From: Paenibacillus mucilaginosus 3016
Lineage (GTDB): Bacteria; Bacillota; Bacilli; Paenibacillales; NBRC-103111
Length of the DNA: 64,000 nucleotides
Reading direction: 5' to 3'
NCBI RefSeq assembly: GCF_000250655.1
Contig: NC_016935.1
Coordinates: forward strand, 5,970,001 to 6,034,000
Shown here: positions 1 through 64,000 of the stretch, in pieces
Numbering within the stretch: position 1 is the first letter of the stretch
How the letters are laid out: each line of letters opens with the position of its first letter
The notes under the pieces: model-generated
Databases searched by the model: none
The model's input: the letters and a program-made list of their open reading frames with translations, nothing else
Told to the model about the DNA's origin: nothing
Translations under genes and position numbers: made by a program

Positions 1-706
1 CCACATCCTTGAAGTTGAAGGTCTCCACCCGGTTCGTATTGCGGGCATGATACAGCCGGTAATCGAGATGGTCTACCGCGATGACGCGCTTTGCACCCTT
101 CTGCCACGCGAACTTCTGGGTGAGCAGCCCGACCGGCCCGCTGCCAAGCACGATGACGGTGTCGCCCGGCTTCACGCCCGAGTTCTCCACGCCCCAGTAA
201 GCCGTCGGCAGAATGTCGGAGAGGAAGAGCACCTGCTCGTCGGTCACCTCCGCTTCCGGCGGAATCACGAACGGCATGAAGTTGCCGTAGGGCACCCGGA
301 GCAGCTCCGCCTGGCCGCCGGCATAGCCTCCGTACGATTCCGAATACCCGAGATAGGCCCCGGTATCGTAGACCGGATTGTCATTGGAGTTGTCGCACTG
401 GCTCTCGAGCTGATTTTTGCAGTAAAAGCACTCCCCGCACGACACGTTGAACGGAATGATGACGCGGTCGCCCTTTTTGACCCGGGTCACCTCCGGACCG
501 ACTTCTTCCACAATGCCCATCGGTTCGTGGCCGATGACATAGCCCTCGGGCATGCCGGGCACCATCCCGTTCACGAGGTGGATGTCCGATCCGCAGATCG
601 CCGTGGAGGTGATGCGTACGAGAATATCGTCGCTTTTCTCGATGATCGGGTCCTGCACCTCTTTGACCTTGACCTGCTTCTTGCCCTGATAGGTTACCGC
701 TCTCAT
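1..706 (-). CDS. Zinc-dependent alcohol dehydrogenase, partial (C-terminus beyond window)
   Basis: Medium-chain zinc dehydrogenase that oxidises an alcohol or aldehyde adduct with NAD; the substrate cannot be read from the sequence. The first 235 or so residues are present. They include the catalytic zinc cysteine in AICGSDIH, the GHEPMG motif, a structural-zinc segment SCGECFYCKNQLESQC and the nucleotide-binding VLGSGPVG. The ATG at 704-706 follows an AGGAG site. The long NSNDNPVYDTGAYLGYSES stretch resembles the glutathione-independent formaldehyde dehydrogenase-like branch. The rest of the gene lies left of base 1. Family assignment is firm; substrate is unknown. Confidence 0.93.
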   Translation of the reverse strand, partial: MRAVTYQGKKQVKVKEVQDPIIEKSDDILVRITSTAICGSDIHLVNGMVPGMPEGYVIGHEPMGIVEEVGPEVTRVKKGDRVIIPFNVSCGECFYCKNQLESQCDNSNDNPVYDTGAYLGYSESYGGYAGGQAELLRVPYGNFMPFVIPPEAEVTDEQVLFLSDILPTAYWGVENSGVKPGDTVIVLGSGPVGLLTQKFAWQKGAKRVIAVDHLDYRLYHARNTNRVETFNFKDV

Positions 707-934
707 GTACTCCAGCTCCTCTCGCCTTCCTAAGGTATGGATTGTTGCCTGTCAGCCTTGGCCCAGGACTACGCCACTACTTACCCGGATTGGACTCCTT
801 CCAAAACCTGGCGGGCGGCCAAGGAGGCGGAACCGCATGGAACCGGCACGGCGATCCTGCTTCCGCATGGAGGGGAAAGGGAGAGCGGCCGGCCCCCGGG
901 AATCTCTTGTGTCCGGCTTCCCCCGCACCCAAAG

Positions 935-1498
935 CTAGCCCGGCCTCTTCGGCGTGAAGCGCCACAGCAGCTCCTGCCCCTTGGAGATTCCGATCCGCGG
1001 AGTCGCTTCCCACGGCAAAGCCGGTGCAGCAGGGTCCCGCTCCACCCACAGCTCCCCGTCCGTCAGCAGATCGCGCCCGTTCCATTCGATGCCGATCCCG
1101 AGGCCCTTGGCCAGCTTCCCGGGACCGTTCAGCAGCGCCTTGTCCGGCACCCCCGGCCGGTTCGCACGGATCAGCGCCTCCCCTTCGAGGGGCGCGGCCC
1201 CCCGGAGCAGCACCGCTCCTACGGCGCCCGGTTCGTGGGCCACAATATTCAGGCAGTAATGCATGCCGTATATGAAATACACGTAGAGCACCCCGCAGGC
1301 GCCGAACATGAGCTGGTTGCGCGGGGTGACGCCCCGGTGGGCATGCGAGGCCGGATCCTCGGCCCCCTTGTACGCTTCCGTCTCGGTCAGCCGCACACGG
1401 ATCTCCCCCTGTTCCGTCCGCCGCACCAGCGTGCAGCCGAGCAGCTCGCGGGCCACGGCCGCCGTGTCTCTCTCATAGAATGCCCCTTCGAGTCTCAT
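935..1498 (-). CDS. 3-methyladenine DNA glycosylase (AAG/MPG family)
   Basis: Base-excision repair enzyme that removes alkylated purines such as 3-methyladenine from DNA. The 187-residue protein is close to the usual length. It starts with the family N-terminus (FYERDTAAVARELLGCTLV), has the TETEAY segment carrying the catalytic glutamate, SHAHRGVTPRN, and the YVYFIYGMHYCLNIV motif, and ends with the KGQELLWRF type tail. It appears monocistronic: 228 bases without a clear gene lie on one side and a terminator belonging to the rhomboid gene on the other. Confidence 0.95.
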   Translation of the reverse strand: MRLEGAFYERDTAAVARELLGCTLVRRTEQGEIRVRLTETEAYKGAEDPASHAHRGVTPRNQLMFGACGVLYVYFIYGMHYCLNIVAHEPGAVGAVLLRGAAPLEGEALIRANRPGVPDKALLNGPGKLAKGLGIGIEWNGRDLLTDGELWVERDPAAPALPWEATPRIGISKGQELLWRFTPKRPG

Positions 1499-1554
1499 GT
1501 GTTCCTTCTCCCTCCTGCCGGATGATCGCTTCGCAGATGCAAGGAATGCAAGCC

Positions 1555-1596
1555 AAAAAAAGGCAAGCTCCCGACATCTCTTGTCAAGAGCTTACC
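1555..1596 (-). terminator. Rho-independent terminator after the rhomboid gene
   Basis: A 9-bp stem (GGTAAGCTC with GAGCTTGCC, one G-U pair) is followed on the minus strand by seven T. It sits just past the rhomboid stop codon, so it should end that transcript before the glycosylase gene. Confidence 0.8.
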
Positions 1597-1612
1597 CCAA
1601 ACGAAGATCAAA

Positions 1613-2764
1613 CTACCGCGCTGCGGTCTTGGCCCGCTGCAGCGTCACATACACCCAGCCGGCCGCGGCGCCGGCCGCAAGCCCGCCGAAGTGGGCATAG
1701 TTGTCGATACCGGGCACGATAAAGCCCAGAACCACGTTCATGCCCAGTCCGCCCCAGATGGCCATCCCCCCGCTCTCCCCCCAGAGATCCGGATCCATGA
1801 TCGAGAGAACGAGCAGCACGCCCATCAGCCCGAAGATCGCCCCCGAAGCCCCCGCCGAGATCGATGGAGAGAAGGTATAGGAGGCGATGTTGCCGGCAAT
1901 CCCGGCCAGGAGGTAAAAGAGGGCGAAGCGCAGGGAACCGATCCCCCGCTCCAGCCGGCCGCCGAGCGACAGCAGTGCCGTCGAGTTGAACCAGAGGTGC
2001 AGTCCGCCGATGTGCAGGAAGATCGGGGTGATCCACCGCCAGTATTCTCCGCGGTCGATGTACGGATTGTACTTGGCCCCGAAGCGCACCAGCGTCTCCG
2101 GGTTGTCGGAGCCTCCGTAGGCGGTCATGAGCAGCCACACCGCCACGTTGATCCCCGTCAGGGCGAAGGTAACCGGCGAGCCTTTGCGGCGGCCGGCGAT
2201 CTCCTCGCGGGGCCGCCGCAGCCGCTCTTCGTGCGCCCGGACAATCGCATAGTGCCTGCGCTCGATCGCGGCATTCAGCGCACCGAGCTCATATTCCGCC
2301 GGAATCAGCTCCGCCAGGATCCGCTCGAGCGCTTCGCTGCCCGTGACCCGCATATCGCTGGCGAAGAGGCGGTGCAGCCCCGGATCGGCCACCCACGCCT
2401 CGGCCCGGTACTGCTCGGTGACCGAGCTGACCGAGAGCTTCGCCAGCTCCTCCAGCGGCGTCTGCAGCCCGGGCGACGTGCGGATATAGAGATGAATCTT
2501 GCGGTGCACGAGCGCCGATTTGCGCCGGCCGAAGGTCTTCATCCAGTCGACGGATTCCTGCAGCTGGCTGCGGATCAGCTCCTGCTGGGCTTCCGGCGTG
2601 TCGCCGTAATACAGCGGCAGCAAAAACAGATATGTCACCCGCACGCCCTCCTGCTTGCGCAGCGTCAGCATGCCCTCGTCATTGTCAATCAGCGTATAGC
2701 CATGGCGGACGCCGAGCTCCTCGGCCATCCTCCAGATGAGATCGTTGAGCAGATGTACGTTCAT
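1613..2764 (-). CDS. Rhomboid-family intramembrane serine protease
   Basis: 383-residue membrane protease that cleaves transmembrane segments within the bilayer. Residues 1 to about 185 form a soluble, charged N-terminal domain. The rest is a six-helix rhomboid core. The catalytic serine is in GASGAIFG and the partner histidine in NYAHFGGLAAG; the HIGGLHLWFN loop is also typical. A longer frame begins at 2815, but the ATG at 2764 has AAGGAG seven bases upstream and is preceded by a promoter-like pair, so it is preferred. B. subtilis GluP/YqgP also has a cytosolic N-domain before the rhomboid core; orthology is not claimed. Confidence 0.93.
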   Translation of the reverse strand: MNVHLLNDLIWRMAEELGVRHGYTLIDNDEGMLTLRKQEGVRVTYLFLLPLYYGDTPEAQQELIRSQLQESVDWMKTFGRRKSALVHRKIHLYIRTSPGLQTPLEELAKLSVSSVTEQYRAEAWVADPGLHRLFASDMRVTGSEALERILAELIPAEYELGALNAAIERRHYAIVRAHEERLRRPREEIAGRRKGSPVTFALTGINVAVWLLMTAYGGSDNPETLVRFGAKYNPYIDRGEYWRWITPIFLHIGGLHLWFNSTALLSLGGRLERGIGSLRFALFYLLAGIAGNIASYTFSPSISAGASGAIFGLMGVLLVLSIMDPDLWGESGGMAIWGGLGMNVVLGFIVPGIDNYAHFGGLAAGAAAGWVYVTLQRAKTAAR

Positions 2765-2796
2765 TCGGTACTCCTTATCGCCTAAGGGATACCTAT

Positions 2797-2826
2797 AGTA
2801 TAAGAGGGTGTCCAATTCCTATTCAA
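2797..2826 (-). promoter_or_regulatory. Sigma-A-like promoter for the rhomboid gene
   Basis: TTGAAT (2821-2826) and TATACT (2797-2802) are 18 bp apart on the minus strand. The -35 box overlaps the stop codon of the preceding peptidase gene. This suggests the rhomboid gene has its own promoter rather than relying on the dpp/ykf operon. Confidence 0.6.
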
Positions 2827-3805
2827 TGGGTCGACGGGCCTGCGGCCCCACGGCGGGAGGCACGACGGCCCGCCGGGTCCAATACCGGCGCGTGGCGCAG
2901 TGCTCCTCCGCCAGCTTATAGCCGGCGAGCCCGACAAGCTCAATGCGGCCGGCGGAGTCCGGCGAATGCAGCATCCGCCCCTCCCCGGCATAGATGCCGA
3001 CATGATGCACGCGCCCCCTGCCCTGCTCGTAGGCGAAGAACAGGAGGTCGCCCGGGAGCTCCTCCCCGGGCGGCACAGGGTCCCCGTCCAGCGCCTGGTC
3101 GGACGCATCCCGTGGGATCAGGAGACCCAGCGCCCGGTGCATCGAGTGCGTGAAGCCCGAGCAGTCGTAGCCGTAGGACGACAGGCCGCCCCACAGGTAC
3201 GGCAGCCCGGCGAAGCGCAGCCCCTGCCGGACGAGCTCCCCGCCCGCGGGCCGGGTGGATGAAGCCGGATCACCGCCCTGCGGCTGAGCGGCGGACACGA
3301 TCCTCACATCCGCCCGCGGCAGGGAGGCCGCGCCGTGCGGCGTGTCGACCCGGACACGGCTGCCGGTCTCCCCGGTGACGGGCAGCTTCGTCAGGAAACT
3401 GAGCTCCAGGCATTCGCCGGTGGCGGCGAAGCTCAGCACCGTGCGCGGCGAGCAGACGACGGCCCAGGGCCCATCACTCTCCGGCAGCGGGCCGGCCAGC
3501 TGCCGGATCGGCACCCAGCCCGGGTAGCCGCGCGGCTCCTTGCCCGTGGACTGCTCAGGGATGAGCACCTTCGCCCAGCCGTCCCGCTCCTCGCTGACGA
3601 GCACCGGGGTGCCGTACAGGAGCTGGGTCTGCACCCGGCTGCCCGCATAGAGATCGAGCTTCTCCTCAAGCGTCATTGCCCGGGTCCACCCGGCGGCGTC
3701 CGCCGGCGCCCTGAGCGCAGGCTCGTCAAGCGGCCGCGGGGAGTCCGGGGACGTCCACACGGTGGCCACATTGACCGCGGTCTGCATGGCCTTCAGCTCC
3801 GTCAT
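2819..3805 (-). CDS. ykfC: NlpC/P60 gamma-D-glutamyl-L-diamino acid endopeptidase (YkfC-like)
   Basis: 328-residue cysteine peptidase that should cut the gamma-D-Glu bond of murein peptides after uptake by the Dpp transporter. Residues 1 to about 190 contain SH3-like segments (YPGWVPIRQL). The NlpC/P60 domain follows, with the catalytic cysteine in GYDCSGFT and histidine in VHHVGIYAGEG. There is no signal peptide, consistent with cytoplasmic recycling. The start overlaps the stop of the truncated ykfB (ATGA), so translation is probably coupled. Position last in dppA-E-ykfA-B-C matches B. subtilis and supports the name. Confidence 0.9.
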   Translation of the reverse strand: MTELKAMQTAVNVATVWTSPDSPRPLDEPALRAPADAAGWTRAMTLEEKLDLYAGSRVQTQLLYGTPVLVSEERDGWAKVLIPEQSTGKEPRGYPGWVPIRQLAGPLPESDGPWAVVCSPRTVLSFAATGECLELSFLTKLPVTGETGSRVRVDTPHGAASLPRADVRIVSAAQPQGGDPASSTRPAGGELVRQGLRFAGLPYLWGGLSSYGYDCSGFTHSMHRALGLLIPRDASDQALDGDPVPPGEELPGDLLFFAYEQGRGRVHHVGIYAGEGRMLHSPDSAGRIELVGLAGYKLAEEHCATRRYWTRRAVVPPAVGPQARRPIE

Positions 3806-4080
3806 GAGTCCACCCCCACGCGCACCGGATCTCCTGCTGCGGTGATTCCAAGGCCGGTGAGCAGCGGCGTCAGCCGGTCCACGACAGCCGATTCGATGTC
3901 CCCGAGGCGGTCCCCGGTGACGGCGGATGCGGCCGGGGCCTCCCCCAGGCCGCTTCTTCCGTTATCGCTGGTGATCCGCACAAGCAGCGATACAGCCGTA
4001 TGCACCATGCGCCGGGCCGTCACCAACGGCCTGAGCAGCGGTACGCATTGGCGTGCGGCATAGACTTCACATTGGATCAC
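3802..4080 (-). pseudogene. ykfB: Truncated L-Ala-D/L-Glu epimerase (YkfB remnant)
   Basis: 92 codons from a GTG start with AAGGAGGG upstream. The protein matches only the N-terminal capping domain of enolase-superfamily dipeptide epimerases: TARRMVHTAVSLLVRIT, SGLGEAP and VTGDRLGDIESAV are the recognisable blocks. The (beta/alpha)-barrel with the catalytic lysines and metal-binding acids is absent; a normal enzyme is about 360 residues. The frame runs on smoothly to a TGA overlapping the ykfC ATG, so an in-frame internal deletion is likely. The remnant cannot epimerise L-Ala-D-Glu. It may persist as a translational coupler. Confidence 0.8.
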
Positions 4081-4096
4081 GATGCATCTCCCTCCT

Positions 4097-5032
4097 TCAG
4101 GGCCTCACGCCCGGCTCGAGCCACTGCGCCGTGCCCTCGTCCCCATCCACCTTCAGCAGCGCCCCGAGCGGCACGGCAAAATGCGGGACCGAGTGGCCGA
4201 TCGGCAGGCCCGACAGGGCGGGCCTGCCCGCCGCCCGGATGTAATGTGCGATGACTTCCGCTGCCGTGAACGACTCCCTGCGCTTCACCGGCCCGCAGTC
4301 CCGGAAGTCCCCGATAAGAAAGCCCGCGGCCGCACTCAGCTTGCCGGCCTGCTGCAGCTGGTTCAGCATCCGGTCGAGCCGGTACGGCTCTTCGCCGATG
4401 TCCTCCAGGAGCACGATCCTGCCCCGCGTATCGATCTCGTACGGAGTGCCGAGCGTGCTGGCGAGAAGCGTCAGGTTGCCTCCCGCCAGTCGGCCGTACG
4501 CGGTGCCGCCCACAAGCGCGGCCAGCGGGGCGTCCTCCCGCCCAACCCGCAGAAGCTTCGGCTCGAACAGCTGCCCGAAGCCCTCCAGGGTCACGGGATG
4601 CGGCTCTCCCTCCGCGAGACAGACGAGCATCGCCCCGTGGAAGGTGATCAGCCCCGCCCTCCGGCCGATCGCCGCATGCAGGAACGTAATGTCGCTGTAG
4701 CCCCAGAAGATCTTGGGGTTCGCGCGGATCGCCTCATAGTCGAGCAGCGGGGCGATCCGGCCCGAGCCGTAGCCGCCGCGGGCGCAGAAGACCGCCCGGA
4801 TCTCATCGTCCGCGAACATCGCGTTCAGCTCGGCCGCCCGCACCTCGTCTTCTCCCGCCAGATAGCCGTGCTTCAGGGAGAGCGTCTCCCCGATCCGCAC
4901 CTTCAGCCCGAGCCTCTCTAGCACGGCCGAAGCCCGCAGTATACCCTCCCGGTCCCCGCAGGATGCCGGTGCGGTAATCCCTACCGTATCGCCGGCCTTG
5001 AGCTGCGGGGGACGGATCATGCCATGCTCCAT
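4097..5032 (-). CDS. ykfA: LD-carboxypeptidase, S66 family (YkfA/LdcA-like)
   Basis: 311-residue serine peptidase that removes the terminal D-alanine from murein tetrapeptides in the cytoplasm. The nucleophile serine is in WGYSDITFLH, the glutamate in LLEDIGEEPYRLDR and the histidine in IGHSVPHFAVPLG, the expected S66 triad. The ATG at 5032 has GGAGG ten bases upstream. It follows dppE after a repeat tract and a strong hairpin, and precedes ykfB by 16 bases. Order and family match the B. subtilis dpp-ykf operon. Confidence 0.92.
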   Translation of the reverse strand: MEHGMIRPPQLKAGDTVGITAPASCGDREGILRASAVLERLGLKVRIGETLSLKHGYLAGEDEVRAAELNAMFADDEIRAVFCARGGYGSGRIAPLLDYEAIRANPKIFWGYSDITFLHAAIGRRAGLITFHGAMLVCLAEGEPHPVTLEGFGQLFEPKLLRVGREDAPLAALVGGTAYGRLAGGNLTLLASTLGTPYEIDTRGRIVLLEDIGEEPYRLDRMLNQLQQAGKLSAAAGFLIGDFRDCGPVKRRESFTAAEVIAHYIRAAGRPALSGLPIGHSVPHFAVPLGALLKVDGDEGTAQWLEPGVRP

Positions 5033-5063
5033 AGGCTCTTTTCCTCCCGGACGGCGGTTGGCT

Positions 5064-5088
5064 GGGAGGAGCCCCTCCGGCTCCTCCC
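5064..5088 (-). other. Perfect 10-bp hairpin between dppE and ykfA
   Basis: GGGAGGAGCC (5064-5073) pairs perfectly with GGCTCCTCCC (5079-5088) around a five-base loop. There is no T-run after it on either strand. It is more likely an RNA stability or attenuation element that lowers ykf expression relative to dpp than a full terminator. Confidence 0.6.
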
Positions 5089-5218
5089 TTACTTCATCTT
5101 CATCATTAAACTTACTTCATCTTCATCATTAAACTTACTTCATCTTCATCTTCATCATTAAACTTACTTCATCTTCATCATTAAACTTACTTCATCTTCA
5201 TCATTAAACTTACTTCAT
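5089..5218. repeat. 23-bp tandem repeat duplicating the dppE stop codon
   Basis: Five full copies and a partial sixth of a 23-bp unit: 5089-5111, 5112-5134, 5135-5163, 5164-5186, 5187-5209 and 5210-5218. The third copy is 29 bp because six bases (ATCTTC) are doubled. On the sense strand of dppE every unit ends in ATGAAGTAA, the last codons and stop of dppE, so the array grew from the gene's 3' end. The other copies are identical, which points to recent slippage or duplication. Confidence 0.97.
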
Positions 5219-6832
5219 ATCCGCCCACTTGAAATCAATATATCCGTAAGCGTGCCGGACGATGTCCGTTACTTTGTCGCTCTGCAGGTACGTGGAGCTG
5301 TAGAAGTAGATCGGCAGGATCGGCGCCTCCTCGATCAGGAGCTTCTCCGCTTCGTGCAGCAGGGCGAACCGCTTTTTCTCATCGGTCTCCTTGTAGGCGC
5401 TCTGGATCAGCCCGTCATACTTCGCGGAGCTCCACCCCGTGCGGTTCATCGGATTACCGGTCTGGTAGCCGCCCAGGAAGTTGATCGGGTCCGCAAAATC
5501 CGGAAGAAACGACGAACGCGACATCTGCAGCTGCAGCGCCTTCTGCTCGGCGGTGAGCACCTTGCTCTCCTTGTTCGCCAGCTTCACGTCCACGCCGAGA
5601 TTCTCCTTGAACATGGCCTGCAGCGTCTGTGCGATCTTCTGGTGAAGGTCATTGGTGTTATAGGTCAGCGTCACCTCGGGCAGCTTCGCATATCCCGCTT
5701 CGGCCATCCCCTTGGCGAGCAGCTTCCTGGCCTCCGCGGCGTCGAAGGTGACGAGCCTTCCGCCCGACTCGCGGAAATCCCTGCCGTCCGGCCCCTTCAG
5801 CCCGTAGGAGACGAAGCCTGCTGCCGGCTTCTGCTTCTGCTTCGTGACAAGATCGACGATCTTCTGCGAATCGACGGCGAGGAGGAACGCCCGCCGGATC
5901 GACGCGTTGTCGAAGGGCGGCAGCTTGGTGTTGAACCGGTAGAAGTACGTGCCCGCCGAGTCCTCCACCCTTGCCTTGTTCTCCGCGAACAGCTTCTCGG
6001 AGAGGTCCGGCGGCACCGAGGAGGTATGAAGCTCCCCGGACTGGAAGAGCTGGTATTCCGTATTGGAGTCGTTGACCATTTTGAACGTTACGCCGTCCAG
6101 CTTTACATTCGCCGCATCCCAGTAGTGCTCGTTCCTCACGAGCTTCAGCTCGGCGTCATGCTTCCACTCCGCCAGCTTGAAAGGGCCGTTGCTGAGGATC
6201 GTCGCCGCCTCGGCCGCCCATTTCGGATTCTTCTCCACCGTGGCCCGGTGCACCGGGAAGAATGCCGGATTGGCCGCCATCGAGATCAGCCAGGAGGCCG
6301 GCCGGGTCAGCGTCACCTGCAGCGTCTTGTCATCGACCGCCTTCACCTTCACCCCGTCGGCGGTGCCTTGGCCGGCATGGAACGCCTCTCCTCCCTCGAT
6401 AACATAAGCAAGCGGCGCCGCTTGCGACGGCTGCTTCGGGTCCAGAAGCTTTTTCCAGGCGAATTCGAAGTCCGACGCCTTCACGGGATCACCGTTCGAC
6501 CACTTGATCCCCTCCCGCAGCAGGAACGTGACGGTCCGCCCGTCCGGCGAGATCTTCCATTCCCTGGCCATGGCCGGCTCCGGCGTCTGGTTCTTCCCGA
6601 GCCGCGTCAGCCCTTCCATCATGTTGTTGAGAATGTCGTACGAAGCCATGTCAAAGCCGACCGGCGGATCGAGCGACGTGGGTTCGCGCACGTTGTTGTA
6701 CATCAGGATCTTCGCCGCGGTTTCTTTCTGCGCGACATCCCCCTGCGGGGTGGACGCTTCCGGGCTGCAGCCGGAAAGCAAGGTGCCGAGCATCAGGGAA
6801 CAGGAGACGAGCAGGATCGACAGGCTCTTCAT
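5210..6832 (-). CDS. dppE: Peptide ABC transporter substrate-binding lipoprotein (DppE-like)
   Basis: 540-residue extracytoplasmic peptide-binding protein of the SBP_bac_5 family. The signal peptide ends in a lipobox (TLLSGCS) with the lipid-modified cysteine near residue 21. The family segment NNMMEGLTRL and the ATILSNGPFKLAEWKHD region are present. The ATG at 6832 has AAGGAG eight bases upstream and overlaps the dppD stop (ATGA). It presents murein or other peptides to DppB/DppC. The 3' end is the origin of the tandem repeat described separately. Confidence 0.95.
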   Translation of the reverse strand: MKSLSILLVSCSLMLGTLLSGCSPEASTPQGDVAQKETAAKILMYNNVREPTSLDPPVGFDMASYDILNNMMEGLTRLGKNQTPEPAMAREWKISPDGRTVTFLLREGIKWSNGDPVKASDFEFAWKKLLDPKQPSQAAPLAYVIEGGEAFHAGQGTADGVKVKAVDDKTLQVTLTRPASWLISMAANPAFFPVHRATVEKNPKWAAEAATILSNGPFKLAEWKHDAELKLVRNEHYWDAANVKLDGVTFKMVNDSNTEYQLFQSGELHTSSVPPDLSEKLFAENKARVEDSAGTYFYRFNTKLPPFDNASIRRAFLLAVDSQKIVDLVTKQKQKPAAGFVSYGLKGPDGRDFRESGGRLVTFDAAEARKLLAKGMAEAGYAKLPEVTLTYNTNDLHQKIAQTLQAMFKENLGVDVKLANKESKVLTAEQKALQLQMSRSSFLPDFADPINFLGGYQTGNPMNRTGWSSAKYDGLIQSAYKETDEKKRFALLHEAEKLLIEEAPILPIYFYSSTYLQSDKVTDIVRHAYGYIDFKWADMK

Positions 6833-7941
6833 GAAATCCGCTCCTTCGTGGAATGGGATGTCTGGCTTCGGAGGGTCAGGGCCGGGCCCGGGGACCGGAC
6901 GGCCTGCGGCTCCGGACCGGCCTGCGGCGCACGGGGATCGAGCAGCCAGCAGGATGCGGCATGGGTCGGCGTGATAACCGCGGCCGGCGGGGCATAGCGC
7001 CCGCACACGTCCATCGCCCGCGGACATCGCGGGGCGAAGGCACAGCCCGGCGGAGGCGCATACAGATCCGGCGGCGTGCCGGGGATGGAGAGAAGCGGCC
7101 GGCCCTTCGGCGTATCGAGCCGCGGCATCGAAGCGAGCAGCCCCTGTGTGTAAGGGTGCCGGGGACTGCGGAAGATCTCCCCCGCCGTGCCGCTCTCCAC
7201 AATACGCCCGGCGTACATGACCGCGACCCGGTCCGCGGCTTCGGCCACCACGCCGAGGTCATGCGTGATCAGCAGGACGGAGACGCCCCGCTCCCGCTGG
7301 ACGCCCCGCAGCAGGTCCAGAATCTGCGCCTGGATCGTCACGTCCAGCGCCGTGGTCGGCTCGTCCGCCAGGAGCACGGAGGGCCGGCAGCTCAGCGCCA
7401 TGGCGATCATGATCCGCTGGCGCATCCCGCCGCTGAACTCGTGGGGGTACTGCCCGAGCCGGGCCGGCCCCTGGCCGATGCCCACCTCCTCCAGCACCTC
7501 GAGCGCCCTTCGGCGCGCCTCGCCTCGTGTCAACCTCTCATGCAGCAGGAGTCCCTCCATGAGCTGCTCGCCGATCGTCAGCGTCGGATGCAGCGCCGTC
7601 ATCGCATCCTGGAACACCATCGCGAGCTCCGGCCCGCGCAGCCGCCGCATCTCGGCCTCCGGGAGGGCGGTCAGCTCCCGGCCCCGGTATCGGATGCTGC
7701 CCCGCTTGATGCACGCCGTGCGTCCGGGAAGCAGCCGCATCAGGGACCGGGCGGTGACGCTCTTGCCGCAGCCGGACTCTCCGACGACGGCCAGCGTCTC
7801 TCCCTCCCGCAGCGTGAAGCTGACTCCCCGCACCGCCTGCACCTCCCCGCCATGAGCGGCGAAGGAGACGTGGAGATCGTCCACCTCGAGCAGCGGACGG
7901 CTGTCTTTGGAATGGTCGTCGAACGGGTCGTCGATCAACAA
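6829..7941 (-). CDS. dppD: Peptide ABC transporter ATP-binding protein (DppD-like)
   Basis: 370-residue ATPase that powers the Dpp importer. Walker A is GESGCGKS at residues 54-61, the signature is EFSGGMRQR, and Walker B is LLADEPTTALD. The C-terminus has the oligopeptide-transporter extension with cysteines (CAFAPRCPRAMDVC), typical of Opp/Dpp ATPases. Two adjacent TTG codons (7941, 7938) can serve as start, with AAGGAGG at suitable distance. No second ATPase (DppF) is present, as in the B. subtilis dpp operon, so DppD probably acts as a homodimer. Confidence 0.94.
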   Translation of the reverse strand: MLIDDPFDDHSKDSRPLLEVDDLHVSFAAHGGEVQAVRGVSFTLREGETLAVVGESGCGKSVTARSLMRLLPGRTACIKRGSIRYRGRELTALPEAEMRRLRGPELAMVFQDAMTALHPTLTIGEQLMEGLLLHERLTRGEARRRALEVLEEVGIGQGPARLGQYPHEFSGGMRQRIMIAMALSCRPSVLLADEPTTALDVTIQAQILDLLRGVQRERGVSVLLITHDLGVVAEAADRVAVMYAGRIVESGTAGEIFRSPRHPYTQGLLASMPRLDTPKGRPLLSIPGTPPDLYAPPPGCAFAPRCPRAMDVCGRYAPPAAVITPTHAASCWLLDPRAPQAGPEPQAVRSPGPALTLRSQTSHSTKERIS

Positions 7942-7944
7942 AGC

Positions 7945-8859
7945 CTACCTCCTTTTCGGATTCAGGGCCTGCTGCAGCCCGTCCCCCAGCAGATTGAACG
8001 CCAGCATCGTCAATGAGATGAAAAGCGCCGGATAGAACAGCCGCCACCAATGTCCGGAGAGCACCGTCGGCAGCCCGTCATTGGCCATCACGCCCCAGGA
8101 AGCCAGGGGCGGCTGGATGCCGAGTCCGAGAAAGCTCAGGAACGCTTCGGCGAAGATCGCCGACGGGACGGAGAAGGTCACCTGCACGAGGATCACCCCC
8201 ATCGTATTGGGCAGCAGGTGCCGGGTGATCACCCGCCAGGGACCGGCCCCGAGCGTGCGGGCGGCCAGCACATACTCGGCGGACCGCTGCTGGAGCACCT
8301 GGCCGCGGACGATCCTTGCCATCCCGAGCCAGCCGGTTGCGGTGAGGGCGACCAGGATCGTGAGCAGCCCCGGCCCCATCGCGACCATCAGCAGGATCAC
8401 CACGAGGAGATACGGGATGCCGTACAGCAGATCGACCAGGCGCATCATGAGCTGGTCGGTCCGGCCGCCGAAATAGCCGGCGATCCCGCCGTAGGCCGCC
8501 CCGATGCAGAGATCGATGAGCGCCGCCGCCACCCCGATGAACAGGGAGATGCGGGCGCCGTATACGATCCGCGCGAAGACGTCCCGGCCGAGCTCGTCCG
8601 TGCCGAAGAGGTGCTGGCCTGACGGCGCCGCGTTGGCATGCAGCAGGTCCTGCTTCAGGTAATCGTGCTCCGTCAGCAGGGGACCGGCCGCCGACAGTGC
8701 CAGCAGCAGCACGATCAGGATGAGTCCCAGGACGGCCAGCTTGTTCTTCAGGAGGCGCAGTCCGGCCTCCTGCCAGACCGAGAGCCGGGGGCGGACCAGG
8801 CTTTCGCGGCTTTCCGGCCCCCTTGTCATGGGAACGAATAAATGATCGGGTACCTCCAT
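7945..8859 (-). CDS. dppC: Peptide ABC transporter permease (DppC-like)
   Basis: 304-residue inner-membrane permease of the DppC/OppC type. It has one N-terminal membrane helix (LAVLGLILIVLLLALSAAG), the OppC-type TDELGRDVFARIVYGAR segment and four or five more helices. The EAA-loop region AARTLGAGPWRVITRHLLPN contacts the ATPase. The ATG at 8859 follows AAGGAGG inside the intergenic gap, five bases after dppB, so the genes are co-transcribed. A longer upstream frame with no family similarity was not used. Confidence 0.93.
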   Translation of the reverse strand: MEVPDHLFVPMTRGPESRESLVRPRLSVWQEAGLRLLKNKLAVLGLILIVLLLALSAAGPLLTEHDYLKQDLLHANAAPSGQHLFGTDELGRDVFARIVYGARISLFIGVAAALIDLCIGAAYGGIAGYFGGRTDQLMMRLVDLLYGIPYLLVVILLMVAMGPGLLTILVALTATGWLGMARIVRGQVLQQRSAEYVLAARTLGAGPWRVITRHLLPNTMGVILVQVTFSVPSAIFAEAFLSFLGLGIQPPLASWGVMANDGLPTVLSGHWWRLFYPALFISLTMLAFNLLGDGLQQALNPKRR

Positions 8860-8864
8860 CCGTC

Positions 8865-9797
8865 TCACGCCTCCTTCCGGTGCAGCCTCATGCGGGGGTC
8901 GATGAACCCGTAGACGCAGTCCACGAGGAACATCATCACGAGCAGAAGCGCGCTGTAGAATACCGTGGTGCCCATAATGACCGCATAGTCCCGGTTGTTG
9001 ATGCTGTCCACGAAGTATTTGCCCATGCCGGGGATCGCAAAAATCTTCTCGATCACGAAGCTCCCCGTGAGCACGTTCGCCAGCAGCGCGCCCAGCAGCG
9101 TCACGACCGGCAGAATGGCGCACCGCAGCGCATGCTTCACGACGATCACAGAAGGCGGCAGCCCCTTGGCCCTCGCTGTGTCGATATACTCCTGCGTCAG
9201 CACCTCCGCCATGTTCGCCCGGGTGAGCCGGGCAATCATGGCGACCGGACCGGCCGCCAGCGCCAGAGCCGGCAGGACGGCGTGCTTCCAGGTGCCCCAG
9301 GTGGCCACCGGCAGCAGCTTCCATTCCACGGCGGCATATTGGATGAGCAGGGGGGCGATGATGAAGCTCGGTACCGCGGTGCCGAGCACCGCGAACACCA
9401 TCGCGGCGTAATCGACGAGGCCGTTCTGGCGGAGAGCCGCCGCCGTGCCGAGCGCCACGCCGGTGACGACGGCGAGCGCCAGCGACACCAGCCCGAGCTG
9501 GAACGAGACGGGGAACCCGCGGCCGATCATCGCATTAACGCTGTCCGGGTAATGCGCGATGGACGGGCCGAGATCCAGGGTGAGCAGCTTCCGCAGATAC
9601 AGCCCGTACTGGATGATCAGCGGCTCATCCAGTTGATAGTGCTCCATCAGGTTCTGCACGGCGGTCGGATTCGCGCTGCGGCCGTCCTTCTCGAACGGGG
9701 AGCCCGGCACCGCGTGCATCAGGACAAAGGTAACCGTGACGATAAGCCACAAGGTCAGCAGCATCGAGAGAAGCCGCTTGAGAATATAGGGCAGCAT
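8865..9797 (-). CDS. dppB: Peptide ABC transporter permease (DppB-like)
   Basis: 310-residue permease of the DppB/OppB type. The N-terminus (MLPYILKRLLSMLLTLWLIV) is the usual first helix, followed by HAVPGSPF and the external loop, then five more helices. The EAA loop is YIDTARAKGLPPSVIVVKHALR. It pairs with DppC to form the membrane channel of the peptide importer. Confidence 0.94.
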   Translation of the reverse strand: MLPYILKRLLSMLLTLWLIVTVTFVLMHAVPGSPFEKDGRSANPTAVQNLMEHYQLDEPLIIQYGLYLRKLLTLDLGPSIAHYPDSVNAMIGRGFPVSFQLGLVSLALAVVTGVALGTAAALRQNGLVDYAAMVFAVLGTAVPSFIIAPLLIQYAAVEWKLLPVATWGTWKHAVLPALALAAGPVAMIARLTRANMAEVLTQEYIDTARAKGLPPSVIVVKHALRCAILPVVTLLGALLANVLTGSFVIEKIFAIPGMGKYFVDSINNRDYAVIMGTTVFYSALLLVMMFLVDCVYGFIDPRMRLHRKEA

Positions 9798-9857
9798 AGG
9801 GATCCTCCTTCCCGGCTGTGGCGTCTGCCTGGAAACTCGTTCAGCCGGTCCTCCCGG

Positions 9858-10682
9858 TCAGCAAAACGAGGTGCGCGAGGCGAGCTCGGTCATCACGAGC
9901 ATCGCCCGGTACGCTTCCAGCATGTTCCTCGCGGGGAACGTGACGACAGGCGAGCGCTGCTCGATGGAGGTGCCCGGCATCAGGGCCGCCCACTCCGCCT
10001 GTCCGTAATTGGCGAACTCGATCGAGAGGACGGGCCGCTCCGGAGGCCGCAGCGGCTGAATCCGGTCCCGCGCCGCGAGCGCCTCCGCCGTCCGCTCCCG
10101 CAGCAGCTGCGCGCTCTTCTCCGGCGTCAGGGAGACCGCCGAGGTCCGGGAGATGCGACGCTTCACGGCAGCCGTCACGACGCCGGGGATCAGCGCCTCG
10201 GCTTCGGCCGCCGCTTCGTCATCGCCGGCGACCATCAGGACGGGAACCCCGTGGTACCCCGCCACGTAAGCATTGAAGCCCAGCTCCCCGATCTCCCGGT
10301 CCCCGATGTGCATGCTCCGCACGCCGAAGATCATCGTGTGGCTGAGCACCCCGGCCTTCGCCGCCATCGCATGGTACCCGAGGAAGACCGCCCCCGTGAA
10401 GCCGGGTGCAAGCCCCTGCACCATCGAGAACGGCTTCACATCGCCGGTGATGACCTGCGCCTCGGGATGGAGCTTCTCGATGAGCAGATTGTTCATCTTG
10501 GAGTGGCTGTCGTTGACAAGCACCTCCGTACAGCCGAGGCCGAAGGCCGTTCCGGCGACCGCATTCGCCTCCATCGTCATGAGTTCCTGACCCCTGCGGT
10601 AATTGCGCCCGCTTGAGTCGACGAACGTCGTGTCGGCCAATCCCGTAATGCCTTCCATATCGATCGAAATATACAGCTTCAC
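9858..10682 (-). CDS. dppA: D-aminopeptidase DppA (M55 family)
   Basis: 274-residue zinc peptidase that releases N-terminal D-amino acids such as D-Ala from peptides. The metal-site signature is at the N-terminus (SIDMEGITG, with the Asp and Glu ligands). Further conserved segments are LVNDSHSKMNNLL and FLGYHAMA with its histidine. The start is GTG with GGAGG seven bases upstream. It is the first gene of the dpp operon, as in B. subtilis, so peptides imported by DppBCDE can be degraded by DppA, YkfA and YkfC. Confidence 0.95.
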   Translation of the reverse strand: MKLYISIDMEGITGLADTTFVDSSGRNYRRGQELMTMEANAVAGTAFGLGCTEVLVNDSHSKMNNLLIEKLHPEAQVITGDVKPFSMVQGLAPGFTGAVFLGYHAMAAKAGVLSHTMIFGVRSMHIGDREIGELGFNAYVAGYHGVPVLMVAGDDEAAAEAEALIPGVVTAAVKRRISRTSAVSLTPEKSAQLLRERTAEALAARDRIQPLRPPERPVLSIEFANYGQAEWAALMPGTSIEQRSPVVTFPARNMLEAYRAMLVMTELASRTSFC

Positions 10683-10733
10683 CCGAATGCCTCCTCTTGG
10701 TCCATTCTTGTCCTGCTACAAGGTATATGCTGG

Positions 10734-10761
10734 AAAAACAAGAAAAACCCCTGGTCGGGGT
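10734..10761 (-). terminator. Short terminator-like hairpin just upstream of dppA
   Basis: On the minus strand ACCCC and GGGGT form a five-base stem followed by a T-rich tract (TTTTTCTTGTTTTT). It lies only about 50 bases before the dppA start. It may be an attenuator in the dppA leader or a final stop for upstream transcripts. Confidence 0.55.
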
Positions 10762-10770
10762 CCTTTCAAA

Positions 10771-10831
10771 AAATCCGGCAACCGACTTTCCCGGCGCCCC
10801 AGGCTTCCGGAAGCTGTCCTTTGCCGGATTT
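10771..10831. terminator. Large bidirectional terminator-like hairpin upstream of dppA
   Basis: AAATCCGGCAA (10771-10781) pairs perfectly with TTGCCGGATTT (10821-10831). The loop holds a second small hairpin (GCTTCC/GGAAGC). On the minus strand the stem runs into TTTTTTG; on the plus strand into TTTTCTTT. It could terminate in both directions or act as a leader attenuator. Confidence 0.65.
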
Positions 10832-10904
10832 TCTTTGCGTGCGGGGTGTCTGCCGTCCCCGCTTGCCAACAATGCGGCTGTACTGTTCTTTCGGTTTTGA
10901 CCAG

Positions 10905-10932
10905 AAAAAAAGGGACTGCACGCGGCAGCCCC
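10905..10932 (-). terminator. Rho-independent terminator after the cohesin/dockerin gene
   Basis: An 8-bp stem (GGGGCTGC with GCAGTCCC, one G-U pair) and a CGCGT loop are followed by seven T on the minus strand. It ends transcription of the gene whose stop codon is at 11012. Confidence 0.85.
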
Positions 10933-11011
10933 TCCCTTTCCATCGCAGCATCCGTCATAAGGCTCGGATGCTGCCTTTCATCCGAGCTGTGCCGGCCGCC
11001 GCTTCCCCGGC

Positions 11012-13786
11012 TCACTTGGCCGCTGCGGCCACCGCCTTCGCCACGTATTCCACATCGGAACGGTCGACCGCCCCGCTGTGGTTGAGGTCGAACTCCGGCC
11101 GGTAGCCCGGCTCGCCGGCTTTCGTCCCGCTGTGCCTTGCAATCAGCACAAGATCGCTGAGACCCACGGTGCCGTCCAGATCAAGGTCTGCGCCGCTGAC
11201 CGTCACCGTAATCCGCACCGGCGTCTCCAGCCGCACCGTGTCCCCCTCGCTGTCCGACAGCGTCGAGCCGGGCTCGAGTGCGAAGCTGCCCGCCCCCTGC
11301 TGCAGCACGGTGAACTTCAGCGTGAGCAGTCCTACCGCGCCGCTGCGGCCCGGTACGCCGCCGAGCAGGCTGCCCGTCACGTTCGCCTGATTGGCCGCCG
11401 GTCTCGACTGCCCAAGCACCGCCGTCTCCCCTTCCCGGCCGAAGCTGTCCTGCAGCTTCACCTGCATGAGCTTGAAGCGGGCCGGATCATACGTCAGCTT
11501 CGCGAGGAAGGCATACAGGTCTTCGGCTTCCTCCGCCTGCACGTTCACTTCCAGCACGGAGCCCACCTCGAGGAAGCCGGGTTTGGCCGTGAGCGCCAGG
11601 CGGCCGGCCGGCTCCGGCTCATAGACGCCGGTCGTCACCGTGGCGGCCAGCGGAGCCGCGCTCACATTCCCGGCCGCATCCCGGGCGGCTACCGTGAACA
11701 GATAGGCGGTGCCTGCCTGCAGGCCTGCCGCATCGTATTGGTAGACGGCCCCGCCCACCGTATCCTGCAGCTGACCGTCACGGTAGATGAGATAAGCGGC
11801 TACGCCGCGTTCATCTTCTGCCGCAGGCCAGCGGAGCTGCGCGCTGCTGTAGGTCACATCCGTCACCGTCAGCGTGCTTCCCTCCGGCCAGACCGGTGCA
11901 GCCGTATCGTCCGGCTCGTAAGCGGAGGTCGTCACGGTGACGGACGGATTCTCCGTGCTGCGGTTGCCCGCCGCGTCCCAGGCCTCCACCGAGAACTCGT
12001 AGGCCGTCGACGGGGACAGCTGGTCATCCTCATAGCTGTACACATCCCCGGCTACCGTCGCCGCATGCTCGCCGTCCCGGTAGATCCGGTACGAGGCCAC
12101 ACCTCGGTTGTCCTGGGCCGGAAGCCACTGCAGAACGGCCGAACGGTAGGTCACGCCGGTAACGCTCAGCGCCTCTGCGGGCCATACCGGCGCCTCCGTG
12201 TCGGGTCCTGCCGACTCGAAGCGGAACAGGGTATTCCCGATCGTTTTGTACCAGGTTCCGTCGATGAGCTTCACCATGTCCCGGCCTTCGGTGCCTGCAG
12301 AAACCGGCGCCGCCTCTCCGGGACGGTAAATATAGATCCTCTCGCCTGACGTATAGACGAGGCGGCCGTCACCGGCCAGCTGAATGATCGCCGCGGAATC
12401 GCTTACAGCAGCGACCTTCGTTACGGCTCCTTCAGGGGTGCGGAGGTACAGCTCCGTTCCGCCTTCCTGGGCGGATGCGAGGTAAGCGATCCAGCCGCCG
12501 TTCAGCTCGTAATCACTGTGCGCCCGGCCGTCCTCCGGCAGCGCCGCCGCCACCTCTTCCACCACGCTGCCATCATAGGAATACAGCCGGAGGCCCGATT
12601 GGAAGAGAAGCTGGCCTCCGCTGGCGGCCATCCCCCGTACGTCCTCGTGGCCGGACAAATACAGTTCCGCCGTCCCGCGGAGCGGATGACGGTAGATCCG
12701 GTCTTCCTCGACATAGAAGAACGCTCCATCTTCGGTCAGTTCGAAGACGTCATAGGCTTGGGTGAACGTCTCCGCCGGCGTCTCCGGCAGGGAAGTATCA
12801 TACAGTGCGAAGGGGTAAGGGGCCGATTTCAGGTCGAACAAGGCGTAGTTCCCCTTGGTCTGGAACATGGAGCGCATGGAATACGGAACCCTCGTCAGTA
12901 TGCCGTCCGCCCAATAATGGACAAAGTTCGAGGTGCCCGGGCTTTGGAGATACAGCGCCCCCGCCGGCGTCAGCTGCATCCGGTTGTTCATCTCGCTCCG
13001 CTCGGCGATCACGACCTCCGAGCCGTCGGCGCGGTTCCGGATGACGAGTGCATACCTTCCTGTGTCCACCCTCTCGATCAGATACCGTCCGGGGTCAAAA
13101 TCGACAATGCGTCCCGCAACGGATTCCACGGGGACATTCCGCGGATCGGCGGTCACATGAATCGTATGCCGGCGGGTCGCGCTCTGCGCTCCCTGCTCAT
13201 CCTCCGCCACGACGGTGTACTCGAGCAGCTGTCCGGCATAGGCCGATACGTCAACCGTCTCATCGACGCTGCCCTGGCCGCTGAATTCCGCAATGGTGCT
13301 GAAGTTGCCCGAGACCGTGACGCGGACCTCCGGTACCGAACTGTCGTCTTCGGCGGATGCCGCGACATGCAGAAGACCGTCCGTCACCACCGTCTCGTCG
13401 GACGGCTCCATCTTCGTGAGTACAGGCGCCGAGTTATAGTAAAAAGGGGCCTCCTGCGTGCTGATTCCGCCCAGTTCATCAGTCACGGTAACCGTGAGAA
13501 GCTTCGCTCCCTTGGTGAACCTTTCGAGGGGCATCTCCCCGCGCCATTCACAGCCTCCCGTGCAGGAGTAGGTAAGCTCCGCTTCGCGGTCCTCCACCCG
13601 GGCGACCGCCTTCACGGCCTCCAGCTCCGAATACGTGCTGGCCCGGATCGGCAGGACGCCGTCATAAGAAACGTTCGGATAAGGACTGTCAATGCGGATG
13701 AATACCGCTCCTTCCGCCTGCACGCCCGCCGCCCACAGCAGCGACAGCATGCAGCTTAACCACAGCACAATAACCCTTCTGCTCAC
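11012..13786 (-). CDS. Secreted multidomain protein: propeller-like, two FN3, cohesin and dockerin
   Basis: About 924 residues from a GTG at 13786 (AAGG eight bases upstream), beginning with a signal peptide (VIVLWLSCMLSLLWAAGVQA). After Ig/cadherin-like segments comes a roughly 350-residue region of propeller-like repeats. Two fibronectin type III domains follow, each introduced by APVWP and containing the YRIYRDGE or YLIYRDGQ strand. Then come a cohesin-like domain (LALTAKPGFLEVGSVLEVNV) and a C-terminal dockerin with two calcium loops (DLDLDGTVGLSDLV and FDLNHSGAVDRSDV). No catalytic domain is recognised. It probably scaffolds or binds polysaccharide at the cell surface. It borders the pectin locus, but co-regulation is inference. 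Confidence 0.85.
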   Translation of the reverse strand: MSRRVIVLWLSCMLSLLWAAGVQAEGAVFIRIDSPYPNVSYDGVLPIRASTYSELEAVKAVARVEDREAELTYSCTGGCEWRGEMPLERFTKGAKLLTVTVTDELGGISTQEAPFYYNSAPVLTKMEPSDETVVTDGLLHVAASAEDDSSVPEVRVTVSGNFSTIAEFSGQGSVDETVDVSAYAGQLLEYTVVAEDEQGAQSATRRHTIHVTADPRNVPVESVAGRIVDFDPGRYLIERVDTGRYALVIRNRADGSEVVIAERSEMNNRMQLTPAGALYLQSPGTSNFVHYWADGILTRVPYSMRSMFQTKGNYALFDLKSAPYPFALYDTSLPETPAETFTQAYDVFELTEDGAFFYVEEDRIYRHPLRGTAELYLSGHEDVRGMAASGGQLLFQSGLRLYSYDGSVVEEVAAALPEDGRAHSDYELNGGWIAYLASAQEGGTELYLRTPEGAVTKVAAVSDSAAIIQLAGDGRLVYTSGERIYIYRPGEAAPVSAGTEGRDMVKLIDGTWYKTIGNTLFRFESAGPDTEAPVWPAEALSVTGVTYRSAVLQWLPAQDNRGVASYRIYRDGEHAATVAGDVYSYEDDQLSPSTAYEFSVEAWDAAGNRSTENPSVTVTTSAYEPDDTAAPVWPEGSTLTVTDVTYSSAQLRWPAAEDERGVAAYLIYRDGQLQDTVGGAVYQYDAAGLQAGTAYLFTVAARDAAGNVSAAPLAATVTTGVYEPEPAGRLALTAKPGFLEVGSVLEVNVQAEEAEDLYAFLAKLTYDPARFKLMQVKLQDSFGREGETAVLGQSRPAANQANVTGSLLGGVPGRSGAVGLLTLKFTVLQQGAGSFALEPGSTLSDSEGDTVRLETPVRITVTVSGADLDLDGTVGLSDLVLIARHSGTKAGEPGYRPEFDLNHSGAVDRSDVEYVAKAVAAAAK

Positions 13787-13829
13787 TACGAACACCTTAC
13801 CCTTCACGAAAAATGAACTGCTTTTCGCT

Positions 13830-13844
13830 GATACAAGTTGTATC
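13830..13844. promoter_or_regulatory. 15-bp perfect palindrome, candidate operator
   Basis: GATACAA and TTGTATC flank a single central base. The site lies between a TATACT -10-like box (13857-13862, minus strand) and the GTG start of the secreted cohesin/dockerin gene. That places it at or just after the probable transcription start, where a dimeric repressor would block it. Confidence 0.5.
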
Positions 13845-14071
13845 GGGCAGTGGACAAGTATACGCTTTATTTTCCATTTTTTCCACCCTGATGTTATCAT
13901 ACTCGATTTTTCGACGGTTGTAATCAACAAAAAAAAAGCAACTTTCCGGTCAGGCACCACCCTGGATGAAAGGCAGCGATTGGAACGAAGCAAGGTGGAC
14001 CCCCGCATGCGGCAGACCTCCTTCCCCTCTCGAATCAGGCTGCAGCAGCGCCCTCTTCGCCATAAGGGGAT

Positions 14072-14099
14072 TTGAATTAATTACCATATGTGATATCAT
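14072..14099 (+). promoter_or_regulatory. Candidate promoter for yhfC
   Basis: TTGAAT (14072-14077) and TATCAT (14094-14099) are separated by 16 bp. The -10 lies within an AT-rich patch containing the palindrome TGATATCA, which could be a regulator site. Confidence 0.5.
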
Positions 14100-14299
14100 A
14101 TCGATATTATGATGACATTGCAAACATAAAGTTTGGAGGAACACCCGTTTACAGCATAGTGAAAAGGAGGGATGTCGCGCCTGGCATCAAAAGGAGCAGG
14201 CAGGCTTGTGTGTGCGGCCGTGGTTACCTCGTTTCCCATGGCGGTTCTGGAGCAGCCCCCGCTGCAGGACACAATGAAGATGAACAAGGAGTGAGGCAA

Positions 14300-15142
14300 G
14301 TGGTAAGTCAAGGTTCGATTACGGCTTTGATCGTGCAGGTTATTCTGGGGATTGTCATTCCTTTGTCTTTGCTTTTCTACTGCCGCAGGACACTCCAAAT
14401 CTCTTACCGTGCTGTCGGTGTCGGTATTCTGATTTACGTCGTCTTTTCACAGCTCTTGGAGCAGGTGCTTCATGCGTATTTGTTTTCAGGCAGCCCCGTA
14501 ACCGCCGTGTGGCTAAACAATCCATGGATCGCGGCTGTTTACGGCGGCCTGGCCGCAGGCCTGTTTGAAACTGCGGGACGTTGGTTCGGCTTCTCTCTGC
14601 TATTGAGAAAGCGGCAGGAACGCAAGGACGGTATTGCCGCGGGCATAGGCCACGGCGGTATTGAGGCGCTGCTGATCGGCGCGGGCATGGGCCTATTGGG
14701 AATCGTGTATGCCGTCATGATTAATTCGGGAACCTTTGAACAGCCATTCGGCGCCGAGGCGACAGCCGAGCAGCATGCCCTGTTCCAGGGGATCAAAGAC
14801 CGGATGATTCATACCTCGCAGAGCGAATTCTGGCTGGGCGCGTTCGAGCGCATCCCCGCCGTATCGATTCAGATTGCCCTTTCCTTAACCGTTTTGTACG
14901 GCATTCGGACCCGCAGGGCCGTGTACTTGCTTTATGCTGTTTTGGTTCATGCTCTTATTGATTTTTTTGCGGGACTGTATCAAGCGAAGATGATTCCCTT
15001 GTGGACCGTTGAAGGGATCGTGTGGGGTTCGGGTCTCAGCGCCTTCTTCGTCATCGTGAAATCCAAGGCATGGTTTGCCGCTTTGGCCTCGGGTCCTGCA
15101 AAAGAGGAGAAGGTCCCGCCAGACATAAAGCTATTCCATTAG
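14300..15142 (+). CDS. yhfC: YhfC-family membrane protein, probable intramembrane metalloprotease
   Basis: 280-residue protein with about seven or eight membrane helices. Conserved glutamate/histidine motifs of the YhfC family are visible: LLEQVLHAYLF, GLFETAGRWFGF, GIGHGGIEALLIG and LVHALIDFFAG. These resemble the E/H motifs of CPBP/PrsW-like intramembrane peptidases, so protease activity is plausible but not shown. The GTG at 14300 with AAGGAG eight bases upstream is chosen. The upstream frame from 14090 has no matching ribosome binding site and no family similarity. It is one of few plus-strand genes and looks monocistronic. Confidence 0.82.
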   Translation: MVSQGSITALIVQVILGIVIPLSLLFYCRRTLQISYRAVGVGILIYVVFSQLLEQVLHAYLFSGSPVTAVWLNNPWIAAVYGGLAAGLFETAGRWFGFSLLLRKRQERKDGIAAGIGHGGIEALLIGAGMGLLGIVYAVMINSGTFEQPFGAEATAEQHALFQGIKDRMIHTSQSEFWLGAFERIPAVSIQIALSLTVLYGIRTRRAVYLLYAVLVHALIDFFAGLYQAKMIPLWTVEGIVWGSGLSAFFVIVKSKAWFAALASGPAKEEKVPPDIKLFH

Positions 15143-15341
15143 GTACACCCAGGATGCGTTGACCAACGCGCGTGCATGTTCTGCAATGCCCTTGGAACAG
15201 GAAAAGGCATTCATCGATAGACGGAATGAGCTGCCTTCTCTGACGAGCGGATCGCCGGGGGCGCCTCAAATATCTCCTTGACGGATTTGACATAAGATAT
15301 CGGAGCCCGGGCCCTGGTGAGCATACGCGTCTTAGATGTTC

Positions 15342-15372
15342 AAAAGGCACGACCCCTGGATGGAGTCGTGCC
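15342..15372 (-). terminator. Terminator after the rhamnogalacturonan lyase gene
   Basis: GGCACGAC pairs with GTCGTGCC (8 bp) and is followed by TTTTG on the minus strand, 17 bases after the lyase stop codon. Because yhfC converges on it, it may also limit read-through from the plus strand. Confidence 0.7.
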
Positions 15373-15388
15373 TAAGCGCATGGCCGGA

Positions 15389-17635
15389 TTATCGTGTAAT
15401 GGTCAATACCGTCTCTCCCGCGAGCACATCGCCGTTCTTGAGACGTCCGCGGAAGACGGCCTTCACGCTGGACGTCGCGCCCTGCAGTGCCTGGATCAGC
15501 TGATTGCGGTCGAACTTCAGCATGAGGTCCTTCTTCCCGTCGGCGTCATAGTCGCCCACCAGCACAGGGGAGGCCAGCGGCTTCAGCGTGCGGCCGTAGA
15601 CGCTCAGCGTCACGGAGGCGGGATCGATGTTCTTCGCCCCGTGATCCGGCAGTTCCAGATAAGCGGTGGCGCTGGTCGCCGTCGTGGAGCTCTTCAGGTT
15701 GATCGGATTCGGCTGCAGATCCACGCTCGCATGGTGGACCGCATACAGGGACGGAGCCGGCGGAGTCGTCATCCCGTCGCCCAGGAAGAAGCCCGTGTGC
15801 GGCGGCTGATTGTAGCCGACATTCTGCCACGCCACGCCGAGGCGGTACACCGGATCGTGCATCAGCGTCGGCAGCCGGCGGTCCGTCACCGCGGTGGTCG
15901 TGTAGATCCGCAGCTCCGAGGAATCGGTGGAGCGCCAGACCGCCTCTTCCCGCCAGTCGCCGAGCAGGTCGGCCTGCAGGTTCGGCGTCGCCTTCGTGCC
16001 GTTGTTCGAGGCGATCTCCGGCGAGGTGAACAGATTGCGGGTCGCCCCGGCGGTGTAGTCCCACTTGTCGATGCGGTTCTGGTCGAGCAGCTCGCGCAGC
16101 GGGTCGCCGTCCCACCAGATGCCAAAGTTCGTGGACGACGGCGTCACGGCTCCGATCTGGGCCCCCTGGCTGCTGAAGAGCTTCCCGCTCGCCCAGACTT
16201 CCTCTCCCGGATGCGCCGGATCGATGTCGGCAGACATGCCTCGGCCCGTATCCTTGCCGGTATACACGCCCCAGATCATCTGCCCGGTCCGGGCATCACG
16301 ATATTCGATCCCGGCGGCCGCATTCTTGTCCTCATGCACCTGGAACACTTCCAGACCCGGGCGGGTCGGATCGAGGTCCCCAAGGTGCATGGCGTCGCCA
16401 TGGCCGAGGCCTGTCGTGTAGAGGCCCTGGCCGTTATCATCGATCGCCGCCGCCCCGTAGGTGATCTCGTCGCGGCCGTCGCCGTCCACGTCGGCCACGC
16501 TCAGGTTGTGGTTGCCCTGTCCCCGGTAGCCTTCGCTGCCGGGGTTGTTGCTGTCGAACGTCCACACCTTGCTCAGCTTGCCGTCCCGGAAGTTGTAGGC
16601 AGCCAGGACGGCACGGGTGTAGTAACCGCGCGCCATCACCAGGCTAGGATGCTCTCCGTCCAGATAGGCGACCGCCGCCAGGAACCGGTCGACCCGGTTG
16701 CCGTAGCTGTCACCCCAGTCGCTCACATTGCCCCGGGGAGGATCGTACGGCACCGTATCGAGCACCTTCCCTGTCTTCCCGTCGAAGATCGACAGGAACT
16801 CCGGCCCGGAGAGAACCCGGCCTGCAGCGTCGCGGTAGTCCGCCGAAGCGTCGCCAATGACCTGACCCGTGCCGTCCACGGTGCCGTCCGCCGTCTTGAA
16901 CGCCACTTCGGCCCGGCCGTCGCCGTCAAAATCGTACACCAGGAACTGCGTATAGTGGGCACCGGCGCGGATATTGCGGCCGAGCGAGATCCGCCACAGA
17001 AGGGTGCCGTCCTGCTTGTAGGCGTCGATGAACACTTCGCCGGTGATCCCGTTCTGCGAGTTGTCCTTGGAGTTGCTCGGGTCCCACTTCACGATCAGTT
17101 CGTATTCCCCGTCGCCGTCCAGATCGCCCGCGCTCGCATCATTGGCGCTGTAGGTGAAGGGGGTGCCGTCCGGGTTCACGCCGTCCGCCGGCTTCTTCAG
17201 CGGCACGCTGAGGTAGTTCTTCCCCCAGACGCCCGCGGGCTTGGGCGGCTCCTGCTCCACGCCGGATACCACCGCGCGGACCGTATACTTCGACGCTGCC
17301 GTACCGTCCGGGTCCAGGAAGTTCGTTGCCGCCGTGATCGGCTCGCCGTTCAGCTTCACGCCGTCGCGGTACAGATGGAACGCCGTACCGCTCTTGTCCG
17401 TGCCTAGCAGGCGCCAGGACACGAAGATACCGCCTTCGGTCTGCACGGCCACCACGCCTCGGCCGAGGTACTCCGCCTGGCGCTTCTGGACGACGGTGGA
17501 CGAGCTGCTGCCGGAATCGACCGTGGGATCGGCTGCGGATACAGGAGAAGCGGCTGCAGGAACAAGCAGGGCGAGGGACAGAACCGAGCTGAGAAGACGC
17601 TGACGCTGACGGCGGGAGATCGAACGCAATTTCAC
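15389..17635 (-). CDS. Secreted rhamnogalacturonan lyase, PL11 family (YesW/YesX-like)
   Basis: Extracellular enzyme that cleaves rhamnogalacturonan I by beta-elimination. The 748 residues begin at a GTG with AAGGAGG upstream. A long signal peptide ends near SPVSAAD. The PL11 beta-propeller follows, with RQAEYLGRGVVAVQTEGG at its start and repeated calcium-binding DxDGDG loops (GDLDGDGEYEL, YDFDGDGRAEV, ADVDGDGRDEI) plus the TGLGHGDAMHLGDLDP block. The last 110 residues form an extra module with another acidic loop (GDYDADGKKD). Whether cleavage is endo or exo cannot be decided. It is the last gene of the pectin cluster, 79 bases after yetA. Confidence 0.92.
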   Translation of the reverse strand: MKLRSISRRQRQRLLSSVLSLALLVPAAASPVSAADPTVDSGSSSSTVVQKRQAEYLGRGVVAVQTEGGIFVSWRLLGTDKSGTAFHLYRDGVKLNGEPITAATNFLDPDGTAASKYTVRAVVSGVEQEPPKPAGVWGKNYLSVPLKKPADGVNPDGTPFTYSANDASAGDLDGDGEYELIVKWDPSNSKDNSQNGITGEVFIDAYKQDGTLLWRISLGRNIRAGAHYTQFLVYDFDGDGRAEVAFKTADGTVDGTGQVIGDASADYRDAAGRVLSGPEFLSIFDGKTGKVLDTVPYDPPRGNVSDWGDSYGNRVDRFLAAVAYLDGEHPSLVMARGYYTRAVLAAYNFRDGKLSKVWTFDSNNPGSEGYRGQGNHNLSVADVDGDGRDEITYGAAAIDDNGQGLYTTGLGHGDAMHLGDLDPTRPGLEVFQVHEDKNAAAGIEYRDARTGQMIWGVYTGKDTGRGMSADIDPAHPGEEVWASGKLFSSQGAQIGAVTPSSTNFGIWWDGDPLRELLDQNRIDKWDYTAGATRNLFTSPEIASNNGTKATPNLQADLLGDWREEAVWRSTDSSELRIYTTTAVTDRRLPTLMHDPVYRLGVAWQNVGYNQPPHTGFFLGDGMTTPPAPSLYAVHHASVDLQPNPINLKSSTTATSATAYLELPDHGAKNIDPASVTLSVYGRTLKPLASPVLVGDYDADGKKDLMLKFDRNQLIQALQGATSSVKAVFRGRLKNGDVLAGETVLTITR

Positions 17636-17714
17636 AGGAATATTCCTCCTTGGATTTGGGGTGGGATGTAAAATGCAGGCAGCGGCGGGCCGTTGTCCTG
17701 CCGCTGCCTTGAAT

Positions 17715-20411
17715 TCACGAAGACGATGTGACGGTCTCACCTCCCCGGCCGGCTGTTCCGGCTTCTCCGCTCCCCAGCCAGCGGCCGATGAGCTCCAGGC
17801 ACACAATCGTATTGAGCGACCACTGGGAGACGGAGTTCGTCGAGACGTCCGGAATCTCCCGGAGCGGCCGCACGAACGCCAGGCGGTCCACCTCATCCGT
17901 GCGGGCGATGCGCTGCATCAGCTTGTCGCCGAACAGGATGTCCCAGGTCCGGCGGGCGAGCGCTTCGTCGCCGTAGCGGGCGGCGGCATAGGCCATCATC
18001 ACCGTGAAGAACACGGGATGATCCCAGCCCTGCTTGCCGATCGCGCCGCCCGTACGGGCCGCTTTCTCCTCGGGCGTCAGCGGGTAGAACGCCCCGAACT
18101 CCGCCAGCATCTCGCGCCACTGGTCGTCGCCGAGCAGCTCCGCGAGCTCGAACCACACCTGCGGCGCGCCCATGCAGATCATGAGGTGGCGGCCCCAGTT
18201 GTCATCGCTCATGTGGAGCAGCTCCCCGGTCTTCGGGTCATAGCCGAAGGTCGGGCCGGTGAGCAGCCGGTGCGGCATCCCCTTCATCGCCTCCCAGCCG
18301 ACGAGCAGCTTGTCGCGGTAGGCCGTATCCTCGAAGCGCTCCCAGCGCGTCATCCAGTTCGAGCAGAACGCCGACCAGTCCGGACCGACGCGCGTATGGG
18401 TCGGGAACTCGTCCTTCGGGAAGTAGTAGCGCATCGGATCGAGCGTGACGGTCGTGTAATCCGCGTCGACGACCTCTTCCATGATGTCGCCGGTCCGCTC
18501 GTCCCCTGTCAGGTAGTAGAAATAGCGGTGCAGCCCGGCCATTGAGATTCTCGCTTCCTTGCAGCCGCAGCCCCAGTGAACGACGTTGTGGCGGGAGCCG
18601 AGACCCGCGTACTCGCCGAAGTGGTACGTGTCCACCTCGCTCGTGTGGCGCGTCATCGCCTCGGCCAGGCGGAACACATCCTCCCGGCCCGTGCGCAGGA
18701 ACGTCAGCCACAGCCACATGTTCGGCACGAGCTCCGTGTTCTGCCACGCGCAGCCGCCGATATCATAGCGCCACGTGTGGCGGACCGGATCGTAGCTGTG
18801 CATGACATCGCCGAAGTCCCAGAACCCGTACCACCGCCGCTGCTCGATCTCCGCCTTGTAGAACTCGATGGCGGCGTCAAGCAGGTCCTCGAGCTCCGCC
18901 TGCAGCGGGGTGTCCCGGGACGGCAGGCTCCAGACGCCGAAGGCGCCTGTGTCATGATAGCGCTGCGGCTCGCAGACCAGCTGCGCAGGCCGCTCGAGCG
19001 AGCCGGCCATGGCGTCCAGCTCCTCGTGCGACGGCGTACGTTCCAGGCACCAGAAGGTGAGCTCATTCGTGTTCGCCACCCCGTACGGCGTGCTGCGCAG
19101 CTCGTGAAAGCCCTCGTAGGACGACTCCAGATGCGTCGTCGTGTCGTAGTGGCGCAGGTCCATCGCCGGTGCATCCGGCGACCAGAACCAGGCCGTTGCT
19201 TCCGCCGCCTCTCCGGAGAGGCCGGAGAGCTCGAGCGAGGCCGGGTGCTTGCGCCAGAAGTGCCGCAGCCCGAGAGCCAGGCCTCCCGCTTCACTGCCGG
19301 CGTAGGCGACGCCGCGGGACCGCGAGCCGGTGACGGCCTTCAGCCAGGAGCAGGCCGGACCGGTCCGCTTCGACACCGTGTACGAGTCCGCACTGTGCTG
19401 CACGAGCTTGAAGTGATCCCAGACGGCGGAATCGTCAAGCAGCGTGAGGAACCGCGCATCCTCCTGCGGGTCGAACGCGACGTTCTCCCCCGCCGTCTGG
19501 CTGCGGTACAGCTCCTGGTATTTCCCCTGTGTGCGGATCGTCATGAGCGTCTTCGGCGATTCGGCGAAGACGCCCGTGTCCCCCGTGAACCGCACGTGGC
19601 GGTTATACAGCGGCCCTTCGAGCGGCAGGGTGAAGCTCAGGCCGATGCCTTTGACCCCATCCTTGCCCGGATCGCCGTCGTAGACGAAAGTATGCACGGC
19701 CCGAACGGACTCCTGCCCCGCGTAGAAGTACAGCCGCACGGTGAACGGCAGCCACTCTCTCGGGCTGCGGCCTCCGAGCAGGGCATGGCGGCCTTCGAAC
19801 TTCACGACGGCCCGGACGGGTCCCCGCTGTTCGACGGTCACCCGGTGCAGCCGGCTCCGCAGCGCCTGCGTCCGGGTCACCCGGGCGCCTTCGGTGACGC
19901 TCTCTTCTTCCCGGTACCCGACCAGCCGGGCTCCGGTGCAGAGGGTGCGCTCTCCGCGCACGATGGAACGGACCAGCGCTTCTCCTTCGGTCCCGAGCGT
20001 GTAGACGGCCCGCCCCGTATCCACGACGATCCGCCCGGCGTGCTCCTGCACCGATACGCCCTCTACCGGCGCTTCGCTTTCGCCTTTGGACAGCGTGTAC
20101 GAAGCTTCAGCGCCTTCTCCAAGAGAGACCGCGTGGGCGGTCCACTTCACGCTGCCGTCCGGGTAGTAGGCCGTCGGCCAGCTCTGCACAGGAAGGGGCA
20201 TGCCCGAGGCCGAGACCAGCCGCAGCGGTTCCTCCCTCTTCAGCTCGCCGGCCTTCCAGGGCACGCCCCAGGTCACGGCCGCCGGCCCAAGCGGCGCTTC
20301 TCCCAGCCAAGCGGCCGTAACGCCATTCTCCTGCACAGCCTTCTCCGGATGACCGATTCCCTCAACCGGTATGTTCGTTCTGACATCCTTCTCCTGCGCT
20401 TCCCTGCTCAT
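17715..20411 (-). CDS. yetA: YetA-like exo-rhamnogalacturonan lyase family protein (PL26-like)
   Basis: 898-residue protein without a signal peptide, so probably cytoplasmic. It matches the B. subtilis YetA type. The N-terminal half is beta-rich (TWGVPWKAGELKREEPLRLV, YYPDGSVKWTAHAVSL). The C-terminal half looks like an alpha-toroid (WYGFWDFGDVMHSYDP, HTSEVDTYHFGEYAG, MRYYFPKDEFPTHTRVGPDW). B. subtilis has yetA directly after lplABCD, and here it follows the lplA-type gene. Proposed role: breakdown of imported rhamnogalacturonan oligosaccharides. The family is fairly sure; the exact reaction is inferred. Confidence 0.85.
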   Translation of the reverse strand: MSREAQEKDVRTNIPVEGIGHPEKAVQENGVTAAWLGEAPLGPAAVTWGVPWKAGELKREEPLRLVSASGMPLPVQSWPTAYYPDGSVKWTAHAVSLGEGAEASYTLSKGESEAPVEGVSVQEHAGRIVVDTGRAVYTLGTEGEALVRSIVRGERTLCTGARLVGYREEESVTEGARVTRTQALRSRLHRVTVEQRGPVRAVVKFEGRHALLGGRSPREWLPFTVRLYFYAGQESVRAVHTFVYDGDPGKDGVKGIGLSFTLPLEGPLYNRHVRFTGDTGVFAESPKTLMTIRTQGKYQELYRSQTAGENVAFDPQEDARFLTLLDDSAVWDHFKLVQHSADSYTVSKRTGPACSWLKAVTGSRSRGVAYAGSEAGGLALGLRHFWRKHPASLELSGLSGEAAEATAWFWSPDAPAMDLRHYDTTTHLESSYEGFHELRSTPYGVANTNELTFWCLERTPSHEELDAMAGSLERPAQLVCEPQRYHDTGAFGVWSLPSRDTPLQAELEDLLDAAIEFYKAEIEQRRWYGFWDFGDVMHSYDPVRHTWRYDIGGCAWQNTELVPNMWLWLTFLRTGREDVFRLAEAMTRHTSEVDTYHFGEYAGLGSRHNVVHWGCGCKEARISMAGLHRYFYYLTGDERTGDIMEEVVDADYTTVTLDPMRYYFPKDEFPTHTRVGPDWSAFCSNWMTRWERFEDTAYRDKLLVGWEAMKGMPHRLLTGPTFGYDPKTGELLHMSDDNWGRHLMICMGAPQVWFELAELLGDDQWREMLAEFGAFYPLTPEEKAARTGGAIGKQGWDHPVFFTVMMAYAAARYGDEALARRTWDILFGDKLMQRIARTDEVDRLAFVRPLREIPDVSTNSVSQWSLNTIVCLELIGRWLGSGEAGTAGRGGETVTSSS

Positions 20412-20764
20412 GTGCTGTTCCTCCTCTGCCGGGCCTTCTCACAGTCCATCATAACAAGGCCTCTTGGGTATCACTGCGGATGATCCTGCAGTTCCTGTCT
20501 TCCCTTCCGTCCGCGAACCTGCGCAAGCTTACGGATCTCTGCTGCCTCCGCCAGAGAATGGCCCCGGCTGCATTCGCTTCCGTTTGCCCCTCTCGGACTT
20601 CCGTTTGCTTCCGATTCTTTCCACTTGCTTCCTTTTTATCACCATACCACTGAATTCTGTCAAATTCCATTTTTCTTATATGTTTAGTCGAATTAAATGC
20701 CGGATCAGTCCCGGCAGGACAGGGAAGCCTGCAGCACGCGCCGCAGACCCCCTTCCTCTCCTGC
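20412..20764. other. 353-bp leader/intergenic region between lplA-type gene and yetA
   Basis: No gene seen. It contains a good promoter for yetA (20635-20663) and, between that promoter and yetA, a purine-rich sense-strand tract. Within the tract the 11-base element GCAAACGGAAG occurs twice (20577-20587 and 20598-20608), exactly 21 bp apart, with degenerate further copies of GGAAGCAA. Near the lplA end there are small GC-rich hairpins without T-runs. Confidence 0.6.
20635..20663 (-). promoter_or_regulatory. Promoter for yetA
   Basis: A perfect TTGACA (20658-20663) and GATAAA (20635-20640) are 17 bp apart on the minus strand. This gives yetA its own promoter with a leader of about 220 bases, in addition to any read-through from lplA. 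Confidence 0.65.
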
Positions 20765-22330
20765 TTACTTCTTCATTTTGGCGTACAGCTCGTTGATTTC
20801 CTTGACGTACTCATCCCCGCCGCTCTTGCGCCACAGTTCGACGGCCGCCTTGAAGCCCGCTTCGTCGATCTGGCCGACGATGAACTTCGTCCGCGCGTCG
20901 CTGATCATCGTATCGAGCTGCGGCCCCTTCTGGGAGTACACGTTCGATACCAGCGGCTCAGCCGGGTTCGGTACGATATGCTGCTCGGCTTCCTTCTGCA
21001 CCTTCGTGATCTTCTGCCGCAGCGGCGTCTGTACGACCTTCAGCGTACGGTCCTCCGGCAGGAAGGTCAGCATCTGGTTCAGGCCTTCCACTTCCCCTTC
21101 CAGCTTGGCTGGATCCTTGACCGGCTCAATGCCGCCTTCGACCTTCTTGTAGTGCATGCCTTCGATGCCGTTGCCCGCCAGAATCTGCGCTTTCTCATCG
21201 TTCAGCTTATCGAGGAAGGTCAGCGCCTTCTTCAGGTCTTCCTCCGTCTTCGCGCCCGTCTTCGAGATCGCAATGACGCCCGAATAGCCGGAGGTCGGCA
21301 GGTTCTTCTTGCCCTTCGGCCCTTCCACGGTGTCCACAATATCCATGAACTGCTTGCTCTTGTCATCCTTGCCCGCTTTCTCCAGCGCCGCATGGATTTT
21401 GTCCTCCAGCCGTCCCGCGTTGTCCGTCACATCGACGATCACGCCGGCCTGCCCGTTCACCACGGGATCATTCCACTTCCCGGTATCCATGACCGCGAAG
21501 TCGGCGTTGATCAGCTTCTCGTCATAGAGCTTCTTGAAGAATTTCAGGGAATCCATATATTCCGGGAACAGGTGCGCCGGCAGCAGCTGGCCGCTCGCAT
21601 CCGGGCCCCACTTGTTCGGCACGCCGAACCAGGTCTGCATGATCTCGAACGGCCCCGTGAACTTGGAGATAACCATACCGTACGTGTCGTTCTTGCCGTT
21701 CTTGTCCGGGTCCTTGGTTGCAAAGGCTTTCAAGATATTGTAAAAATCGTCGATCGTCTTCGGCTCCTGCAGCCCTACGTTCTCCAGCCAGTCCTTGCGG
21801 TACATGATGCCGTTGCGCGCGAGGGCGCGGGTCCGGTAAATCCCGTAATTTTTGCCGTCGATGGAGGAGTTGTTCAGTACGATCGGATTGGCCTTACTGA
21901 GATTCGGATAGTCCTTAAGGTACGGCCCGAGCTCCCAGAAGGCGCCGGTGCGTGCCGCATTGATGAACGAAGGCGACTTCGAATCGATGACCATGATCGT
22001 CGGCAGCTTGCCGGAGGCGAGCGTGATGTTCAGCTTCTCCGGATAGGAATTGTTCGGCACCCACTCCAGGTGCATCTCCGCATTCAGGTACTTGTTGAGC
22101 TCCTGTACGACCGGCGAGTTGTCCTTCGGGAACGTGGTTTTGAACGTCGGCAGCATGATGTTGAGCTTGTACGGCCCGCTGCCCGAGCCGGAGGCAGCCC
22201 CGCCTGCGGCCCCCGAAGCGGGAGCAGCCTCCTTGCCGCCGGACGAACACGCTGCGAGTGTTGACAGAGACAGGACGGTAACGAGGAACGAGGCGGTCCA
22301 TTTGCGCCAGGCTTTGGATGGTGTTTTCAT
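20765..22330 (-). CDS. lplA: LplA-type extracellular solute-binding lipoprotein
   Basis: 521-residue binding protein of an ABC sugar importer. The signal peptide ends in a lipobox (LSTLAACSSG). The length and motifs (TTFPKDNSPVVQELNKYLN, GIYRTRALARNGIMYRKDWL, YSGVIAISKTGAKTEEDL) are typical of LplA/YtcQ-like proteins, which are longer than ordinary sugar-binding proteins. It is third in the order permease-permease-binding protein. Substrate is inferred to be a rhamnogalacturonan oligosaccharide from the neighbours. Confidence 0.9.
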   Translation of the reverse strand: MKTPSKAWRKWTASFLVTVLSLSTLAACSSGGKEAAPASGAAGGAASGSGSGPYKLNIMLPTFKTTFPKDNSPVVQELNKYLNAEMHLEWVPNNSYPEKLNITLASGKLPTIMVIDSKSPSFINAARTGAFWELGPYLKDYPNLSKANPIVLNNSSIDGKNYGIYRTRALARNGIMYRKDWLENVGLQEPKTIDDFYNILKAFATKDPDKNGKNDTYGMVISKFTGPFEIMQTWFGVPNKWGPDASGQLLPAHLFPEYMDSLKFFKKLYDEKLINADFAVMDTGKWNDPVVNGQAGVIVDVTDNAGRLEDKIHAALEKAGKDDKSKQFMDIVDTVEGPKGKKNLPTSGYSGVIAISKTGAKTEEDLKKALTFLDKLNDEKAQILAGNGIEGMHYKKVEGGIEPVKDPAKLEGEVEGLNQMLTFLPEDRTLKVVQTPLRQKITKVQKEAEQHIVPNPAEPLVSNVYSQKGPQLDTMISDARTKFIVGQIDEAGFKAAVELWRKSGGDEYVKEINELYAKMKK

Positions 22331-22368
22331 GTGAGATTCTCCCCTTCGGATTGTGATGGAATTCTTTT

Positions 22369-23250
22369 TTATTTAATGGAACCGATCAGCACGCCCTTGG
22401 CAAAATGCTTCTGCAGGAACGGATAGACGCACAGAATCGGGAGGGTCGCAATAACGATAACAGCCATTTTGATCGTCTGCTCCGGCGGTTGGACGAAGTT
22501 CGGATCGAGCATTCCCGAGTCACCGATGGACGACTGGGAGAGCATGACGATCTGCCGCAGCATCACCTGCATCGGCCACTTCTCCGGGTCATTGATGTAG
22601 AGCAGCGCCTGGAAGAAGCTGTTCCAGTGGCCCACCGCATAGAACAGGGCGAAGGTCGCGAGCACCGGCTTCGAGAGCGGGAGCACGATGCGCCAGAGCA
22701 CGCCGATTTCAGTGCAGCCGTCGATCCGGGCCGACTCCTCCAGTCCCGGGGGAAGCTGCTCGAAGAAGTTTTTGATGACAATGAGGTTGAATGCCGAGAT
22801 GGCGCCCGGCAGTGTCAGCGCCCAGAACGAATCGAGCATGCCGAGGCTCTTGATGACCAGGTACGTCGGAATCATCCCTCCGCCGAACAGCATCGAGAAG
22901 ACGATGAGGTTGAGCACGGTGCTGCGGCCCATCAGCGAACGCTTCGCGAGCGGGTATGCCATGGTTACGGTGAAGAAGAGGTTGACGAGCGTCCCCGACA
23001 CCGTAATGAAGACCGACACCCCGAGGGATTGGAACAGCGTATCCGACGAGAAAATGTACTGGTACCCTGCCATGGAGAAGGTACTTGGAATCAGGAAGAA
23101 TGCCCTCTGCGTCAGCTCCGCATCCGATGCGAACGAGCCGGCGATCACATACAGGAACGGAATGACGGTCACCAGCGCGAATACGCCGAGGAACGTGTAA
23201 TTGAAGATATCGAAGACCGTGCCGCCCAGCGTGCGGTACTGCTTGCCCAT
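22369..23250 (-). CDS. lplC: Carbohydrate ABC transporter permease (LplC/YtcP-like)
   Basis: 293-residue permease with six helices. The N-terminus FDIFNYTFLGVFALVTVIPFLYVIAGSF is typical of the LplC/YtcP branch. The EAA loop is LEESARIDGCTEIGVLWRIVLPLSKP, which contacts the shared ATPase. No ATPase is encoded here, so a housekeeping MsmX-type ATPase elsewhere is presumably used. It lies between the LplB-type permease and the binding protein in one operon. Confidence 0.92.
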   Translation of the reverse strand: MGKQYRTLGGTVFDIFNYTFLGVFALVTVIPFLYVIAGSFASDAELTQRAFFLIPSTFSMAGYQYIFSSDTLFQSLGVSVFITVSGTLVNLFFTVTMAYPLAKRSLMGRSTVLNLIVFSMLFGGGMIPTYLVIKSLGMLDSFWALTLPGAISAFNLIVIKNFFEQLPPGLEESARIDGCTEIGVLWRIVLPLSKPVLATFALFYAVGHWNSFFQALLYINDPEKWPMQVMLRQIVMLSQSSIGDSGMLDPNFVQPPEQTIKMAVIVIATLPILCVYPFLQKHFAKGVLIGSIK

Positions 23251-23299
23251 AACGATGCGCCTCCTTTTTCTGCAAAGAATAGTCGAGTTCTCCGTGCCC

Positions 23300-24259
23300 C
23301 TAGTAGATCCCCGATTGGCCGAAGCGTTTCGCCAGATAGTTCGAGGAGAGAACGAGCGTGACGCCGATGACGGATTTGAACAGCCCCACCGCCGTACTGT
23401 AAGAGAACGCGCCCTGCGTGATCCCCATCATATAAACATAGGTGTCGAACACGTCCGCCACATCGCGGTTCAGCGCATTGCTCATGAGATATATCTGCTC
23501 GAACCCGTTGTCGAGAACGTCGCCGAGGCGCAGGATGAGCAGGATGACGATCGTGCTCTGGATCGAAGGCAGCGTAATGTGCCACAGCTGGCGCCAGCGG
23601 CTTGCCCCGTCCACGATAGCCGCCTCGTACTGTTCCGCGTCCACGCCGGCCAGTGCGGCCAGGAAGATGATCGTGCCCCAGCCGCATTCCTTCCAGATCG
23701 TCTGGAGGATGATCATCGGGCGGAACCAGTCGGGACTCGACAGGAAGTCGATCTTCTGGCCCGTGAATTTCTCGAGGAGCAGGTTGATGATGCCCCCTTC
23801 GGTGGTCAGGAAGACGTAGGTGATACTGGCCACGATCACAAGCGACATGAAGTGCGGCACATAGACCAGCGTCTGGATCGCCCTCTTGTAGACGGAGACC
23901 CGCACTTCATTGAGCAGCAGCGCCAGCACGATCGGCGCCGGGAAGAAGAAGATCAGGTTGTACAGCGACAGGAGCAGCGTGTTGCGCATGAGCCGGCCGA
24001 AGTCCGGATTCGCGAAGAACTGCCGGAAGTGCTCGAACCCGACCCACTCGCTCTCCCAGAAGCCGAGGAACGGCTGGTAGTTTTTGAAGGCCAGCAGCAC
24101 GCCCCACATCGGCACGTACTTGAATATGAGAAAATACAGCAGTCCGGGCAGCAGCAGCACGTAAAGCCATTTGTCCCTCTGCAGCCGCCGGAGGACGGAT
24201 CCGTCCGCGGACACCTTTGTTACCGCTTTCGCTTTCTTTTGAACGCCGGTATGCTCCAT
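23300..24259 (-). CDS. lplB: Carbohydrate ABC transporter permease (LplB-like)
   Basis: 319-residue permease partner of LplC. Typical segments are WLYVLLLPGLLYFLIFKYVP, the GFEHFRQFF loop and the EAA loop YEAAIVDGASRWRQLWHITLP. The chosen ATG (24259) has AAAGGAG nine bases upstream. An in-frame ATG at 24424 has an even stronger site (AAAAAAGGAGGG) and would add 55 residues with no helix. It could be the true start of this ORF or a translated leader. The gene begins the lplBCA transport operon. Confidence 0.9.
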   Translation of the reverse strand: MEHTGVQKKAKAVTKVSADGSVLRRLQRDKWLYVLLLPGLLYFLIFKYVPMWGVLLAFKNYQPFLGFWESEWVGFEHFRQFFANPDFGRLMRNTLLLSLYNLIFFFPAPIVLALLLNEVRVSVYKRAIQTLVYVPHFMSLVIVASITYVFLTTEGGIINLLLEKFTGQKIDFLSSPDWFRPMIILQTIWKECGWGTIIFLAALAGVDAEQYEAAIVDGASRWRQLWHITLPSIQSTIVILLILRLGDVLDNGFEQIYLMSNALNRDVADVFDTYVYMMGITQGAFSYSTAVGLFKSVIGVTLVLSSNYLAKRFGQSGIY

Positions 24260-24512
24260 GGTCTCACTCTCCTTTGGGTTGGGTATGCGTTTGCAATGGG
24301 CCTCCGTGCCGTGTGCCGGAACCTGGAACCCGTTTGTTTGTGGATTGATGTCATTTTCCGCGAAAGGCGCGCTGCACCGCAATGAGAGATTTTTGACCGG
24401 GCTTGATTTCGGGCGTTCTTCCATCCGTTCCCTCCTTTTTTCACTATTTTGGCGGGTAGGATTATCTTGTGGCAGCCTCCCAAACCGCAGAAGGACGGGC
24501 TTCACGCCCGCA

Positions 24513-26804
24513 CTAGCTCTCGCGGCTCATCTCCCGGTAGCGGCTTGGGGTCACCCCTTCGGCCTTCTTGAAGATGCGGTTGAAGTAGCCATGCTGGTAG
24601 CCGACCTGCTCGGCGATCTCGTTGATCTTGCGCTCCGATTCGCGCAGCAGCTCCTTGGCCTTCGTGAGCCGGGTCTCCGTCACATAGTCGACGAAGGTCA
24701 TGCCTGTGACGCTCTTGAACGATCGGCTGAGCGAGAATACGTTCGTACCGCAGTGGTCGGCACAGGAATCCAGCGAAATATCATGCATGTAGCGGGTCTC
24801 GATATAGTGGATCGCTTCCTCGATCATCCGCCGGGCGGAGCTTCCGCTGCGGGACTCCATCTCCTTCAGATAAGGGCAGAGGATGCAACGTCGGAACCAC
24901 CGCTCCACCTGCTCCGGCTCCCGCAGCTCGGCCAGCAGGGCGAACCGGTTGCCGTGTCCGTACACCCGGCCCGGGTGAAGGCCGCTCTGCAGCGTCATAT
25001 GCTCCAGGGAGCCCAGCAGATTCAGCACGCCCTGCTGGTAATCGCCCTCGGTCTGCGACTGGTCTGTTAACGCTTTCAGGAACAAGGCAAGCGCGGCCTC
25101 CGCCTCCTCCGGCTGGCCCTTGCGCAGGGCCTGGAGCAGTTCCTTCTCCTCAGTGAACGGATAAGGCACCCGCTCCGCTCCCTCTGCCCCGTAGACATCC
25201 CCGGCGCGGAGAATCTGGTTCTCCTCGCCGAAGCTCCGGTAGCCGAGGAGCCCCTTGGCCTCCTCGAAGAGATCCGGCAGCCCGCGCAGATTCGGCGTGC
25301 TCCGGCCGACCGCCGCGGTGACGTTCATCCGCAGGATGCCGGTGACCGCTTCAATGATGTTCTCACAGAGCGGCAGCCACGGCTCCTCCGCGGCCTCCTC
25401 CTCCGGCAGGGAGATCAGCAGGCCGACGGTCAGGTCATGGAAGTTCAGGGCATGCGCCTGCGGGAACGACCCGCTCGCCAGCTCTTCGATCATGTTCGCC
25501 GCAGCAAAGGTGACGAGCCCCTCGTCCTCGGCGGAGAAACGCCCCTGCGCCTCGAGGCGGGTCATGCCGGTGAGCTGCAGGCAGATCACCGTGAACACGC
25601 GGCCCTCCGGCTCCCAGCCGAACGAGCGCAGGCGCTCGGCGAGCTCCTCCTGCGGGTAGGCCGACAGGTGGCCCTGGATCAGCTGCAGCAGGAAGCCTTC
25701 CTTGACCTGCGGAAGCTGCTTCTCGAGCCGGTGCTGGAGATCCGCGCTCTCCCGGTGGAGATGCACCCAGCGCTTCTCGAGCTCGGCGAATTCGTCGCCG
25801 CCCTCGGGCGCACGCTCACCGCCGAGCAGGCGCACGAGCCGCTCCATCGGCGAGTAGATGCGCCGGGAAGCGAACCAGGCGAGCAGACAGCCGAGCAGCA
25901 GGCCCGCCAGCGAGACGCCGATAATCGTCTTCGACACGATGACGACCGGGGCCGTGATCGCGTGGATCGGGGCGGCGGTGACATAGGTCCAGCTCGAGCC
26001 GAGCCGGTCAAAGGTGCCGTACGACACGGAGTAGGTGCTGTCGTTCCAGTCAAGCTTGAACGAGGTCTCTCCCTCGGTGCGCTCCAGAACCGCGGTGCGC
26101 AGCTTCTCCAGCAGCGGCGACGGCTGCGGACCCGCGTCCGACGAGGCCAGCACCGTGCCGTCCTCCGCGAGGAGGAAGGCTTCGCCCTCCTCGTACGGCG
26201 TCAGGGCCTGCAGCTGCTCGACGACGCGGGCCTCGTTCAGCCGGAAGAGCACTACGCCGAAGGGCGTTGTGGAGCCGCCCGGCACCTGATGCACGAGGGC
26301 CAGGGAAGGCGCCCTCTCCTTGTGATCCGCATCGCCGAGGCGCGTCCAGTACACCGGGGTGCCCGGCTTCAGCAGCGGCTTCCAGGCCTGCCGCTCCGCC
26401 TCCGTCACGAGCAGGTTGAAGTCCGGCGAGAAATGGGCAGGCACCTGTCCTTCGACGAACAGCTCCATGCGGTCCACGAGCGGCAGCGCCCCCTGGGTCA
26501 GCAGCAGCGTTTTGTACAGATCCCGGGTGACGGTAAAATTCCGCAGCAGGTCCGTCTGGGCGAGCGTATAATCGAGCTTCGGGTCGAAAGCCAAATGCGA
26601 AAGGGACAGCTCCAAATAGGAGAACTGCCCCTGTATGCTTTCCGCCCGCTTCGCGATCTGGTTCTTGTGCAGCTGTACCAGCTCGCTTTCGATCCGGCCG
26701 GCGGTGAACCAGTAGATGGCTCCGCCGGTGATCAGTCCGGGAATCGAGGTGATGATCAGTATGAGAATGAGGCTTTTCCGAAAGTGACGACCTTTGGGAA
26801 GCAT
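24513..26804 (-). CDS. Membrane-bound AraC-family transcriptional regulator (YesS-like)
   Basis: 763-residue one-component sensor-regulator. An N-terminal helix (SLILILIITSIPGLITGGAIYW) starts a large extracellular sensor region of Cache type. A second helix near residues 290-312 (VIIGVSLAGLLLGCLLAWF type) leads to the cytoplasm. A linker region of about 350 residues follows, then a C-terminal AraC DNA-binding domain with two helix-turn-helix units (SLDSCADHCGTNVFSLSRSF and KINEIAEQVGYQHGYFNRIF). It probably senses a pectin fragment and activates the neighbouring lpl, GH105 and lyase genes, as B. subtilis YesS is thought to do. Confidence 0.9.
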   Translation of the reverse strand: MLPKGRHFRKSLILILIITSIPGLITGGAIYWFTAGRIESELVQLHKNQIAKRAESIQGQFSYLELSLSHLAFDPKLDYTLAQTDLLRNFTVTRDLYKTLLLTQGALPLVDRMELFVEGQVPAHFSPDFNLLVTEAERQAWKPLLKPGTPVYWTRLGDADHKERAPSLALVHQVPGGSTTPFGVVLFRLNEARVVEQLQALTPYEEGEAFLLAEDGTVLASSDAGPQPSPLLEKLRTAVLERTEGETSFKLDWNDSTYSVSYGTFDRLGSSWTYVTAAPIHAITAPVVIVSKTIIGVSLAGLLLGCLLAWFASRRIYSPMERLVRLLGGERAPEGGDEFAELEKRWVHLHRESADLQHRLEKQLPQVKEGFLLQLIQGHLSAYPQEELAERLRSFGWEPEGRVFTVICLQLTGMTRLEAQGRFSAEDEGLVTFAAANMIEELASGSFPQAHALNFHDLTVGLLISLPEEEAAEEPWLPLCENIIEAVTGILRMNVTAAVGRSTPNLRGLPDLFEEAKGLLGYRSFGEENQILRAGDVYGAEGAERVPYPFTEEKELLQALRKGQPEEAEAALALFLKALTDQSQTEGDYQQGVLNLLGSLEHMTLQSGLHPGRVYGHGNRFALLAELREPEQVERWFRRCILCPYLKEMESRSGSSARRMIEEAIHYIETRYMHDISLDSCADHCGTNVFSLSRSFKSVTGMTFVDYVTETRLTKAKELLRESERKINEIAEQVGYQHGYFNRIFKKAEGVTPSRYREMSRES

Positions 26805-27111
26805 AGTCTCACCGCCTGTCGCAAAGTTGATGGCTCGGGCATCTCTTTTTGCGCTCCGTTATGCTTCGCATAAAGGTCGCTGTCAAAAAGAGATCGCCTC
26901 GCTGTAGAGGGTTCCAGATGATGTGCAGCCTGCCATGATCAGGCTGAGTCTAAGTGCAGAGTGGGATGCCGCTTCGCTGCCCCAGGAAGTTCGGAAGGAC
27001 AGCAGCATGCTTCCTCCTCCTGCTGCGCCTGTACTGCCGCCGGCAAGCTGCTACATACCTGCGCGCAGCAGCTTCCACAGTCCGGCAGCTTGATCTTCCT
27101 GCCGGTGCATC
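26805..27111. other. 307-bp interval between GH105 fusion gene and regulator
   Basis: Apart from the nested inverted repeat at 26841-26894, no gene or good promoter pair is seen. The part from 26960 to 27100 is rich in short GCAGC/GCTGC motifs that can form several weak hairpins. Confidence 0.5.
26841..26894. other. Nested inverted repeat in the leader of the AraC-type regulator
   Basis: ATCTCTTTTTG (26841-26851) is a perfect 11-bp inverted repeat of CAAAAAGAGAT (26884-26894). Inside it TTATGC (26859-26864) pairs with GCATAA (26868-26873). It lies about 40 bases before the regulator's ATG. It may be a terminator for the upstream GH105 gene or a regulatory leader fold. Confidence 0.65.
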
Positions 27112-29322
27112 CTACGCCTGTGCAGTTACCTCGGCTTGCGAGCCGCTGCGCAGATGCTCCTCCAGCCGGCGCGTCTCGATGCCGGCGAGCATGACGATCC
27201 CGATACCATGTGTATCATTGAGCAGCGGCAGCAGCTCATCCTTGTAATACGAGGACGAGAACGAGTAACCGGAGCCGCGGCAGACGCCGTACACGTTCCC
27301 CCTGGCGTCGACTGCATAGCGGCTGAGCCCTTCCCAGCCGCGGAAGACCGATTCCGTATACGGCTCCGGCTCATTCAGCCAGCCGAAGCGGACGCCGCGG
27401 GCGAACGCATAGACGAACATCGACGTGCAGGAGGATTCCTCGTACGACTGCGAGTTCGTCAGCACCTGATGCCACAGTCCGCGCTCCCCCTGAAGCCTCA
27501 GGTAGCCGGCGCTCAGCTCCCGGAAGAATTCGAGCAGGCCGGCGCGCTGCGGGTGGTTCTCCGGCAGGACCGCGAGCAGCTCGGTCAGCGAGAAGAGCAC
27601 CCAGCCGTTCCCGCGGCCCCAGGGAATGCCGTTCGGCTTGTCGAATTTGAAGTCATACACATGGGACATGATCTGCAGGTCCGGCATGTACATGTACTTC
27701 TTGTAGAGCAGGAACTGGCGCGCCGCATCGTCGAGGTACCGGGTATCCTCTGTCAGCCCCGCATAGCGGCACAGGAAAGGCACGCTCATGTACAGATCGT
27801 CGCACCACATCGTGTCCTGCATAAAATCCGTGCTGCCGTGCACCCGGAACAGGGCGCCGTCCGGCCTGCGGTCCTGTACCTCTGAGATGTAATGCGCGAT
27901 CCGGTCCGCCGCCGCCCGGCCTCCGGGCAAGTCCCGGCGGGTCATGGCAAGCAGCATCGTGGCGCCGAAGGAGCCGCAGTCATCGAGAGAGTCGATGGAA
28001 ATGAGCTGGTGGTTGATGCCCGGCGCGCCGAACTGCGTTTTGTCCCACAGCGCGTAGTCATGCAGAGCCGCGCACTGGCCGATGTGGTCCAGCACGTACT
28101 GCTCGATGTCGCCGCGGCCGAGCTCGACACCCGTCTGCAGCAGTCCATAGAGCGTTACGCCGAGCGGATAGTTCCAGCGCCCGAACAGCGGCGTCTCCAG
28201 GTAGATGCGGACATGGGTGTCCGGCAGGTCGGCCCGCCAGAAGATGCCGTCTCCGCCATCGTCGAACGGCCGCTGGAGCTGCCCGATCTCCTCCGCCTGC
28301 GGCGTCTGACCGGGTGGAAACGGACCGAGATACAGCCACGCCTCGCGCCAGCCCTTCAATCCGCTGCGGCGGCTGGCAGAACCGCTCCCGAGCTTCCGCC
28401 GGCGGATCGAGCTCGAAGCCCCATTCGCTCCCCCGCAGGTCGAGCGGACGAGCAGATCATGCTCACCGTAAGGCAGCCGCAGCGTGAGCGCGAACGTGCC
28501 GGACGATGCCGCCGAATACACCTCGATGCCGCCGGCGTACAGCGTCAGACCGCCTTCGTGCGTCCCGCTCAGACGGATCTCCTGCGCGGCTCCCCGCCGG
28601 CTGCCAATCCGTGTCCACGCCCAGGCCTGGCTCCCCGCCTGCTCGCCGAAGAGGCGCCCGAACACGCCTGCGGTCCGCTCGCTCTCCGTCCAGGCCTGCT
28701 GCGGCTGCCAGACGATCTCTCCGGCTTCCGCAGCCGGGATATCCCACGCCTCCGATCCCGGGAGCGCTTTCAAGTCTTCGCCGAATGGACAGCTGTATAC
28801 CCAGCCCTCCTGGCCTGCCCGGTCTTCCAGCGGCACGAGGAAGTGCAGCGGCGCCCCCTTGATCGAACCGGTGCCGAACTTCCCACCGCAGCCGGTCGCC
28901 GTCTTCGTGAACCGCAGCACGATGTGATTCCAGCCGGGAACGACCTTGGCCCGGAACCAGCAGCGGCGGTCCGGAAAGACGTCGTCATTCAGGTTGGAAG
29001 CAAAAGCCTGCACGCCGTTCACATACACGCGCGCCGGCGAGAAGCACGAGAGACTGAGCGGGATCTCCATCTCCTTCTCGCTCCACAGCTTGGACCAGCA
29101 GTACACGAACTGCCCTTCGCGGAGGTCCTCGAGCTTCTTGTCCAGGTCCATCACATAACGGTAGTCTTCCTCCCGCACGAAAGCTTCCCTGCTGAACAGC
29201 CGGTAGACCGGCCCCACCTTGCCGTGCTCCCCCATGTAGCGGCCCGCGATGGCCTTCAATACTTCTTCCACGTCTGAACCTACCTTGGCATACGCCGATT
29301 GCTCTTCCGGAAAATAACGCAT
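27112..29322 (-). CDS. GH105-family hydrolase with a large N-terminal beta-rich region
   Basis: 736 residues, about twice the size of an ordinary GH105 enzyme. Residues 1 to about 345 are beta-rich with no recognised catalytic motif (PARVYVNGVQAFASNLNDD, WNHIVLRFTKTATGCGG, RLPYGEHDLLVRS). They resemble the carbohydrate-binding or jelly-roll front ends of some glycosidases. From about residue 370 an alpha-barrel GH105 domain follows, with TMWCDDLYMSVPFL carrying the probable catalytic aspartate and NGIPWGRGNGWVLFSLTELL. There is no signal peptide. Likely role: removal of the unsaturated galacturonyl residue from lyase products, perhaps on a longer or branched substrate. Confidence 0.83.
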   Translation of the reverse strand: MRYFPEEQSAYAKVGSDVEEVLKAIAGRYMGEHGKVGPVYRLFSREAFVREEDYRYVMDLDKKLEDLREGQFVYCWSKLWSEKEMEIPLSLSCFSPARVYVNGVQAFASNLNDDVFPDRRCWFRAKVVPGWNHIVLRFTKTATGCGGKFGTGSIKGAPLHFLVPLEDRAGQEGWVYSCPFGEDLKALPGSEAWDIPAAEAGEIVWQPQQAWTESERTAGVFGRLFGEQAGSQAWAWTRIGSRRGAAQEIRLSGTHEGGLTLYAGGIEVYSAASSGTFALTLRLPYGEHDLLVRSTCGGANGASSSIRRRKLGSGSASRRSGLKGWREAWLYLGPFPPGQTPQAEEIGQLQRPFDDGGDGIFWRADLPDTHVRIYLETPLFGRWNYPLGVTLYGLLQTGVELGRGDIEQYVLDHIGQCAALHDYALWDKTQFGAPGINHQLISIDSLDDCGSFGATMLLAMTRRDLPGGRAAADRIAHYISEVQDRRPDGALFRVHGSTDFMQDTMWCDDLYMSVPFLCRYAGLTEDTRYLDDAARQFLLYKKYMYMPDLQIMSHVYDFKFDKPNGIPWGRGNGWVLFSLTELLAVLPENHPQRAGLLEFFRELSAGYLRLQGERGLWHQVLTNSQSYEESSCTSMFVYAFARGVRFGWLNEPEPYTESVFRGWEGLSRYAVDARGNVYGVCRGSGYSFSSSYYKDELLPLLNDTHGIGIVMLAGIETRRLEEHLRSGSQAEVTAQA

Positions 29323-29350
29323 GACCGGACATCCTCCTCCTTAGATCAAC

Positions 29351-29377
29351 ACGCAGTCCTCCCCCGGAGGACTGCGT
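29351..29377 (-). other. Perfect 12-bp hairpin directly before the ribosome binding site of the GH105 fusion
   Basis: ACGCAGTCCTCC (29351-29362) pairs with GGAGGACTGCGT (29366-29377) around a three-base loop. On the minus strand it ends only seven bases before AAGGAGGAGG. There is no T-run, so a role in translation control, mRNA stability or protein binding is more likely than termination. The right arm itself contains GGAGGA, which can imitate a ribosome binding site. Confidence 0.6.
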
Positions 29378-29521
29378 ACCGTTTGTTTGGACTTATTCGT
29401 CTAAGTTATGCCGCGTTTTCCCTTCTGCCTTCCCCTGCGGTATGCGCCTCTGGAGCTGTCCCTCTCCTTGCAAGCTGCGGAACAGTCTGTACCGGCCGCG
29501 GCGGACTAGGATAAACGGCTT

Positions 29522-29542
29522 CACCGTCCCATAGGGACGGTG
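29522..29542. other. Perfect 9-bp hairpin downstream of the acetylesterase gene
   Basis: CACCGTCCC (29522-29530) pairs with GGGACGGTG (29534-29542) around ATA. It lies about 70 bases after the acetylesterase stop codon with no T-run on either side. It may protect the 3' end of the upstream transcript. Confidence 0.5.
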
Positions 29543-29609
29543 CGCGTTTCGTAGACATAGCAGATGACCGAAGCGAGCCGGCTTTTCGAGAGAATGGGCC
29601 CCGCCCTCC

Positions 29610-30713
29610 CTATTTCAGATACACCATCAGCGGCATCAGCTGGAGCTCCTTCAGCCCCTCCGCCACCAGGCCCGCAATCTTCGCCGCGCCGCGCTCGTGG
29701 AAGTGCGTGTTGTCCTCCGCCCCGTCCGGCAGCGAGGCATATTCGCCCGGTGCCGCCCAGAGGAAGACCGACTTCGTCGCTTCCGGGCCGAGCTCTTCGA
29801 ACAGCCGGCGGCTCTTCTCGGCGAGATCAATCAGCGGAACCCCTTCCGCTTCCGCCAGCTCCCTGACGGCCGTCAAGTATTCCTTGTGCGTGTCGATCAA
29901 AGTCCCGTCTTCGGCAAAATAGCGGCGGTGCACCGAAGTGACGAGAACCGGATGCGCCTCCCGCTCTCTTGCCGCGTCGATGTAGACCTTCAGCCATTCC
30001 TTATACGTTGTCGCCGGGTCCGTATGCCGCTCGGCATCCGTCTTCTGGTCGTTGTGGCCGAATTGGATCAGCAGGTAATCGTGGGGCTTCATCGCTTCGA
30101 GAACCGGTGCAAAGCGCCCTTCGTCATGGAAGCTCTTCGAGCTGCGGCCCGACTTGGCATAGTTGGCGACCGCCACCCCCGGTTTGAAATACGCGGGAAG
30201 CATCATCCCCCACCCGGCGTAAGGGAAGTTGTCCTCCGCTTCGTCCGTAACCGTCGAGTCCCCGACAAGGAACACCGTCGTCGTACTTGGGGACGGTGTG
30301 ATCACGAGGGCGTTGATTCTCGGCGCGGAGCCGGAGAATGTCAGCCGCAGCCGGCCGTCCGGCACATGCACGGCGAAATTGCGCCTCGTGAACTGGCCCT
30401 CTTCGGTGCGGACCTTGTGCAGCACGGGCCGGTTGCAGGCCTTCACGGTCGTCTCCGTCGGGGCGATCGCATCGCCGATCGTCAGGGCGACGTCATAGAT
30501 GCCGTTCGGCACATCGGCGACGAACGTTGCTCCGAGCGGGATGCAGAAGCCTCCCCGCAGGGCATCCGGCTCCCCCCGCTCCCGGGAGGCGACCCGGGAG
30601 AGATCCGTAAAGCCGTACCCCAGCTCCTCACGGTAGAGGCTCTCGTGGGTAATCTTCGTGTACCCCGGCTCGGGAACACCCGAGCCGAAGTCGAACTGAT
30701 ACAGCGCAGGCAT
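29610..30713 (-). CDS. Rhamnogalacturonan acetylesterase (SGNH hydrolase, CE12, YesY/RhgT-like)
   Basis: 367-residue esterase that removes acetyl groups from rhamnogalacturonan. The first 145 or so residues are a beta-sandwich (YQFDFGSGVPEPGYTKI). The SGNH domain then shows block I VFLVGDSTVTD with the nucleophile serine, a block II glycine in NYAKSGRSSKSF, block III QFGHNDQK and block V DNTHFHERGA with the catalytic Asp and His. No signal peptide, so it acts on imported oligosaccharides or is exported by another route. It lies 40 bases after the GH105 gene in the yesPQR-type operon. Confidence 0.9.
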   Translation of the reverse strand: MPALYQFDFGSGVPEPGYTKITHESLYREELGYGFTDLSRVASRERGEPDALRGGFCIPLGATFVADVPNGIYDVALTIGDAIAPTETTVKACNRPVLHKVRTEEGQFTRRNFAVHVPDGRLRLTFSGSAPRINALVITPSPSTTTVFLVGDSTVTDEAEDNFPYAGWGMMLPAYFKPGVAVANYAKSGRSSKSFHDEGRFAPVLEAMKPHDYLLIQFGHNDQKTDAERHTDPATTYKEWLKVYIDAAREREAHPVLVTSVHRRYFAEDGTLIDTHKEYLTAVRELAEAEGVPLIDLAEKSRRLFEELGPEATKSVFLWAAPGEYASLPDGAEDNTHFHERGAAKIAGLVAEGLKELQLMPLMVYLK

Positions 30714-30753
30714 TCGGCATTCTCCTCCTTCAGGTATGGCCGTGAAGCCGGTT

Positions 30754-31779
30754 CTACCAGTCCTGACGGGCCAGCAGCGAAGCGAGGAACGTCAGTGCGA
30801 GACCCTGGCCCCAGCCCTGCAGGCGCTTGTAAGGCACTTCGCGGTAGCCCTGCGCATCGTTCATGACGGCCGTGCCGGCCGACACGCCGTATACGCTGCC
30901 GTCTTCGCCGATGCGGCCGAGAATGCCGTCGATCGACTTGTTCACGTATTTGTTGTACAGGCGTCCCTTCGACAGCAGCGCTGCCGCGATGCCGGCCGAA
31001 CCGGAGGTCTCGGTGTAGGATTCCGGATCGGTCAGCACCGTATGCCAGAGGCCGTCTTCCGCCTGCAGCCGTACGAGAGCGCTGAGCTGGTCGCGGAGCG
31101 AGCCTTCGATGATCATGAAGGACGGGTGCTGCACCGGAATGATCTCGAGCGCCCGGGCCATCGTGATCGCCGCCCAGGAGTTGCCGCGTGCCCAGTAGAT
31201 GCCGGACATATGGCTCTGCTGGATGTGGTCCCACCCGTGGTAGTACAGGTTCGTCTTCGGGTCCTGCAGGAAGTTCTCGTGGCCGTGGTACTGCTTGATG
31301 CCGTCCTCGAGGTAATCCTGGCGTCCGAGCAGTCCCCCGATGCGGACCAGGAAGTAGCCGGCCATGAACATCGTGTCAACCCAGGCCTGCTGCGGGAAGT
31401 TGTAGGTCTCGGAGTTGACCGTGTGCTGGAAGATTCCGTCGGCGAAGCGCACCGCTTCGTGGGTCAGGTATTCCGCCATCTCGGTCGCCACCTGGAGGTA
31501 GCGCTCTTCCCCGGTGTATTTGTAGAGGGACAGCAGGGAATGTCCGATGGATACGGCGTTGACCGAGAGCTTCGGCAGGCCGTCGTCGAGCTGCTCGTCG
31601 ACCCACGTTTTGAGCAGCTCCATGTATTTTTTCTCCCCAGTGGCTTCATAGGCTTCGGTCACACCGTAGAAGGCTACGCCGCCCGGCCAATCCCAGTTGA
31701 AATCCATCTGGAACGTGCGTTCAACGACAGCATCGATGACCTTTCGGATGTGGGCTTCTTCGAACTTGAGTGGGGGCAT
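30754..31779 (-). CDS. yesR: Unsaturated rhamnogalacturonyl hydrolase, GH105 (YesR/YteR-like)
   Basis: 341-residue cytoplasmic enzyme that hydrates and releases the 4,5-unsaturated galacturonyl unit left by rhamnogalacturonan lyases. The catalytic aspartate is in FPQQAWVDTMFMAGYFL. Other family blocks are FNWDWPGGVAFYGV, GIYWARGNSWAAITMA and RLQGWGQGLALTFLASLL. The ATG at 31779 follows AAAGGAG; an upstream frame extension lacks similarity. Together with the two lyases and the esterase it completes a rhamnogalacturonan I degradation route. Confidence 0.93.
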   Translation of the reverse strand: MPPLKFEEAHIRKVIDAVVERTFQMDFNWDWPGGVAFYGVTEAYEATGEKKYMELLKTWVDEQLDDGLPKLSVNAVSIGHSLLSLYKYTGEERYLQVATEMAEYLTHEAVRFADGIFQHTVNSETYNFPQQAWVDTMFMAGYFLVRIGGLLGRQDYLEDGIKQYHGHENFLQDPKTNLYYHGWDHIQQSHMSGIYWARGNSWAAITMARALEIIPVQHPSFMIIEGSLRDQLSALVRLQAEDGLWHTVLTDPESYTETSGSAGIAAALLSKGRLYNKYVNKSIDGILGRIGEDGSVYGVSAGTAVMNDAQGYREVPYKRLQGWGQGLALTFLASLLARQDW

Positions 31780-31871
31780 TTCGTCTCTCTCTCCTTTGAC
31801 TATCTCTGTACACATCGTATATTCAACTACTCTCTGATTCACTTATCGGGCACTGCCGCGGGCCGCACGGC

Positions 31872-32768
31872 TTACTTCAGACCGCTGGTGGAGATCCCTT
31901 CCACAATGTACTTCTGGAAGACGAAGAACACGATGACGATCGGCAGCAGCGACAGCGTCGCCATGGCGAACATCCCGCCCCAGTTGTTGATCGATTCGGC
32001 ATCAAGGAACAGCTTGAGCGCCAGCGATACCGGGTAGAGCTCCGGACGGTTCAGGTACAGCAGCGGGTTGATGAAGTCGTCCCATCTCCAGTAGAAGGAG
32101 AAGATGGTCGAGGTCACGAGAGCCGGTACGATCAGAGGCACCACGACTTTGAAAAAGATGCCGTACTTGCTGCAGCCGTCCATCTTCGCCGCCTCGTCGA
32201 GCTCCGGCGGAATCGTGCGGATGAACTGCATGATGAGGAAGATGAAGAACGGCGTCGCGAAGAAGTTCGGTACGATCAGCGGCTTGAACGAAGACAGCCA
32301 GCCGAGCTTGGCGAACATGACATACTGCGGGATGACCGTGACGTCATGCGGGAGCATCATCGTCATCATGACGCAGGCGAACCAGAAGTTCTTGAACTTG
32401 AAGTTAATCCGGGCGAACCCGTAGGCCACAAGCGCCGACGAAGCGACCGCGCCGATCGTCGAGAAAATGACGATAATGAACGAGTTTTTGAAAAAGGTGC
32501 CGAACGTCGTGCCGGCAAAGCCTTTCCAGCCGCTGGCATAGTTCGAGAAGTCGAGCGTACTTGGAATCAGGCTGTAGGCGTTCGCAAAGATCTCATCGTT
32601 GGGCTTCAGCGACGAGCTCGCCAGCCACAGGATCGGATAGATCATCGCCAGGGCCAGGCCCCCGACGATCAGATGGTATAGAAACGGCTTCAATCGTTTG
32701 AAGCTCAGGGCTTGGGAGCTGCTCTTGGGTTTTGCCATCGGCTTGGCGCCGTTCATGCTCATGGCCAT
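31872..32768 (-). CDS. yesQ: Carbohydrate ABC transporter permease (YesQ-like)
   Basis: 298-residue permease with six helices. The first helix is [22 protein letters not shown], followed by the MalG-type loop and an EAA loop [22 protein letters not shown]. The ATG begins one base after the yesP stop, so the two are translated together. It forms the membrane channel with YesP. The ATPase is not encoded nearby. Confidence 0.93.
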
Positions 32769-32769
32769 G

Positions 32770-33678
32770 TTATTTGTCCCCTTTCGCTTCGTAGTGGACC
32801 CAGTACTTCGAGGTCTGGAAAATCAGCAGCGTAATCAGGCCGACGATGATCAGCATGACCCACGCCATGGCCGAAGCATAGCCCATCTCGAAGAATTGGA
32901 ACGCCCGGCGGTACAGGTAGAGCGAGTACAGCAGCGTGTTGTCCAGCGGACCGCCCTCGCCGCGGGAGATGATGTAGGCCGGCGTGAACGTCATGAAGGC
33001 GGCGATCGTCTGCATGATCAGGTTGAACAGGATGATCGGCGAGAGCAGCGGAAGCGTGATCTTAAAGAACCGGTGAATCGCGTTTGCTCCGTCCACGCTG
33101 GCCGCTTCATACATGGAAGCCGGAATGTTCTTGAGGCCGGCCAGGAAGATCAGCATCGAAGAGCCGAACTGCCAGACCGACAGGGCGATCAGGGTCCACA
33201 GCGCGCTGTCCGGCGAACCGATCCAGGAGGTATTGCTCTCGATGCCGATGAGGCCGAGCGCCGAGTTGAAGAGGCCCTTGTCACCGAAGATCTGCGTCCA
33301 CATGATCGAGACAGCCACGCTGCCGCCGATGAGCGACGGAAGGTAGTAGGCGGAGCGGTACGCCCCGATCCCCCTGGCGACTGTGTTCAGCATCATCGCC
33401 ACCGCAAGCGCGAAGGCCAGACGCAGCGGCACGGAAGCGAATACATAAGTCATCGTGACCTGAAGCGACTTGATCAGCTTGTCGTCATTGGTGAACATGT
33501 TCTCATAGTTCTGCAGCCCGACCCAGCGGGGCGCTTCCAGCAGGTTGTACTCCGTGAACGAATAGTAGAGCGACGAGACGATGGGGAACATCGTGAAGAT
33601 CAGGAACCCCAGGATGAACGGCGCGGTGAACACATATCCGATCACATTTTCGTTTTCACGTAAAGAAACGGCTTTCAT
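32770..33678 (-). CDS. yesP: Carbohydrate ABC transporter permease (YesP-like)
   Basis: 302-residue permease of the MalF type. The N-terminus [22 protein letters not shown], the NYEDM-like NYENMF loop and the EAA loop [21 protein letters not shown] are all present. The start is the ATG at 33678, with a modest AGGGG site; a longer frame upstream lacks helices. It begins the yesPQR operon. Its binding-protein partner yesO lies 2.9 kb upstream instead of next to it. Confidence 0.92.
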
Positions 33679-33888
33679 GATCTCAACCCCTAGCATAAGG
33701 TGTGGGTGTGCAGCGAACGGATGCTGCCTTACTGCCAAACAACAGAAAATCTTCCTTGCGAGCGCTCATTGTCGTCCTCTGTCGTTTCTGTAAACGCGCA
33801 TCGCCCGGGTGGGGCGATGCCGTTTATCTTATGTCTTTATGATAAAAGAATCGGGACACGTTCAGAAGGCAAAAAACCGCTCTCTTTG

Positions 33889-33910
33889 TTTAAAAACCCG
33901 ACATTCGGGT
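33889..33910 (-). terminator. Minus-strand terminator-like hairpin near the SIMPL gene
   Basis: ACCCGA and TCGGGT form a 6-bp stem with a three-base loop, followed by TTTTTA on the minus strand. No minus-strand gene is seen immediately upstream, so it may stop transcription entering yesP from the repeat region. Confidence 0.55.
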
Positions 33911-33973
33911 GAAGGCGTCATGCCGGCCCTCCGCTGCCAATAGAGTAGTAGTACCCCACTCCATCAGAAAGCG

Positions 33974-34666
33974 GTGCTGCCCATGCAACCCCATGCCTTC
34001 TACGCCGCGGCCCCCCAGCCGCCCATCGGCGCGCTTGTACGGCACACGGTGCCCGGACGGGTCGAAGTCACCGGCGAAGCCTCCGTATCCGCCGAGCCCG
34101 ACCGGGCTGTAATCGTGCTTGGCGCCGTAACCGAGAACGCCTCGCTTTCCGAGGCACAGGCCGCGAATACGGAAGCGGTCAACCGGATCATCGCCGCCCT
34201 GACGGCCCTCCCCCTGCCGCGGGAGGCGATCGCCACCGCAGATTACCGGATCGAGATGCAATATGTATACGAGGACGGCAAGCAGCGCTTTACCGGCTAC
34301 CGTGTCACTCACCTGCTCCAGATCACGCTGGACGAACCGTCACGCGCCGGTACGGTCGTCGATACTGCCGTGGCCAGCGGGGCCAACACCGTCACGAGCG
34401 TTTCGTTCCGGCTCGCACGGCCGCAGCCGTATTACCACGCCGCCCTGTCCGCCGCCGTGCAGGAGGCGCAGCGTAAAGCGGGCACGGTGGCCCGTACGCT
34501 CGGCGTGAGGCTCAGCCCGCAGCCGCAGCTCGTAGAGGAGCTGAGCCTCGTGCCCGAGCCGATCCCTTACCAGACGGCGATGCTGGCGGACAGCAAGGTG
34601 ACGCCGCTGCAGCCCGGCACCCTGCAGGTGACGGCGTCGGTGAAGGTGGTATATGCTTATTCGTGA
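33974..34666 (+). CDS. SIMPL domain-containing protein (DUF541)
   Basis: 230 residues from a GTG, or 227 from the ATG at 33983; neither has a strong ribosome binding site. The SIMPL fold is clear: GRVEVTGEASVSAEPDRAVIVLGAVTE, then TADYRIEMQYVYEDGKQRFTGYRV and VQEAQRKAGTVARTLGV. There is no signal peptide or membrane helix, unlike most secreted relatives, so it may be cytosolic. The function of the family is poorly known. It lies on the plus strand inside an otherwise minus-strand sugar operon and is followed by a small membrane-protein gene. Confidence 0.88.
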   Translation: MLPMQPHAFYAAAPQPPIGALVRHTVPGRVEVTGEASVSAEPDRAVIVLGAVTENASLSEAQAANTEAVNRIIAALTALPLPREAIATADYRIEMQYVYEDGKQRFTGYRVTHLLQITLDEPSRAGTVVDTAVASGANTVTSVSFRLARPQPYYHAALSAAVQEAQRKAGTVARTLGVRLSPQPQLVEELSLVPEPIPYQTAMLADSKVTPLQPGTLQVTASVKVVYAYS

Positions 34667-34691
34667 GTAGACTTCGAGAGGAGGGCTGACC

Positions 34692-34931
34692 CTGCTTTAT
34701 TCATCGCATCCGGAGGACAAAGATTTCTCCGCTCGCTTCGACAAGCCGCGGGGACCCATGAGCGGGGGCATGTGCCTCTTTCATTTCTTTACGGTGGTCT
34801 TCCTTCTCCTCGTTACCCTTGGCTTCGGCGCCTTTTTTGTCTCTTACGCCGGCTTCTTCGGGGTGCTGCTCACATGGATTCCGGCCTCGGTGCTGGTCGC
34901 CTTCGTCGTCTCCTGGATTCGTAACTATTAA
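34692..34931 (+). CDS. Small membrane protein, possible CTG start
   Basis: Two predicted membrane helices (FHFFTVVFLLLVTLGFGAFF and GVLLTWIPASVLVAFVVSW) separated by a short loop. The only ATG codons (34758 and 34770) lack a good ribosome binding site. In frame upstream, GGAGGG sits seven bases before a CTG at 34692, giving 79 residues with a hydrophilic N-terminus (SSHPEDKDFSARFDKPRG). The minimum form from 34758 is 57 residues. The gene follows the SIMPL gene by 25 bases and may be coupled to it. No family recognised. Confidence 0.55.
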   Translation: MLYSSHPEDKDFSARFDKPRGPMSGGMCLFHFFTVVFLLLVTLGFGAFFVSYAGFFGVLLTWIPASVLVAFVVSWIRNY

Positions 34932-35337
34932 ATCGCCGCGGGTTGTGTATTCAGTTCAGGCGGATGTTCCGGGTCCAAAGCTTCTGTCGACGCTTCACCG
35001 CCAAAGGCTGCCGGCAGCAGGGTGATGCTCAAAGGCAGCGCTATTCAACGCTTTGCGGCTGCCCGCTTCGGCTGCAGATCCCTGTGCAGCGTTCTGGGAT
35101 CTGCATCTATTGACAGGCTCCGCAGCGATTATCGGCGGTTCGTCTATGCCGGCAGCCGCTTCGACGTTTCGGAGCGGCTGGCCAGGGCACTCGGACATCG
35201 CCGGAGCGCTTTTGGGCGGTTTGCCTGCCGGAGATCGATTGGTCAGCGTAACGCATTACCCGCGGCCGATATGCTCTGGAGAACTCTAACCCTGGTCCAG
35301 AGATCGAGATCCCGCGGTTTTACAGGCCCGCAGAGAG

Positions 35338-35524
35338 ATAACGGAACTCAGGTTCGCTATTTTTACAAAAGCTGCCGCTCCCGGAGCCATAGCGGAACTA
35401 GGATGCGCTATTTCGTTGATTTGACGGCAGAAGCCGGGGCATCCAGGACAATAAGGCATCTGAGTCCCGCTATCCTCCGGGAAATGACGGGAAATACCCG
35501 AATAAAGCATCTGAGTTCCGTTAT
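35338..35524. repeat. Four 24-bp repeats in two inverted pairs with 51-bp spacing
   Basis: Copies A (35338-35361) and B (35389-35412) are in direct orientation. Copies C (35450-35473) and D (35501-35524) are the reverse complement. The core is CGGAACTCAGATGC, flanked by AT-rich ends that are themselves partly palindromic (ATAGCG/CGCTAT). The distance between starts is 51 bp for both A-B and C-D. The 27-bp spacers share only a short CCCGGAG element in matching orientation, so the element and its period are conserved together. Confidence 0.9.
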
Positions 35525-35556
35525 TTGCTGCCGCGTCCACGTTCCTCGATCACCTT

Positions 35557-36330
35557 GTCGCACCTCACCGCCCGGCACCACCGTTTTCTCACTTTGTCAG
35601 CTCGTCCGACAACTTCTTCGCCTAGCGGACCAGCATCCCACGACTCCCTCCTCGCACCTCACAGTCCGGCTTCACCACGACTTCCCTCCTCTCGTCTTGC
35701 CGACAAGCATCCCACAACTGTCCCTCCTCGCGCCTCACAATCCGGCTTCACCGCGACTTCCCTCCTCTCGTCTTGCCGGCAAGCATCCCATAACTGTCCC
35801 TCCTCGCACCTCACAGTCCGACATCCCACGAGTTCCCTCCTGGCGCCTCACAATCCGGCTTCACCACGACTTCCCTCCTGGCGCCTCACTATCCGACTTC
35901 ACCTCGACTTCCCTCCTGGCGCTTCACAATCCGGCTTCACCTCGACTTCCCCCCTCTCGTCTCACTGTACGGCATCCCACGAGTTCCTCGCGCCTCGCAG
36001 CCCGGCACCCTAGAATTTCCATCCTCTCGCCTGGCAGACCGGCATCTCATGACTTACCTCCTCTCGCCTCAATGGCCGGCTTTTCCCGCGACTTCCCTCC
36101 TTCAGTCACAGTCCGGCGGTCCAATATTTCTACTCTCGCCTGACAACCCGGCTTCACCGCGATTTCCCTCCTCTCGTCTCACCGACAAGCATCCCACAAC
36201 TCTCCCTCCTCGTACCTCACAGTCCGACATCCCACGAGTTCCCCCCTCACGCCTCACTATCCGGCTCCACCACGACTTCCCTCCTTGCGCCTCACTATCC
36301 GGCTTCACCACGACTTCCCCTCCTCCACAT
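35557..36330. repeat. Degenerate 38-bp tandem repeat array, about 20 copies
   Basis: A unit of about 38 bp repeats head-to-tail, mostly 36-39 bp per copy. Conserved pieces in order are CGCCTCACAATCCGG, CTTCACCACGACTTCC and CTCCT. A variant half (CGTCTTGCCGACAAGCATCC) recurs at least three times. The plus strand is strongly C/T-rich. The period is not a multiple of three, so the frame rotates and the array is unlikely to encode protein. It ends about 210 bp before the yesO terminator. Confidence 0.92.
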
Positions 36331-36537
36331 CCCTTTAACTCCCGTGTCCTCACTCTTTTCTCTACCATTTTCTCTCCATCACCCACACCGCCAGCACTGC
36401 TCATCCACATCCCTCCAACACTCACACTGCACCCACTCAGCAGTCCTCAACCCCATCCTGATTGCCGCCCCCCGGCCTCTTGGCCTTTCCTCCAGCCCCT
36501 ACTTACTGCACACGCCCCCATCACCGCCGCCAAGTGC

Positions 36538-36572
36538 AAAAAAGACCCCGCGCTGTCATCAGCGCAGGGCCC
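36538..36572 (-). terminator. Rho-independent terminator after yesO
   Basis: CCCTGCGCTG pairs with CAGCGCGGGG (one mismatch) around a four-base loop and is followed by TTTTTT on the minus strand, just past the yesO stop. It isolates yesO from the downstream yesPQR genes. Confidence 0.88.
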
Positions 36573-36582
36573 TTGCTTAACC

Positions 36583-37908
36583 TTACTTCTTGTTCTTCGC
36601 CAGGATCGCGTTGGCATCCTTGCGGAATTTCGCGGCCGCGTCTTCCGGCGTGATTTTCTTGTACATCATCTGCTCATTGAGATCCTTAAGCAGCTTCTCG
36701 ATCTCGATGGAGCCGATCGGGTTCGGAGGATCCATCGGCGAGGAGTTCTGCTCAGCCCACGCCACGTAGTCGAAGACTTTGACTTCTTCCGGCTTCAGCA
36801 GCGGCTTCAGCGCTTCCTTCACCTTGGAGGAGACCGGTACGCCGCGCTCGCCCTTGATGATCTTGTTCGCTTCGATGTCGTTGATGAAGAAGTCGATGAA
36901 CTTCGCCGCTTCTTCCTTGTGCTTGGAGCTCTTCGTTACGGAAAGGTACATACTCGGCTTCAGGAACATGCCCTTGTTGGCGTTCGGGCCGACCATCGGC
37001 TGCAGCTCCAGCGGACGCTTCGCCGCATTGACGAGACCGATGTACTGGTTCGACCAGCCGTTGGAAGTGATCGAGTTGCCGAGCGTCACTTCATCGTCCT
37101 CCGGCGTGCCTTTCTTCTGTGCTTCCTTATCGAGCGTCAGGTAGTAGCCGGCTTCATACCACTTCTGCTGGCGCTTGAAGTAGTCGACGAAGTGCTTGTC
37201 GTCCGTGTAGCCGAGCGTCGAGCCGTCGGCGCTGTACATCTTCTGGTCGACGGTTCTCAGATAGTAAGCGAAGAACACGTCCGGGCGGTAGCCGCCCATG
37301 ATCTTGCCGGCCGCTTTGGCCTTGACGGCGATCTGCTCGAGATCATCCCAGGTCCAATCCTTCTTCGGAGGCTCGACGCCGATCTTCTTCAGCATCTCAA
37401 AATCCATCAGGTGAGCCAGCGCGTTCACGCCCGTCGTCATCGCGTACAGCTTGCCGTCCAGCTGGCCGGCGGAGATGATGTTCGGGGAGATCGAGCTGAC
37501 GTCGAGCGTCCCGTTCTTCGTATATGGCGTCAGGTCCTCCAGCTGGCCGCGGCCGCCGTATTGGGTCAGGTAGGAGATGTCCATCTGAAGAATGTCCGGC
37601 AGTCCGTTCGCCGCCGCCTGCGGGGCCAGCTTCTTCCAGTAGTCGTCGAAGGAAGCGTACTCCGCTTCGATCTTCACATGCGGGTTCTTCTGCTGATAGA
37701 GCTCGATGACCTTCAGCGTGTAATCGTGGCGGGCCTGTCCGCCCCACCAGGCCATCCTCAGCTTGATAGGCTCCTTCGTCCCGGAAGCGTTTTCGGTTTT
37801 GGCTGCGGTACCGCCGTCCGCCGCATTCCCGCCGGCCGGTGTATTGCTTCCGCCGCAGCCAGTCAGTACAAGTGCAAGAGAGAGCAGTGCTGTGATCGGT
37901 TTTTTCAT
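36583..37908 (-). CDS. yesO: Carbohydrate ABC transporter substrate-binding lipoprotein (YesO-like)
   Basis: 441-residue binding protein of SBP family 1. The signal peptide ends in a lipobox (LALVLTGCGG). Typical blocks are LRMAWWGGQARHDYTLKVIE, FDDYWKKLAPQAAANGLPDI and KTGA-less C-terminal ENKIIKGERGVPVS-type segment (NKIIKGERGVPVSSKVKEAL). It should deliver rhamnogalacturonan oligosaccharides to YesPQ. A strong terminator follows it, so it is transcribed apart from yesPQ. A cre-like element lies 34 bases upstream of the start. Confidence 0.92.
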   Translation of the reverse strand: MKKPITALLSLALVLTGCGGSNTPAGGNAADGGTAAKTENASGTKEPIKLRMAWWGGQARHDYTLKVIELYQQKNPHVKIEAEYASFDDYWKKLAPQAAANGLPDILQMDISYLTQYGGRGQLEDLTPYTKNGTLDVSSISPNIISAGQLDGKLYAMTTGVNALAHLMDFEMLKKIGVEPPKKDWTWDDLEQIAVKAKAAGKIMGGYRPDVFFAYYLRTVDQKMYSADGSTLGYTDDKHFVDYFKRQQKWYEAGYYLTLDKEAQKKGTPEDDEVTLGNSITSNGWSNQYIGLVNAAKRPLELQPMVGPNANKGMFLKPSMYLSVTKSSKHKEEAAKFIDFFINDIEANKIIKGERGVPVSSKVKEALKPLLKPEEVKVFDYVAWAEQNSSPMDPPNPIGSIEIEKLLKDLNEQMMYKKITPEDAAAKFRKDANAILAKNKK

Positions 37909-37941
37909 CTCTATTTCCTCCCCTGATTGTGTATCCGTTTA

Positions 37942-37955
37942 TGATAAGGCTTACA
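37942..37955 (-). promoter_or_regulatory. Candidate cre (CcpA) site upstream of yesO
   Basis: On the minus strand TGTAAGCCTTATCA matches the catabolite-response consensus TGWAANCGNTNWCA at all fixed positions except the central G. Its position 34-47 bases before the start codon fits carbon-catabolite repression of a sugar importer. Confidence 0.5.
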
Positions 37956-38085
37956 TTTCTTATTATCCCTTGGATGCGTGCGAAGAGGAATTCAAAAAAC
38001 CGTGAGGATTGTTCAAAAAACAGGGCTTTCCGCAAAATCCGACCCCCCTGATTTTTTGAACATCCCCACCTGGACGGCCTCAGCT

Positions 38086-39639
38086 TCAGGACGATTTCAT
38101 GTACTCGGATGGCGTGCAGCCCGCGTATTTCTTGAACACTTGGGAGAAATACTGCGGATTGTCGCCGAAGCCGAGGCGTTCGGCCAGCTCGAAGATCTTG
38201 ACGTCGCCTCCCTGGCCGAGCAGCTCCGTCGCTTTCTTGACCCGCTGCTTCATGACGTAGTTGGAAAATTTCTCGCCGCTCTCCTTCTTGAACAGCTTGC
38301 CGAGGTAATCCGCATTCATGTACAGCATCTCATGGGCCACCCACTGCAGGGACAGCTCCGGATTGCCGAGCTGGGCATCGATGATCTCCATCACCTTGGA
38401 GAGGATCGCCGACTGCTTGCAGCGCGTCTGCTCGTAGTTGCGGCGGGCGATCTCCTGGGCCATCCGCTTGAAGAACAGCGCGATCGCCTGCAGGGTGTCA
38501 AGCTCGAGCAGCGGCACCAGGCGCCCCATGTTCGCATTGCGCTCCGCCGGCTCGCAGAGCCGGATCATCTCCATGAACCACTGGATGACATACGACTTCG
38601 CCGTGTGGATATCAAGACGCCGCTCCGCGAGGCCGGCGAACATCGCATCGATCTCCCGCTCCGCATCCTCCCAGTGACCGCTCTTGATCGGCAGCGTCCA
38701 CTTCTCCGCATCGAAGGCCGGCTCCCCGCCATCGACTGCAGGCGCGACTTCGGCCAGATCCGCCTCGGTGATGACGCTGCCCTCGCCCAGGTAGAAGCGG
38801 TGATTGAGACAGGCCATCGCCTGCTTGTACAGCTGCCGGCTGTGCACGATGTCCCCCGGCTCGCTGAGCGCGATCGTGAGGTCGATCCGGTAATACTGGA
38901 GGAACGTGGTGCGGATGCCCTCGAGCCGCTCCAGCAGCGACTTGACATCGCCGCTGCCCTCGATGGCCATGAGCACATGGTCGCCGACCGTGGAGCTAAG
39001 CACCGCCTGCTCCAGCAGCTCGCCCGCGATGTTCTTCACGGCGAAAAGGTGCTCGAACTCGAAAGCTCCCTCGAGCCGGAAGACGATGAGCCGGATCGTA
39101 CGGGTATCCGTCTCGATATGAAACAGCTTGCGGTAGTACTCCCAGTCTCCGCTGCCGTAGGTTTTGTTCGTCACGAATTCCTTCAAGAACTGCTCCTTGA
39201 CATGGGGCAGCACCTTCTCGAGCCCTTCGCGCATCGAGCGCACAAAATCATCCCGTCGCCGCGACTGCTGCAGCTCTTCGGTCAGCTCGGCGAGCGCTTC
39301 GACGATCTTATTCTCGTTACACGGTTTAAGCAGGTAATGCCGCACCCCGTTCTTCATCGCCGTCTTCGCATACTCGAACTCGCTGAAGCCCGAGAGCAGG
39401 ATGAAGCGGATCTGCGGGAACTCCCGGTGCACCTTCTCCACCAGCTGCAGGCCGTCCATCCCCGGCATCCGGATATCGCTGATGACGATGTGCGGCGGAT
39501 CCTGCACGATCGCATCGTAGGCTTCGATGCCGTTGCGGGCGGTGCCGGCCAGCTGCGTCCCCGCCGCCGCCCAATCGACCACCTGCGAGATCCCGTCGAG
39601 AATCATCCGTTCGTCGTCGACCAAGAGTACTTTATACAT
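38086..39639 (-). CDS. yesN: Response regulator with AraC output domain (YesN-like)
   Basis: 517 residues. The receiver domain has VLLVDDE, the phospho-acceptor Asp55 in ISDIRMPGMDG and the lysine in YLLKPCNE. A middle region of about 280 residues follows. The C-terminal AraC domain has two helix-turn-helix units (LSLQWVAHEMLYMNADYLGKLF and FELAERLGFGDNPQYFSQVF). It starts two bases after the yesM stop, so the pair is co-transcribed. It probably activates yesO and other transport genes in response to YesM. Confidence 0.94.
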   Translation of the reverse strand: MYKVLLVDDERMILDGISQVVDWAAAGTQLAGTARNGIEAYDAIVQDPPHIVISDIRMPGMDGLQLVEKVHREFPQIRFILLSGFSEFEYAKTAMKNGVRHYLLKPCNENKIVEALAELTEELQQSRRRDDFVRSMREGLEKVLPHVKEQFLKEFVTNKTYGSGDWEYYRKLFHIETDTRTIRLIVFRLEGAFEFEHLFAVKNIAGELLEQAVLSSTVGDHVLMAIEGSGDVKSLLERLEGIRTTFLQYYRIDLTIALSEPGDIVHSRQLYKQAMACLNHRFYLGEGSVITEADLAEVAPAVDGGEPAFDAEKWTLPIKSGHWEDAEREIDAMFAGLAERRLDIHTAKSYVIQWFMEMIRLCEPAERNANMGRLVPLLELDTLQAIALFFKRMAQEIARRNYEQTRCKQSAILSKVMEIIDAQLGNPELSLQWVAHEMLYMNADYLGKLFKKESGEKFSNYVMKQRVKKATELLGQGGDVKIFELAERLGFGDNPQYFSQVFKKYAGCTPSEYMKSS

Positions 39640-39641
39640 GG

Positions 39642-41411
39642 TTATCCCTCCATCTCCAGCGGGAGGCGGATGCTGACTTTCGTTCCGCGTCCCGGCTCGC
39701 TGTCGACATCCACCCCGTAAGGCTCCCCGAAGGCGATGACGATGCGCTCTTTAATATTGTTCAGGCCGATCCCGTTGCCGCGGGACGGCTGCTCGCCGCG
39801 CCGCACGAGCTCCAGCAGGTCCGGATCCATCCCGGCCCCGGCATCCTCCACCGTGAGCAGGAGCCCGTCCCCCTGCGCGGAGGCCGCCACACGGATCAAG
39901 CACGGGTCGATCATCGGCTCGAGGCCGTACTGGATCGCGTTCTCGAGCAGCGGCTGAAGCGTCAGCTTCGGTATCCGGCAGCTCCGCACGCCCTCCGGCA
40001 CGTCCATCTCGAAGATCAGCCGCTCTTCGAAGCGGAACTTCTGGATCGTGATGTAGTTCTTCACGATCTCCAGCTCCTCCTCCAGCGTGATCAGCGTCTC
40101 CTTCATCGAGATCGCGCTGCGCAGCAGGAAGCCGAGCGCTTCGACCATCTGGGAGATGCGGGGCTGCCCGTTCATTTTGGCCATCCAGTTGATCGACTCC
40201 AGGGTATTGTACAGAAAATGCGGATTGATCTGCGCCTGCAGCGCCTTGAACTGCGTCTCCTTGATCGTCAGCTGCTTCGCGTAATTCTCGGTGATGAGCT
40301 CGTTGATCTGCCCGATCATCACCCGGAACGTGCGGTGCAGCTGACCCACCTCGTCCATCGACAGCGAATTCGCGTCGGCCGCGGCAATCTCGGCTTCCGC
40401 CTCGGCGAAGTCGCCCTTCTGCACCTGCTTCATCCGCTCGACGAGCTTGTCCATCGGCCGCGTAATGCCGCGGGCGAACTGGATGGCGACGGCCATGACC
40501 GCCACCAGGGAGCACAGGAAGCCGATCAGGAGCACATTCTTCATGAGCACGATGCGGTTGAAAATATGTCCGTACGGAATCAGGCTGTAGTAGGTCCAGC
40601 CCGAGTAAGAGGAGCGCACCTGGGTGAAAAAGTACGGCTCCCCGTCCATCTCCTTGATGACGTAGCCGTGGCTGCTGCTGAACTCGCCCGGATTCGGCAG
40701 CGCTTCCAGCGTTCCCGCCTTGCCGAAGAGCATGCTTCCTCCGGCCATGATGACGAGCTGGCCGTTCTGCAGCTCCGTCCCCTTCACGGCGTCTTCGACG
40801 ATCGTATCGCTTTTGATGCGCATGGCAAGAGTGCCCAGCGAATTAAGCTCCAGGCTTTGGTAGGAACGGATATCCCGTGCCGCGACCAGCCGCTCGCCGG
40901 GCGTATCCGGATACACCCACCGGCTCTCGCCGAGGCCTTCCTCCGCCGTCAGGCGGATGAGCCGCTTGCGGGCGTCGCTCACCGGCCCCGTCTGCCCAAC
41001 AACGTGGTCATACCCCTGGCTGTCCGTAATCACGACCGACTGCACATAGGGCTCGTACCCCGCATACTGGACCAGCTTGTCCTGCAGCTCAAGCCGCAGC
41101 CGGTGCTTCTCGTACTCCGGCGCATCCCCGTTCAAGCCGCGGAGCATCCCCTGGATGCCCGGGTCCGTAGCGACATTGAAGGACAGGCTGTCGATCTTGC
41201 GCAGCTCGCTCTCGATGCCGCTGGAGGAGAGGTTGAGCACCTGAGAGGATTTCTCGTAGAGCTGCTCGTCGTAGATGGTATAGGCATACTGCAGGGAAAT
41301 GAACGTGACGGAAAAACAGACGGCCATCACTAGCGAGATCAGCACGAACACCTTTTGCTTGATCCGCAGATTGCGGTACAGGGGCAGCACTCCCCTGAAG
41401 AATGGGGTCAT
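39642..41411 (-). CDS. yesM: Sensor histidine kinase (YesM-like)
   Basis: 589 residues. A helix at about 19-41 (VFVLISLVMAVCFSVTFISL) and another near residue 300 flank an extracellular sensor region. A HAMP segment follows (RGITRPMDKLVERMKQVQKG). The phospho-acceptor is His398 in AQINPHFLYNTLESINWMAK. The ATP-binding domain shows LTVEDAGAGMD and GNGIGLNNIKERI. The ATG at 41411 is chosen over an upstream frame because family similarity begins there. It likely senses an extracellular pectin fragment or the binding protein. Confidence 0.94.
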   Translation of the reverse strand: MTPFFRGVLPLYRNLRIKQKVFVLISLVMAVCFSVTFISLQYAYTIYDEQLYEKSSQVLNLSSSGIESELRKIDSLSFNVATDPGIQGMLRGLNGDAPEYEKHRLRLELQDKLVQYAGYEPYVQSVVITDSQGYDHVVGQTGPVSDARKRLIRLTAEEGLGESRWVYPDTPGERLVAARDIRSYQSLELNSLGTLAMRIKSDTIVEDAVKGTELQNGQLVIMAGGSMLFGKAGTLEALPNPGEFSSSHGYVIKEMDGEPYFFTQVRSSYSGWTYYSLIPYGHIFNRIVLMKNVLLIGFLCSLVAVMAVAIQFARGITRPMDKLVERMKQVQKGDFAEAEAEIAAADANSLSMDEVGQLHRTFRVMIGQINELITENYAKQLTIKETQFKALQAQINPHFLYNTLESINWMAKMNGQPRISQMVEALGFLLRSAISMKETLITLEEELEIVKNYITIQKFRFEERLIFEMDVPEGVRSCRIPKLTLQPLLENAIQYGLEPMIDPCLIRVAASAQGDGLLLTVEDAGAGMDPDLLELVRRGEQPSRGNGIGLNNIKERIVIAFGEPYGVDVDSEPGRGTKVSIRLPLEMEG

Positions 41412-41574
41412 CGGGCAGCTTCCTTCCTGAGCGTAACGTATGCGCTTCCTTTCCCAAATCATAGCATCCCTCGTGGAACTCCGTCTACCGCTTCCCAGCA
41501 TGTAACAGACGAACCGCTGATCCTTACAGGGCCGGCCAGGATTTCCAAGGAGCGTGCCGTTGCAGCAAAAAGCG

Positions 41575-41603
41575 CAAAAAACCGGACTCCGAAGAAGTCC
41601 GGC
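41575..41603 (-). terminator. Rho-independent terminator after a 44-aa gene
   Basis: CCGGACT pairs with AGTCCGG around a short loop and is followed by TTTTTTG on the minus strand. It lies 25 bases after the stop of the small protein gene and upstream of yesM. Confidence 0.85.
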
Positions 41604-41628
41604 TCCCTGCCATCTTGGCAGTACGGCG

Positions 41629-41763
41629 TTATACGGTTGGACGGCCCATCTCTTTTTTGTCCTTGTGGTACGGCTGTTTCATATACGCTTCGTTCTCCGC
41701 CGCGTTGTTGGATTCGGCAGCCATGGCCTGCTGCTTCTGGTGAAACGTCTTATTGCTTCCCAT
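41629..41763 (-). CDS. Small hypothetical protein, 44 residues
   Basis: Hydrophilic 44-residue protein starting MGSNKTFHQKQQAMAAESN and ending KDKKEMGRPTV; rich in Gln, Lys, Asn and Ala, without a helix of membrane type. The ATG has GGAGG seven bases upstream, and a clean terminator follows, which together support a real gene. The composition recalls small spore- or stress-related proteins, but no family is recognised. Confidence 0.7.
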   Translation of the reverse strand: MGSNKTFHQKQQAMAAESNNAAENEAYMKQPYHKDKKEMGRPTV

Positions 41764-41902
41764 ACGTACCCCTCCGCTCATGGATAAGAATAAGTGCTCA
41801 CTGCTTATGTAGTATGCGTACCGCTGTGCAGAGCCATGCGGTAACAGGAGCGGGAAATGCTCACCAGTACAAAATGCAGATCAGGACAAAATGCCGAATC
41901 GA

Positions 41903-42757
41903 TCAGGACAAAGACACGTTCTCTGCGGCGATGCGGTCCCGGAGATAATACGCCACGCCGTTCTCCTCATTCGACGCGATTATCCCGTCGGCCGCATCCA
42001 GCGCAAGCGGATGGGCATTGCTCACCGCATAGCACTCGTCCGCCGCTTCGAACATCGACAGGTCGTTGAGGTTGTCGCCGAAGCAGACGAGCCGGTCGTA
42101 GCCGCCCATCGCCTTCAGCGCCAGCACCGCTTCCCGCTTCGTCGCACGCAGGCTCGAGATCTCAAGCCAGTGATATGCCGGTGCATACACGTCCGGGCCA
42201 TAATGGCAGACGCAGGCATCGCGGCTGCGGAACGTTTGGAACACCGCTTCCATCCGCCCGGAGCGGTCAATGGCGTTAACCGTAATCACCTGCTCTTCCC
42301 CGATCTCCGCGAAGTCGGAGACGAGCGTGAACCGTTTGTCGCCGCCCGCCGTCCGATTCCCGATATACTGGGCTTCGCTTTCGTTGAAAATGCCGCGGTA
42401 ATATACTTTAGGCTCCCCCGCCGCGTTCATCGTATACACGAGCGGGTTCAGCCCGCTGTCCAGATAAGCTCGGAGAATCTCCTGCGCCAGGAGCGGATCC
42501 AGGTAGTTCTCTACGAGGTAGCGGCCCTCCGCCATGTCCCGGATGAAGACCCCGTTGAAGAGAACGACCGGCACCTGGAGCTCCAGCCCTTCCACGATCC
42601 TCTTCACCGATTCGTACGCCCGTGCGGTTGCAATCGTAAAATGCATGCCTTCGCGGATCAGCGCGTTCAGCACTTCCCGCGACTGCGCCGGAATTTCCTG
42701 CCTCCCATTCAGCAGCGTCCCGTCCAGATCCGATACATACAGCATTCGCTCTGCCAT
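41903..42757 (-). CDS. HAD-superfamily hydrolase, Cof type
   Basis: 284-residue phosphatase of the Cof/YidA group, which acts on sugar phosphates or similar small molecules. Motif I is YVSDLDGTLL with both aspartates, motif II TIATARAYESV, motif III lysine in RATKREAVLAL and motif IV VCFGDNLNDLSMF. The C2 cap domain lies between motifs II and III. The exact substrate is unknown. It is transcribed alone or with the Nudix gene 45 bases upstream. Confidence 0.93.
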   Translation of the reverse strand: MAERMLYVSDLDGTLLNGRQEIPAQSREVLNALIREGMHFTIATARAYESVKRIVEGLELQVPVVLFNGVFIRDMAEGRYLVENYLDPLLAQEILRAYLDSGLNPLVYTMNAAGEPKVYYRGIFNESEAQYIGNRTAGGDKRFTLVSDFAEIGEEQVITVNAIDRSGRMEAVFQTFRSRDACVCHYGPDVYAPAYHWLEISSLRATKREAVLALKAMGGYDRLVCFGDNLNDLSMFEAADECYAVSNAHPLALDAADGIIASNEENGVAYYLRDRIAAENVSLS

Positions 42758-42802
42758 ACCAATCCCCTTTAACTGTCAATATGTATAGAGGCAGCGTCTG
42801 TT

Positions 42803-43264
42803 TCAGTTCGTGTCGCCCAGGTAACAGATCCGCTCTCCCCGCCGCCGCAGCAGCCGCTTGAGGCGCTCGGGGTACAGCTCGATCGAATCGAGCCGCTGTA
42901 CTTCGACCCATTCCACGCCGACCTGGGAGCTGTCCGGGTTCGGGCCGTTCTCCGGCACCTCCACCCCATCATCGAGCCGGCATTCGAAATAGAATTCCAC
43001 CTGGTGAATCTCCGAATCCCACTCGGCGAACTGGTGGTTGCGGCCGATATATTCGCGCACGTGCAGCAGCTCGCCAACCTCCACCTCAAGACCCGTCTCC
43101 TCCAGACACTCGCGGACGACGGCGTCACGCAGCTCCTCGCCAGGCTCCTGGCCTCCGCCGGGAAACAAGTAGAAATACCCGCCGCGGCCGTCCGTATTGC
43201 GGGTGAGCAGCAGCTTCGTCCCCCGCCAGATGACCGCCTTGGCCGAATTGCGGATCGGATTCAT
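42803..43264 (-). CDS. Nudix hydrolase
   Basis: 153-residue enzyme that cleaves nucleoside diphosphate derivatives. The Nudix box GGGQEPGEELRDAVVRECLEETGLEV is complete, with all the metal-binding glutamates (positions 47-72 approximately). The ATG overlaps the stop of the upstream acetyltransferase gene (ATGA), so the two are coupled. The specific substrate cannot be inferred. Confidence 0.93.
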   Translation of the reverse strand: MNPIRNSAKAVIWRGTKLLLTRNTDGRGGYFYLFPGGGQEPGEELRDAVVRECLEETGLEVEVGELLHVREYIGRNHQFAEWDSEIHQVEFYFECRLDDGVEVPENGPNPDSSQVGVEWVEVQRLDSIELYPERLKRLLRRRGERICYLGDTN

Positions 43265-43758
43265 GCCGGCCGCCCCCCTTCTTCCCAGCGCTGGAGCTCC
43301 TTGCTCATGATATACCAGCTGTCCCGGCCGCACGGATACTCATGCTTTTCCACCGGCCGGTACCCGTGCCGCTCGTAGTAGCTGACGTTGCCGGGGATCG
43401 ACAGCCTGACCCCGAGCGTCGTCCGCGAGTAGCCGAGCCCGCGCGCCAGCTCTTCCAGATGCCTCAGCAGCGCTTCGCCGATCCCCCTGCGGCGGCAGTC
43501 CGGCAGAACCGCCACGCGCCCGATATACAGCGCATCCCGGTCCCCGTCCCGCTTATAGCGGGCCGAGCCGACCGCCCGCCCGGCCTCCCAGGCCAGAACG
43601 GCGCCGCCGCCCGCCTCGAACAGAGGGAGCAGATCCTCGGGCTTCTCGCCGAGGGCCCCGGAGGGAGGCTGCAGCACTCCCGCATATTCCCGGAAGGCTT
43701 CCTGCATGATCTCATACACGAGCCCGATCTCTTCCCTGCCTGCCATACGGATGTCCAT
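43261..43758 (-). CDS. GNAT-family N-acetyltransferase
   Basis: 165-residue acetyl-CoA-dependent acetyltransferase. Motif A is RVAVLPDCRRRGIGEALLRHLEE, with the pyrophosphate-binding loop RRRGIGEA. The C-terminal strand has LGVRLSIPGNVSYYERHGY. The ATG at 43758 has a GGAGG upstream. It overlaps the Nudix gene. Acceptor substrate unknown. Confidence 0.92.
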   Translation of the reverse strand: MDIRMAGREEIGLVYEIMQEAFREYAGVLQPPSGALGEKPEDLLPLFEAGGGAVLAWEAGRAVGSARYKRDGDRDALYIGRVAVLPDCRRRGIGEALLRHLEELARGLGYSRTTLGVRLSIPGNVSYYERHGYRPVEKHEYPCGRDSWYIMSKELQRWEEGGRPA

Positions 43759-43831
43759 CGCTCCATTCCCTCCAAGTCCCGAAATAAGCCATATTATACC
43801 ACAGCCCATGGGGGCTTGGAGTCCTCCGGAC

Positions 43832-43865
43832 AAAAAAAGACCCTGCCGGGCTCCGCTCGGAGCTC
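43832..43865 (-). terminator. Probable terminator downstream of the superoxide dismutase-like gene
   Basis: A run of seven T on the minus strand is preceded by an imperfect GC-rich stem (GAGCCCGGCAGGGTC). It lies about 35 bases after the gene's stop codon. Confidence 0.5.
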
Positions 43866-43898
43866 GTGCAGAATCTTCATGTCCTTGCCGTTCTAGTT

Positions 43899-44729
43899 CT
43901 ATTTGCCGTTGATGAGACCGCAGGCGATACGTTCGCCCGAGTTCCCCGACGGGTCCGTCTTGTTGTCGTCAGGGTTCGCGTGAATGATCAGCGACTTGCC
44001 GTCGCCTTCAAGCAGCGAGTTCGACTTCCCCGGGCTGAGCGTCAAGCCGGTGGACACCAGGGTCGTGCTGACTTTGCCGTCCTTGTCCGCCGTGATCGAA
44101 GGCAGGTCTCCGGCATGCGGCCCTTCCCCGTTCTCCAGCCCGTGCTTCTGGCCGTTCGGGTTGAAGTGCTCCCCGGCCGTCTTGAAGTCCGGAGCGTCGC
44201 AGCGGGCGTTCTGGTGAATATGAATGCCGTGCGCCCCCGGCGGAAGCCCGGTAAGGTCGAGCTTGATCGCGACCCCCTTCGGGTCGGAGGTAAGCTGGGC
44301 CGTCCCCAGCTTGTTCATCTTCGCGTCGGTGACGATGACGGTCAGCCCCTGCTCGGAAGCCGGAGCCCCCTGCGTGACGCTCTGGTTGTTGCCGTTCTGC
44401 GCGTCCTTGCCGCTGCCCTCAGCCGCGTCCGTCCCCGGCCCGCTCCTATTCACCTGCGAGCCGTCCCCGGTGCTCGGTCCGCTGCCGTAGGCTCCGCCGC
44501 CCTTCGTTCCGTTGTCGCTTGTACTGCCCCCAGTCGTGCCGCCCCCCGGGGTATTGGTCGTTTCGCTGGTTCCGGCTCCGGTGCTGGTCTGCCCGGTATT
44601 GTTCTGTGTGGCATTGAGCGGATTGCCCGGGTTCTGGTTGCCGCTCGTCTTGTCGTTCGCTCCGCAGCCGCTCAGCGCCAAACTTAGCGTAAGAATGACG
44701 GCGAAGGGAACCTTGCGGTGGTTCTTCAT
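43899..44729 (-). CDS. Cu/Zn superoxide dismutase-like lipoprotein
   Basis: 276-residue surface lipoprotein. The signal peptide ends in a lipobox (LSLALSGCGAND). Residues 25 to about 125 are a Gly/Thr/Ser/Asn-rich linker. The SOD fold follows, with HGIHIHQN, GEHFNPN, HAGDLPSI and LIIHANPDD supplying what look like all copper and zinc histidines, and two cysteines (NARCDAP and ERIACG) for the disulfide. B. subtilis YojM lacks copper ligands, whereas this protein seems complete, so activity is plausible. Linker length suggests it spans the cell wall. Confidence 0.9.
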   Translation of the reverse strand: MKNHRKVPFAVILTLSLALSGCGANDKTSGNQNPGNPLNATQNNTGQTSTGAGTSETTNTPGGGTTGGSTSDNGTKGGGAYGSGPSTGDGSQVNRSGPGTDAAEGSGKDAQNGNNQSVTQGAPASEQGLTVIVTDAKMNKLGTAQLTSDPKGVAIKLDLTGLPPGAHGIHIHQNARCDAPDFKTAGEHFNPNGQKHGLENGEGPHAGDLPSITADKDGKVSTTLVSTGLTLSPGKSNSLLEGDGKSLIIHANPDDNKTDPSGNSGERIACGLINGK

Positions 44730-44928
44730 CCTGAATCCCTCCTCTAGGTTTGGACCTCTCCCCCAAAAATACCCTTTCTCTTCCATCCTGAAACGATAGA
44801 GGGCAGGCAGGAGAAGGGCCTTGCCTTTCGGAACGCGGCCCCGCGAAGGTCGGAGGAATAACGGAAGTTCCAACGAACACAGGACACCGGGCTGCGGAAG
44901 CCAAGAGAAATTCTTGTCTTTGGGCGCG

Positions 44929-44953
44929 AAAAAAACCGGCCGAATCCGGCCGG
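44929..44953 (-). terminator. Strong terminator after the DUF4023 gene
   Basis: CCGGCCG and CGGCCGG form a 7-bp stem with a four-base loop, followed by seven T on the minus strand, about 45 bases past the small gene's stop codon. Confidence 0.9.
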
Positions 44954-44995
44954 GATGTGGGGATAAGTGCATGAGTCTGCCCTGCCGGGCTGCCG

Positions 44996-45133
44996 CTAGT
45001 GGCGCTTGTTCGGCAGCTTTTTGGCCGGATGGTTGTCCCCGTGGGTTCTCCGGTGCTTCTCATCCTTCGCCTGCGTATCGTGGACCTTCTCAATCCACTC
45101 CTCGGTGCTGCCGGTGAGATTTTGTTTGGTCAT
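44996..45133 (-). CDS. DUF4023 family small protein
   Basis: 45-residue hydrophilic protein: the WIEKVHDTQAKDEKHRRTHG and NHPAKKLPNKRH segments match the DUF4023 pattern seen in Bacillus and Paenibacillus (from memory). The ATG follows AAAGGAGGA and the gene is closed by a strong terminator. Function of the family is unknown. Confidence 0.85.
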   Translation of the reverse strand: MTKQNLTGSTEEWIEKVHDTQAKDEKHRRTHGDNHPAKKLPNKRH

Positions 45134-45216
45134 CGCGCTCGTCCTCCTTTCGGGTCGGTCTATAGTATACCGCTCCCCCCGGGAGGACTATCACAGGAGA
45201 AAACCGGACGGCGGCG

Positions 45217-45684
45217 CTACTTCGCCATGCCGCCCTTCGCCTCGGAGAACAGCGGATTTGCGGTATTCGCCTCATCCACCCGCCCGTATTCCGGCTCCCC
45301 GGAGAGCTCCATGTTGTAGATCATGTTGAGCTGCATGACATTCGGCAGGTTCATGCGCTCATCCTCTCCCGGTACGACAAAATGAATCGTCTCGAGCGTG
45401 CCGTCCTCAGGCGTCTCATAGACGAACATCGCATCCCGGAGCCGGTCCCAGGGGATGACGGCCGTCCGCCCGTCCACGGCAATGATCTTCAGGTGGGTCG
45501 GGATCAGGTACGATTCCCCGCTGGCCATCGCGGCCCACGATTTGTACCAGTGGTCCCAGTCCACCGCCCTTCCCTTCAGCCCCGGCACCCGCTCTTCCGC
45601 ATCCAGGTGGTAGGTGCTGACGGAGATCATCTCGCCGATATCAAAGAACTCGTCCCCTTTATGGTCATCGAATATCTGAATCAT
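45217..45684 (-). CDS. Hypothetical protein, 155 residues
   Basis: Soluble acidic protein with no signal peptide or membrane helix; begins MIQIFDDHKGDEFFDIGEMI. Notable are a tryptophan-rich segment (VDWDHWYKSWAAM), a beta-strand stretch (IPTHLKIIAVDGRTAVIPWDRL) and a late LPNVMQLNMIYNMEL. No family is recognised. The start has a GAGAGGGG site. It lies alone between two small genes. Confidence 0.75.
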   Translation of the reverse strand: MIQIFDDHKGDEFFDIGEMISVSTYHLDAEERVPGLKGRAVDWDHWYKSWAAMASGESYLIPTHLKIIAVDGRTAVIPWDRLRDAMFVYETPEDGTLETIHFVVPGEDERMNLPNVMQLNMIYNMELSGEPEYGRVDEANTANPLFSEAKGGMAK

Positions 45685-45874
45685 CGTCTATCCCCTCTCT
45701 TCCGGATTGGACCCGGCGCCGCCGCTGTGTTTCTGATCCGGCCGGCTGCAGGCCCCCGTTTCCCTACCTCTTACTACCACCCCCGGGCCCCTGCCTAAAC
45801 AGCGGCTGAGACAATTTGCCCTGCCGCCGGGCAGCCAAGATCACCGGCTTCGCCGTCCTTTTAAGGAAGATGAC

Positions 45875-45900
45875 AAAAAAAGGGCCGCATTAGGCGGCCC
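45875..45900 (-). terminator. Terminator after a 79-aa gene
   Basis: GGGCCGC pairs with GCGGCCC around a five-base loop and is followed by seven T on the minus strand, 17 bases after the stop codon at 45917. Confidence 0.9.
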
Positions 45901-45916
45901 CCATCCCGGGGAAGAC

Positions 45917-46156
45917 TTAGAAAATGGGAAGACGGTATTTATCCCCATCCGGGGTAAACAGCATCGCTTCCTCATCGTACAGGTCGATGCGCACAGGCGG
46001 CTTCCGCAGGGAAGACCAGGTTAATTTATTATGCCGGAGTGCCGAAAGGAGCGAAGGAATTCGCCCGCGGTCTGTGCCGATCAACCGGACAAGAATCGAA
46101 TTGTTGCCGAAGGTGATATTCGTGCTCTGCGTCTTACTCTGCATCGTGCTTTGCAT
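45917..46156 (-). CDS. Small hypothetical protein, 79 residues
   Basis: 79-residue soluble protein with a polar N-terminus (MQSTMQSKTQSTNITFG) and a basic core (LVRLIGTDRGRIPSLLSALRH). The ATG follows AGGAGGCGG, a promoter-like pair lies upstream and a terminator downstream, so it is a complete transcription unit. Family unknown. Confidence 0.72.
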   Translation of the reverse strand: MQSTMQSKTQSTNITFGNNSILVRLIGTDRGRIPSLLSALRHNKLTWSSLRKPPVRIDLYDEEAMLFTPDGDKYRLPIF

Positions 46157-46254
46157 GAGTTCCGCCTCCTGACTGGAATAAGTGTCTGGGAAGGCTTCCC
46201 CCTAGGCGGGAGCCCTCTCTTCTTCTTACCCTTGGAAGCTGTTTCCTTAACAGA

Positions 46255-46284
46255 AATTTACACTTATTCTTCAAAAAGTTACAA
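46255..46284 (-). promoter_or_regulatory. Candidate promoter for the 79-aa gene
   Basis: TTGTAA (46279-46284) and TAAATT (46255-46260) are 18 bp apart on the minus strand. The -35 overlaps the stop codon of the preceding monooxygenase gene. Confidence 0.5.
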
Positions 46285-47497
46285 AGCTTCGTCCCCGCTC
46301 GGCACCTCGTGGCCCAGCAGCCAGTCAAGCTGCCGCAGCTGCACCGCTGACGGCAGCAGGCCGAGCAGGGCGTTGCGTGAGGCAGCCGCCAGCGGATGCT
46401 GGAGCTGCATCAGCCGCGCCATCCGCCGGGAGCCCCGAACGACACGGGACGTGCGGGGAATCCGAAGCCTCTCATAGCGCCTCAGCGAGGCGGGGATGTC
46501 GTCCGGGTCCAGCACCCCGGCCAGCACCGCGGCGTCCTCCATTGCCTGCGCCCCGCCCTGGCCGAGATTCGGAAGCATCGGATGAGCCGCATCGCCGAGC
46601 AGGGTCACGCGTCCGTCGCTCCAGCTCCGGAGGGGCGCGCGGTCGAACAGGTCATGGGCAAGGATCGCCTCTTCCCCGGTGGCCTCCACCACTCCGCGGA
46701 CCGGTTCGTACCAGCCCGCAAGCCGGGACCGTGCCGCCTGCTTGCGGTTTCCCTGAGCCGGCACCGTGCCTGGTGGCGCATTCAAGGCCGCGAACCAGAA
46801 GACCTGCCCCTCCCCGATCTGGGAGAAGCCGAAGCGCAGCCCCGGCCCCCAGGCCTCGAAGCCTCCGCCGAGCTCACGGGTGTACTGCGGATGCTCATAC
46901 CTTGCAATCCCTCGCAGCGCGGTGAACCCGCCGTAGCGCAGCAGGGGCAGTCCGCCCGGCAGCTGGGAGGCCACCTGCGAGCGTATGCCGTCCGCCCCGA
47001 TCAGCACCCGCCCCTCGGCCGTTTCTCCGCCTTCGAAGTACGCCCGAACGCCCTCGGCGTCCTGCTCCCACCTCTCGAGCCGCCGGCCGAACCGGACCGT
47101 GCCCGGCTGCAGGCAGCCGGTGAAGCGCTTCCTGCAGAGCCGCGCGGTGGATCAGCCAGGCTTCCGTGCCGTAGCGCAGCGCCTGCTCCCTGACCGGCAG
47201 CCGCGTGATCAGCCGGCCCTGCCAGGAGCGGATCTCCGCCTGCCGGACGGCGGCTCCCCGGGCCCGCACCTCGGCCCCTGCACCGAACCGGTCCAGCAGC
47301 TTCATCGCATTGGCCGCCAGCACGATCCCTGCTCCCGCCCCCGCCAGTGAAGGGCCGCGTTCATAGACGGCCGCGTCCCATCCGGCCGCCTGCAGGGCAA
47401 TGGCCGCCGACAGGCCGCCGATGCCCCCGCCGATGATCAGCGCACGCCCGCCGGCTTCCCTGATCCTTGCCCCCGCGGAGGTGCCTTCCGGCTTCAT
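46279..47497 (-). pseudogene. Frameshifted FAD-dependent monooxygenase (UbiH/salicylate hydroxylase type)
   Basis: The N-terminal part (ALIIGGGIGGLSAAIALQAAGWDAAVYER, then LIHRAALQEALHRL) and the C-terminal part (VLIGADGIRS, VTLLGDAAHPMLPNLGQGG) belong to one flavin monooxygenase but lie in different frames. Reading in the second frame upstream gives QPGTVRFGRRLERWEQ, so a one-base shift falls at about 47105-47120 in a CTGCCTGCAGCC context. The two parts together give about 405 residues, a normal length. It is either a recent pseudogene or a sequence error. All motifs, including GD-box and GADG, are otherwise intact. Confidence 0.85.
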
Positions 47498-47657
47498 GAA
47501 CACCACAGCCACCGCCTTTTCATCGATGTTTCCCCTTCTTTTTTGGGGGATGCCCCCCCATAACCCCGCACCGGTTCGAATGCTATTCTCGTAATTACAG
47601 AATCATAACAAAACCATAGACTTGCACGGTCTAGTAGAGGAAGGAGGCATACCCATC

Positions 47658-47786
47658 ATGATCGCACTCAATCTCCGCATTGTCGCCCAGCAGCTTGGCA
47701 TCGACATGGAACGGTTCCATGAGGAGTTCGGTGAGGTGCCGCATGCTTCTCACGACACGGACGAACATAAGGGCGACGAAGCCTAG
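47658..47786 (+). CDS. Small hypothetical protein, 42 residues
   Basis: 42-residue acidic protein (MIALNLRIVAQQLGIDMERF start; ends HKGDEA). The ATG follows GAAGGAGG ten bases upstream. It is on the plus strand and its TAG shares the four bases CTAG with the stop of the convergent yihY gene. Two amphipathic helices are possible. No family recognised; a regulator-like fragment is possible. Confidence 0.6.
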   Translation: MIALNLRIVAQQLGIDMERFHEEFGEVPHASHDTDEHKGDEA

Positions 47787-48616
47787 GCTCTGCCCGGTTT
47801 CAGCTTCTCCCGCTTTTTGAAGAGATACGCCATCGCGTTGATTTCTCCTCCTATGATAATAATGAAGGCAGATAAATAAAACCAGGTCATCAGCACAATA
47901 ACTCCTCCAAGGGATCCGTAAGTGGAGCTGTAATTCGCCCAGCGGCCTACATAATAAGAGAACCCCAGGGACGTGAGCTGCCATCCGGCCGAAGCGATGA
48001 GCGCCCCGGGAATCACATCCTTGCAGCTCAAGCACGTATTGGGCGCCACGTAATAAATCCCCGTGAACACCAGCCCCAGCACCGCAAAATTGACCACCCA
48101 CCGCAGCCCGCTCCACAGCTCGATCTGCCCGAGGGGAATGACCGAATGCACCGTCAGCCAGCTGCCGATCACCGGACCGAAGACGCTGAGCAGCAGTGCC
48201 GAGAACACGACGATCAGCATCGCCAGCGTCAGCGCCATGGCCAGCAGCCGGGAGCGGATGAAGCTTTTGCGCGGGGAGAGCCCGTAGGCCTTGTTGACGG
48301 CCAGCACGATGGCATCCATCGCTGCACTGGCGGTGACGAGCGAGAAGATCAGACCGAACGATAGCGTTCCGCCGCGCTTCGTATCCAGCACCTCGCGCAG
48401 CTGGGTCTCCATGCCCGCCGCCACCCCGCTCGGGATATATTCCTTGATCATCGCCAGCACATCCTGCGAGGTCACCGGCAGAAAGCCGAGAAGACTGACC
48501 ACGAAGAGCAGGAACGGAAACATCGACAGGAGAAAATAGTAAGCGCACTGCGCGGATAAGCCGAGCGCGTCATCGGTTTCGATCTGCTTCCAAAGCTCTT
48601 TCAAGAAGGCGGTCAT
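47783..48616 (-). CDS. YihY/UPF0761 family inner-membrane protein
   Basis: 277 residues with six membrane helices. Family features: ETDDALGLSAQCAYYFLLSMFPFLLFVVSLLGF at the N-terminus, the SAAMDAIVLAVNKAYGL loop and the STYGSLGGVIVLMTWFYLSAFIIIIGGEINA end. Once called ribonuclease BN, but that activity is not supported for this family; function unknown, perhaps transport. It converges with a small plus-strand gene and shares four bases of stop codon with it. Confidence 0.92.
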   Translation of the reverse strand: MTAFLKELWKQIETDDALGLSAQCAYYFLLSMFPFLLFVVSLLGFLPVTSQDVLAMIKEYIPSGVAAGMETQLREVLDTKRGGTLSFGLIFSLVTASAAMDAIVLAVNKAYGLSPRKSFIRSRLLAMALTLAMLIVVFSALLLSVFGPVIGSWLTVHSVIPLGQIELWSGLRWVVNFAVLGLVFTGIYYVAPNTCLSCKDVIPGALIASAGWQLTSLGFSYYVGRWANYSSTYGSLGGVIVLMTWFYLSAFIIIIGGEINAMAYLFKKREKLKPGRA

Positions 48617-48706
48617 GCGCCCTGCCCCTTTCCAGTTGAGGGATCGGCCCTGCCGTCTTCTTGTTGTTTCCTTTTCCCCTTGGCTTCATGCCTCGCAATG
48701 CAGGCC

Positions 48707-48741
48707 AAGCCGGACGGATTCCCCCCGGATCCGTCCGGCTT
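48707..48741 (-). other. Perfect 13-bp hairpin after the DUF421 gene
   Basis: AAGCCGGACGGAT (48707-48719) is the exact reverse complement of 48729-48741. No T-run follows. It probably acts as a 3' stabiliser or weak terminator between the DUF421 gene and yihY. Confidence 0.6.
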
Positions 48742-48766
48742 CTTCGCGTAAAGACGAACGCTTATC

Positions 48767-49444
48767 CTAAGAGCCGTGCTGGATGTACAGGCCCCCGCTC
48801 TCCGTCCATTCGCCGTAATAGATATCCTCCAGCCGCTTCGCACCCTGCTTCCGCAGCTCTTCCTCCAGCCAGCTCCGGTCCCGGCCGATGCTCTTCAGCT
48901 GGTCCTCATCGAGACAACCCTTATCAATGAGCAGGACGGGAAGCTCCACCTTCTTGTCCGGCAGGTCGAGGTCCTCCCTCACCACCGACTCCGCAGGCGA
49001 TTTCTTAAGCACGCTGAGGTTCCCGTTGGGCTCGAATACGGCGAACGCCACCTCGCGAAGCGAGAAGATGCTCTGCTCCCTCAGCAGCATCGTGACCTGG
49101 TGCCAGTCCAGCTTGTTGCGCCGCATCGCTTCGGGGTCCACCCGGCCGTCCCGCACGAGCACATCCGGCCGTCCGCTGAGCTTTGGGTTCAGCCAGGGGA
49201 AGAGCTGAAGCACCTTCTCGAAGCCGAGCGACAGTACGGCCCAGAGCACGAGGGCGAAGACGAGCTCGGGAAAGTGGACCTCCCGGTCATATATGCTGGC
49301 CCCCACGAGCTCGCTGAGCATCAGGGAAGAAACGAAGTCGAAGGGCGTAAGCTGCGAGATCTCTTTCTTCCCGAGGAGCTTGGTAATTAACCATAGGCCG
49401 ATAAATCCGGTACCCAGTTTGATGAAAATGTACATATAATCCAT
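48767..49444 (-). CDS. DUF421 (YetF-type) membrane protein
   Basis: 225 residues with three N-terminal membrane helices and a soluble DUF421 domain: IGLWLITKLLGKKEISQLTPFDFVSSLMLSE, then the ALVLWAVLSLGFEKVL helix, the PDVLVRDGRVDPEAMRRNKLDWHQVTMLLRE core and EVAFAVFEPNGNLSVLKK. The ATG at 49444 has AGGAGGT upstream; a GTG nine bases earlier is too close to the same site. Relatives occur in spore-formers, some in the spore membrane; function here is unknown. Confidence 0.92.
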   Translation of the reverse strand: MDYMYIFIKLGTGFIGLWLITKLLGKKEISQLTPFDFVSSLMLSELVGASIYDREVHFPELVFALVLWAVLSLGFEKVLQLFPWLNPKLSGRPDVLVRDGRVDPEAMRRNKLDWHQVTMLLREQSIFSLREVAFAVFEPNGNLSVLKKSPAESVVREDLDLPDKKVELPVLLIDKGCLDEDQLKSIGRDRSWLEEELRKQGAKRLEDIYYGEWTESGGLYIQHGS

Positions 49445-49598
49445 ACGTGCCACCTCCTGCCTGCTAACCTGCCAGGCTTGGAACTCATTACCCCTCCGGT
49501 CCCGGCTTGAACCGGAGCCACGGCGGGATTCGGTGGGAGCGGCAGGTGGCCGGGACCGGGAACGGCGGGGCCTATCGCGATCGCTTCACAGGAACAAG

Positions 49599-49625
49599 AA
49601 AGACGCCCGGGGTCCGGGCGTCTTT
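49599..49625. terminator. Perfect 12-bp bidirectional terminator
   Basis: AAAGACGCCCGG (49599-49610) pairs exactly with CCGGGCGTCTTT (49614-49625) around a three-base loop. The stem carries AAA/TTT at its ends, so it can act on both strands. It closes the DUF2809 gene. Confidence 0.8.
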
Positions 49626-49636
49626 CGATAGACGGT

Positions 49637-50023
49637 TCACCTGCAAAGACGCCATGGGTCCAGCCCGTAAGCTGCAGCAATGCCGGCAGCATATCTGGCC
49701 AGATCGATCCACAGGAAGCCATGGCCCAGCACAAGGGCGCCCGGCGTGGTGGCCCGCAGCGCATCAATCCACGGGCTGCGGTACAGCTGGCTGGCTTCGA
49801 TGCCGAAGCTCAGCAGCAGGCTGAGGCCTGCCGCGAAGCGCGCGCCCCGTGGCAGGAACAGGCAGCGGCAGCCGAAGTAGATCATGGCCGCCCACAACGC
49901 ATCGCCGAGATGGGCGGCGGCGAACGCGGGCAGCCGGTCCCCGAACACCCGCGAAGCAAGGCCCAACGCCATCACGAGAAGCGTGATCCCCGCGTAGGCC
50001 CAGCGGCCGCGAGCCGAAGGCAT
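49637..50023 (-). CDS. DUF2809 family membrane protein
   Basis: 128 residues with about four membrane helices. The pattern YAGITLLVMALGLASRVFG, HLGDALWAAMIYFGCRCLF and GIEASQLYRSPWIDALRATTPGALVLGHGF fits DUF2809. Its ATG overlaps the stop of the upstream gene (TAATG), so translation is coupled. Function unknown. Confidence 0.85.
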   Translation of the reverse strand: MPSARGRWAYAGITLLVMALGLASRVFGDRLPAFAAAHLGDALWAAMIYFGCRCLFLPRGARFAAGLSLLLSFGIEASQLYRSPWIDALRATTPGALVLGHGFLWIDLARYAAGIAAAYGLDPWRLCR

Positions 50024-51201
50024 TAGGCCTGAGGCTGCTGCGCGCCGCGGGCCTGCAGCACCTCATAGAAATCCGGCGAGCCGGTCAGCAGCCACTGGCG
50101 GTGGCGCTCGACGTCTTCATTGTTCTCCGGGTCGCCGTAAGGCCAGCCCTGGCCCATGCCGACGGAATATTCGCGCATGAGGCGCAGCAGCGCCGCCGCC
50201 CAGTTGCGCGTCGCTTCGACATGAGGCACATATGGATATACCCTGTCATAAGCGGCACGGATCAGCATATGCGACACTTCCTGCAGCACGGTCGGCACGT
50301 CGGCTTCGTTCAGCTTGGCCGCCACTTCCTCGGGAAGCTGCACTTCATCCGTCGACGCATGCTGCTCATACGTCTCGGCGGAGATCAGCCCCTGCTCCTT
50401 GGCCACCCACAGCTTGATGCGGTCGAGGGCCGGACGGAAGGCGGTCGGCACCGAGACCGTCAGCTCCGGATCCGGTTCGTCGAGGTTGATCACGAACGAC
50501 TCGCCGAACTTCTGCAGCTTCGCGTTGCCGCGGACGCCAAGCCAGCGCAGCGCCAGCAGGCCGTGTGTACGCACCTTGGCGTCGACCGCATCATTGCGGC
50601 AGACGCGGCGAAGCATCTTCTCGCTGCGCGGATCAGGCAGCATGCACAGCAGGCGGACCGCCGGCAGCACCATCTCCGGGTCCTCCAGCCACTGGCCGAG
50701 GTGGCCGAAGATGTTGTCGATCGACTCCTCAAGCAGCCAGTCCAGCTCGATGCGGCGCAGCGCGTAATCCTTCAGCTCCACCATGCCCTGCTCCTTCAGC
50801 GTCTCCTCGCCATGCTCGGCCACAAGGCCGGCATAGGCCCGCTCCAGGTCGGCGGCAAGCTCGCCCAGATTGGCCTGGTCGGTCTCGGAGATCCCGTTCA
50901 TCTGGATAATGCCGCGGAGCCACTGCGACATGGCCAGCGGGTTATGCTGGAAGAGCATCATCGCGAAGGTGATCATATCGCGGTCGAAGTTCAGCTGCGG
51001 GTTAAGCGCAAAGCGTGCCAGCATCGTCTGGGAGTCGCCTTCCTTGCGCATTAAGCTGAGCGATAAAATAATGCCGTTCCAGGCATTGTTGTTGTTTTTG
51101 TCATCGAGCAGGGCCCGATAAAAGCAGAATGCCGCGGCTCCGTAGGATTCCGCCTGCAGATACTGCCGTCCCATGGTGCCGATATCCCCATATTGACTCA
51201 T
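50023..51201 (-). CDS. Helical-repeat (TPR/HEAT-like) protein of unknown function
   Basis: 392-residue soluble protein. Residues 1-55 resemble a tetratricopeptide unit (YLQAESYGAAAFCFYRALLDDKNNNNAWNGI). Residues 165-220 look like HEAT-type helices around PEMVLPAVRLLCMLPDPRSEKMLRRV and VRTHGLLALRWLGVRGNAKL. The C-terminal third contains EVSHMLIRAAYDRVYPYVPHVEA and a GPY-like end. No enzyme motif is seen; a scaffold role is likely. It is co-transcribed with the DUF2809 gene. A -10-like TATACT lies about 106 bases upstream (51307-51312). Confidence 0.78.
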   Translation of the reverse strand: MSQYGDIGTMGRQYLQAESYGAAAFCFYRALLDDKNNNNAWNGIILSLSLMRKEGDSQTMLARFALNPQLNFDRDMITFAMMLFQHNPLAMSQWLRGIIQMNGISETDQANLGELAADLERAYAGLVAEHGEETLKEQGMVELKDYALRRIELDWLLEESIDNIFGHLGQWLEDPEMVLPAVRLLCMLPDPRSEKMLRRVCRNDAVDAKVRTHGLLALRWLGVRGNAKLQKFGESFVINLDEPDPELTVSVPTAFRPALDRIKLWVAKEQGLISAETYEQHASTDEVQLPEEVAAKLNEADVPTVLQEVSHMLIRAAYDRVYPYVPHVEATRNWAAALLRLMREYSVGMGQGWPYGDPENNEDVERHRQWLLTGSPDFYEVLQARGAQQPQA

Positions 51202-51568
51202 AGTGTAGTCCCTCTCCCAGCCACGTGTAGTACGTATTTTTTTATGATATCAGTCGTTTGTGTTAAGGCGTCACGGCCCAGCATGCGCCGCAAACCCGTC
51301 CTCCACAGTATACCTTATTATGGAGAAACTTTGAAACTTTTTGTATCCGTTTTCTTTAAGAGACGCAAGGATGGAACCAAGACCGGTTACAGGACAGCCG
51401 CCGCTTTCGCCGCCAAGATCAAACGAGTGTACACACGCCCGTCGCTCTTTCCCTAACCGTAATTTCCGCCTGCACATAAGAACGGCCTGTCATCCGCAGA
51501 TCACAGGCCGGCTCTATCTCTATTTTATTTCCAATCCATGTAAAATACCATCCGTCCGGAGCAGCAAA
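51202..51568. other. 367-bp interval between the acyltransferase and repeat-protein genes
   Basis: No gene seen. On the minus strand GGCCTGT/ACAGGCC (51484-51509) could be a weak terminator for the acyltransferase. A TATACT box (51307-51312) with a poor -35 (TTTCAA, 18 bp away) may be the promoter of the downstream gene, leaving an AT-rich leader with TTTTTTT at 51239-51244. Confidence 0.45.
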
Positions 51569-52714
51569 TCAGTTGGCAGCCGTTCCCTTGGCCGGAACCC
51601 CCGGCGGAACGGCGGCAGGCCTGCGGCCCCGCAGGCTGCGGCTGACCCAGCCGTAGGCAATGGCGAGGAACAAGGAGCCGAGAAGCGGCCACAGGAACCC
51701 GATCAGCATGTACAGGTCGTAGGAGAGCATGCCGCCGGTCGGCTGGATCCCGACCCGGTACAAGCTGAGCAGAGCCGGGTGGGCCAGGTAGATGCCGAAG
51801 GAAGCCGCTCCGAGAACAAGCAGTGCTCTATGAACCCCGGGCAGCTTCGGCGTGACGACGGCCCCGACCCAGGTCAGCGCCATGCCGAGAAGCATCGCAT
51901 ACGCGTTCTGGGTCGCTTCGAACCAGGTGTGACTGAAGCCGCCGACACCGTATCGGTCATTGAGGAACAAGGCTCCCAGAGCCAGTCCACCCAGAACCGC
52001 GGCCGGAACGATGAGAACGGCGCCGCGCCGCATCCACTGCATGAAGGCCGAATAATGGATGCCGATATACCCGCCCAGCATGAATACTCCGATGTACGTT
52101 ACAGCCAGAGACGGGCGGTGGTCCAGCGGAGCCACGTAGTGGTTGTACGCGTAGAAACCGGCCTGAATGCCGAAGCCGATCGGCACCATGAGCTTCTCCA
52201 GGATGCCCGAGGCTTTGACGGCAGTCATCATCAGGGGGAAGAGCAGATAAAACTGGATGATAATGATCATGAAGTACAAATGATACCCGACGTCCGCCCA
52301 CTGCAGCATCTTGAGGAACGGGATCCACTCGATCACCACGCTGCGCGTAAAAAGCCACTGATTGAACACATAATAAATAAAAGACCACAGCACGTAAGGA
52401 ATAATGGACGAAACGATCCGCTTGCGGTAGAAGCCCGCCGCCTGCTTCAGGCTCCAGGTGTCATAATAACGGTAGAACAGCACGACACCCGAGATGAAAA
52501 TAAACAGGGGCACGGCGAACAGGCTCATCCGGTTGATGGCGACGAACGCCATCTGTGTCAGGCTTCCCTCAGCCAGAGCCAGATGCGATTCGCCTGCACG
52601 GGCGGTTGCATCCGCCGTGGCATGGATCAGAACCACCGCCAAAATGGCAAACGCCCGAACGATGTCGAGCTCTGCAATCTTGGGACGGCTCTTCTTCCCT
52701 TTTGATGGTTCCAT
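51569..52714 (-). CDS. Acyltransferase 3 family membrane protein
   Basis: 381 residues with about ten membrane helices. The start IAELDIVRAFAILAVVLIHATADATARA contains the conserved RAFAI and histidine near residue 28. Further signature segments are VPLFIFISGVVLFYRY and LVLGAASFGIYLAHPALLSLYRVG. Members add acetyl or other acyl groups to cell-surface polysaccharides or lipids. The ATG has GGAGG six bases upstream. The C-terminus is basic and Pro/Ala-rich. Acceptor unknown. Confidence 0.9.
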   Translation of the reverse strand: MEPSKGKKSRPKIAELDIVRAFAILAVVLIHATADATARAGESHLALAEGSLTQMAFVAINRMSLFAVPLFIFISGVVLFYRYYDTWSLKQAAGFYRKRIVSSIIPYVLWSFIYYVFNQWLFTRSVVIEWIPFLKMLQWADVGYHLYFMIIIIQFYLLFPLMMTAVKASGILEKLMVPIGFGIQAGFYAYNHYVAPLDHRPSLAVTYIGVFMLGGYIGIHYSAFMQWMRRGAVLIVPAAVLGGLALGALFLNDRYGVGGFSHTWFEATQNAYAMLLGMALTWVGAVVTPKLPGVHRALLVLGAASFGIYLAHPALLSLYRVGIQPTGGMLSYDLYMLIGFLWPLLGSLFLAIAYGWVSRSLRGRRPAAVPPGVPAKGTAAN

Positions 52715-52867
52715 GAAGTACCTCCAGGACAAGAGTTCATTCCGTCCATCATAACATAGATGCCCGCTTAGTTTGAACCCCCGCGAAGGTTTAGAGTCAA
52801 GGGAGTCTTCTCCTGTACAATCAGCCGCACTCCCTGGGCCGCCGGGGCCTTTGAATGAGCGGGCAGC

Positions 52868-52898
52868 CAAAAGACCCCGGCGCTGAAGCCCGGGGTCC
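52868..52898 (-). terminator. Terminator after the DksA-type gene
   Basis: GACCCCGG pairs with CCGGGGTC around a nine-base loop, followed by TTTTG on the minus strand. It lies about 125 bases past the stop at 53022. Confidence 0.7.
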
Positions 52899-53021
52899 TG
52901 CCTTCCCAGCCGCCGTTTTTATGCTCACTGTCTCACCGGAGCTGCGTGGAATTTATCTTTGTACGGTTCACCGCCTTATTCCCTTCGCCCTGGGCCCTGC
53001 ACAAGCGGCGGCCGGAAGACT

Positions 53022-53756
53022 TCAGCGGCGCCGGAGCTCCCGGTCCTCAAGCAGCGGCTTCGCCTCGTCCTTATCGACGTATTCTTTGTACGGCGCAGCC
53101 TTCTGCACATGCCGGTCCTTGCCGTCGATGCCGCTGCCCGTGAATTTCTCGATCTCCTCTACATGCCCTCGCCCGTCGAGTTTGTCAGAGGACAGCTGGT
53201 CGTAGGAGGAGACGTCCCGGGCGGCCGCCATCGCCGGCGAATCCGAATTGCCGTAGCTCTCGACGCTCTCCCACGCATCCGCATCGTCGAAGCGGCCGGA
53301 AGCCGCCTGCCGCCCTTCGCCCGCTCCAGCCGGCGGCCGCGTCATAACCTCTTCCTCCACCGGTCTGCGGTCCGGATCGCTTCCGGCGTCGGCATGCTCG
53401 ATACAGACGGCCGAGAAAGGCAGCGCCTCCAGCCGCTCGAACGGGATGCCCTCCCCGCACACCTCGCAGGTGCCGTATGTACCCTCTTCCATCCGGGCGA
53501 GCGCCTTCCCGACCTGCTCCAGCTGGCCGTCCAGCGTCTCATTCACGGCGATATCCCTGCCGCGCTCGAATACCTCCGTCCCGAGGTCTCCGGGATGGTT
53601 ATCCGCCGCGGACAGCTCCCCCGTCGAGTCACGAAGCGATTCTTCGAGGCCCGCCGCCGTCTCGTCGTTGATCTCAAAGTGCTTTGTCAGCTCCTTCTTC
53701 TCTTCGAGCAGCATCTCTTTCAGCCGCTTCTTCTGCGCTTCGGACAAATGGTTCAT
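53022..53756 (-). CDS. TraR/DksA-type zinc finger protein, YteA-like
   Basis: 244 residues. The N-terminus is a coiled-coil (LSEAQKKRLKEMLLEEKKEL) and the DksA-like zinc finger has CEVCGEGIP followed by AVCIEHAD, giving CxxC and CxxH ligands. Acidic segments and ELSAADNHPGDLGTEVFERGRD are typical of the YteA group. The long C-terminal tail (about 100 residues) is charged and probably flexible. Relatives bind the RNA polymerase secondary channel; a role in stress or sporulation is inferred. The ATG follows AAGGAGG. Confidence 0.9.
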   Translation of the reverse strand: MNHLSEAQKKRLKEMLLEEKKELTKHFEINDETAAGLEESLRDSTGELSAADNHPGDLGTEVFERGRDIAVNETLDGQLEQVGKALARMEEGTYGTCEVCGEGIPFERLEALPFSAVCIEHADAGSDPDRRPVEEEVMTRPPAGAGEGRQAASGRFDDADAWESVESYGNSDSPAMAAARDVSSYDQLSSDKLDGRGHVEEIEKFTGSGIDGKDRHVQKAAPYKEYVDKDEAKPLLEDRELRRR

Positions 53757-53918
53757 GGCTTGTCCCTCCTTCGGTGATTTGCTTCTACTTACCCCCGTTC
53801 CCGAAAAAGTGACGCAGCCCGCCGCACAACCGTTAAGCGATGGCACGAGATGCTGCCGGTACGCCGGAGCGATCACAGCCGCTGTTAGAGCGCAGGAGCC
53901 GGCCGGCCCCGAAATCCT

Positions 53919-54962
53919 TCAGGGCCCCGCCAGCAGCCGCTCCACTCTCCTGTCCGCCGCCTTGGCGGTGCAGGTGCGGTACAGATCGGCTTCGTAGAAC
54001 ACCTGGCGCAGGGTGCCGTAGATCTCCTGCACCCGCTGGGCCGCGTCCTTCGCCGTACCGCCTTCCAGGTCCACCGCCGTGGTGATGACTCCCCCCGCGT
54101 TGATGACGTAGTCCGGCGCATACAGGATCCCGAGCTGCTCCAGCCGCTCGCCGTGCCCGGGACGATCCAGCTGATTGTTCGCGGCTCCAGCGACAATCCG
54201 GCAGCGCAGCCTGGGCAGGGTCGCGTCGTTCAGAATCCCGCCGAGCGCGCAGGGCGCGAAGATGTCGCACGGTGCGTCATAGATCGCATCCGGAGCCACA
54301 ACGGCTGCCCCATAGGCTGCCGTCGCCTGACGGGCCTTGCCCCCGTCCGGATCGGATACGGTCAGCGACGCCCCGGCCCCATGCAGATAGCGGCAGAGCG
54401 AAGCGCCTACCTTGCCGAGTCCCTGCACGGCGGCCGTCCTGCCGGCCAGCGACTCGCTGCCGTATGCTTCCTTCGCGGACGCCAGAATGCCGAGGAAGAC
54501 GCCATAGGCCGTCATCTCGGCCGTCAGGCTGCCCGCAGCGCAGAGCGAGCCCGTCTGGTCGGTGACGTGCCGGGTCTCGAGCGCGACCACGTCCATATCG
54601 CGGATTTCGGTGCCGAGGTCCACGCCTGTGATGTAACGGCCGCCGAGCGACTCCACGAACCGGCCGAAGGCCCGCAGCCGCTCCTCCCGCTTGGCCCCGG
54701 CCGGGTCTCCGAGGATCACGGCCTTGCCGCCCCCGTACGGCAGTCCGGCCATGGCCGACTTGTAGGTCATTCCCTTGGCCAGCCGCAGCGCATCCGCGGC
54801 CGCGTCGGTGCCGGATGCATAGGGATACAGGCGGCACCCGCCCATGGCCGGTCCCCGTTTCGTGCTGTGCACCGCAATCACGGCCTGCAGTCCGCTGCCC
54901 GGATCGCTGGCAAACGCCAGCTGCTCGCAGCCAAAGTCTCTCATCGCTTCCAGCACATCCAT
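53919..54962 (-). CDS. Glu/Leu/Phe/Val dehydrogenase family protein
   Basis: 347-residue NAD-dependent amino-acid dehydrogenase that deaminates a branched-chain or aromatic amino acid to its keto acid. The substrate domain has KRGPAMGGCRLYPYASG and the catalytic lysine in GLPYGGGKAVILGDP. The nucleotide domain has AVQGLGKVGASL and AGAANNQLDRPGHG. The ATG at 54962 follows AAGGAGGG. Leucine versus phenylalanine preference cannot be read. No other branched-chain degradation genes adjoin it. Confidence 0.92.
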   Translation of the reverse strand: MDVLEAMRDFGCEQLAFASDPGSGLQAVIAVHSTKRGPAMGGCRLYPYASGTDAAADALRLAKGMTYKSAMAGLPYGGGKAVILGDPAGAKREERLRAFGRFVESLGGRYITGVDLGTEIRDMDVVALETRHVTDQTGSLCAAGSLTAEMTAYGVFLGILASAKEAYGSESLAGRTAAVQGLGKVGASLCRYLHGAGASLTVSDPDGGKARQATAAYGAAVVAPDAIYDAPCDIFAPCALGGILNDATLPRLRCRIVAGAANNQLDRPGHGERLEQLGILYAPDYVINAGGVITTAVDLEGGTAKDAAQRVQEIYGTLRQVFYEADLYRTCTAKAADRRVERLLAGP

Positions 54963-55147
54963 CTCTAAGCCCTCCTTCATCCCTCTGGCGGCCGGCCTGC
55001 GCAAGCCGGAGATCAGCCGGCAGAGAGGCCCTTCTGTCACAGCATATGCCCGAAAGACAGGACTGGTGCCCAAGGGGAAGCGATCCCCGATGAAGGCTTC
55101 CGGCGGGGTCGGAGATCCGAAATATACGATAGCGATATACGTCGAAC

Positions 55148-55173
55148 AGCCCTGCGGTAAGTACCCGCAGGGC
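55148..55173 (-). other. Perfect 10-bp hairpin downstream of the methyltransferase gene
   Basis: AGCCCTGCGG (55148-55157) pairs with CCGCAGGGCT (55164-55173). No T-run follows on the minus strand. It lies between the methyltransferase stop and the dehydrogenase start and may be a weak terminator. Confidence 0.55.
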
Positions 55174-55251
55174 TCCCGGAACAAGAGGGAATCCTATCGA
55201 ACAGCCTCTTGATCCGATACAGCGGAACAGGCTGCCGCGCCGAAGGTCTGC

Positions 55252-55980
55252 CTAGCGCGGCGGCTTGCGTGCCCCGAAAGCGACACAGTGCCCTTTCATC
55301 AGCACCGGCACGTCGCCGCGGTTGATCCCGAGATGCAGCGGCTCGACTTCGGCATGGAGCTCCTCCCAGCCTTCCGCCGCCTCACGCAGCAGCTTCAGCG
55401 CCTCGTCCGACTTCAGCACGACCTCGATCATCGTCTCGCGCTTCGCTCCCGTGCGCTTGTCGAACTCCTCGATGTCGGTATTCATCAGGATGCAGAGAAT
55501 CCCGCCCGGGCGCACGCCTTCGGCCATCGACCGCACCGTGCGCTTTAGCACCTCCTCCGACCCGCAGTGCTCCATCGCCCCGGCTGCCAGGATGTAATCG
55601 TAGGCTTCCTTGCCGATGGCCACCTCTCCGAGGTCCGCCTGCTCGCATGTCACCGCCTCCTCGACGCCGTAGCGGCGGCAGTACTCCTTCAGCTTCTGCA
55701 GCGCCGAATCGAGCAGGTCGACGCAGTGGACCGAACCGCCGGACGGCATGAACCGCTTCGCCAGCGGAATCGCGTTGCGTCCGACGCCGCTGCCAAGATC
55801 AAGCACCCGCACGGGCTGCGGCTGATTCCGCTTTTCATCCAGTTTCTCGGCCAGCTCCATCACCAGCGGAATCGGCCGGCTGAGCCAGGAGCCTTTTTGA
55901 TACAGGTGAACCTTCTTGTAGTACTGCTCGTGATACTGCCTCTCCGCCTGACGGATGCGTCTGAGCTTGACGGAATTCAT
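55252..55980 (-). CDS. Class I SAM-dependent methyltransferase
   Basis: 242 residues. The SAM-binding motif I is VRVLDLGSGVGRNAIPLA (about residues 57-74), followed by SVHCVDLLDSALQKLKEY and the AYDYILAAGAMEHCGSEE acidic loop. The N-terminus is basic and helical. Relatives include tellurite-resistance/TehB-like methyltransferases, but the acceptor is unknown. The gene is monocistronic. Confidence 0.88.
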   Translation of the reverse strand: MNSVKLRRIRQAERQYHEQYYKKVHLYQKGSWLSRPIPLVMELAEKLDEKRNQPQPVRVLDLGSGVGRNAIPLAKRFMPSGGSVHCVDLLDSALQKLKEYCRRYGVEEAVTCEQADLGEVAIGKEAYDYILAAGAMEHCGSEEVLKRTVRSMAEGVRPGGILCILMNTDIEEFDKRTGAKRETMIEVVLKSDEALKLLREAAEGWEELHAEVEPLHLGINRGDVPVLMKGHCVAFGARKPPR

Positions 55981-56072
55981 GGGACCCCCTCCTCTGTCTG
56001 CTGCGGTAAACCGCTTGTACCTACAGCATTTCCTATGGAGGTTTACCCCAGCCTCCGCCGCTTTGACTCTCC

Positions 56073-56165
56073 AAATTACATATCCACAAATCAGCTCTTA
56101 TCAAAATTACATATCCACAAATCAGCTCTTATCAAAATTACATATCCACAAATCAACTCCTATCA
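56073..56165. repeat. 31-bp tandem repeat across the stop codon of the ArAE-type gene
   Basis: Three copies of a 31-bp unit at 56073-56103, 56104-56134 and 56135-56165. Copies 1 and 2 are identical; copy 3, which contains the stop codon of the exporter gene at 56153-56155, differs by two substitutions. On the gene's sense strand each unit begins TGATA and carries ATTTGTGGATATGTAAT. The two extra copies lie in the 3' untranslated region. Confidence 0.95.
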
Positions 56166-57229
56166 AAATTTCTGCGCAGACGCTCGAGCGAGAAGTCCAG
56201 CGGGTCCTTCAGGTCCGCTCCGCCCTTGAACTGCTCCACAAGGCGGTTCAGCCGGCCGGTCTGGTACCCGTAGTCGTACATCACGGCCGCCACGACGGAC
56301 AGCCGGACCGAGCCCTCAAGGCCCTGGCTGCAGCGGTGCACCACCCAGTCCATGAACCGGGTGTTCTCTTCCTCGAAGTTCTCGGCTTCCTGGCTGTCCG
56401 GCTTCAGCTTGTCGTCGAACTTCAGCATGACATGCTCATGGTACTTGATCAGCCGCTCCAGGTGGTGGTCGAACATCTCGTCGGCCTCCGGCGAACGGCC
56501 GGCCCCGAAGTAGTGCTCGTCGATGACATCCAGCACCTCGGCGCCCTTCTCCATCGTGTGAAGCATCTGCTTATACACGACAAGATGACGCGAGCGGCTG
56601 TATTTGGCCCGCTTGAGCTTCTTCTGCTCTTCCTCGAAGAGCGAATATTTGCCTGCGAGCAACTTCAATGCGCCGCCCAGCGCGGCCTTTTCCTCCCGGA
56701 AGACGGACTCCTTGATCTCGTCGGAGATCACGGTCCGCAGGAGCAGCGACATCTTCTGGAATACGGAGTGGATCTGCGAGACGAACTGCTCCTTCGGCTT
56801 CGGCGGAATGAAGAAGATGTTGACGAGGAACGCCGCGCCGATCCCGACCAGAGAAAGCAGGAACCGGTTGAGGGCAAAATCCCACTGCCCCGACGCCTCC
56901 ATCACCGCTACGACCGTGACGAGCGTGATGCCTATCGTTTCTTCCATTTTCATTTGAAGACAGATAAGAATGACAAGGATGCAGACAATCCCGATCGCAA
57001 GCGGCTCGTTCGAGAAAAAGCGTCCGGCCGCCAGCGCCAGCGCCGCTCCGAGCACGTTGGTCTGCAGCTGGTCCAGAAAATAGCGCCACGACCGGTAGAT
57101 CGACGGCTGCATGGCGAAGATCGCCGCGACCGCCGCAATGACCGGCGAGGCCGATCCCAGCAGCAAGGCCACATACAGGGACAGGGTGACCGCGATCCCC
57201 GTCTTGAGCACACGGGCTCCCAAAGCCAC
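56153..57229 (-). CDS. Aromatic acid exporter (ArAE_1/DUF939) family protein
   Basis: 358 residues from a GTG with AAGGAG eight bases upstream; a GTG nine bases earlier is too close to the ribosome binding site. Five to six helices occupy the first 140 residues (LKTGIAVTLSLYVALLLG, then MQPSIYRSWRYFLDQLQTNV, and IGIGAAFLVNIFFIP). The rest is a helical cytoplasmic domain (YSRSRHLVVYKQMLHTMEKG). The family contains B. subtilis YgaE/YqjA-type proteins and is thought to export aromatic or organic acids. The 3' end is repeated downstream. Confidence 0.9.
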   Translation of the reverse strand: MALGARVLKTGIAVTLSLYVALLLGSASPVIAAVAAIFAMQPSIYRSWRYFLDQLQTNVLGAALALAAGRFFSNEPLAIGIVCILVILICLQMKMEETIGITLVTVVAVMEASGQWDFALNRFLLSLVGIGAAFLVNIFFIPPKPKEQFVSQIHSVFQKMSLLLRTVISDEIKESVFREEKAALGGALKLLAGKYSLFEEEQKKLKRAKYSRSRHLVVYKQMLHTMEKGAEVLDVIDEHYFGAGRSPEADEMFDHHLERLIKYHEHVMLKFDDKLKPDSQEAENFEEENTRFMDWVVHRCSQGLEGSVRLSVVAAVMYDYGYQTGRLNRLVEQFKGGADLKDPLDFSLERLRRNFDRS

Positions 57230-57364
57230 AGCAATCACTCCTTCTAGGTTGGCAAGAGTACATCCAGCCTATATCTTACACGGGATGGCCCCGATTGGCA
57301 AAGCGCCCCCGCTCCCTGTTATTACCCGCAAATCGCGGGTCCTTGCCTGCAAGCCCGACACAGC

Positions 57365-57393
57365 AAAAAACGCCTGCCGGGGAGGACAGACGT
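57365..57393 (-). terminator. Terminator of the phoX-tatA-tatC operon
   Basis: ACGTCTGTC pairs with GGCAGGCGT (two G-U pairs) and is followed by TTTTTTG on the minus strand, about 16 bases past the tatC stop. Confidence 0.8.
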
Positions 57394-57408
57394 TCTTCAG
57401 GAGGGGGG

Positions 57409-58149
57409 TCAGGACTGCGGCACTTCCGCCGGGGCGGCGGCCAGCTGTTTGCGGTAGACCCATTTGGAGAGCGTGATGCTGAATTCGTAGAGAATCAGCA
57501 GGGGCACGATGACGAGGATGTCGCTGATAAAATCGGGGGGCGTGATCGTAATCGAGATGACCGTGAGCAAAAAGTACGCCATCTTGCGCATTTTGGCGAG
57601 ACGCAGCGGATTCAGAATCCCGATTTTCGTGAGGAACATGACAACCACGGGCATCTCGAACAGAAGCCCGAAAGGCAGCGTCAGGTTCAGCATGAAGCGG
57701 AAATATTTGTCCGCCGTGTACATCGTCTCCACTTGGCCCTGGGCCATTCCCTTCAGGAACGAGAGCACCATCGGGAAGAGCACGAAATAACCGAATGCAA
57801 TGCCTGCGGCGAACAGAACCGCCAGTGCGGGAATGTAGCCGAGCGCCGCTCTTCGCTCCTCCGGCGTCAGGGCCGGACGGACGAACTTCCATACCTGCAG
57901 TCCCGCTACCGGGATGGTTACGGCAAGCGCGAAGACGCCGGAGATCATCAGGTACACCCAGAGGATGTCTGTCGGACCGAGCACCGTCAGCTTGCCGTCC
58001 ATGTCGCTTACGAGCCAGCTGTAGATGGGCTTCGCGTACAGGAAGGCCGCCACGAGGGCCACCAGGAAGGAAGCGAAGGTAATGATGAGCCGCTTGCGCA
58101 GCTCCTCCAGATGGGTATAAACATGCGTATCTTGCCCGGAACTTGTCAA
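57409..58149 (-). CDS. tatC: Sec-independent protein translocase TatC
   Basis: 246 residues, six membrane helices, forming the receptor of the twin-arginine translocase. The signature THLEELRKRLII begins at residue 11, and FVRPALTPEERRAALGYIPAL is conserved. The start is a TTG (58149) with GGAGGA eight bases upstream. It follows tatA by 73 bases and ends with a terminator. The pairing with phoX suggests a translocase dedicated to this substrate, as with TatAdCd and PhoD in B. subtilis. Confidence 0.94.
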   Translation of the reverse strand: MTSSGQDTHVYTHLEELRKRLIITFASFLVALVAAFLYAKPIYSWLVSDMDGKLTVLGPTDILWVYLMISGVFALAVTIPVAGLQVWKFVRPALTPEERRAALGYIPALAVLFAAGIAFGYFVLFPMVLSFLKGMAQGQVETMYTADKYFRFMLNLTLPFGLLFEMPVVVMFLTKIGILNPLRLAKMRKMAYFLLTVISITITPPDFISDILVIVPLLILYEFSITLSKWVYRKQLAAAPAEVPQS

Positions 58150-58222
58150 GCTGCAACTCCTCCGTAACACAGACCGCAGCCCCCCGCTCCATCACAATCG
58201 GGCGGGAGACCGCACGTCCCTT

Positions 58223-58483
58223 TTACTTCTTGCCGTCCGCCGCCAGTGTCGGCTGCACTTCGACCGCGGATGCGGTGCCCGTGCCGGAAACCGGCTTGTC
58301 CTGCGGCTTGTCGGCCTGCCCCTTGTCCTCGTCGTTGATAAGGCCGCGTGTGGCGCTCTTGAACTCGCTGAGCGTCCGGCCGAAGGCACGGCCTAGCTCC
58401 GGCAGCTTTGAAGGTCCGAAGATGATGAGCGCGATGATCAGAATAAGTATGAGACCGGGTATGCCGATATTGCCGAATGGCAT
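58223..58483 (-). CDS. tatA: Sec-independent protein translocase TatA
   Basis: 86 residues: a single helix ([20 protein letters not shown]), the hinge [20 protein letters not shown] and a short charged tail rich in Asp/Lys/Gln. It forms the pore of the Tat system. The gene lies 34 bases after phoX and precedes tatC. No TatB is present, as is usual in Gram-positive minimal systems. Confidence 0.95.
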
Positions 58484-58517
58484 GGGGTTCAGCTCCTTTG
58501 CTTGGGAAGGAATCCCT

Positions 58518-60206
58518 TTAGAATTGGAAACCGGTGATGGCTACGACAGCCGGACGCGGCATGGTGTCGCCCGGACGGTGCGGCCACATGCTCGTCGGCT
58601 TCGCGAGATCCGTCGTGTTCTCACCCGGATGCTGCACGGCGAGGAACAGGGTCGTCTCATCCGGCGTGAACCAAGGGCCCGTCAGCTCGGCATCAAGCGG
58701 TGCGGAAGCGAACTGCATCGCCTGGCCCATGTTCGGTCCGGTCGTCGGGATGACGAACATGCCGTTGTTGCCGAAGGAGGTGAACACGCCTTTGTTCATG
58801 GAGCTCGAGGACATATCCGTTACGGTCCACAGGTTGCCTGCGCTGTCGAACGTCAGGTTGTCCGGTGCGCTGAAGCCGCTTTGGCGCCCGCCGGCCGCGA
58901 AGATCTCGAAGTCGAACTCAAGCGCGCCGAGGTCGCTGTCCTTCTCGAAGAAACGGGTGATATGGCCGTGAATGTTGCCGTGGTTGTCGTTGTTCGTATG
59001 GGCTACGAAGAACGTGTTGTCGAACGGGCAGATCTCGATATCCTCCGGACGGTCCGTCGGCGTAGCGCCGAGGATCAGGGCCGCCTCATGCGTATTCACC
59101 ACTACGTCCGCCTGCGTCTGGAATTTGGCGAGCAGATCTTCCTTCTTCGCTTTGATCAGGCTCGGCACCTTGAACTTCTCGTCGGCCAGCGCCTTCTGCA
59201 CCGCTTCGATCGTCAGGGCGATCCATTTGCCCTTCTTCATGTCCGCCGCATAGAGCGTGCCGTCGTACAGGAGGTTCGTATTGGCGCGGCCCATCTCTCG
59301 GATATACTTTTCCTTGGACACGAACTTGTACACGCACGCGTCCTTCTTGTCGTCACCCATGTAGACTACGACACGGCCGTCCTTGCTCAGGCCCATCGCC
59401 GTGTTCTCGTGGTTGAACCGGCCGAGGGAGGTGTGCTTGCGGATCTCGAAGGACGAATCGAATGGATCGACCTCGACCACCCAGCCGTAGTGCGTTGGGT
59501 TCAGCCCTGCCAATTCGGCTGTCTCCTCGAAGTTCTCCTCACAGGTCAGCAGCGTGTTCCACAGCGTCATCCCACCGGAGCAGTTCGCGAAAGTACCCTG
59601 CACCTGAACCGCACTGCCCACCGCATTGCTGCCGGCAGCTTGTCCGACCAGCTTCATCATGGTCAGGCCGGTTACGCGGCGGGCATACTTCGACTTCGTG
59701 TCCATTGCCCACTTGCCGTCTTCCCCGCGTTTCAGTTCAATGATCGAGCCGCCCTGATTGTACAGCGACTTCTTGATCTGCTCAGCCGTATATTTGCCGT
59801 CAGCGCCCGCAGGAGCCCCGTGTACGAACAGGTCGGAGGAATACTCGTGGTTCACCCACAGGAGACCGTGGTTGTTCGAGCCCTCGATCGGAAAGAACAC
59901 GGTGAAGTCGTTGTTAAAGCCGAAGGTATCGCCGGCTTCGTTGATTTTGTCGCCGTAAGCCGCGACCACATCATATGTAAATCCCTTGGGAAGCAGCAGC
60001 TGGTCTTCCTTGCTGTGTCCGATCGGCTCGAAGAAGCCGGATACCTTGTTGCTCTTGTAGCCGAACAAATGGGAAGCCGCGGCCGCGCTTGCTTTGCTCT
60101 CTGTAAGCGACCCCAGGCCTGCTGCTGCAGCCGCCAATGCGGCGGTACCCGACCCCAAATACGTAAGGAATGTTCTTCTGTTCATTTCCATGACTGAACG
60201 CACCAT
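58518..60206 (-). CDS. phoX: PhoX-family alkaline phosphatase with Tat signal
   Basis: 562 residues. The twin-arginine motif [12 protein letters not shown] is at residues 9-20, followed by an alanine-rich hydrophobic stretch, so it is a Tat substrate. The PhoX/DUF839 beta-propeller follows, with [57 protein letters not shown] and [18 protein letters not shown]. PhoX enzymes are calcium- and iron-dependent and release phosphate from esters. ATGs at 60206, 60191 and 60185 are possible starts; none has an ideal ribosome binding site. A Pho-box array lies upstream and tatA-tatC downstream. Confidence 0.93.
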
Positions 60207-60244
60207 CCGATCTTCGTTTTTAAATTGAACGAATCAACAAGTCC

Positions 60245-60298
60245 ATCATACCCAGGGAATGTAAAGGTAGAATTAAGGGCATGTGGAGTTTTTGTAAA
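60245..60298 (-). promoter_or_regulatory. PhoP-regulated promoter with four Pho-box hexamers
   Basis: On the minus strand TTTACA, TCCACA, TTAATT and TTTACA lie at 60293-60298, 60282-60287, 60271-60276 and 60260-60265, exactly 11 bp apart. They fit the B. subtilis Pho-box consensus TT(A/C/T)ACA with five-base spacers, though the second and third copies are degenerate. A -10 box TATGAT (60245-60250) follows nine bases later with no good -35, the usual design of a PhoP-activated promoter. The expected start site is about 30 bases before the phoX start codon. Confidence 0.85.
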
Positions 60299-60347
60299 AT
60301 GGTGTAGTAAAATAAGCAGTCCCTGCGACTAAATACCCATATATTTC

Positions 60348-61223
60348 CTATTCCTTCATTTTCTCAAACTGGGCGTCATAGAGACGGAACATCGTCTTGT
60401 AGCCGGATTCGTCCACCTTGATGCCGACATCCAGCCGTCCCGTGATCTTCAGCGGACCCTGGGTATACCGCAGCTTCACATCCTCCGGCACGAACACGAT
60501 CATGATCCGGTTCCAGTAGGTTTCATCCCCATTGTCGAACGGACACTCGGCTCCCGGCTCGGGGATGAGCAGGAACCAGTGGTTCTCCATCGAGAGCACC
60601 TCGCCCATATACCCTTTGATCTCGACGGTCTTCCCGCTGAGATCCCAGAATTTGTTCGACGGCGTCGTCTGCTTGTCGTTGTCGAAGAATTCGTCCCAGC
60701 CGATGACCGGCGGGCCCGAAGTTTTGGCCGGCGCGGGGGCTGCGGCGGGCGCTGCCCCGGCAGGTGCCGGAGCGGCCTTGCCGGCAGCCGGGGACGCGGC
60801 GGGCGGCGGCGTGAGCTCGCCGGCGGCCGGCGCCGGTGCGGCGGCTTGGCCGGCAGGCGCGGCAGGCTCGCCCTTGGCCGCTGCCGGCGGCGGCTCCCCG
60901 GCAGCGGCAGCAGCTGCGGCAGGCGCGGCGGCGGGCGCGGCCGGTGCCGGCGCTGTCGCAGCCGCGGCAGACGGCGCTTCTGCCGCCGGTGCAGGCTCAG
61001 CTGCAGCGGGCACGGACTCGCCGGCAGCCGGGGCCGGCACGGTTGGCGCGGCGGTTGGCGCGGCGGTTAGCGCCTGCGTTGGAGCCTGCGCCGGCGCTGC
61101 CGGCTTCGCCGCATCGGCGAACGAGCCGCCGGCTTCCGCCGCCCCGCCGGACGGCGAGACTTTGCCGCACGCGGTCAGCAGCAGGCAGCCGCAGAGCATC
61201 GCATAGGTAAGCTTTTTCATCAT
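60348..61223 (-). CDS. Lipoprotein with Ala/Pro-rich linker and DUF3299-like domain
   Basis: 291 residues. The signal peptide ends in a lipobox (CLLLTACGK). Residues 25 to about 170 are almost only Ala, Pro, Gly and Glu, a long flexible spacer. The C-terminal 120 residues look like DUF3299: FWDLSGKTVEIKGYM, WFLLIPEPGAECPFDNGDE and QGPLKITGRLDVG, with one cysteine. The gene follows the ABC permease by 16 bases and ends 50 bases before the phoX promoter. In other bacteria DUF3299 proteins accompany MacB-like transporters; a metal-related role is inferred. Confidence 0.8.
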   Translation of the reverse strand: MMKKLTYAMLCGCLLLTACGKVSPSGGAAEAGGSFADAAKPAAPAQAPTQALTAAPTAAPTVPAPAAGESVPAAAEPAPAAEAPSAAAATAPAPAAPAAAPAAAAAAAGEPPPAAAKGEPAAPAGQAAAPAPAAGELTPPPAASPAAGKAAPAPAGAAPAAAPAPAKTSGPPVIGWDEFFDNDKQTTPSNKFWDLSGKTVEIKGYMGEVLSMENHWFLLIPEPGAECPFDNGDETYWNRIMIVFVPEDVKLRYTQGPLKITGRLDVGIKVDESGYKTMFRLYDAQFEKMKE

Positions 61224-61239
61224 GAGTCTCTCCTCTCTC

Positions 61240-62586
61240 TTAAGACCGGAACAGCTGCAGCGGGTCCGCCCGGTATACCCGGAAGGCCGGCCCCATCGAC
61301 GCGGCGGCCCCTACCAGCAGTGTGCCTGCAGCGAGCAGTCCCTCGCCTTCCGCCACGGTCAGCGCGTTGACGTGAATGCCGGAGAACTCAAACATCGCCG
61401 TGGCGCCTAAGTAGCTGCCCAGATGCCCGATGGCCAGGCCCGCTGCCAGACCGATCGCCGTGATCAGCAGCCCTTCCCCCAGCAGCGTGAACCAGATGAA
61501 CGAAGCCGGCTTGCCGATCAGCCGCAGCAGCCCCGCATCCTTGCTCCGCTCTCCCGCTGCGGCCACCAGCGACAGCAGAATCGAGATCGCCGCCAGCAGC
61601 ACGCAGAGCACCGAAACCACGTTCAGCATGGCCGTACCCTGGTCGACGAGATTGACGACATCAGCCACGGCCTTGCTCGTATAGACAGCCTGCACGTTGT
61701 CCAGCTTGTCGTAAGCGAGCTTCAGCGCCTGTGCGCCGCCGATCGACTTCGGCTTGACGAGCACCGCGGTCACCTCCCGGTGCTGCTGCGCCTCCGCCCC
61801 GTGAACCTTCCATGCATAATCGACGGTGGTGAATACGGCCCGGTCATCCGCGGTGTTCAGCATGGGAAGAATGCCGACCACCTTGTACTCGAACGAGTCA
61901 TGGGCATCGCCCGGCTCTCCATGCCCTGCCGCTTCATGTTCTTCCTCTTCCTTTCCGGCCTCGTGACCCGCTTCCGCCGGTTCCTCATGCCCCTCTTCCC
62001 CATGATCTTCCGCCTCATGATCTTCCGCTACATGATCTTCCACTTCATGATGTTCCACTTCATGATGTTCCACTTCACCGGCCCCATGGGATTCCACCAG
62101 GCCATGGCCGCCCTTGAAGGTGCCGCCGACATGAACGCCAAGCTCACGGGCCGCATGCGCGCCCAGGACCACCTCGCCGGAGGCCGCATAGAGCCTTCCT
62201 TCCGCGAGCCTGCGGTCCCCGTACCGCTCGGGGAAATACGCCGGTTCGATCCCGACGATCGGATAGCCGTTGTAGTTGTCCCCTGTCGTCATCGCGTAGG
62301 CGGCGGCCGTCTGCGGGTCCTTGGCAAGCCCCTCGAATATCTCATACGGAATGTTGCCGGTCGGCACATCCACGTGATAGAACGTGTTCAGCACGAGCTG
62401 GGTCTCGCTTCCGTCGGCTCCAACGACCAGCTCGAACGGGCCGTAGCCCTTAGCCGCCCCTTCCTCGATGCCCGCTTTGACCAGAATCAGAAAGACGAGC
62501 AGCCCCACGGTCAGGGCCACGGACAGTGCCGTCAGCAGGGACAGTCCCTTCCGGTGCCATAGATTGCGCCACAAGAGCGTCATCAC
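61240..62586 (-). CDS. FtsX/MacB-type ABC transporter permease with histidine-rich loop
   Basis: 448 residues. A first helix (GLSLLTALSVALTVGLLVFLI) is followed by a large extracellular domain and three C-terminal helices (VVSVLCVLLAAISILLSLVA and two others), the normal MacB topology. Residues 161-230 are an insert with 14 histidines and many glutamates in HE/HH-containing five-residue repeats. This should bind zinc or a similar metal outside the membrane. The ATG overlaps the ATPase stop (ATGA). The DUF3299-like lipoprotein follows. Function is probably metal handling or metal-triggered transport. Confidence 0.85.
   Translation of the reverse strand: MMTLLWRNLWHRKGLSLLTALSVALTVGLLVFLILVKAGIEEGAAKGYGPFELVVGADGSETQLVLNTFYHVDVPTGNIPYEIFEGLAKDPQTAAAYAMTTGDNYNGYPIVGIEPAYFPERYGDRRLAEGRLYAASGEVVLGAHAARELGVHVGGTFKGGHGLVESHGAGEVEHHEVEHHEVEDHVAEDHEAEDHGEEGHEEPAEAGHEAGKEEEEHEAAGHGEPGDAHDSFEYKVVGILPMLNTADDRAVFTTVDYAWKVHGAEAQQHREVTAVLVKPKSIGGAQALKLAYDKLDNVQAVYTSKAVADVVNLVDQGTAMLNVVSVLCVLLAAISILLSLVAAAGERSKDAGLLRLIGKPASFIWFTLLGEGLLITAIGLAAGLAIGHLGSYLGATAMFEFSGIHVNALTVAEGEGLLAAGTLLVGAAASMGPAFRVYRADPLQLFRS
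61986..62078. repeat. 15-bp tandem repeat encoding the His/Glu-rich loop
   Basis: About six degenerate copies of a 15-bp unit with the plus-strand core CATGATCTTCC encode the repeating pattern H-E-x-E-D of the permease loop. Since 15 is a multiple of three, copy changes keep the frame and would lengthen or shorten the metal-binding loop. Confidence 0.8.
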
Positions 62587-63321
62587 AGCGCAACCCCCTC
62601 CTTCTCTCCGGCGGCCGCCGCTTCCTGCGCAGGCCGGACGAGCGCATTGATCTCGCCGATATGCACCGTCCTGGAGAACGTCCGGGCGAGATGCAGATCA
62701 TGCGTGACCGTAATCAGCGTGCTGCCCTCCCGGGCACAAAGACCCAGCAGCAGCGCCATCAGGGCTCCCGCCGTCTCGTAATCGAGCGACCCTGTCGGCT
62801 CGTCGGCCAGAAGGAGCGGCGGCCGGTTGATCAGTGCCCGGACGATCGCCACACGCTGCTGCTGCCCCCCTCGAGAGCTGTGCCGGCCGGTGATCCATAC
62901 GGTCCGCCATGCCGACTGCCTCCATCCACTCCCGGATGCGCGTCCGCTTCTCCCGCTTCGGCATGGCGGAGGGCAGCACCAGCTCGACATTCTGCTGGGC
63001 GGTCAGCGAAGGAATGAGATGAAAGTCCTGAAAAATATAGCCCACCTTCTCCGCCCGGAACTTGTCCCTCGCCCCTTCGGGCAGACCGGTGAGCTCCAGC
63101 CCGTCGACCTGGATCGTGCCGCCGTCCGGCTTCTGGATTCCGCTCAGCAGGTGAAGCAGGGAGCTCTTCCCGCTGCCGCTCGGACCTATGATCGCCAGGC
63201 GTTCCCCGCGCTTCACCTCCCAGGCCGGGATCTTCAGGATCGGAAGCGGCCGGCCGTTCACGGCGAACGCTTGGGTGACATGCTCCATTCGGATCATGAC
63301 ACCGGTATGGATCGGATTCAT
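62583..63321 (-). pseudogene. ABC transporter ATP-binding protein, frameshifted at the signature motif
   Basis: The first part has MEHVTQAFAVNGRPLPIL, Walker A in GPSGSGKSSLLHLLSG and the Q-loop FQDFHLIPSLTAQQN. The second part has QQQRVAIVRALINRPP, Walker B in LLLADEPTGSLD and VTHDLH. They lie in different frames, joined within a run of six G (62865-62870 as C on the plus strand) exactly where LSGGQ should be read. A one-base change would restore about 245 residues, the usual MacB-type length. It may be a sequence error, a phase-variable switch or a pseudogene. It overlaps the permease start. Confidence 0.85.
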
Positions 63322-63354
63322 AAGGAAGTCAACCGCCTTTCATGATGATCATCT

Positions 63355-63389
63355 TGGAAAACAGCAACAGGAGAACCGCAGTTCTCCTG
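63355..63389 (-). terminator. Terminator after the alkaline phosphatase gene
   Basis: CAGGAGAAC (63368-63376) pairs with GTTCTCCTG (63381-63389) around a four-base loop and is followed by a T-rich tract (TTGCTGTTTT) on the minus strand. It separates the phosphatase from the ABC operon. Confidence 0.85.
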
Positions 63390-63415
63390 TCCTGTTCGCC
63401 CATTGCTGAAGCGTC

Positions 63416-64000
63416 TTATTTCAGAACCAGCCGCTCGGACAGCGAGTCCCAAGTCATGCTTGTGCCGGTAAGGCTGTTGAACGCTTCAAGCGGAAGGTAC
63501 AGCGAACCGTTGTCCACGTTGGCGGCATAGGCGGCGTCCTGCCCGTTCAGCTGCACCTTGTTCGTCTCGACGCTGACGGTCATGCTCTGGCTTCCCTTCG
63601 TCAGCTTCACGCTGCGGGAGGCTTCATCCCAGACCACGGCCGCGCCAAGCTTCTCGCCCAGCGCCTTCGCCGGATACAGCACCGTACCTTCGCGGGTGAT
63701 TTTGAACTTCGGATACAGGTACTTCGCCTGCAGCTCCGCTGCCGCTGCCGCCAGGTCCACGCCGATCACCGAAGCGCTCGCCTTGGCAATCTGCGTGTTG
63801 TCGATCTGGCCCTTCACCTGGTCGGCAATCGGACCGTATGCCCATACCCCTACGTCTACCGCGGAGTGGCCGTGACCGGACCAGCCGACGAGGAGGCGCT
63901 TCGCGATCACGTTGTTGTACGCGCCTTCCTGCTTGTAGGAAGAGCCGTCCCCTTTGAGGATGAACTGGGCTTCTTCGTCCGTCAGGTCGGTAATCCACGT
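63416..64000 (-). CDS. Alkaline phosphatase C-terminus with copper-amine-oxidase-N-type stalk domain, partial
   Basis: 195 codons remain; the 5' end lies beyond base 64000. The first part has GWSGHGHSAVDVGVWAYGP and GQIDNTQIAKA, the final histidine-containing segment of PhoA-type alkaline phosphatase. The last 120 residues are a beta-rich stalk domain (KFKITREGTVLYPAKALGEK, GSLYLPLEAFNSLTG) like the copper amine oxidase N-terminal repeats common in Paenibacillus surface proteins, used for cell-wall attachment. It probably releases phosphate at the cell surface. The proximity of phoX suggests shared Pho control, but the promoter is outside the window. Confidence 0.85.
   Translation of the reverse strand, partial: TWITDLTDEEAQFILKGDGSSYKQEGAYNNVIAKRLLVGWSGHGHSAVDVGVWAYGPIADQVKGQIDNTQIAKASASVIGVDLAAAAAELQAKYLYPKFKITREGTVLYPAKALGEKLGAAVVWDEASRSVKLTKGSQSMTVSVETNKVQLNGQDAAYAANVDNGSLYLPLEAFNSLTGTSMTWDSLSERLVLK

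Follow-up and report, generated by a model that had tools for sequence, protein, structure and literature searches.

Four near-palindromic sites at distances stepping by about one DNA turn in Paenibacillus mucilaginosus, an apparent dispersed form of the 52-nt satellites

What is the set of four short repeats that lies between two convergent genes of Paenibacillus mucilaginosus 3016, and is it better understood as an RNA stem, as a mobile element or as a group of sites on double-stranded DNA? The whole stretch of DNA that was analysed (the window, 64 kb) corresponds to positions 5970001-6034000 of the single-contig 8.74-Mb genome, and the features of the locus are given in Table 1. The four repeats had been noticed in a preliminary description as two mirror-image pairs at a distance of 51 bp; this arrangement is real, and the coordinates first given for it were correct within one base. 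The units are near-palindromes of 25 bp with centre distances of 51, 62 and 51 bp, and the partial palindromy that had been ascribed to them was borne out for the outer arms (ATA.CG/CG.TAT), which are symmetric, and not for the middle, which is asymmetric. A degenerate 13-mer gave 8 matches at 3 mismatches inside the 64-kb window vs 21 expected, so that only the four-fold arrangement stands out there. The intergenic region also holds, a short way downstream of the element, an array of 18 copies of a degenerate 38-bp repeat (35638-36325).

Table 1. Features of the four-site element and its surroundings (positions within the window)
Feature	Position	Strand	Remark
Unit A, forward site	35337-35361	+	GATAACGGAACTCAGGTTCGCTATT
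Unit B, forward site	35388-35412	+	51 bp past A
Unit C, reverse site	35450-35474	-	62 bp past B
Unit D, reverse site	35501-35525	-	51 bp past C; sole exact CGGAACTCAGATGC core in the window
C-D spacer	35475-35500	+	GGGAAAT at 35479-35485 and 35489-35495, 10 bp apart
Whole element, 189 bp	35337-35525	none	outer units are the homology limits between own-genome copies
Intergenic region holding the element	34932-36582		convergent genes; lower limit is the end of the short frame, read by eye
SIMPL-domain gene, followed by a short open frame	33974-34666	+	flanks the intergenic region of the element
ABC solute-binding protein gene	36583-37908	-	other flank of the intergenic region (3'-3')

The element belongs to a family within its own genome. 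The core CGGAACTCAGATGC occurred there 55 times exactly, vs 0 occurrences of a reversed control, and a unit profile gave at least 223 matches (150 of 2797 first-look candidates were scored). About 80 loci were recognised, and 91 groups with 321 units were counted in 445 kb of own-genome DNA, which was mostly fetched around matches; the elements account for about 0.17% of its length. The order forward-forward-reverse-reverse was kept in 60 of 60 four-unit groups, and in groups with both orientations the forward units always stood ahead of the reverse ones. By a scan for the geometry only (two direct copies 48-55 bp apart, then two inverted ones), no match was obtained in 420 kb of shuffled sequence, and the fetched DNA gave 312 matches at 48-55 bp vs 14-24 for each other 8-bp spacing range. 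A further 400 kb of own-genome DNA, evenly placed, contained one geometry match, which belonged to another family. The earlier impression that the motif recurs in Paenibacillus genomes was therefore right, with dozens of loci in this genome and more in related ones, as was its intergenic location (66 of 67 own-genome elements); neither confinement of the motif to this locus nor random spacing elsewhere was seen, and the regular spacing and orientation of the copies support the view that the spacing marks a recognised element. The orientation of the groups, read by eye, had no clear bias with respect to the replichores.

The consensus of the unit in this genome is AATAGCGGAACTCAGATGCGTTATT, in which the GGAAC half is nearly invariant and the other half is variable (GATGCG, GTTCG, GATGCC, GATATC); within a genome, further units may be rather degenerate. 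GGGAAAT usually occurs twice, 10 bp apart, in a single spacer, which is C-D when read as in the window, and this motif is also present in P. phocaensis and, as ATTTCCCG, in the genome G029. The element at 7105941 carries a third GGAAATGA copy of it, and its spacing there is 61 instead of 51 bp, i.e. one more step of about 10 bp. Copies within the genome are homologous over the full 189 bp with 68-76% identity, and since homology stops at the outer units, the element is regarded as a discrete 189-bp unit of common descent. Six own-genome elements (323258, 2846572, 3135734, 4975348, 5181524 and 6978433) share longer flanks, with homology about 40 bp before and about 100 bp after the element, as if they were parts of a larger repeat. 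At two P. phocaensis loci (L192 and L204) the tandem repetition extends to whole elements with their flanks, the periods being about 232-240 and 326-403 bp.

The distances between neighbouring units in the own genome were 50 bp (5 pairs), 51 bp (153), 52 bp (4), 61 bp (13), 62 bp (53), 63 bp (1) and 109 bp (1), by which 229 of 230 pairs fell at 50-52 or 61-63 bp. Among 50 genomes, the same-orientation distances were gathered at 49-52 bp (340 events), 61-63 bp (25) and 71-73 bp (11), with 1 event in 53-60 bp and 1 in 64-70 bp, and the forward-to-reverse distances at 68-70 bp (23), 79-83 bp (153) and 89-92 bp (23), with 1 event in 71-78 bp and 0 in 84-88 bp; events within one lineage are not independent, the uniform null for these spacings is crude, and the pattern for the named loci allowed only 49-55 and 72-93 bp, so that emptiness outside these ranges is by construction and emptiness inside them is not. 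The spacings across the 50 genomes step by about one DNA turn.

The same rule was found for palindromes of other sequence. In the own genome, CACGG-N5-CCGTG (40 sites vs 3 for the control) alternates between 51 and 62 bp (e.g. 51-62-51-62) and GATG-N5-CATC between 51 and 61 bp (e.g. 61-51-61-51-61-51-61-51), the long spacings of both ranging from 61 to 64 bp; the mean short and long spacings of the three families are 50.99/61.82, 51.14/62.19 and 51.0/61.25 bp, respectively, with the one own-genome spacing of 109 bp omitted. As these two unrelated families obey the 51/61-62 rule, the geometry is more widely conserved than the sequence. When 303 sources (302 fetched loci and the window) were scanned for the geometry only, 290 matches were obtained, among which 23 had fewer than two GGAAC units; some of the 23 were other palindromes and some were coding-like or simple-repeat-like. 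At two loci (L271, own genome about 2879400, and L459) a GATG/CATC quartet and a GGAAC quartet are neighbours, with about 0.2 kb between them. Palindromes of further sequences, likewise with the 50-52 bp geometry, were seen in other genomes (L143, L206, L229, L232, L118, L366, L343, L346 and L384), examples being TGTATGAAATATCGCATACA, TGTAAAAGTGCAGTTCATTT, a TTAAGACGTAATATACGTCTTAAT-like sequence and ACGGGAAATATCCCGT in tandem.

Between species, 14 orthologous element pairs had identities of 91.4% in the units, 71.4% in the spacers and 44.3% in the flanks, the neighbouring coding DNA being mostly 83-93% identical, and these values indicate purifying selection on the sites. Of seven elements of P. 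timonensis 12ME58 tested for position, six were informative (L181 was unusable): in P. timonensis DSM 16943, 4 were intact, 1 was degenerate and 1 was missing, and in P. phocaensis 6 of 6 were present. Since one of six was lost between close species, single copies appear to be dispensable.

For the gene context, genes were predicted by codon usage. None of 117 elements of the named loci lies inside a predicted gene, and their neighbours were 43 codirectional, 36 convergent and 9 divergent vs 301, 99 and 82 background gaps, respectively. The 64 own-genome elements with both neighbours comprised 35 codirectional, 28 convergent and 1 divergent, against background intergenic bases of 62%, 26% and 12%, respectively (convergent excess, P 0.0023; divergent deficit, P 0.0058). 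The GGGAAAT strand was the gene strand in 23 of 28 codirectional own-genome gaps, a bias that was not reproduced in the named loci (14 vs 9, i.e. 14/23). No gene family specifically adjoining the elements was found among 111 named loci, the recurrent neighbours of which resemble common paralogous families as read from the sequences.

Insertion sequences treat the elements as targets. With family names taken from NCBIfam (for the 489-aa protein, the IS1182 score falls below the model cut-off), 9 of 9 own-genome copies in a close set of the IS3 family lie inside elements; the distance from their right end to a unit is 15 bp in 8 cases and 25 bp, or one turn more, in 1. All 7 IS1182-family copies of the genome have a seen junction in the unit core, where they cut CT.AG (5 with both junctions seen, 2 with a single one). 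At L307, the IS3-family copy is flanked by units on a single side. An IS3 relative with 57% identity splits a CACGG-family palindrome (L497, own genome 1008327-1010015). All copies of the REP-targeting insertion sequences ISPpu9, ISPpu10, ISPsy8 and IS1397 likewise occupy repeats at a fixed position, IS3-family members being included, but the repeat class is another one, and here the IS3-family copies sit 15 bp (once 25 bp) outside the unit and the IS1182-family ones cut its core (PMC1525189, in the available part of that account). An autonomous transposon with the element as its ends, considered for clusters 1.3-1.8 kb apart, was rejected, as the genes between them are IS3- and IS1182-family insertions.

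We favour, with moderate confidence, the reading of the element as a double-stranded DNA platform with four predicted sites for a probably dimeric, sequence-specific DNA-binding protein, probably of an architectural kind; protein binding, dimeric state and architectural role are what we infer from the observed geometry, conservation, context and insertion-sequence targeting. Since about 5, 6 and 5 turns separate their centres, the sites would lie on one helix face, and protein dimers on them could therefore touch, directly or by wrapping the DNA. Dimers on the four sites would form one compact complex per locus, which may serve in nucleoid organisation or in the insulation of neighbouring transcription units at gene ends; an ancient spread of the copies from one ancestral element is probable, with mostly vertical inheritance today. 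The absence of elements from coding regions, their near-absence from promoter-promoter gaps and their use by two insertion sequences as exclusive targets, all in the own genome, support such a platform. Against it can be set the lack of a neighbour gene family, the degeneracy of units, the strong hairpins that are possible and the loss of a single copy, and the own-genome strand bias of GGGAAAT could hint at a role at the RNA level, which the named loci did not repeat. Should they prove architectural, the sites would add a new type to the known chromosome-organising sites, one present in a large group of bacteria that live in soil or in association with plants and insects. More tentatively, a geometric code for chromosome architecture may exist in Paenibacillales and some Bacillus, in which palindromes spaced alternately by 5 and 6 turns (51 and 61-62 bp) would be read by fast-evolving architectural DNA-binding proteins, with several site languages per genome, each in its own spelling, and with the distance and not the sequence as the invariant; such a code, if true, would parallel in bacteria the phased arrays that act as insulators or position nucleosomes.

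The preliminary description had likened the element to REP and MITE-like intergenic repeats. The first likeness fell with the search for a REP-type transposase, by which Y1_Tnp (PF01797) gave 0 matches in the own genome and was positive in 5 of 14 control genomes; REP/RAYT membership was rejected on this ground. As far as the available part of the source describes them, REP/REPIN-RAYT systems and BIMEs are similar in having short palindromic intergenic units, inverted pairs, many copies and insertion-sequence targeting, whereas the present elements have four units and not a doublet, whole-turn spacing and no hairpin covariation (PMC3116915). Inverted pairs of palindromic units are thus present in the elements, but as quartets. 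The second likeness held in part: MITE-like dispersal in the past is plausible from the terminal inverted repeats and sharp copy boundaries, with no target duplication or internal transposase found.

Another explanation, which we consider doubtful, is a MITE-like non-autonomous mobile element. Each of its ends would hold two sites, 51 bp apart, for a transposase that acts in trans and is yet to be recognised, and the geometry would be that of a transpososome as in IS21. Homology of the copies over their full length with boundaries at the outer units, the many copies and the several families per genome would suit it, but no convincing target-site duplication was detected (best z 3.8 of 490 tests, with small flank-composition effects), none of the scanned loci of other genomes held a copy with its own internal transposase, and the split own-genome elements inspected contain target-specific insertion sequences. 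Orthologous units conserved over their spacers are unexpected for a dead insertion, and the positions are mostly common to related species. IS21-type ends are expected to have TG..CA termini, which the element ends do not have. Each end of IS21 holds two repeats bound by a transposase tetramer (IstA sites L1/L2 and R1/R2), and the resemblance extends to the direct orientation of the two repeats, the inverted ends and the importance of helical geometry; the IS21 repeats are, however, 23 bp apart vs gaps of about 26 bp at 51-bp centres here, and the elements have no transposase gene between the arms and no target duplication detected (PMC10122671, in the part of the report available).

A long cruciform or stem had also been proposed. 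The whole window copy does fold strongly as RNA (-83.6 kcal/mol, z -7.2), because any inverted arrangement must fold so, but the stem is not conserved: A-D and B-C pairing within elements was equal to that of shuffled elements (z -0.3 and -1.0, respectively; 44 oriented elements), the covariation term of the consensus was negligible (-0.68 kcal/mol, 29 elements), and a tendency to pair beyond expectation was confined, inside the unit, to positions 4 and 20. A cruciform or RNA stem as a conserved feature was therefore rejected despite the strong fold, and since forward and reverse units occur without stem-like covariation, DNA-protein recognition fits better than RNA. It is accordingly improbable to us that the element is a bidirectional 3'-end hairpin (a terminator, RNA stabiliser or sponge) transcribed from the adjacent genes, a role that has been suggested for the 52-nt satellites of Bacillus coagulans, whose transcription is described in the available part of that report (PMC8625621). 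Besides the fold and this transcription, the enrichment of convergent contexts (28/64 vs 26% of intergenic bases) and the own-genome GGGAAAT strand bias agree with such a hairpin; yet its arms are no more complementary than shuffles, a spacing quantised at about 10.5 bp is not needed for an RNA stem, the strand bias is absent from the named loci, neither the window region nor three element loci matched any Rfam family, and a simple scan found no terminator-like or promoter-like site inside the window element.

The closest relatives of the platform are the 52-nt satellites of Firmicutes, which were reported in 2020-2021 as enigmatic, with constant length, changing sequence and no known function. 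Subirana and Messeguer described them in Bacillus, with particular abundance in Paenibacillus, as tandem repeats of a constant 52 nt and variable sequence, and proposed a protein that polymerises on DNA and needs a constant repeat size, or small RNAs; the elements resemble them in the period of about 51-53 nt, its non-coding nature and the several families per genome (PMC8161180, in the available part). The constant period was found with 51 bp as the dominant distance in three own-genome families and 50-52 bp in 50 genomes, and several sequence families of the same length are present in the own genome. The satellites are tandem repeats of one unit, whereas the elements are mostly dispersed four-site dyads with variable spacers, and the second spacing of 61-62 bp, the forward-forward-reverse-reverse dyad and the helical quantisation do not appear in the available part of the satellite description (PMC8161180). 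Tandem arrays of typically 4-10 repeats are not the rule here: most GGAAC loci are four-site dyads with a 61-62 bp centre and diverged spacers, and a tandem layout is seen in only a few, such as L012, which has 6 forward units. Arrays are longer in the CACGG and GATG families than in the GGAAC family, but their spacing alternates between short and long. When 27 published satellite consensus repeats were compared with shuffles, 7.0 vs 5.6 of 9 arm positions matched, and 13 of 27 were individually at P <= 0.05; as the published repeats are more palindromic than shuffles, the 52-nt satellites and the present elements very likely form one class, of which the element looks like a dispersed four-site form. 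For this class, a palindromic unit, a helix-set distance, a minimal four-site dyad, purifying selection between species and exclusive insertion-sequence targets are supplied here.

That the elements are unselected satellites, i.e. functionless, regular and drifting arrays produced by slippage or recombination duplications, is hardly credible. Recent tandem duplication is clear for some arrays (L012; P. phocaensis L192 and L204), but most elements are dispersed four-site ones with diverged spacers and unchanged distances, conservation between species is higher in the units than in the spacers and flanks, and the spacing is common to three unrelated site families. The dyad orientation and the homology of spacers between loci argue against a CRISPR array. 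The BOX elements of pneumococcus are modular intergenic repeats with a variable number of a fixed-length middle module; they are similar in being modular and intergenic and different in sequence and period, and to our knowledge a dyad of four palindromes is not part of BOX. No description of the four-site arrangement was found in the literature searched on Paenibacillus or bacterial intergenic repeats, and to that extent the palindromic site, the four-site dyad, the second spacing, the helical quantisation, the between-species selection and the insertion-sequence targeting are new.

The distribution of the family was estimated at several levels. Matches were present in 27 of 60 genomes in an initial scan. 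With a two-site pattern in 392 genomes of the order, many genomes had high copy numbers with a low control and many were at the chance level; counts in high-copy genomes were 74+79 (G029), 72+48 (G155), 46+43 (G189), 48+50 (G041) and 44+44 (G280). Outside the order, no genome in a phylum sample of 398 had more than 5 matches, and no quartets were found by the geometry scan in 400 kb from six more distant Bacillota genomes. The named-genome scan gave at least 118 stretches, at least 111 of them from Paenibacillaceae, which among the matches listed include Paenibacillus, Saccharibacillus, Cohnella, Gordonibacillus and family-level MAGs. Because the genome G045 has drifted GGACT-type quartets (3 in 400 kb), the absence of elements from some genomes is partly an artefact of site drift. 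A phage origin was rejected: the single viral_contigs match (L320, IMGVR_UViG_2636415620_000001, 31116 bp) was taken as bacterial, a Gordonibacillus kamchatkensis contig with the element being also 31116 bp in length. Several pattern stretches among the matches listed (L174, L215, L234 and L239) come from the Acidobacteria MAG ACE_ACI1, where L174 and L215 contain a palindromic repeat around AGAGATAACGGAACAAACGAAAT that is probably unrelated.

Follow-up and report, generated by a model that had tools for sequence, protein, structure and literature searches.

A gap between convergent genes in the Paenibacillus mucilaginosus 3016 genome holds a tandem repeat rich in C on one strand, which raises the question of what this repeat is, how it arose and whether it has a role there. 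It was analyzed in a window of 64,000 nucleotides (the whole stretch of DNA studied), and the features of the locus are given in Table 1. An earlier note, made from the letters of this DNA, placed the repeat between parts of a transport operon, which agrees with the Pfam assignment of the solute-binding protein (SBP) gene and the two permease genes to the minus strand. The SIMPL (DUF541) gene and the 57-aa membrane-like ORF lie on the opposite strand within this ABC transport operon. These two genes are kept in P. caseinilyticus, the nearest relative (its SBP is 95% identical), and missing from the other related loci tested. An analogous hairpin is also found in P. caseinilyticus at the place aligned with the likely SBP-gene terminator.

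Table 1. Features of the array locus, in window coordinates
Feature	Position	Strand	Basis
Two ABC permease genes, same operon as SBP	31872..33738 (31872-32768, 32770-33738)	-	Pfam BPD_transp_1
SIMPL (DUF541) gene with small hydrophobic ORF of 57 aa, both convergent with SBP gene	33974..34931	+	Pfam PF04402
Intergenic island, 1,608 bp, including last base of small-ORF stop codon	34931..36538		blastn and synteny vs P. caseinilyticus, where 37 bp
187-bp quartet element of 23-bp imperfect palindromes at 35338(+), 35389(+), 35451(-), 35502(-)	35338..35524		Genome-wide alignment of 24 full copies, fixed offsets
Tandem array of degenerate 38-bp units (consensus TTCCCTCCTCGCGCCTCACAGTCCGGCWTCACCACGAC), units clear over 35618-36325	35558..36330	+	TRF, wraparound segmentation, autocorrelation, unit profile search
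Units 3-6, source or partner of block duplication with 36164-36314	35758..35908	+	Unit identity matrix, distance 11: 0.89, 0.95, 0.87, 0.92
Units 9-13, most diverged (oldest)	35984..36163	+	Identity of just 0.68-0.79 to best-matching unit
Units 14-17, other copy of 4-unit block	36164..36314	+	Unit identity matrix
Non-repetitive C-rich, G-poor (G 11%) tail of island	36331..36538	+	Composition, sequence
Hairpin and T-run, likely SBP-gene terminator	36541..36575	-	Read by eye; not listed by pattern scan
ABC-transporter solute-binding protein (SBP)	36583..37908	-	Pfam SBP_bac_8

Structure and growth of the array

The earlier note had described about 770 bp of a degenerate 38-bp tandem repeat, and the analysis confirmed it. 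TRF reported a period of 38 with 18.4 copies and 68% matches at 35638-36325, together with a superperiod of 189 bp (5-unit) at 35634-35979. Wraparound segmentation resolved 18 full units over 35645-36314 with a partial unit at either end, the unit lengths ranging from 33 to 39 bp and being mostly 37, 38 and 39. The lag-38 autocorrelation of the array was 0.525, while 300 dinucleotide shuffles reached no more than 0.379 at any lag from 20 to 59. The array start given by the note is backed by a weaker match to the unit profile at 35558-35582. Where the note had seen at least two unit subtypes, three were distinguished, namely a 38-bp form ending in CTTCACCACGAC, a 37-bp form ending in CATCCCACGAS and a 39-bp form with TGTCCC at the start. 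The strand bias was borne out as well: C makes up 46% and G 15% of the plus strand, and the GC skew falls to -0.63, the most extreme value of any 400-bp window within the 64 kb and within the surrounding 464 kb.

In agreement with the note's statement that unique spacers are absent, the units are contiguous and degenerate, and no CRISPR-like spacers were found in the segmentation; a CRISPR array is thus ruled out. By structure, the array is an intergenic minisatellite, with head-to-tail non-coding units of the class of approximately 10-100 bp. Like other bacterial intergenic minisatellite or VNTR loci, it consists of degenerate head-to-tail units of tens of bp between genes and carries block duplications; unlike them, the arrays in this genome occur recurrently beside a specific dispersed palindromic element, and this one is strongly strand-biased.

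Comparison of the units revealed nested duplications. The block of units 3-6 returns in the same order as units 14-17, approximately 406 bp away and with 87-95% identity, while the neighboring units 5-7 are 92-95% identical. Adjacent units, the 5-unit superperiod and the 4-unit block together are the signature of repeated local duplication over an older decayed core. Among the guesses of the earlier note, a decayed satellite is therefore the best one, since older diverged units lie in the middle of the array and younger blocks with 92-95% identity on either side. The seed might have been a short C-rich sequence, which would have been enlarged by ordinary slippage or unequal recombination.

The non-coding nature of the array, also proposed earlier, is supported by the hexamer scores. 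In a home-made hexamer model trained on the same genome, which also supplied the gene calls, ORFs across the array scored -0.27 to -0.50 per codon, compared with +0.55 for typical genes. Long chance ORFs (373 aa) do span the array, as would be expected if it were the leftover of a repetitive protein gene; however, with such strongly negative scores, a period of 38 that is not divisible by 3 and unit lengths of 33-39 bp, such an origin is extremely improbable. A structured RNA is ruled out too, because Rfam models searched against 34700-36700 gave nothing at E<=1 and folding beyond that of dinucleotide shuffles was found for neither RNA strand. The other suggestion, a structural, silencing or recombination element, found no support, as the RNA folds no better than shuffles and the array is missing from the sister species and from 104 family genomes.

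The intergenic island and the quartet element

A search for the unit in this and other genomes had been proposed in the earlier note. Blast, pattern and profile searches confined the unit to this locus in the 8.74-Mb genome; the profile, run over 25 genomes of the genus, matched this locus only, with nothing convincing among the 24 congeners. The DNA search of 104 family genomes did not find the array, and the matches of the island there were to the palindromic element only. The island had no match in plasmid and phage sequences, and no description was found in the literature on intergenic repeats in Paenibacillus.

The homology with P. caseinilyticus ends at 34930, where the 57-aa ORF has its stop codon, and restarts at 36539 by the SBP terminator, and the array is missing at the syntenic place in this sister. 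The same kind of difference was seen at other loci: each of the five syntenic gaps that bear the element exceeds its counterpart in the sister, by 711-1571 bp, while the median difference of other gaps is 50 bp. The palindrome has 2 copies in P. caseinilyticus and 355 here (one genome per species in all comparisons). The SIMPL and 57-aa genes are lacking at this place in outgroups, so that the outgroups give no polarity; gain of the island in this lineage is nevertheless likelier than loss in the sister.

The edges of the island, directly 3' of the small-ORF stop codon and just short of the likely terminator, would suit the arrival of all 1.6 kb in one piece, by mobility or horizontal acquisition, with the array already aboard. 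Such an arrival is quite improbable, given that no second copy of the island (apart from the element) was found in the genome, the family, plasmids or phages, that no target duplication is visible by eye, and that the lengths and contents of islands vary at every site.

The earlier note had correctly reported repeats adjoining the array, which it took to be of 24 bp, but it missed their rigid four-palindrome make-up. They belong to a genome-wide family and are 23-mers with a consensus of the ATARCGGAACTCAGATGCGCTAT type, arranged at offsets 0/51/113/164 in the orientation ++--, and the four sites are strongly conserved while the spacers are not. Approximately 355 of these 23-bp palindromes are dispersed over the genome, and a distant subclade within the genus has the same quartet geometry. 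As single-stranded DNA, the copy in the window forms a long hairpin (fold z -5.8). The quartet has the look of an independent element, either protein-binding or mobile.

The element shares the hallmark of REP/BIME sequences (GTAG- and CGTC-tagged families, PMC3733652), namely short intergenic palindromes that cluster in inverted orientation. It differs from them in its rigid quartet, in a 23-mer consensus that by inspection is not GTAG/CGTC-tagged, and in the lack of a Y1 (RAYT) transposase: PF01797 has no member in this genome and was found in five control genomes, so a RAYT-type REP system was rejected. The element resembles bacterial MITEs, of which bcr1 in Bacillus cereus is an example (cited in PMC3733652), in being dispersed, non-coding, of comparable size, near-palindromic overall and abundant in a restricted lineage; it differs in that four internal 23-mers are conserved while the spacers vary, and that no transposase or target-site duplication was identified. 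The inverted quartet is present, and no duplication was visible in an empty-site comparison in which the flanks have diverged. At genome position 1962607-1962881, half of the element is itself in tandem amplification, with six 23-mers at exact 51-bp steps.

Association of the element with tandem arrays

The accompaniment of palindrome elements by arrays is a recurrent pattern that the earlier note missed. In 2.06 Mb of the genome (4970001-7034000), the element is present in 29 of 1418 gaps. Non-coding tandem arrays of at least 150 bp occur in 12 of these 29 gaps, compared with 3 of 127 other gaps of at least 500 bp (P-value = 6e-8, Fisher test) and 3 of 492 element-free gaps of comparable residual length, i.e. 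with array and element length subtracted (P-value = 3e-14). The array excess was also significant in a permutation with residual length and orientation as strata (P-value = 5e-5). Among gaps between convergent genes, 9 of 16 with the element carry an array and none of 76 without it (P-value = 1e-8).

The arrays in the element gaps have periods of 13, 26, 36, 38, 54, 55, 72, 72, 86, 88, 116 and 173 bp, and 30 further element loci, mostly at 0.8-3.2 Mb, yielded more arrays, with periods of 180, 106, 169, 36, 323, 46 and 89. Most units have no relation to those of other sites, and two groups of islands are partly related; because these groups have some sequence in common, not every array is strictly private. 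One array of nine 72-bp units (genome 5817989-5818653) directly follows another quartet element, and a related unit is found inverted across that element and in an island at 6352999.

These results suggest that the 38-bp array is probably a partly decayed minisatellite, private to this locus, that lies in a lineage-specific island near an element tied to array birth, grew by slippage or unequal recombination and has no conserved role. The association of the element with array birth is strong, and we infer that it is causal and that the array lacks a conserved role. The long hairpin or cruciform potential of the element may raise the rate of nearby duplication, for example through stalled or broken replication forks; alternatively, the element may mark gaps where duplications get kept. 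A bolder version, in which the quartet acts as a nursery of tandem DNA that provokes de novo, site-specific amplification between convergent genes and has given rise to dozens of satellites of independent origin, with the 38-bp array among the older, decaying ones, is possible but doubtful.

Against a causal role, elements and arrays may both pile up in junk-tolerant gaps. That they gather independently in weakly selected gaps by passive coincidence is conceivable, if on the unlikely side. Gaps between convergent genes tolerate insertions, the arrays occur both left and right of the element at distances of 17-480 bp, and the related elements of the other subclade (G004, G009 and G024) come with few long arrays, which means that the element alone is not sufficient. 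However, a large excess survives the strata of residual length and orientation, and none of the 76 element-free convergent gaps has such an array.

How tandem arrays arise in bacteria is usually observed locus by locus, whereas here many unrelated arrays in one genome accompany the same small palindromic element, and the sister species, nearly devoid of it, provides a natural control.

Strand bias and Rho-dependent termination

The GC skew shifts at the element, whose right side is C-rich on the plus strand. Over the 29 element gaps, the mean skew is -0.01 on the left and -0.21 on the right, while the halves of control gaps have -0.07 and -0.09 (difference P-value = 1e-6). The present locus is an extreme case of this trend. 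The skews of the arrays themselves range from -0.68 to +0.32 across sites, and C-richness as a common property of the arrays was rejected because the sign varies.

The composition could reflect a selected zone of Rho-dependent termination. Rightward RNA from the SIMPL and small-ORF genes, C-rich, G-poor and unstructured over approximately 1 kb, would load Rho and keep the convergent SBP gene free of antisense transcription, the zone standing in for a hairpin terminator that the island has displaced by 1.6 kb. Rut-like motifs number approximately 150 per kb on the plus strand and 0 on the minus strand, whereas other gaps average 13 and 4 per kb, although the scan applied the published rule (PMC6407284) in simplified form. 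Of 20 shuffles, 19 fold more than the plus-strand RNA, the genome has a Rho gene, and the flanks of the element are skewed systematically. In B. subtilis, Rut sites are likewise pyrimidine-rich, G-poor and unstructured, and Rho exerts wide control of antisense transcription, but sequence features are poor predictors of Rut sites (PMC12350095). Since C-richness is no general trait of the arrays at other elements and the sister lacks this array, selection for termination is rather unlikely.

Under the simplified rule, the array shares with Rut sites an excess of C over G, a lack of structure and regularly spaced YC on one strand; it differs from them in being approximately 1 kb of tandem repeat. 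Because the plus-strand RNA would be strongly Rho-site-like, incidental termination of rightward transcription is plausible, with the C-rich, G-poor strand loading Rho if rightward transcripts enter the array. With this set of loci, one could test directly whether tandem duplication is driven by a hairpin-forming element and whether C-rich arrays also serve as Rho barriers between convergent genes.

Elsewhere in the window, a near-perfect (97%) tandem repeat of 3.2 copies with an A/T-rich 31-bp unit is found at 56073-56170.
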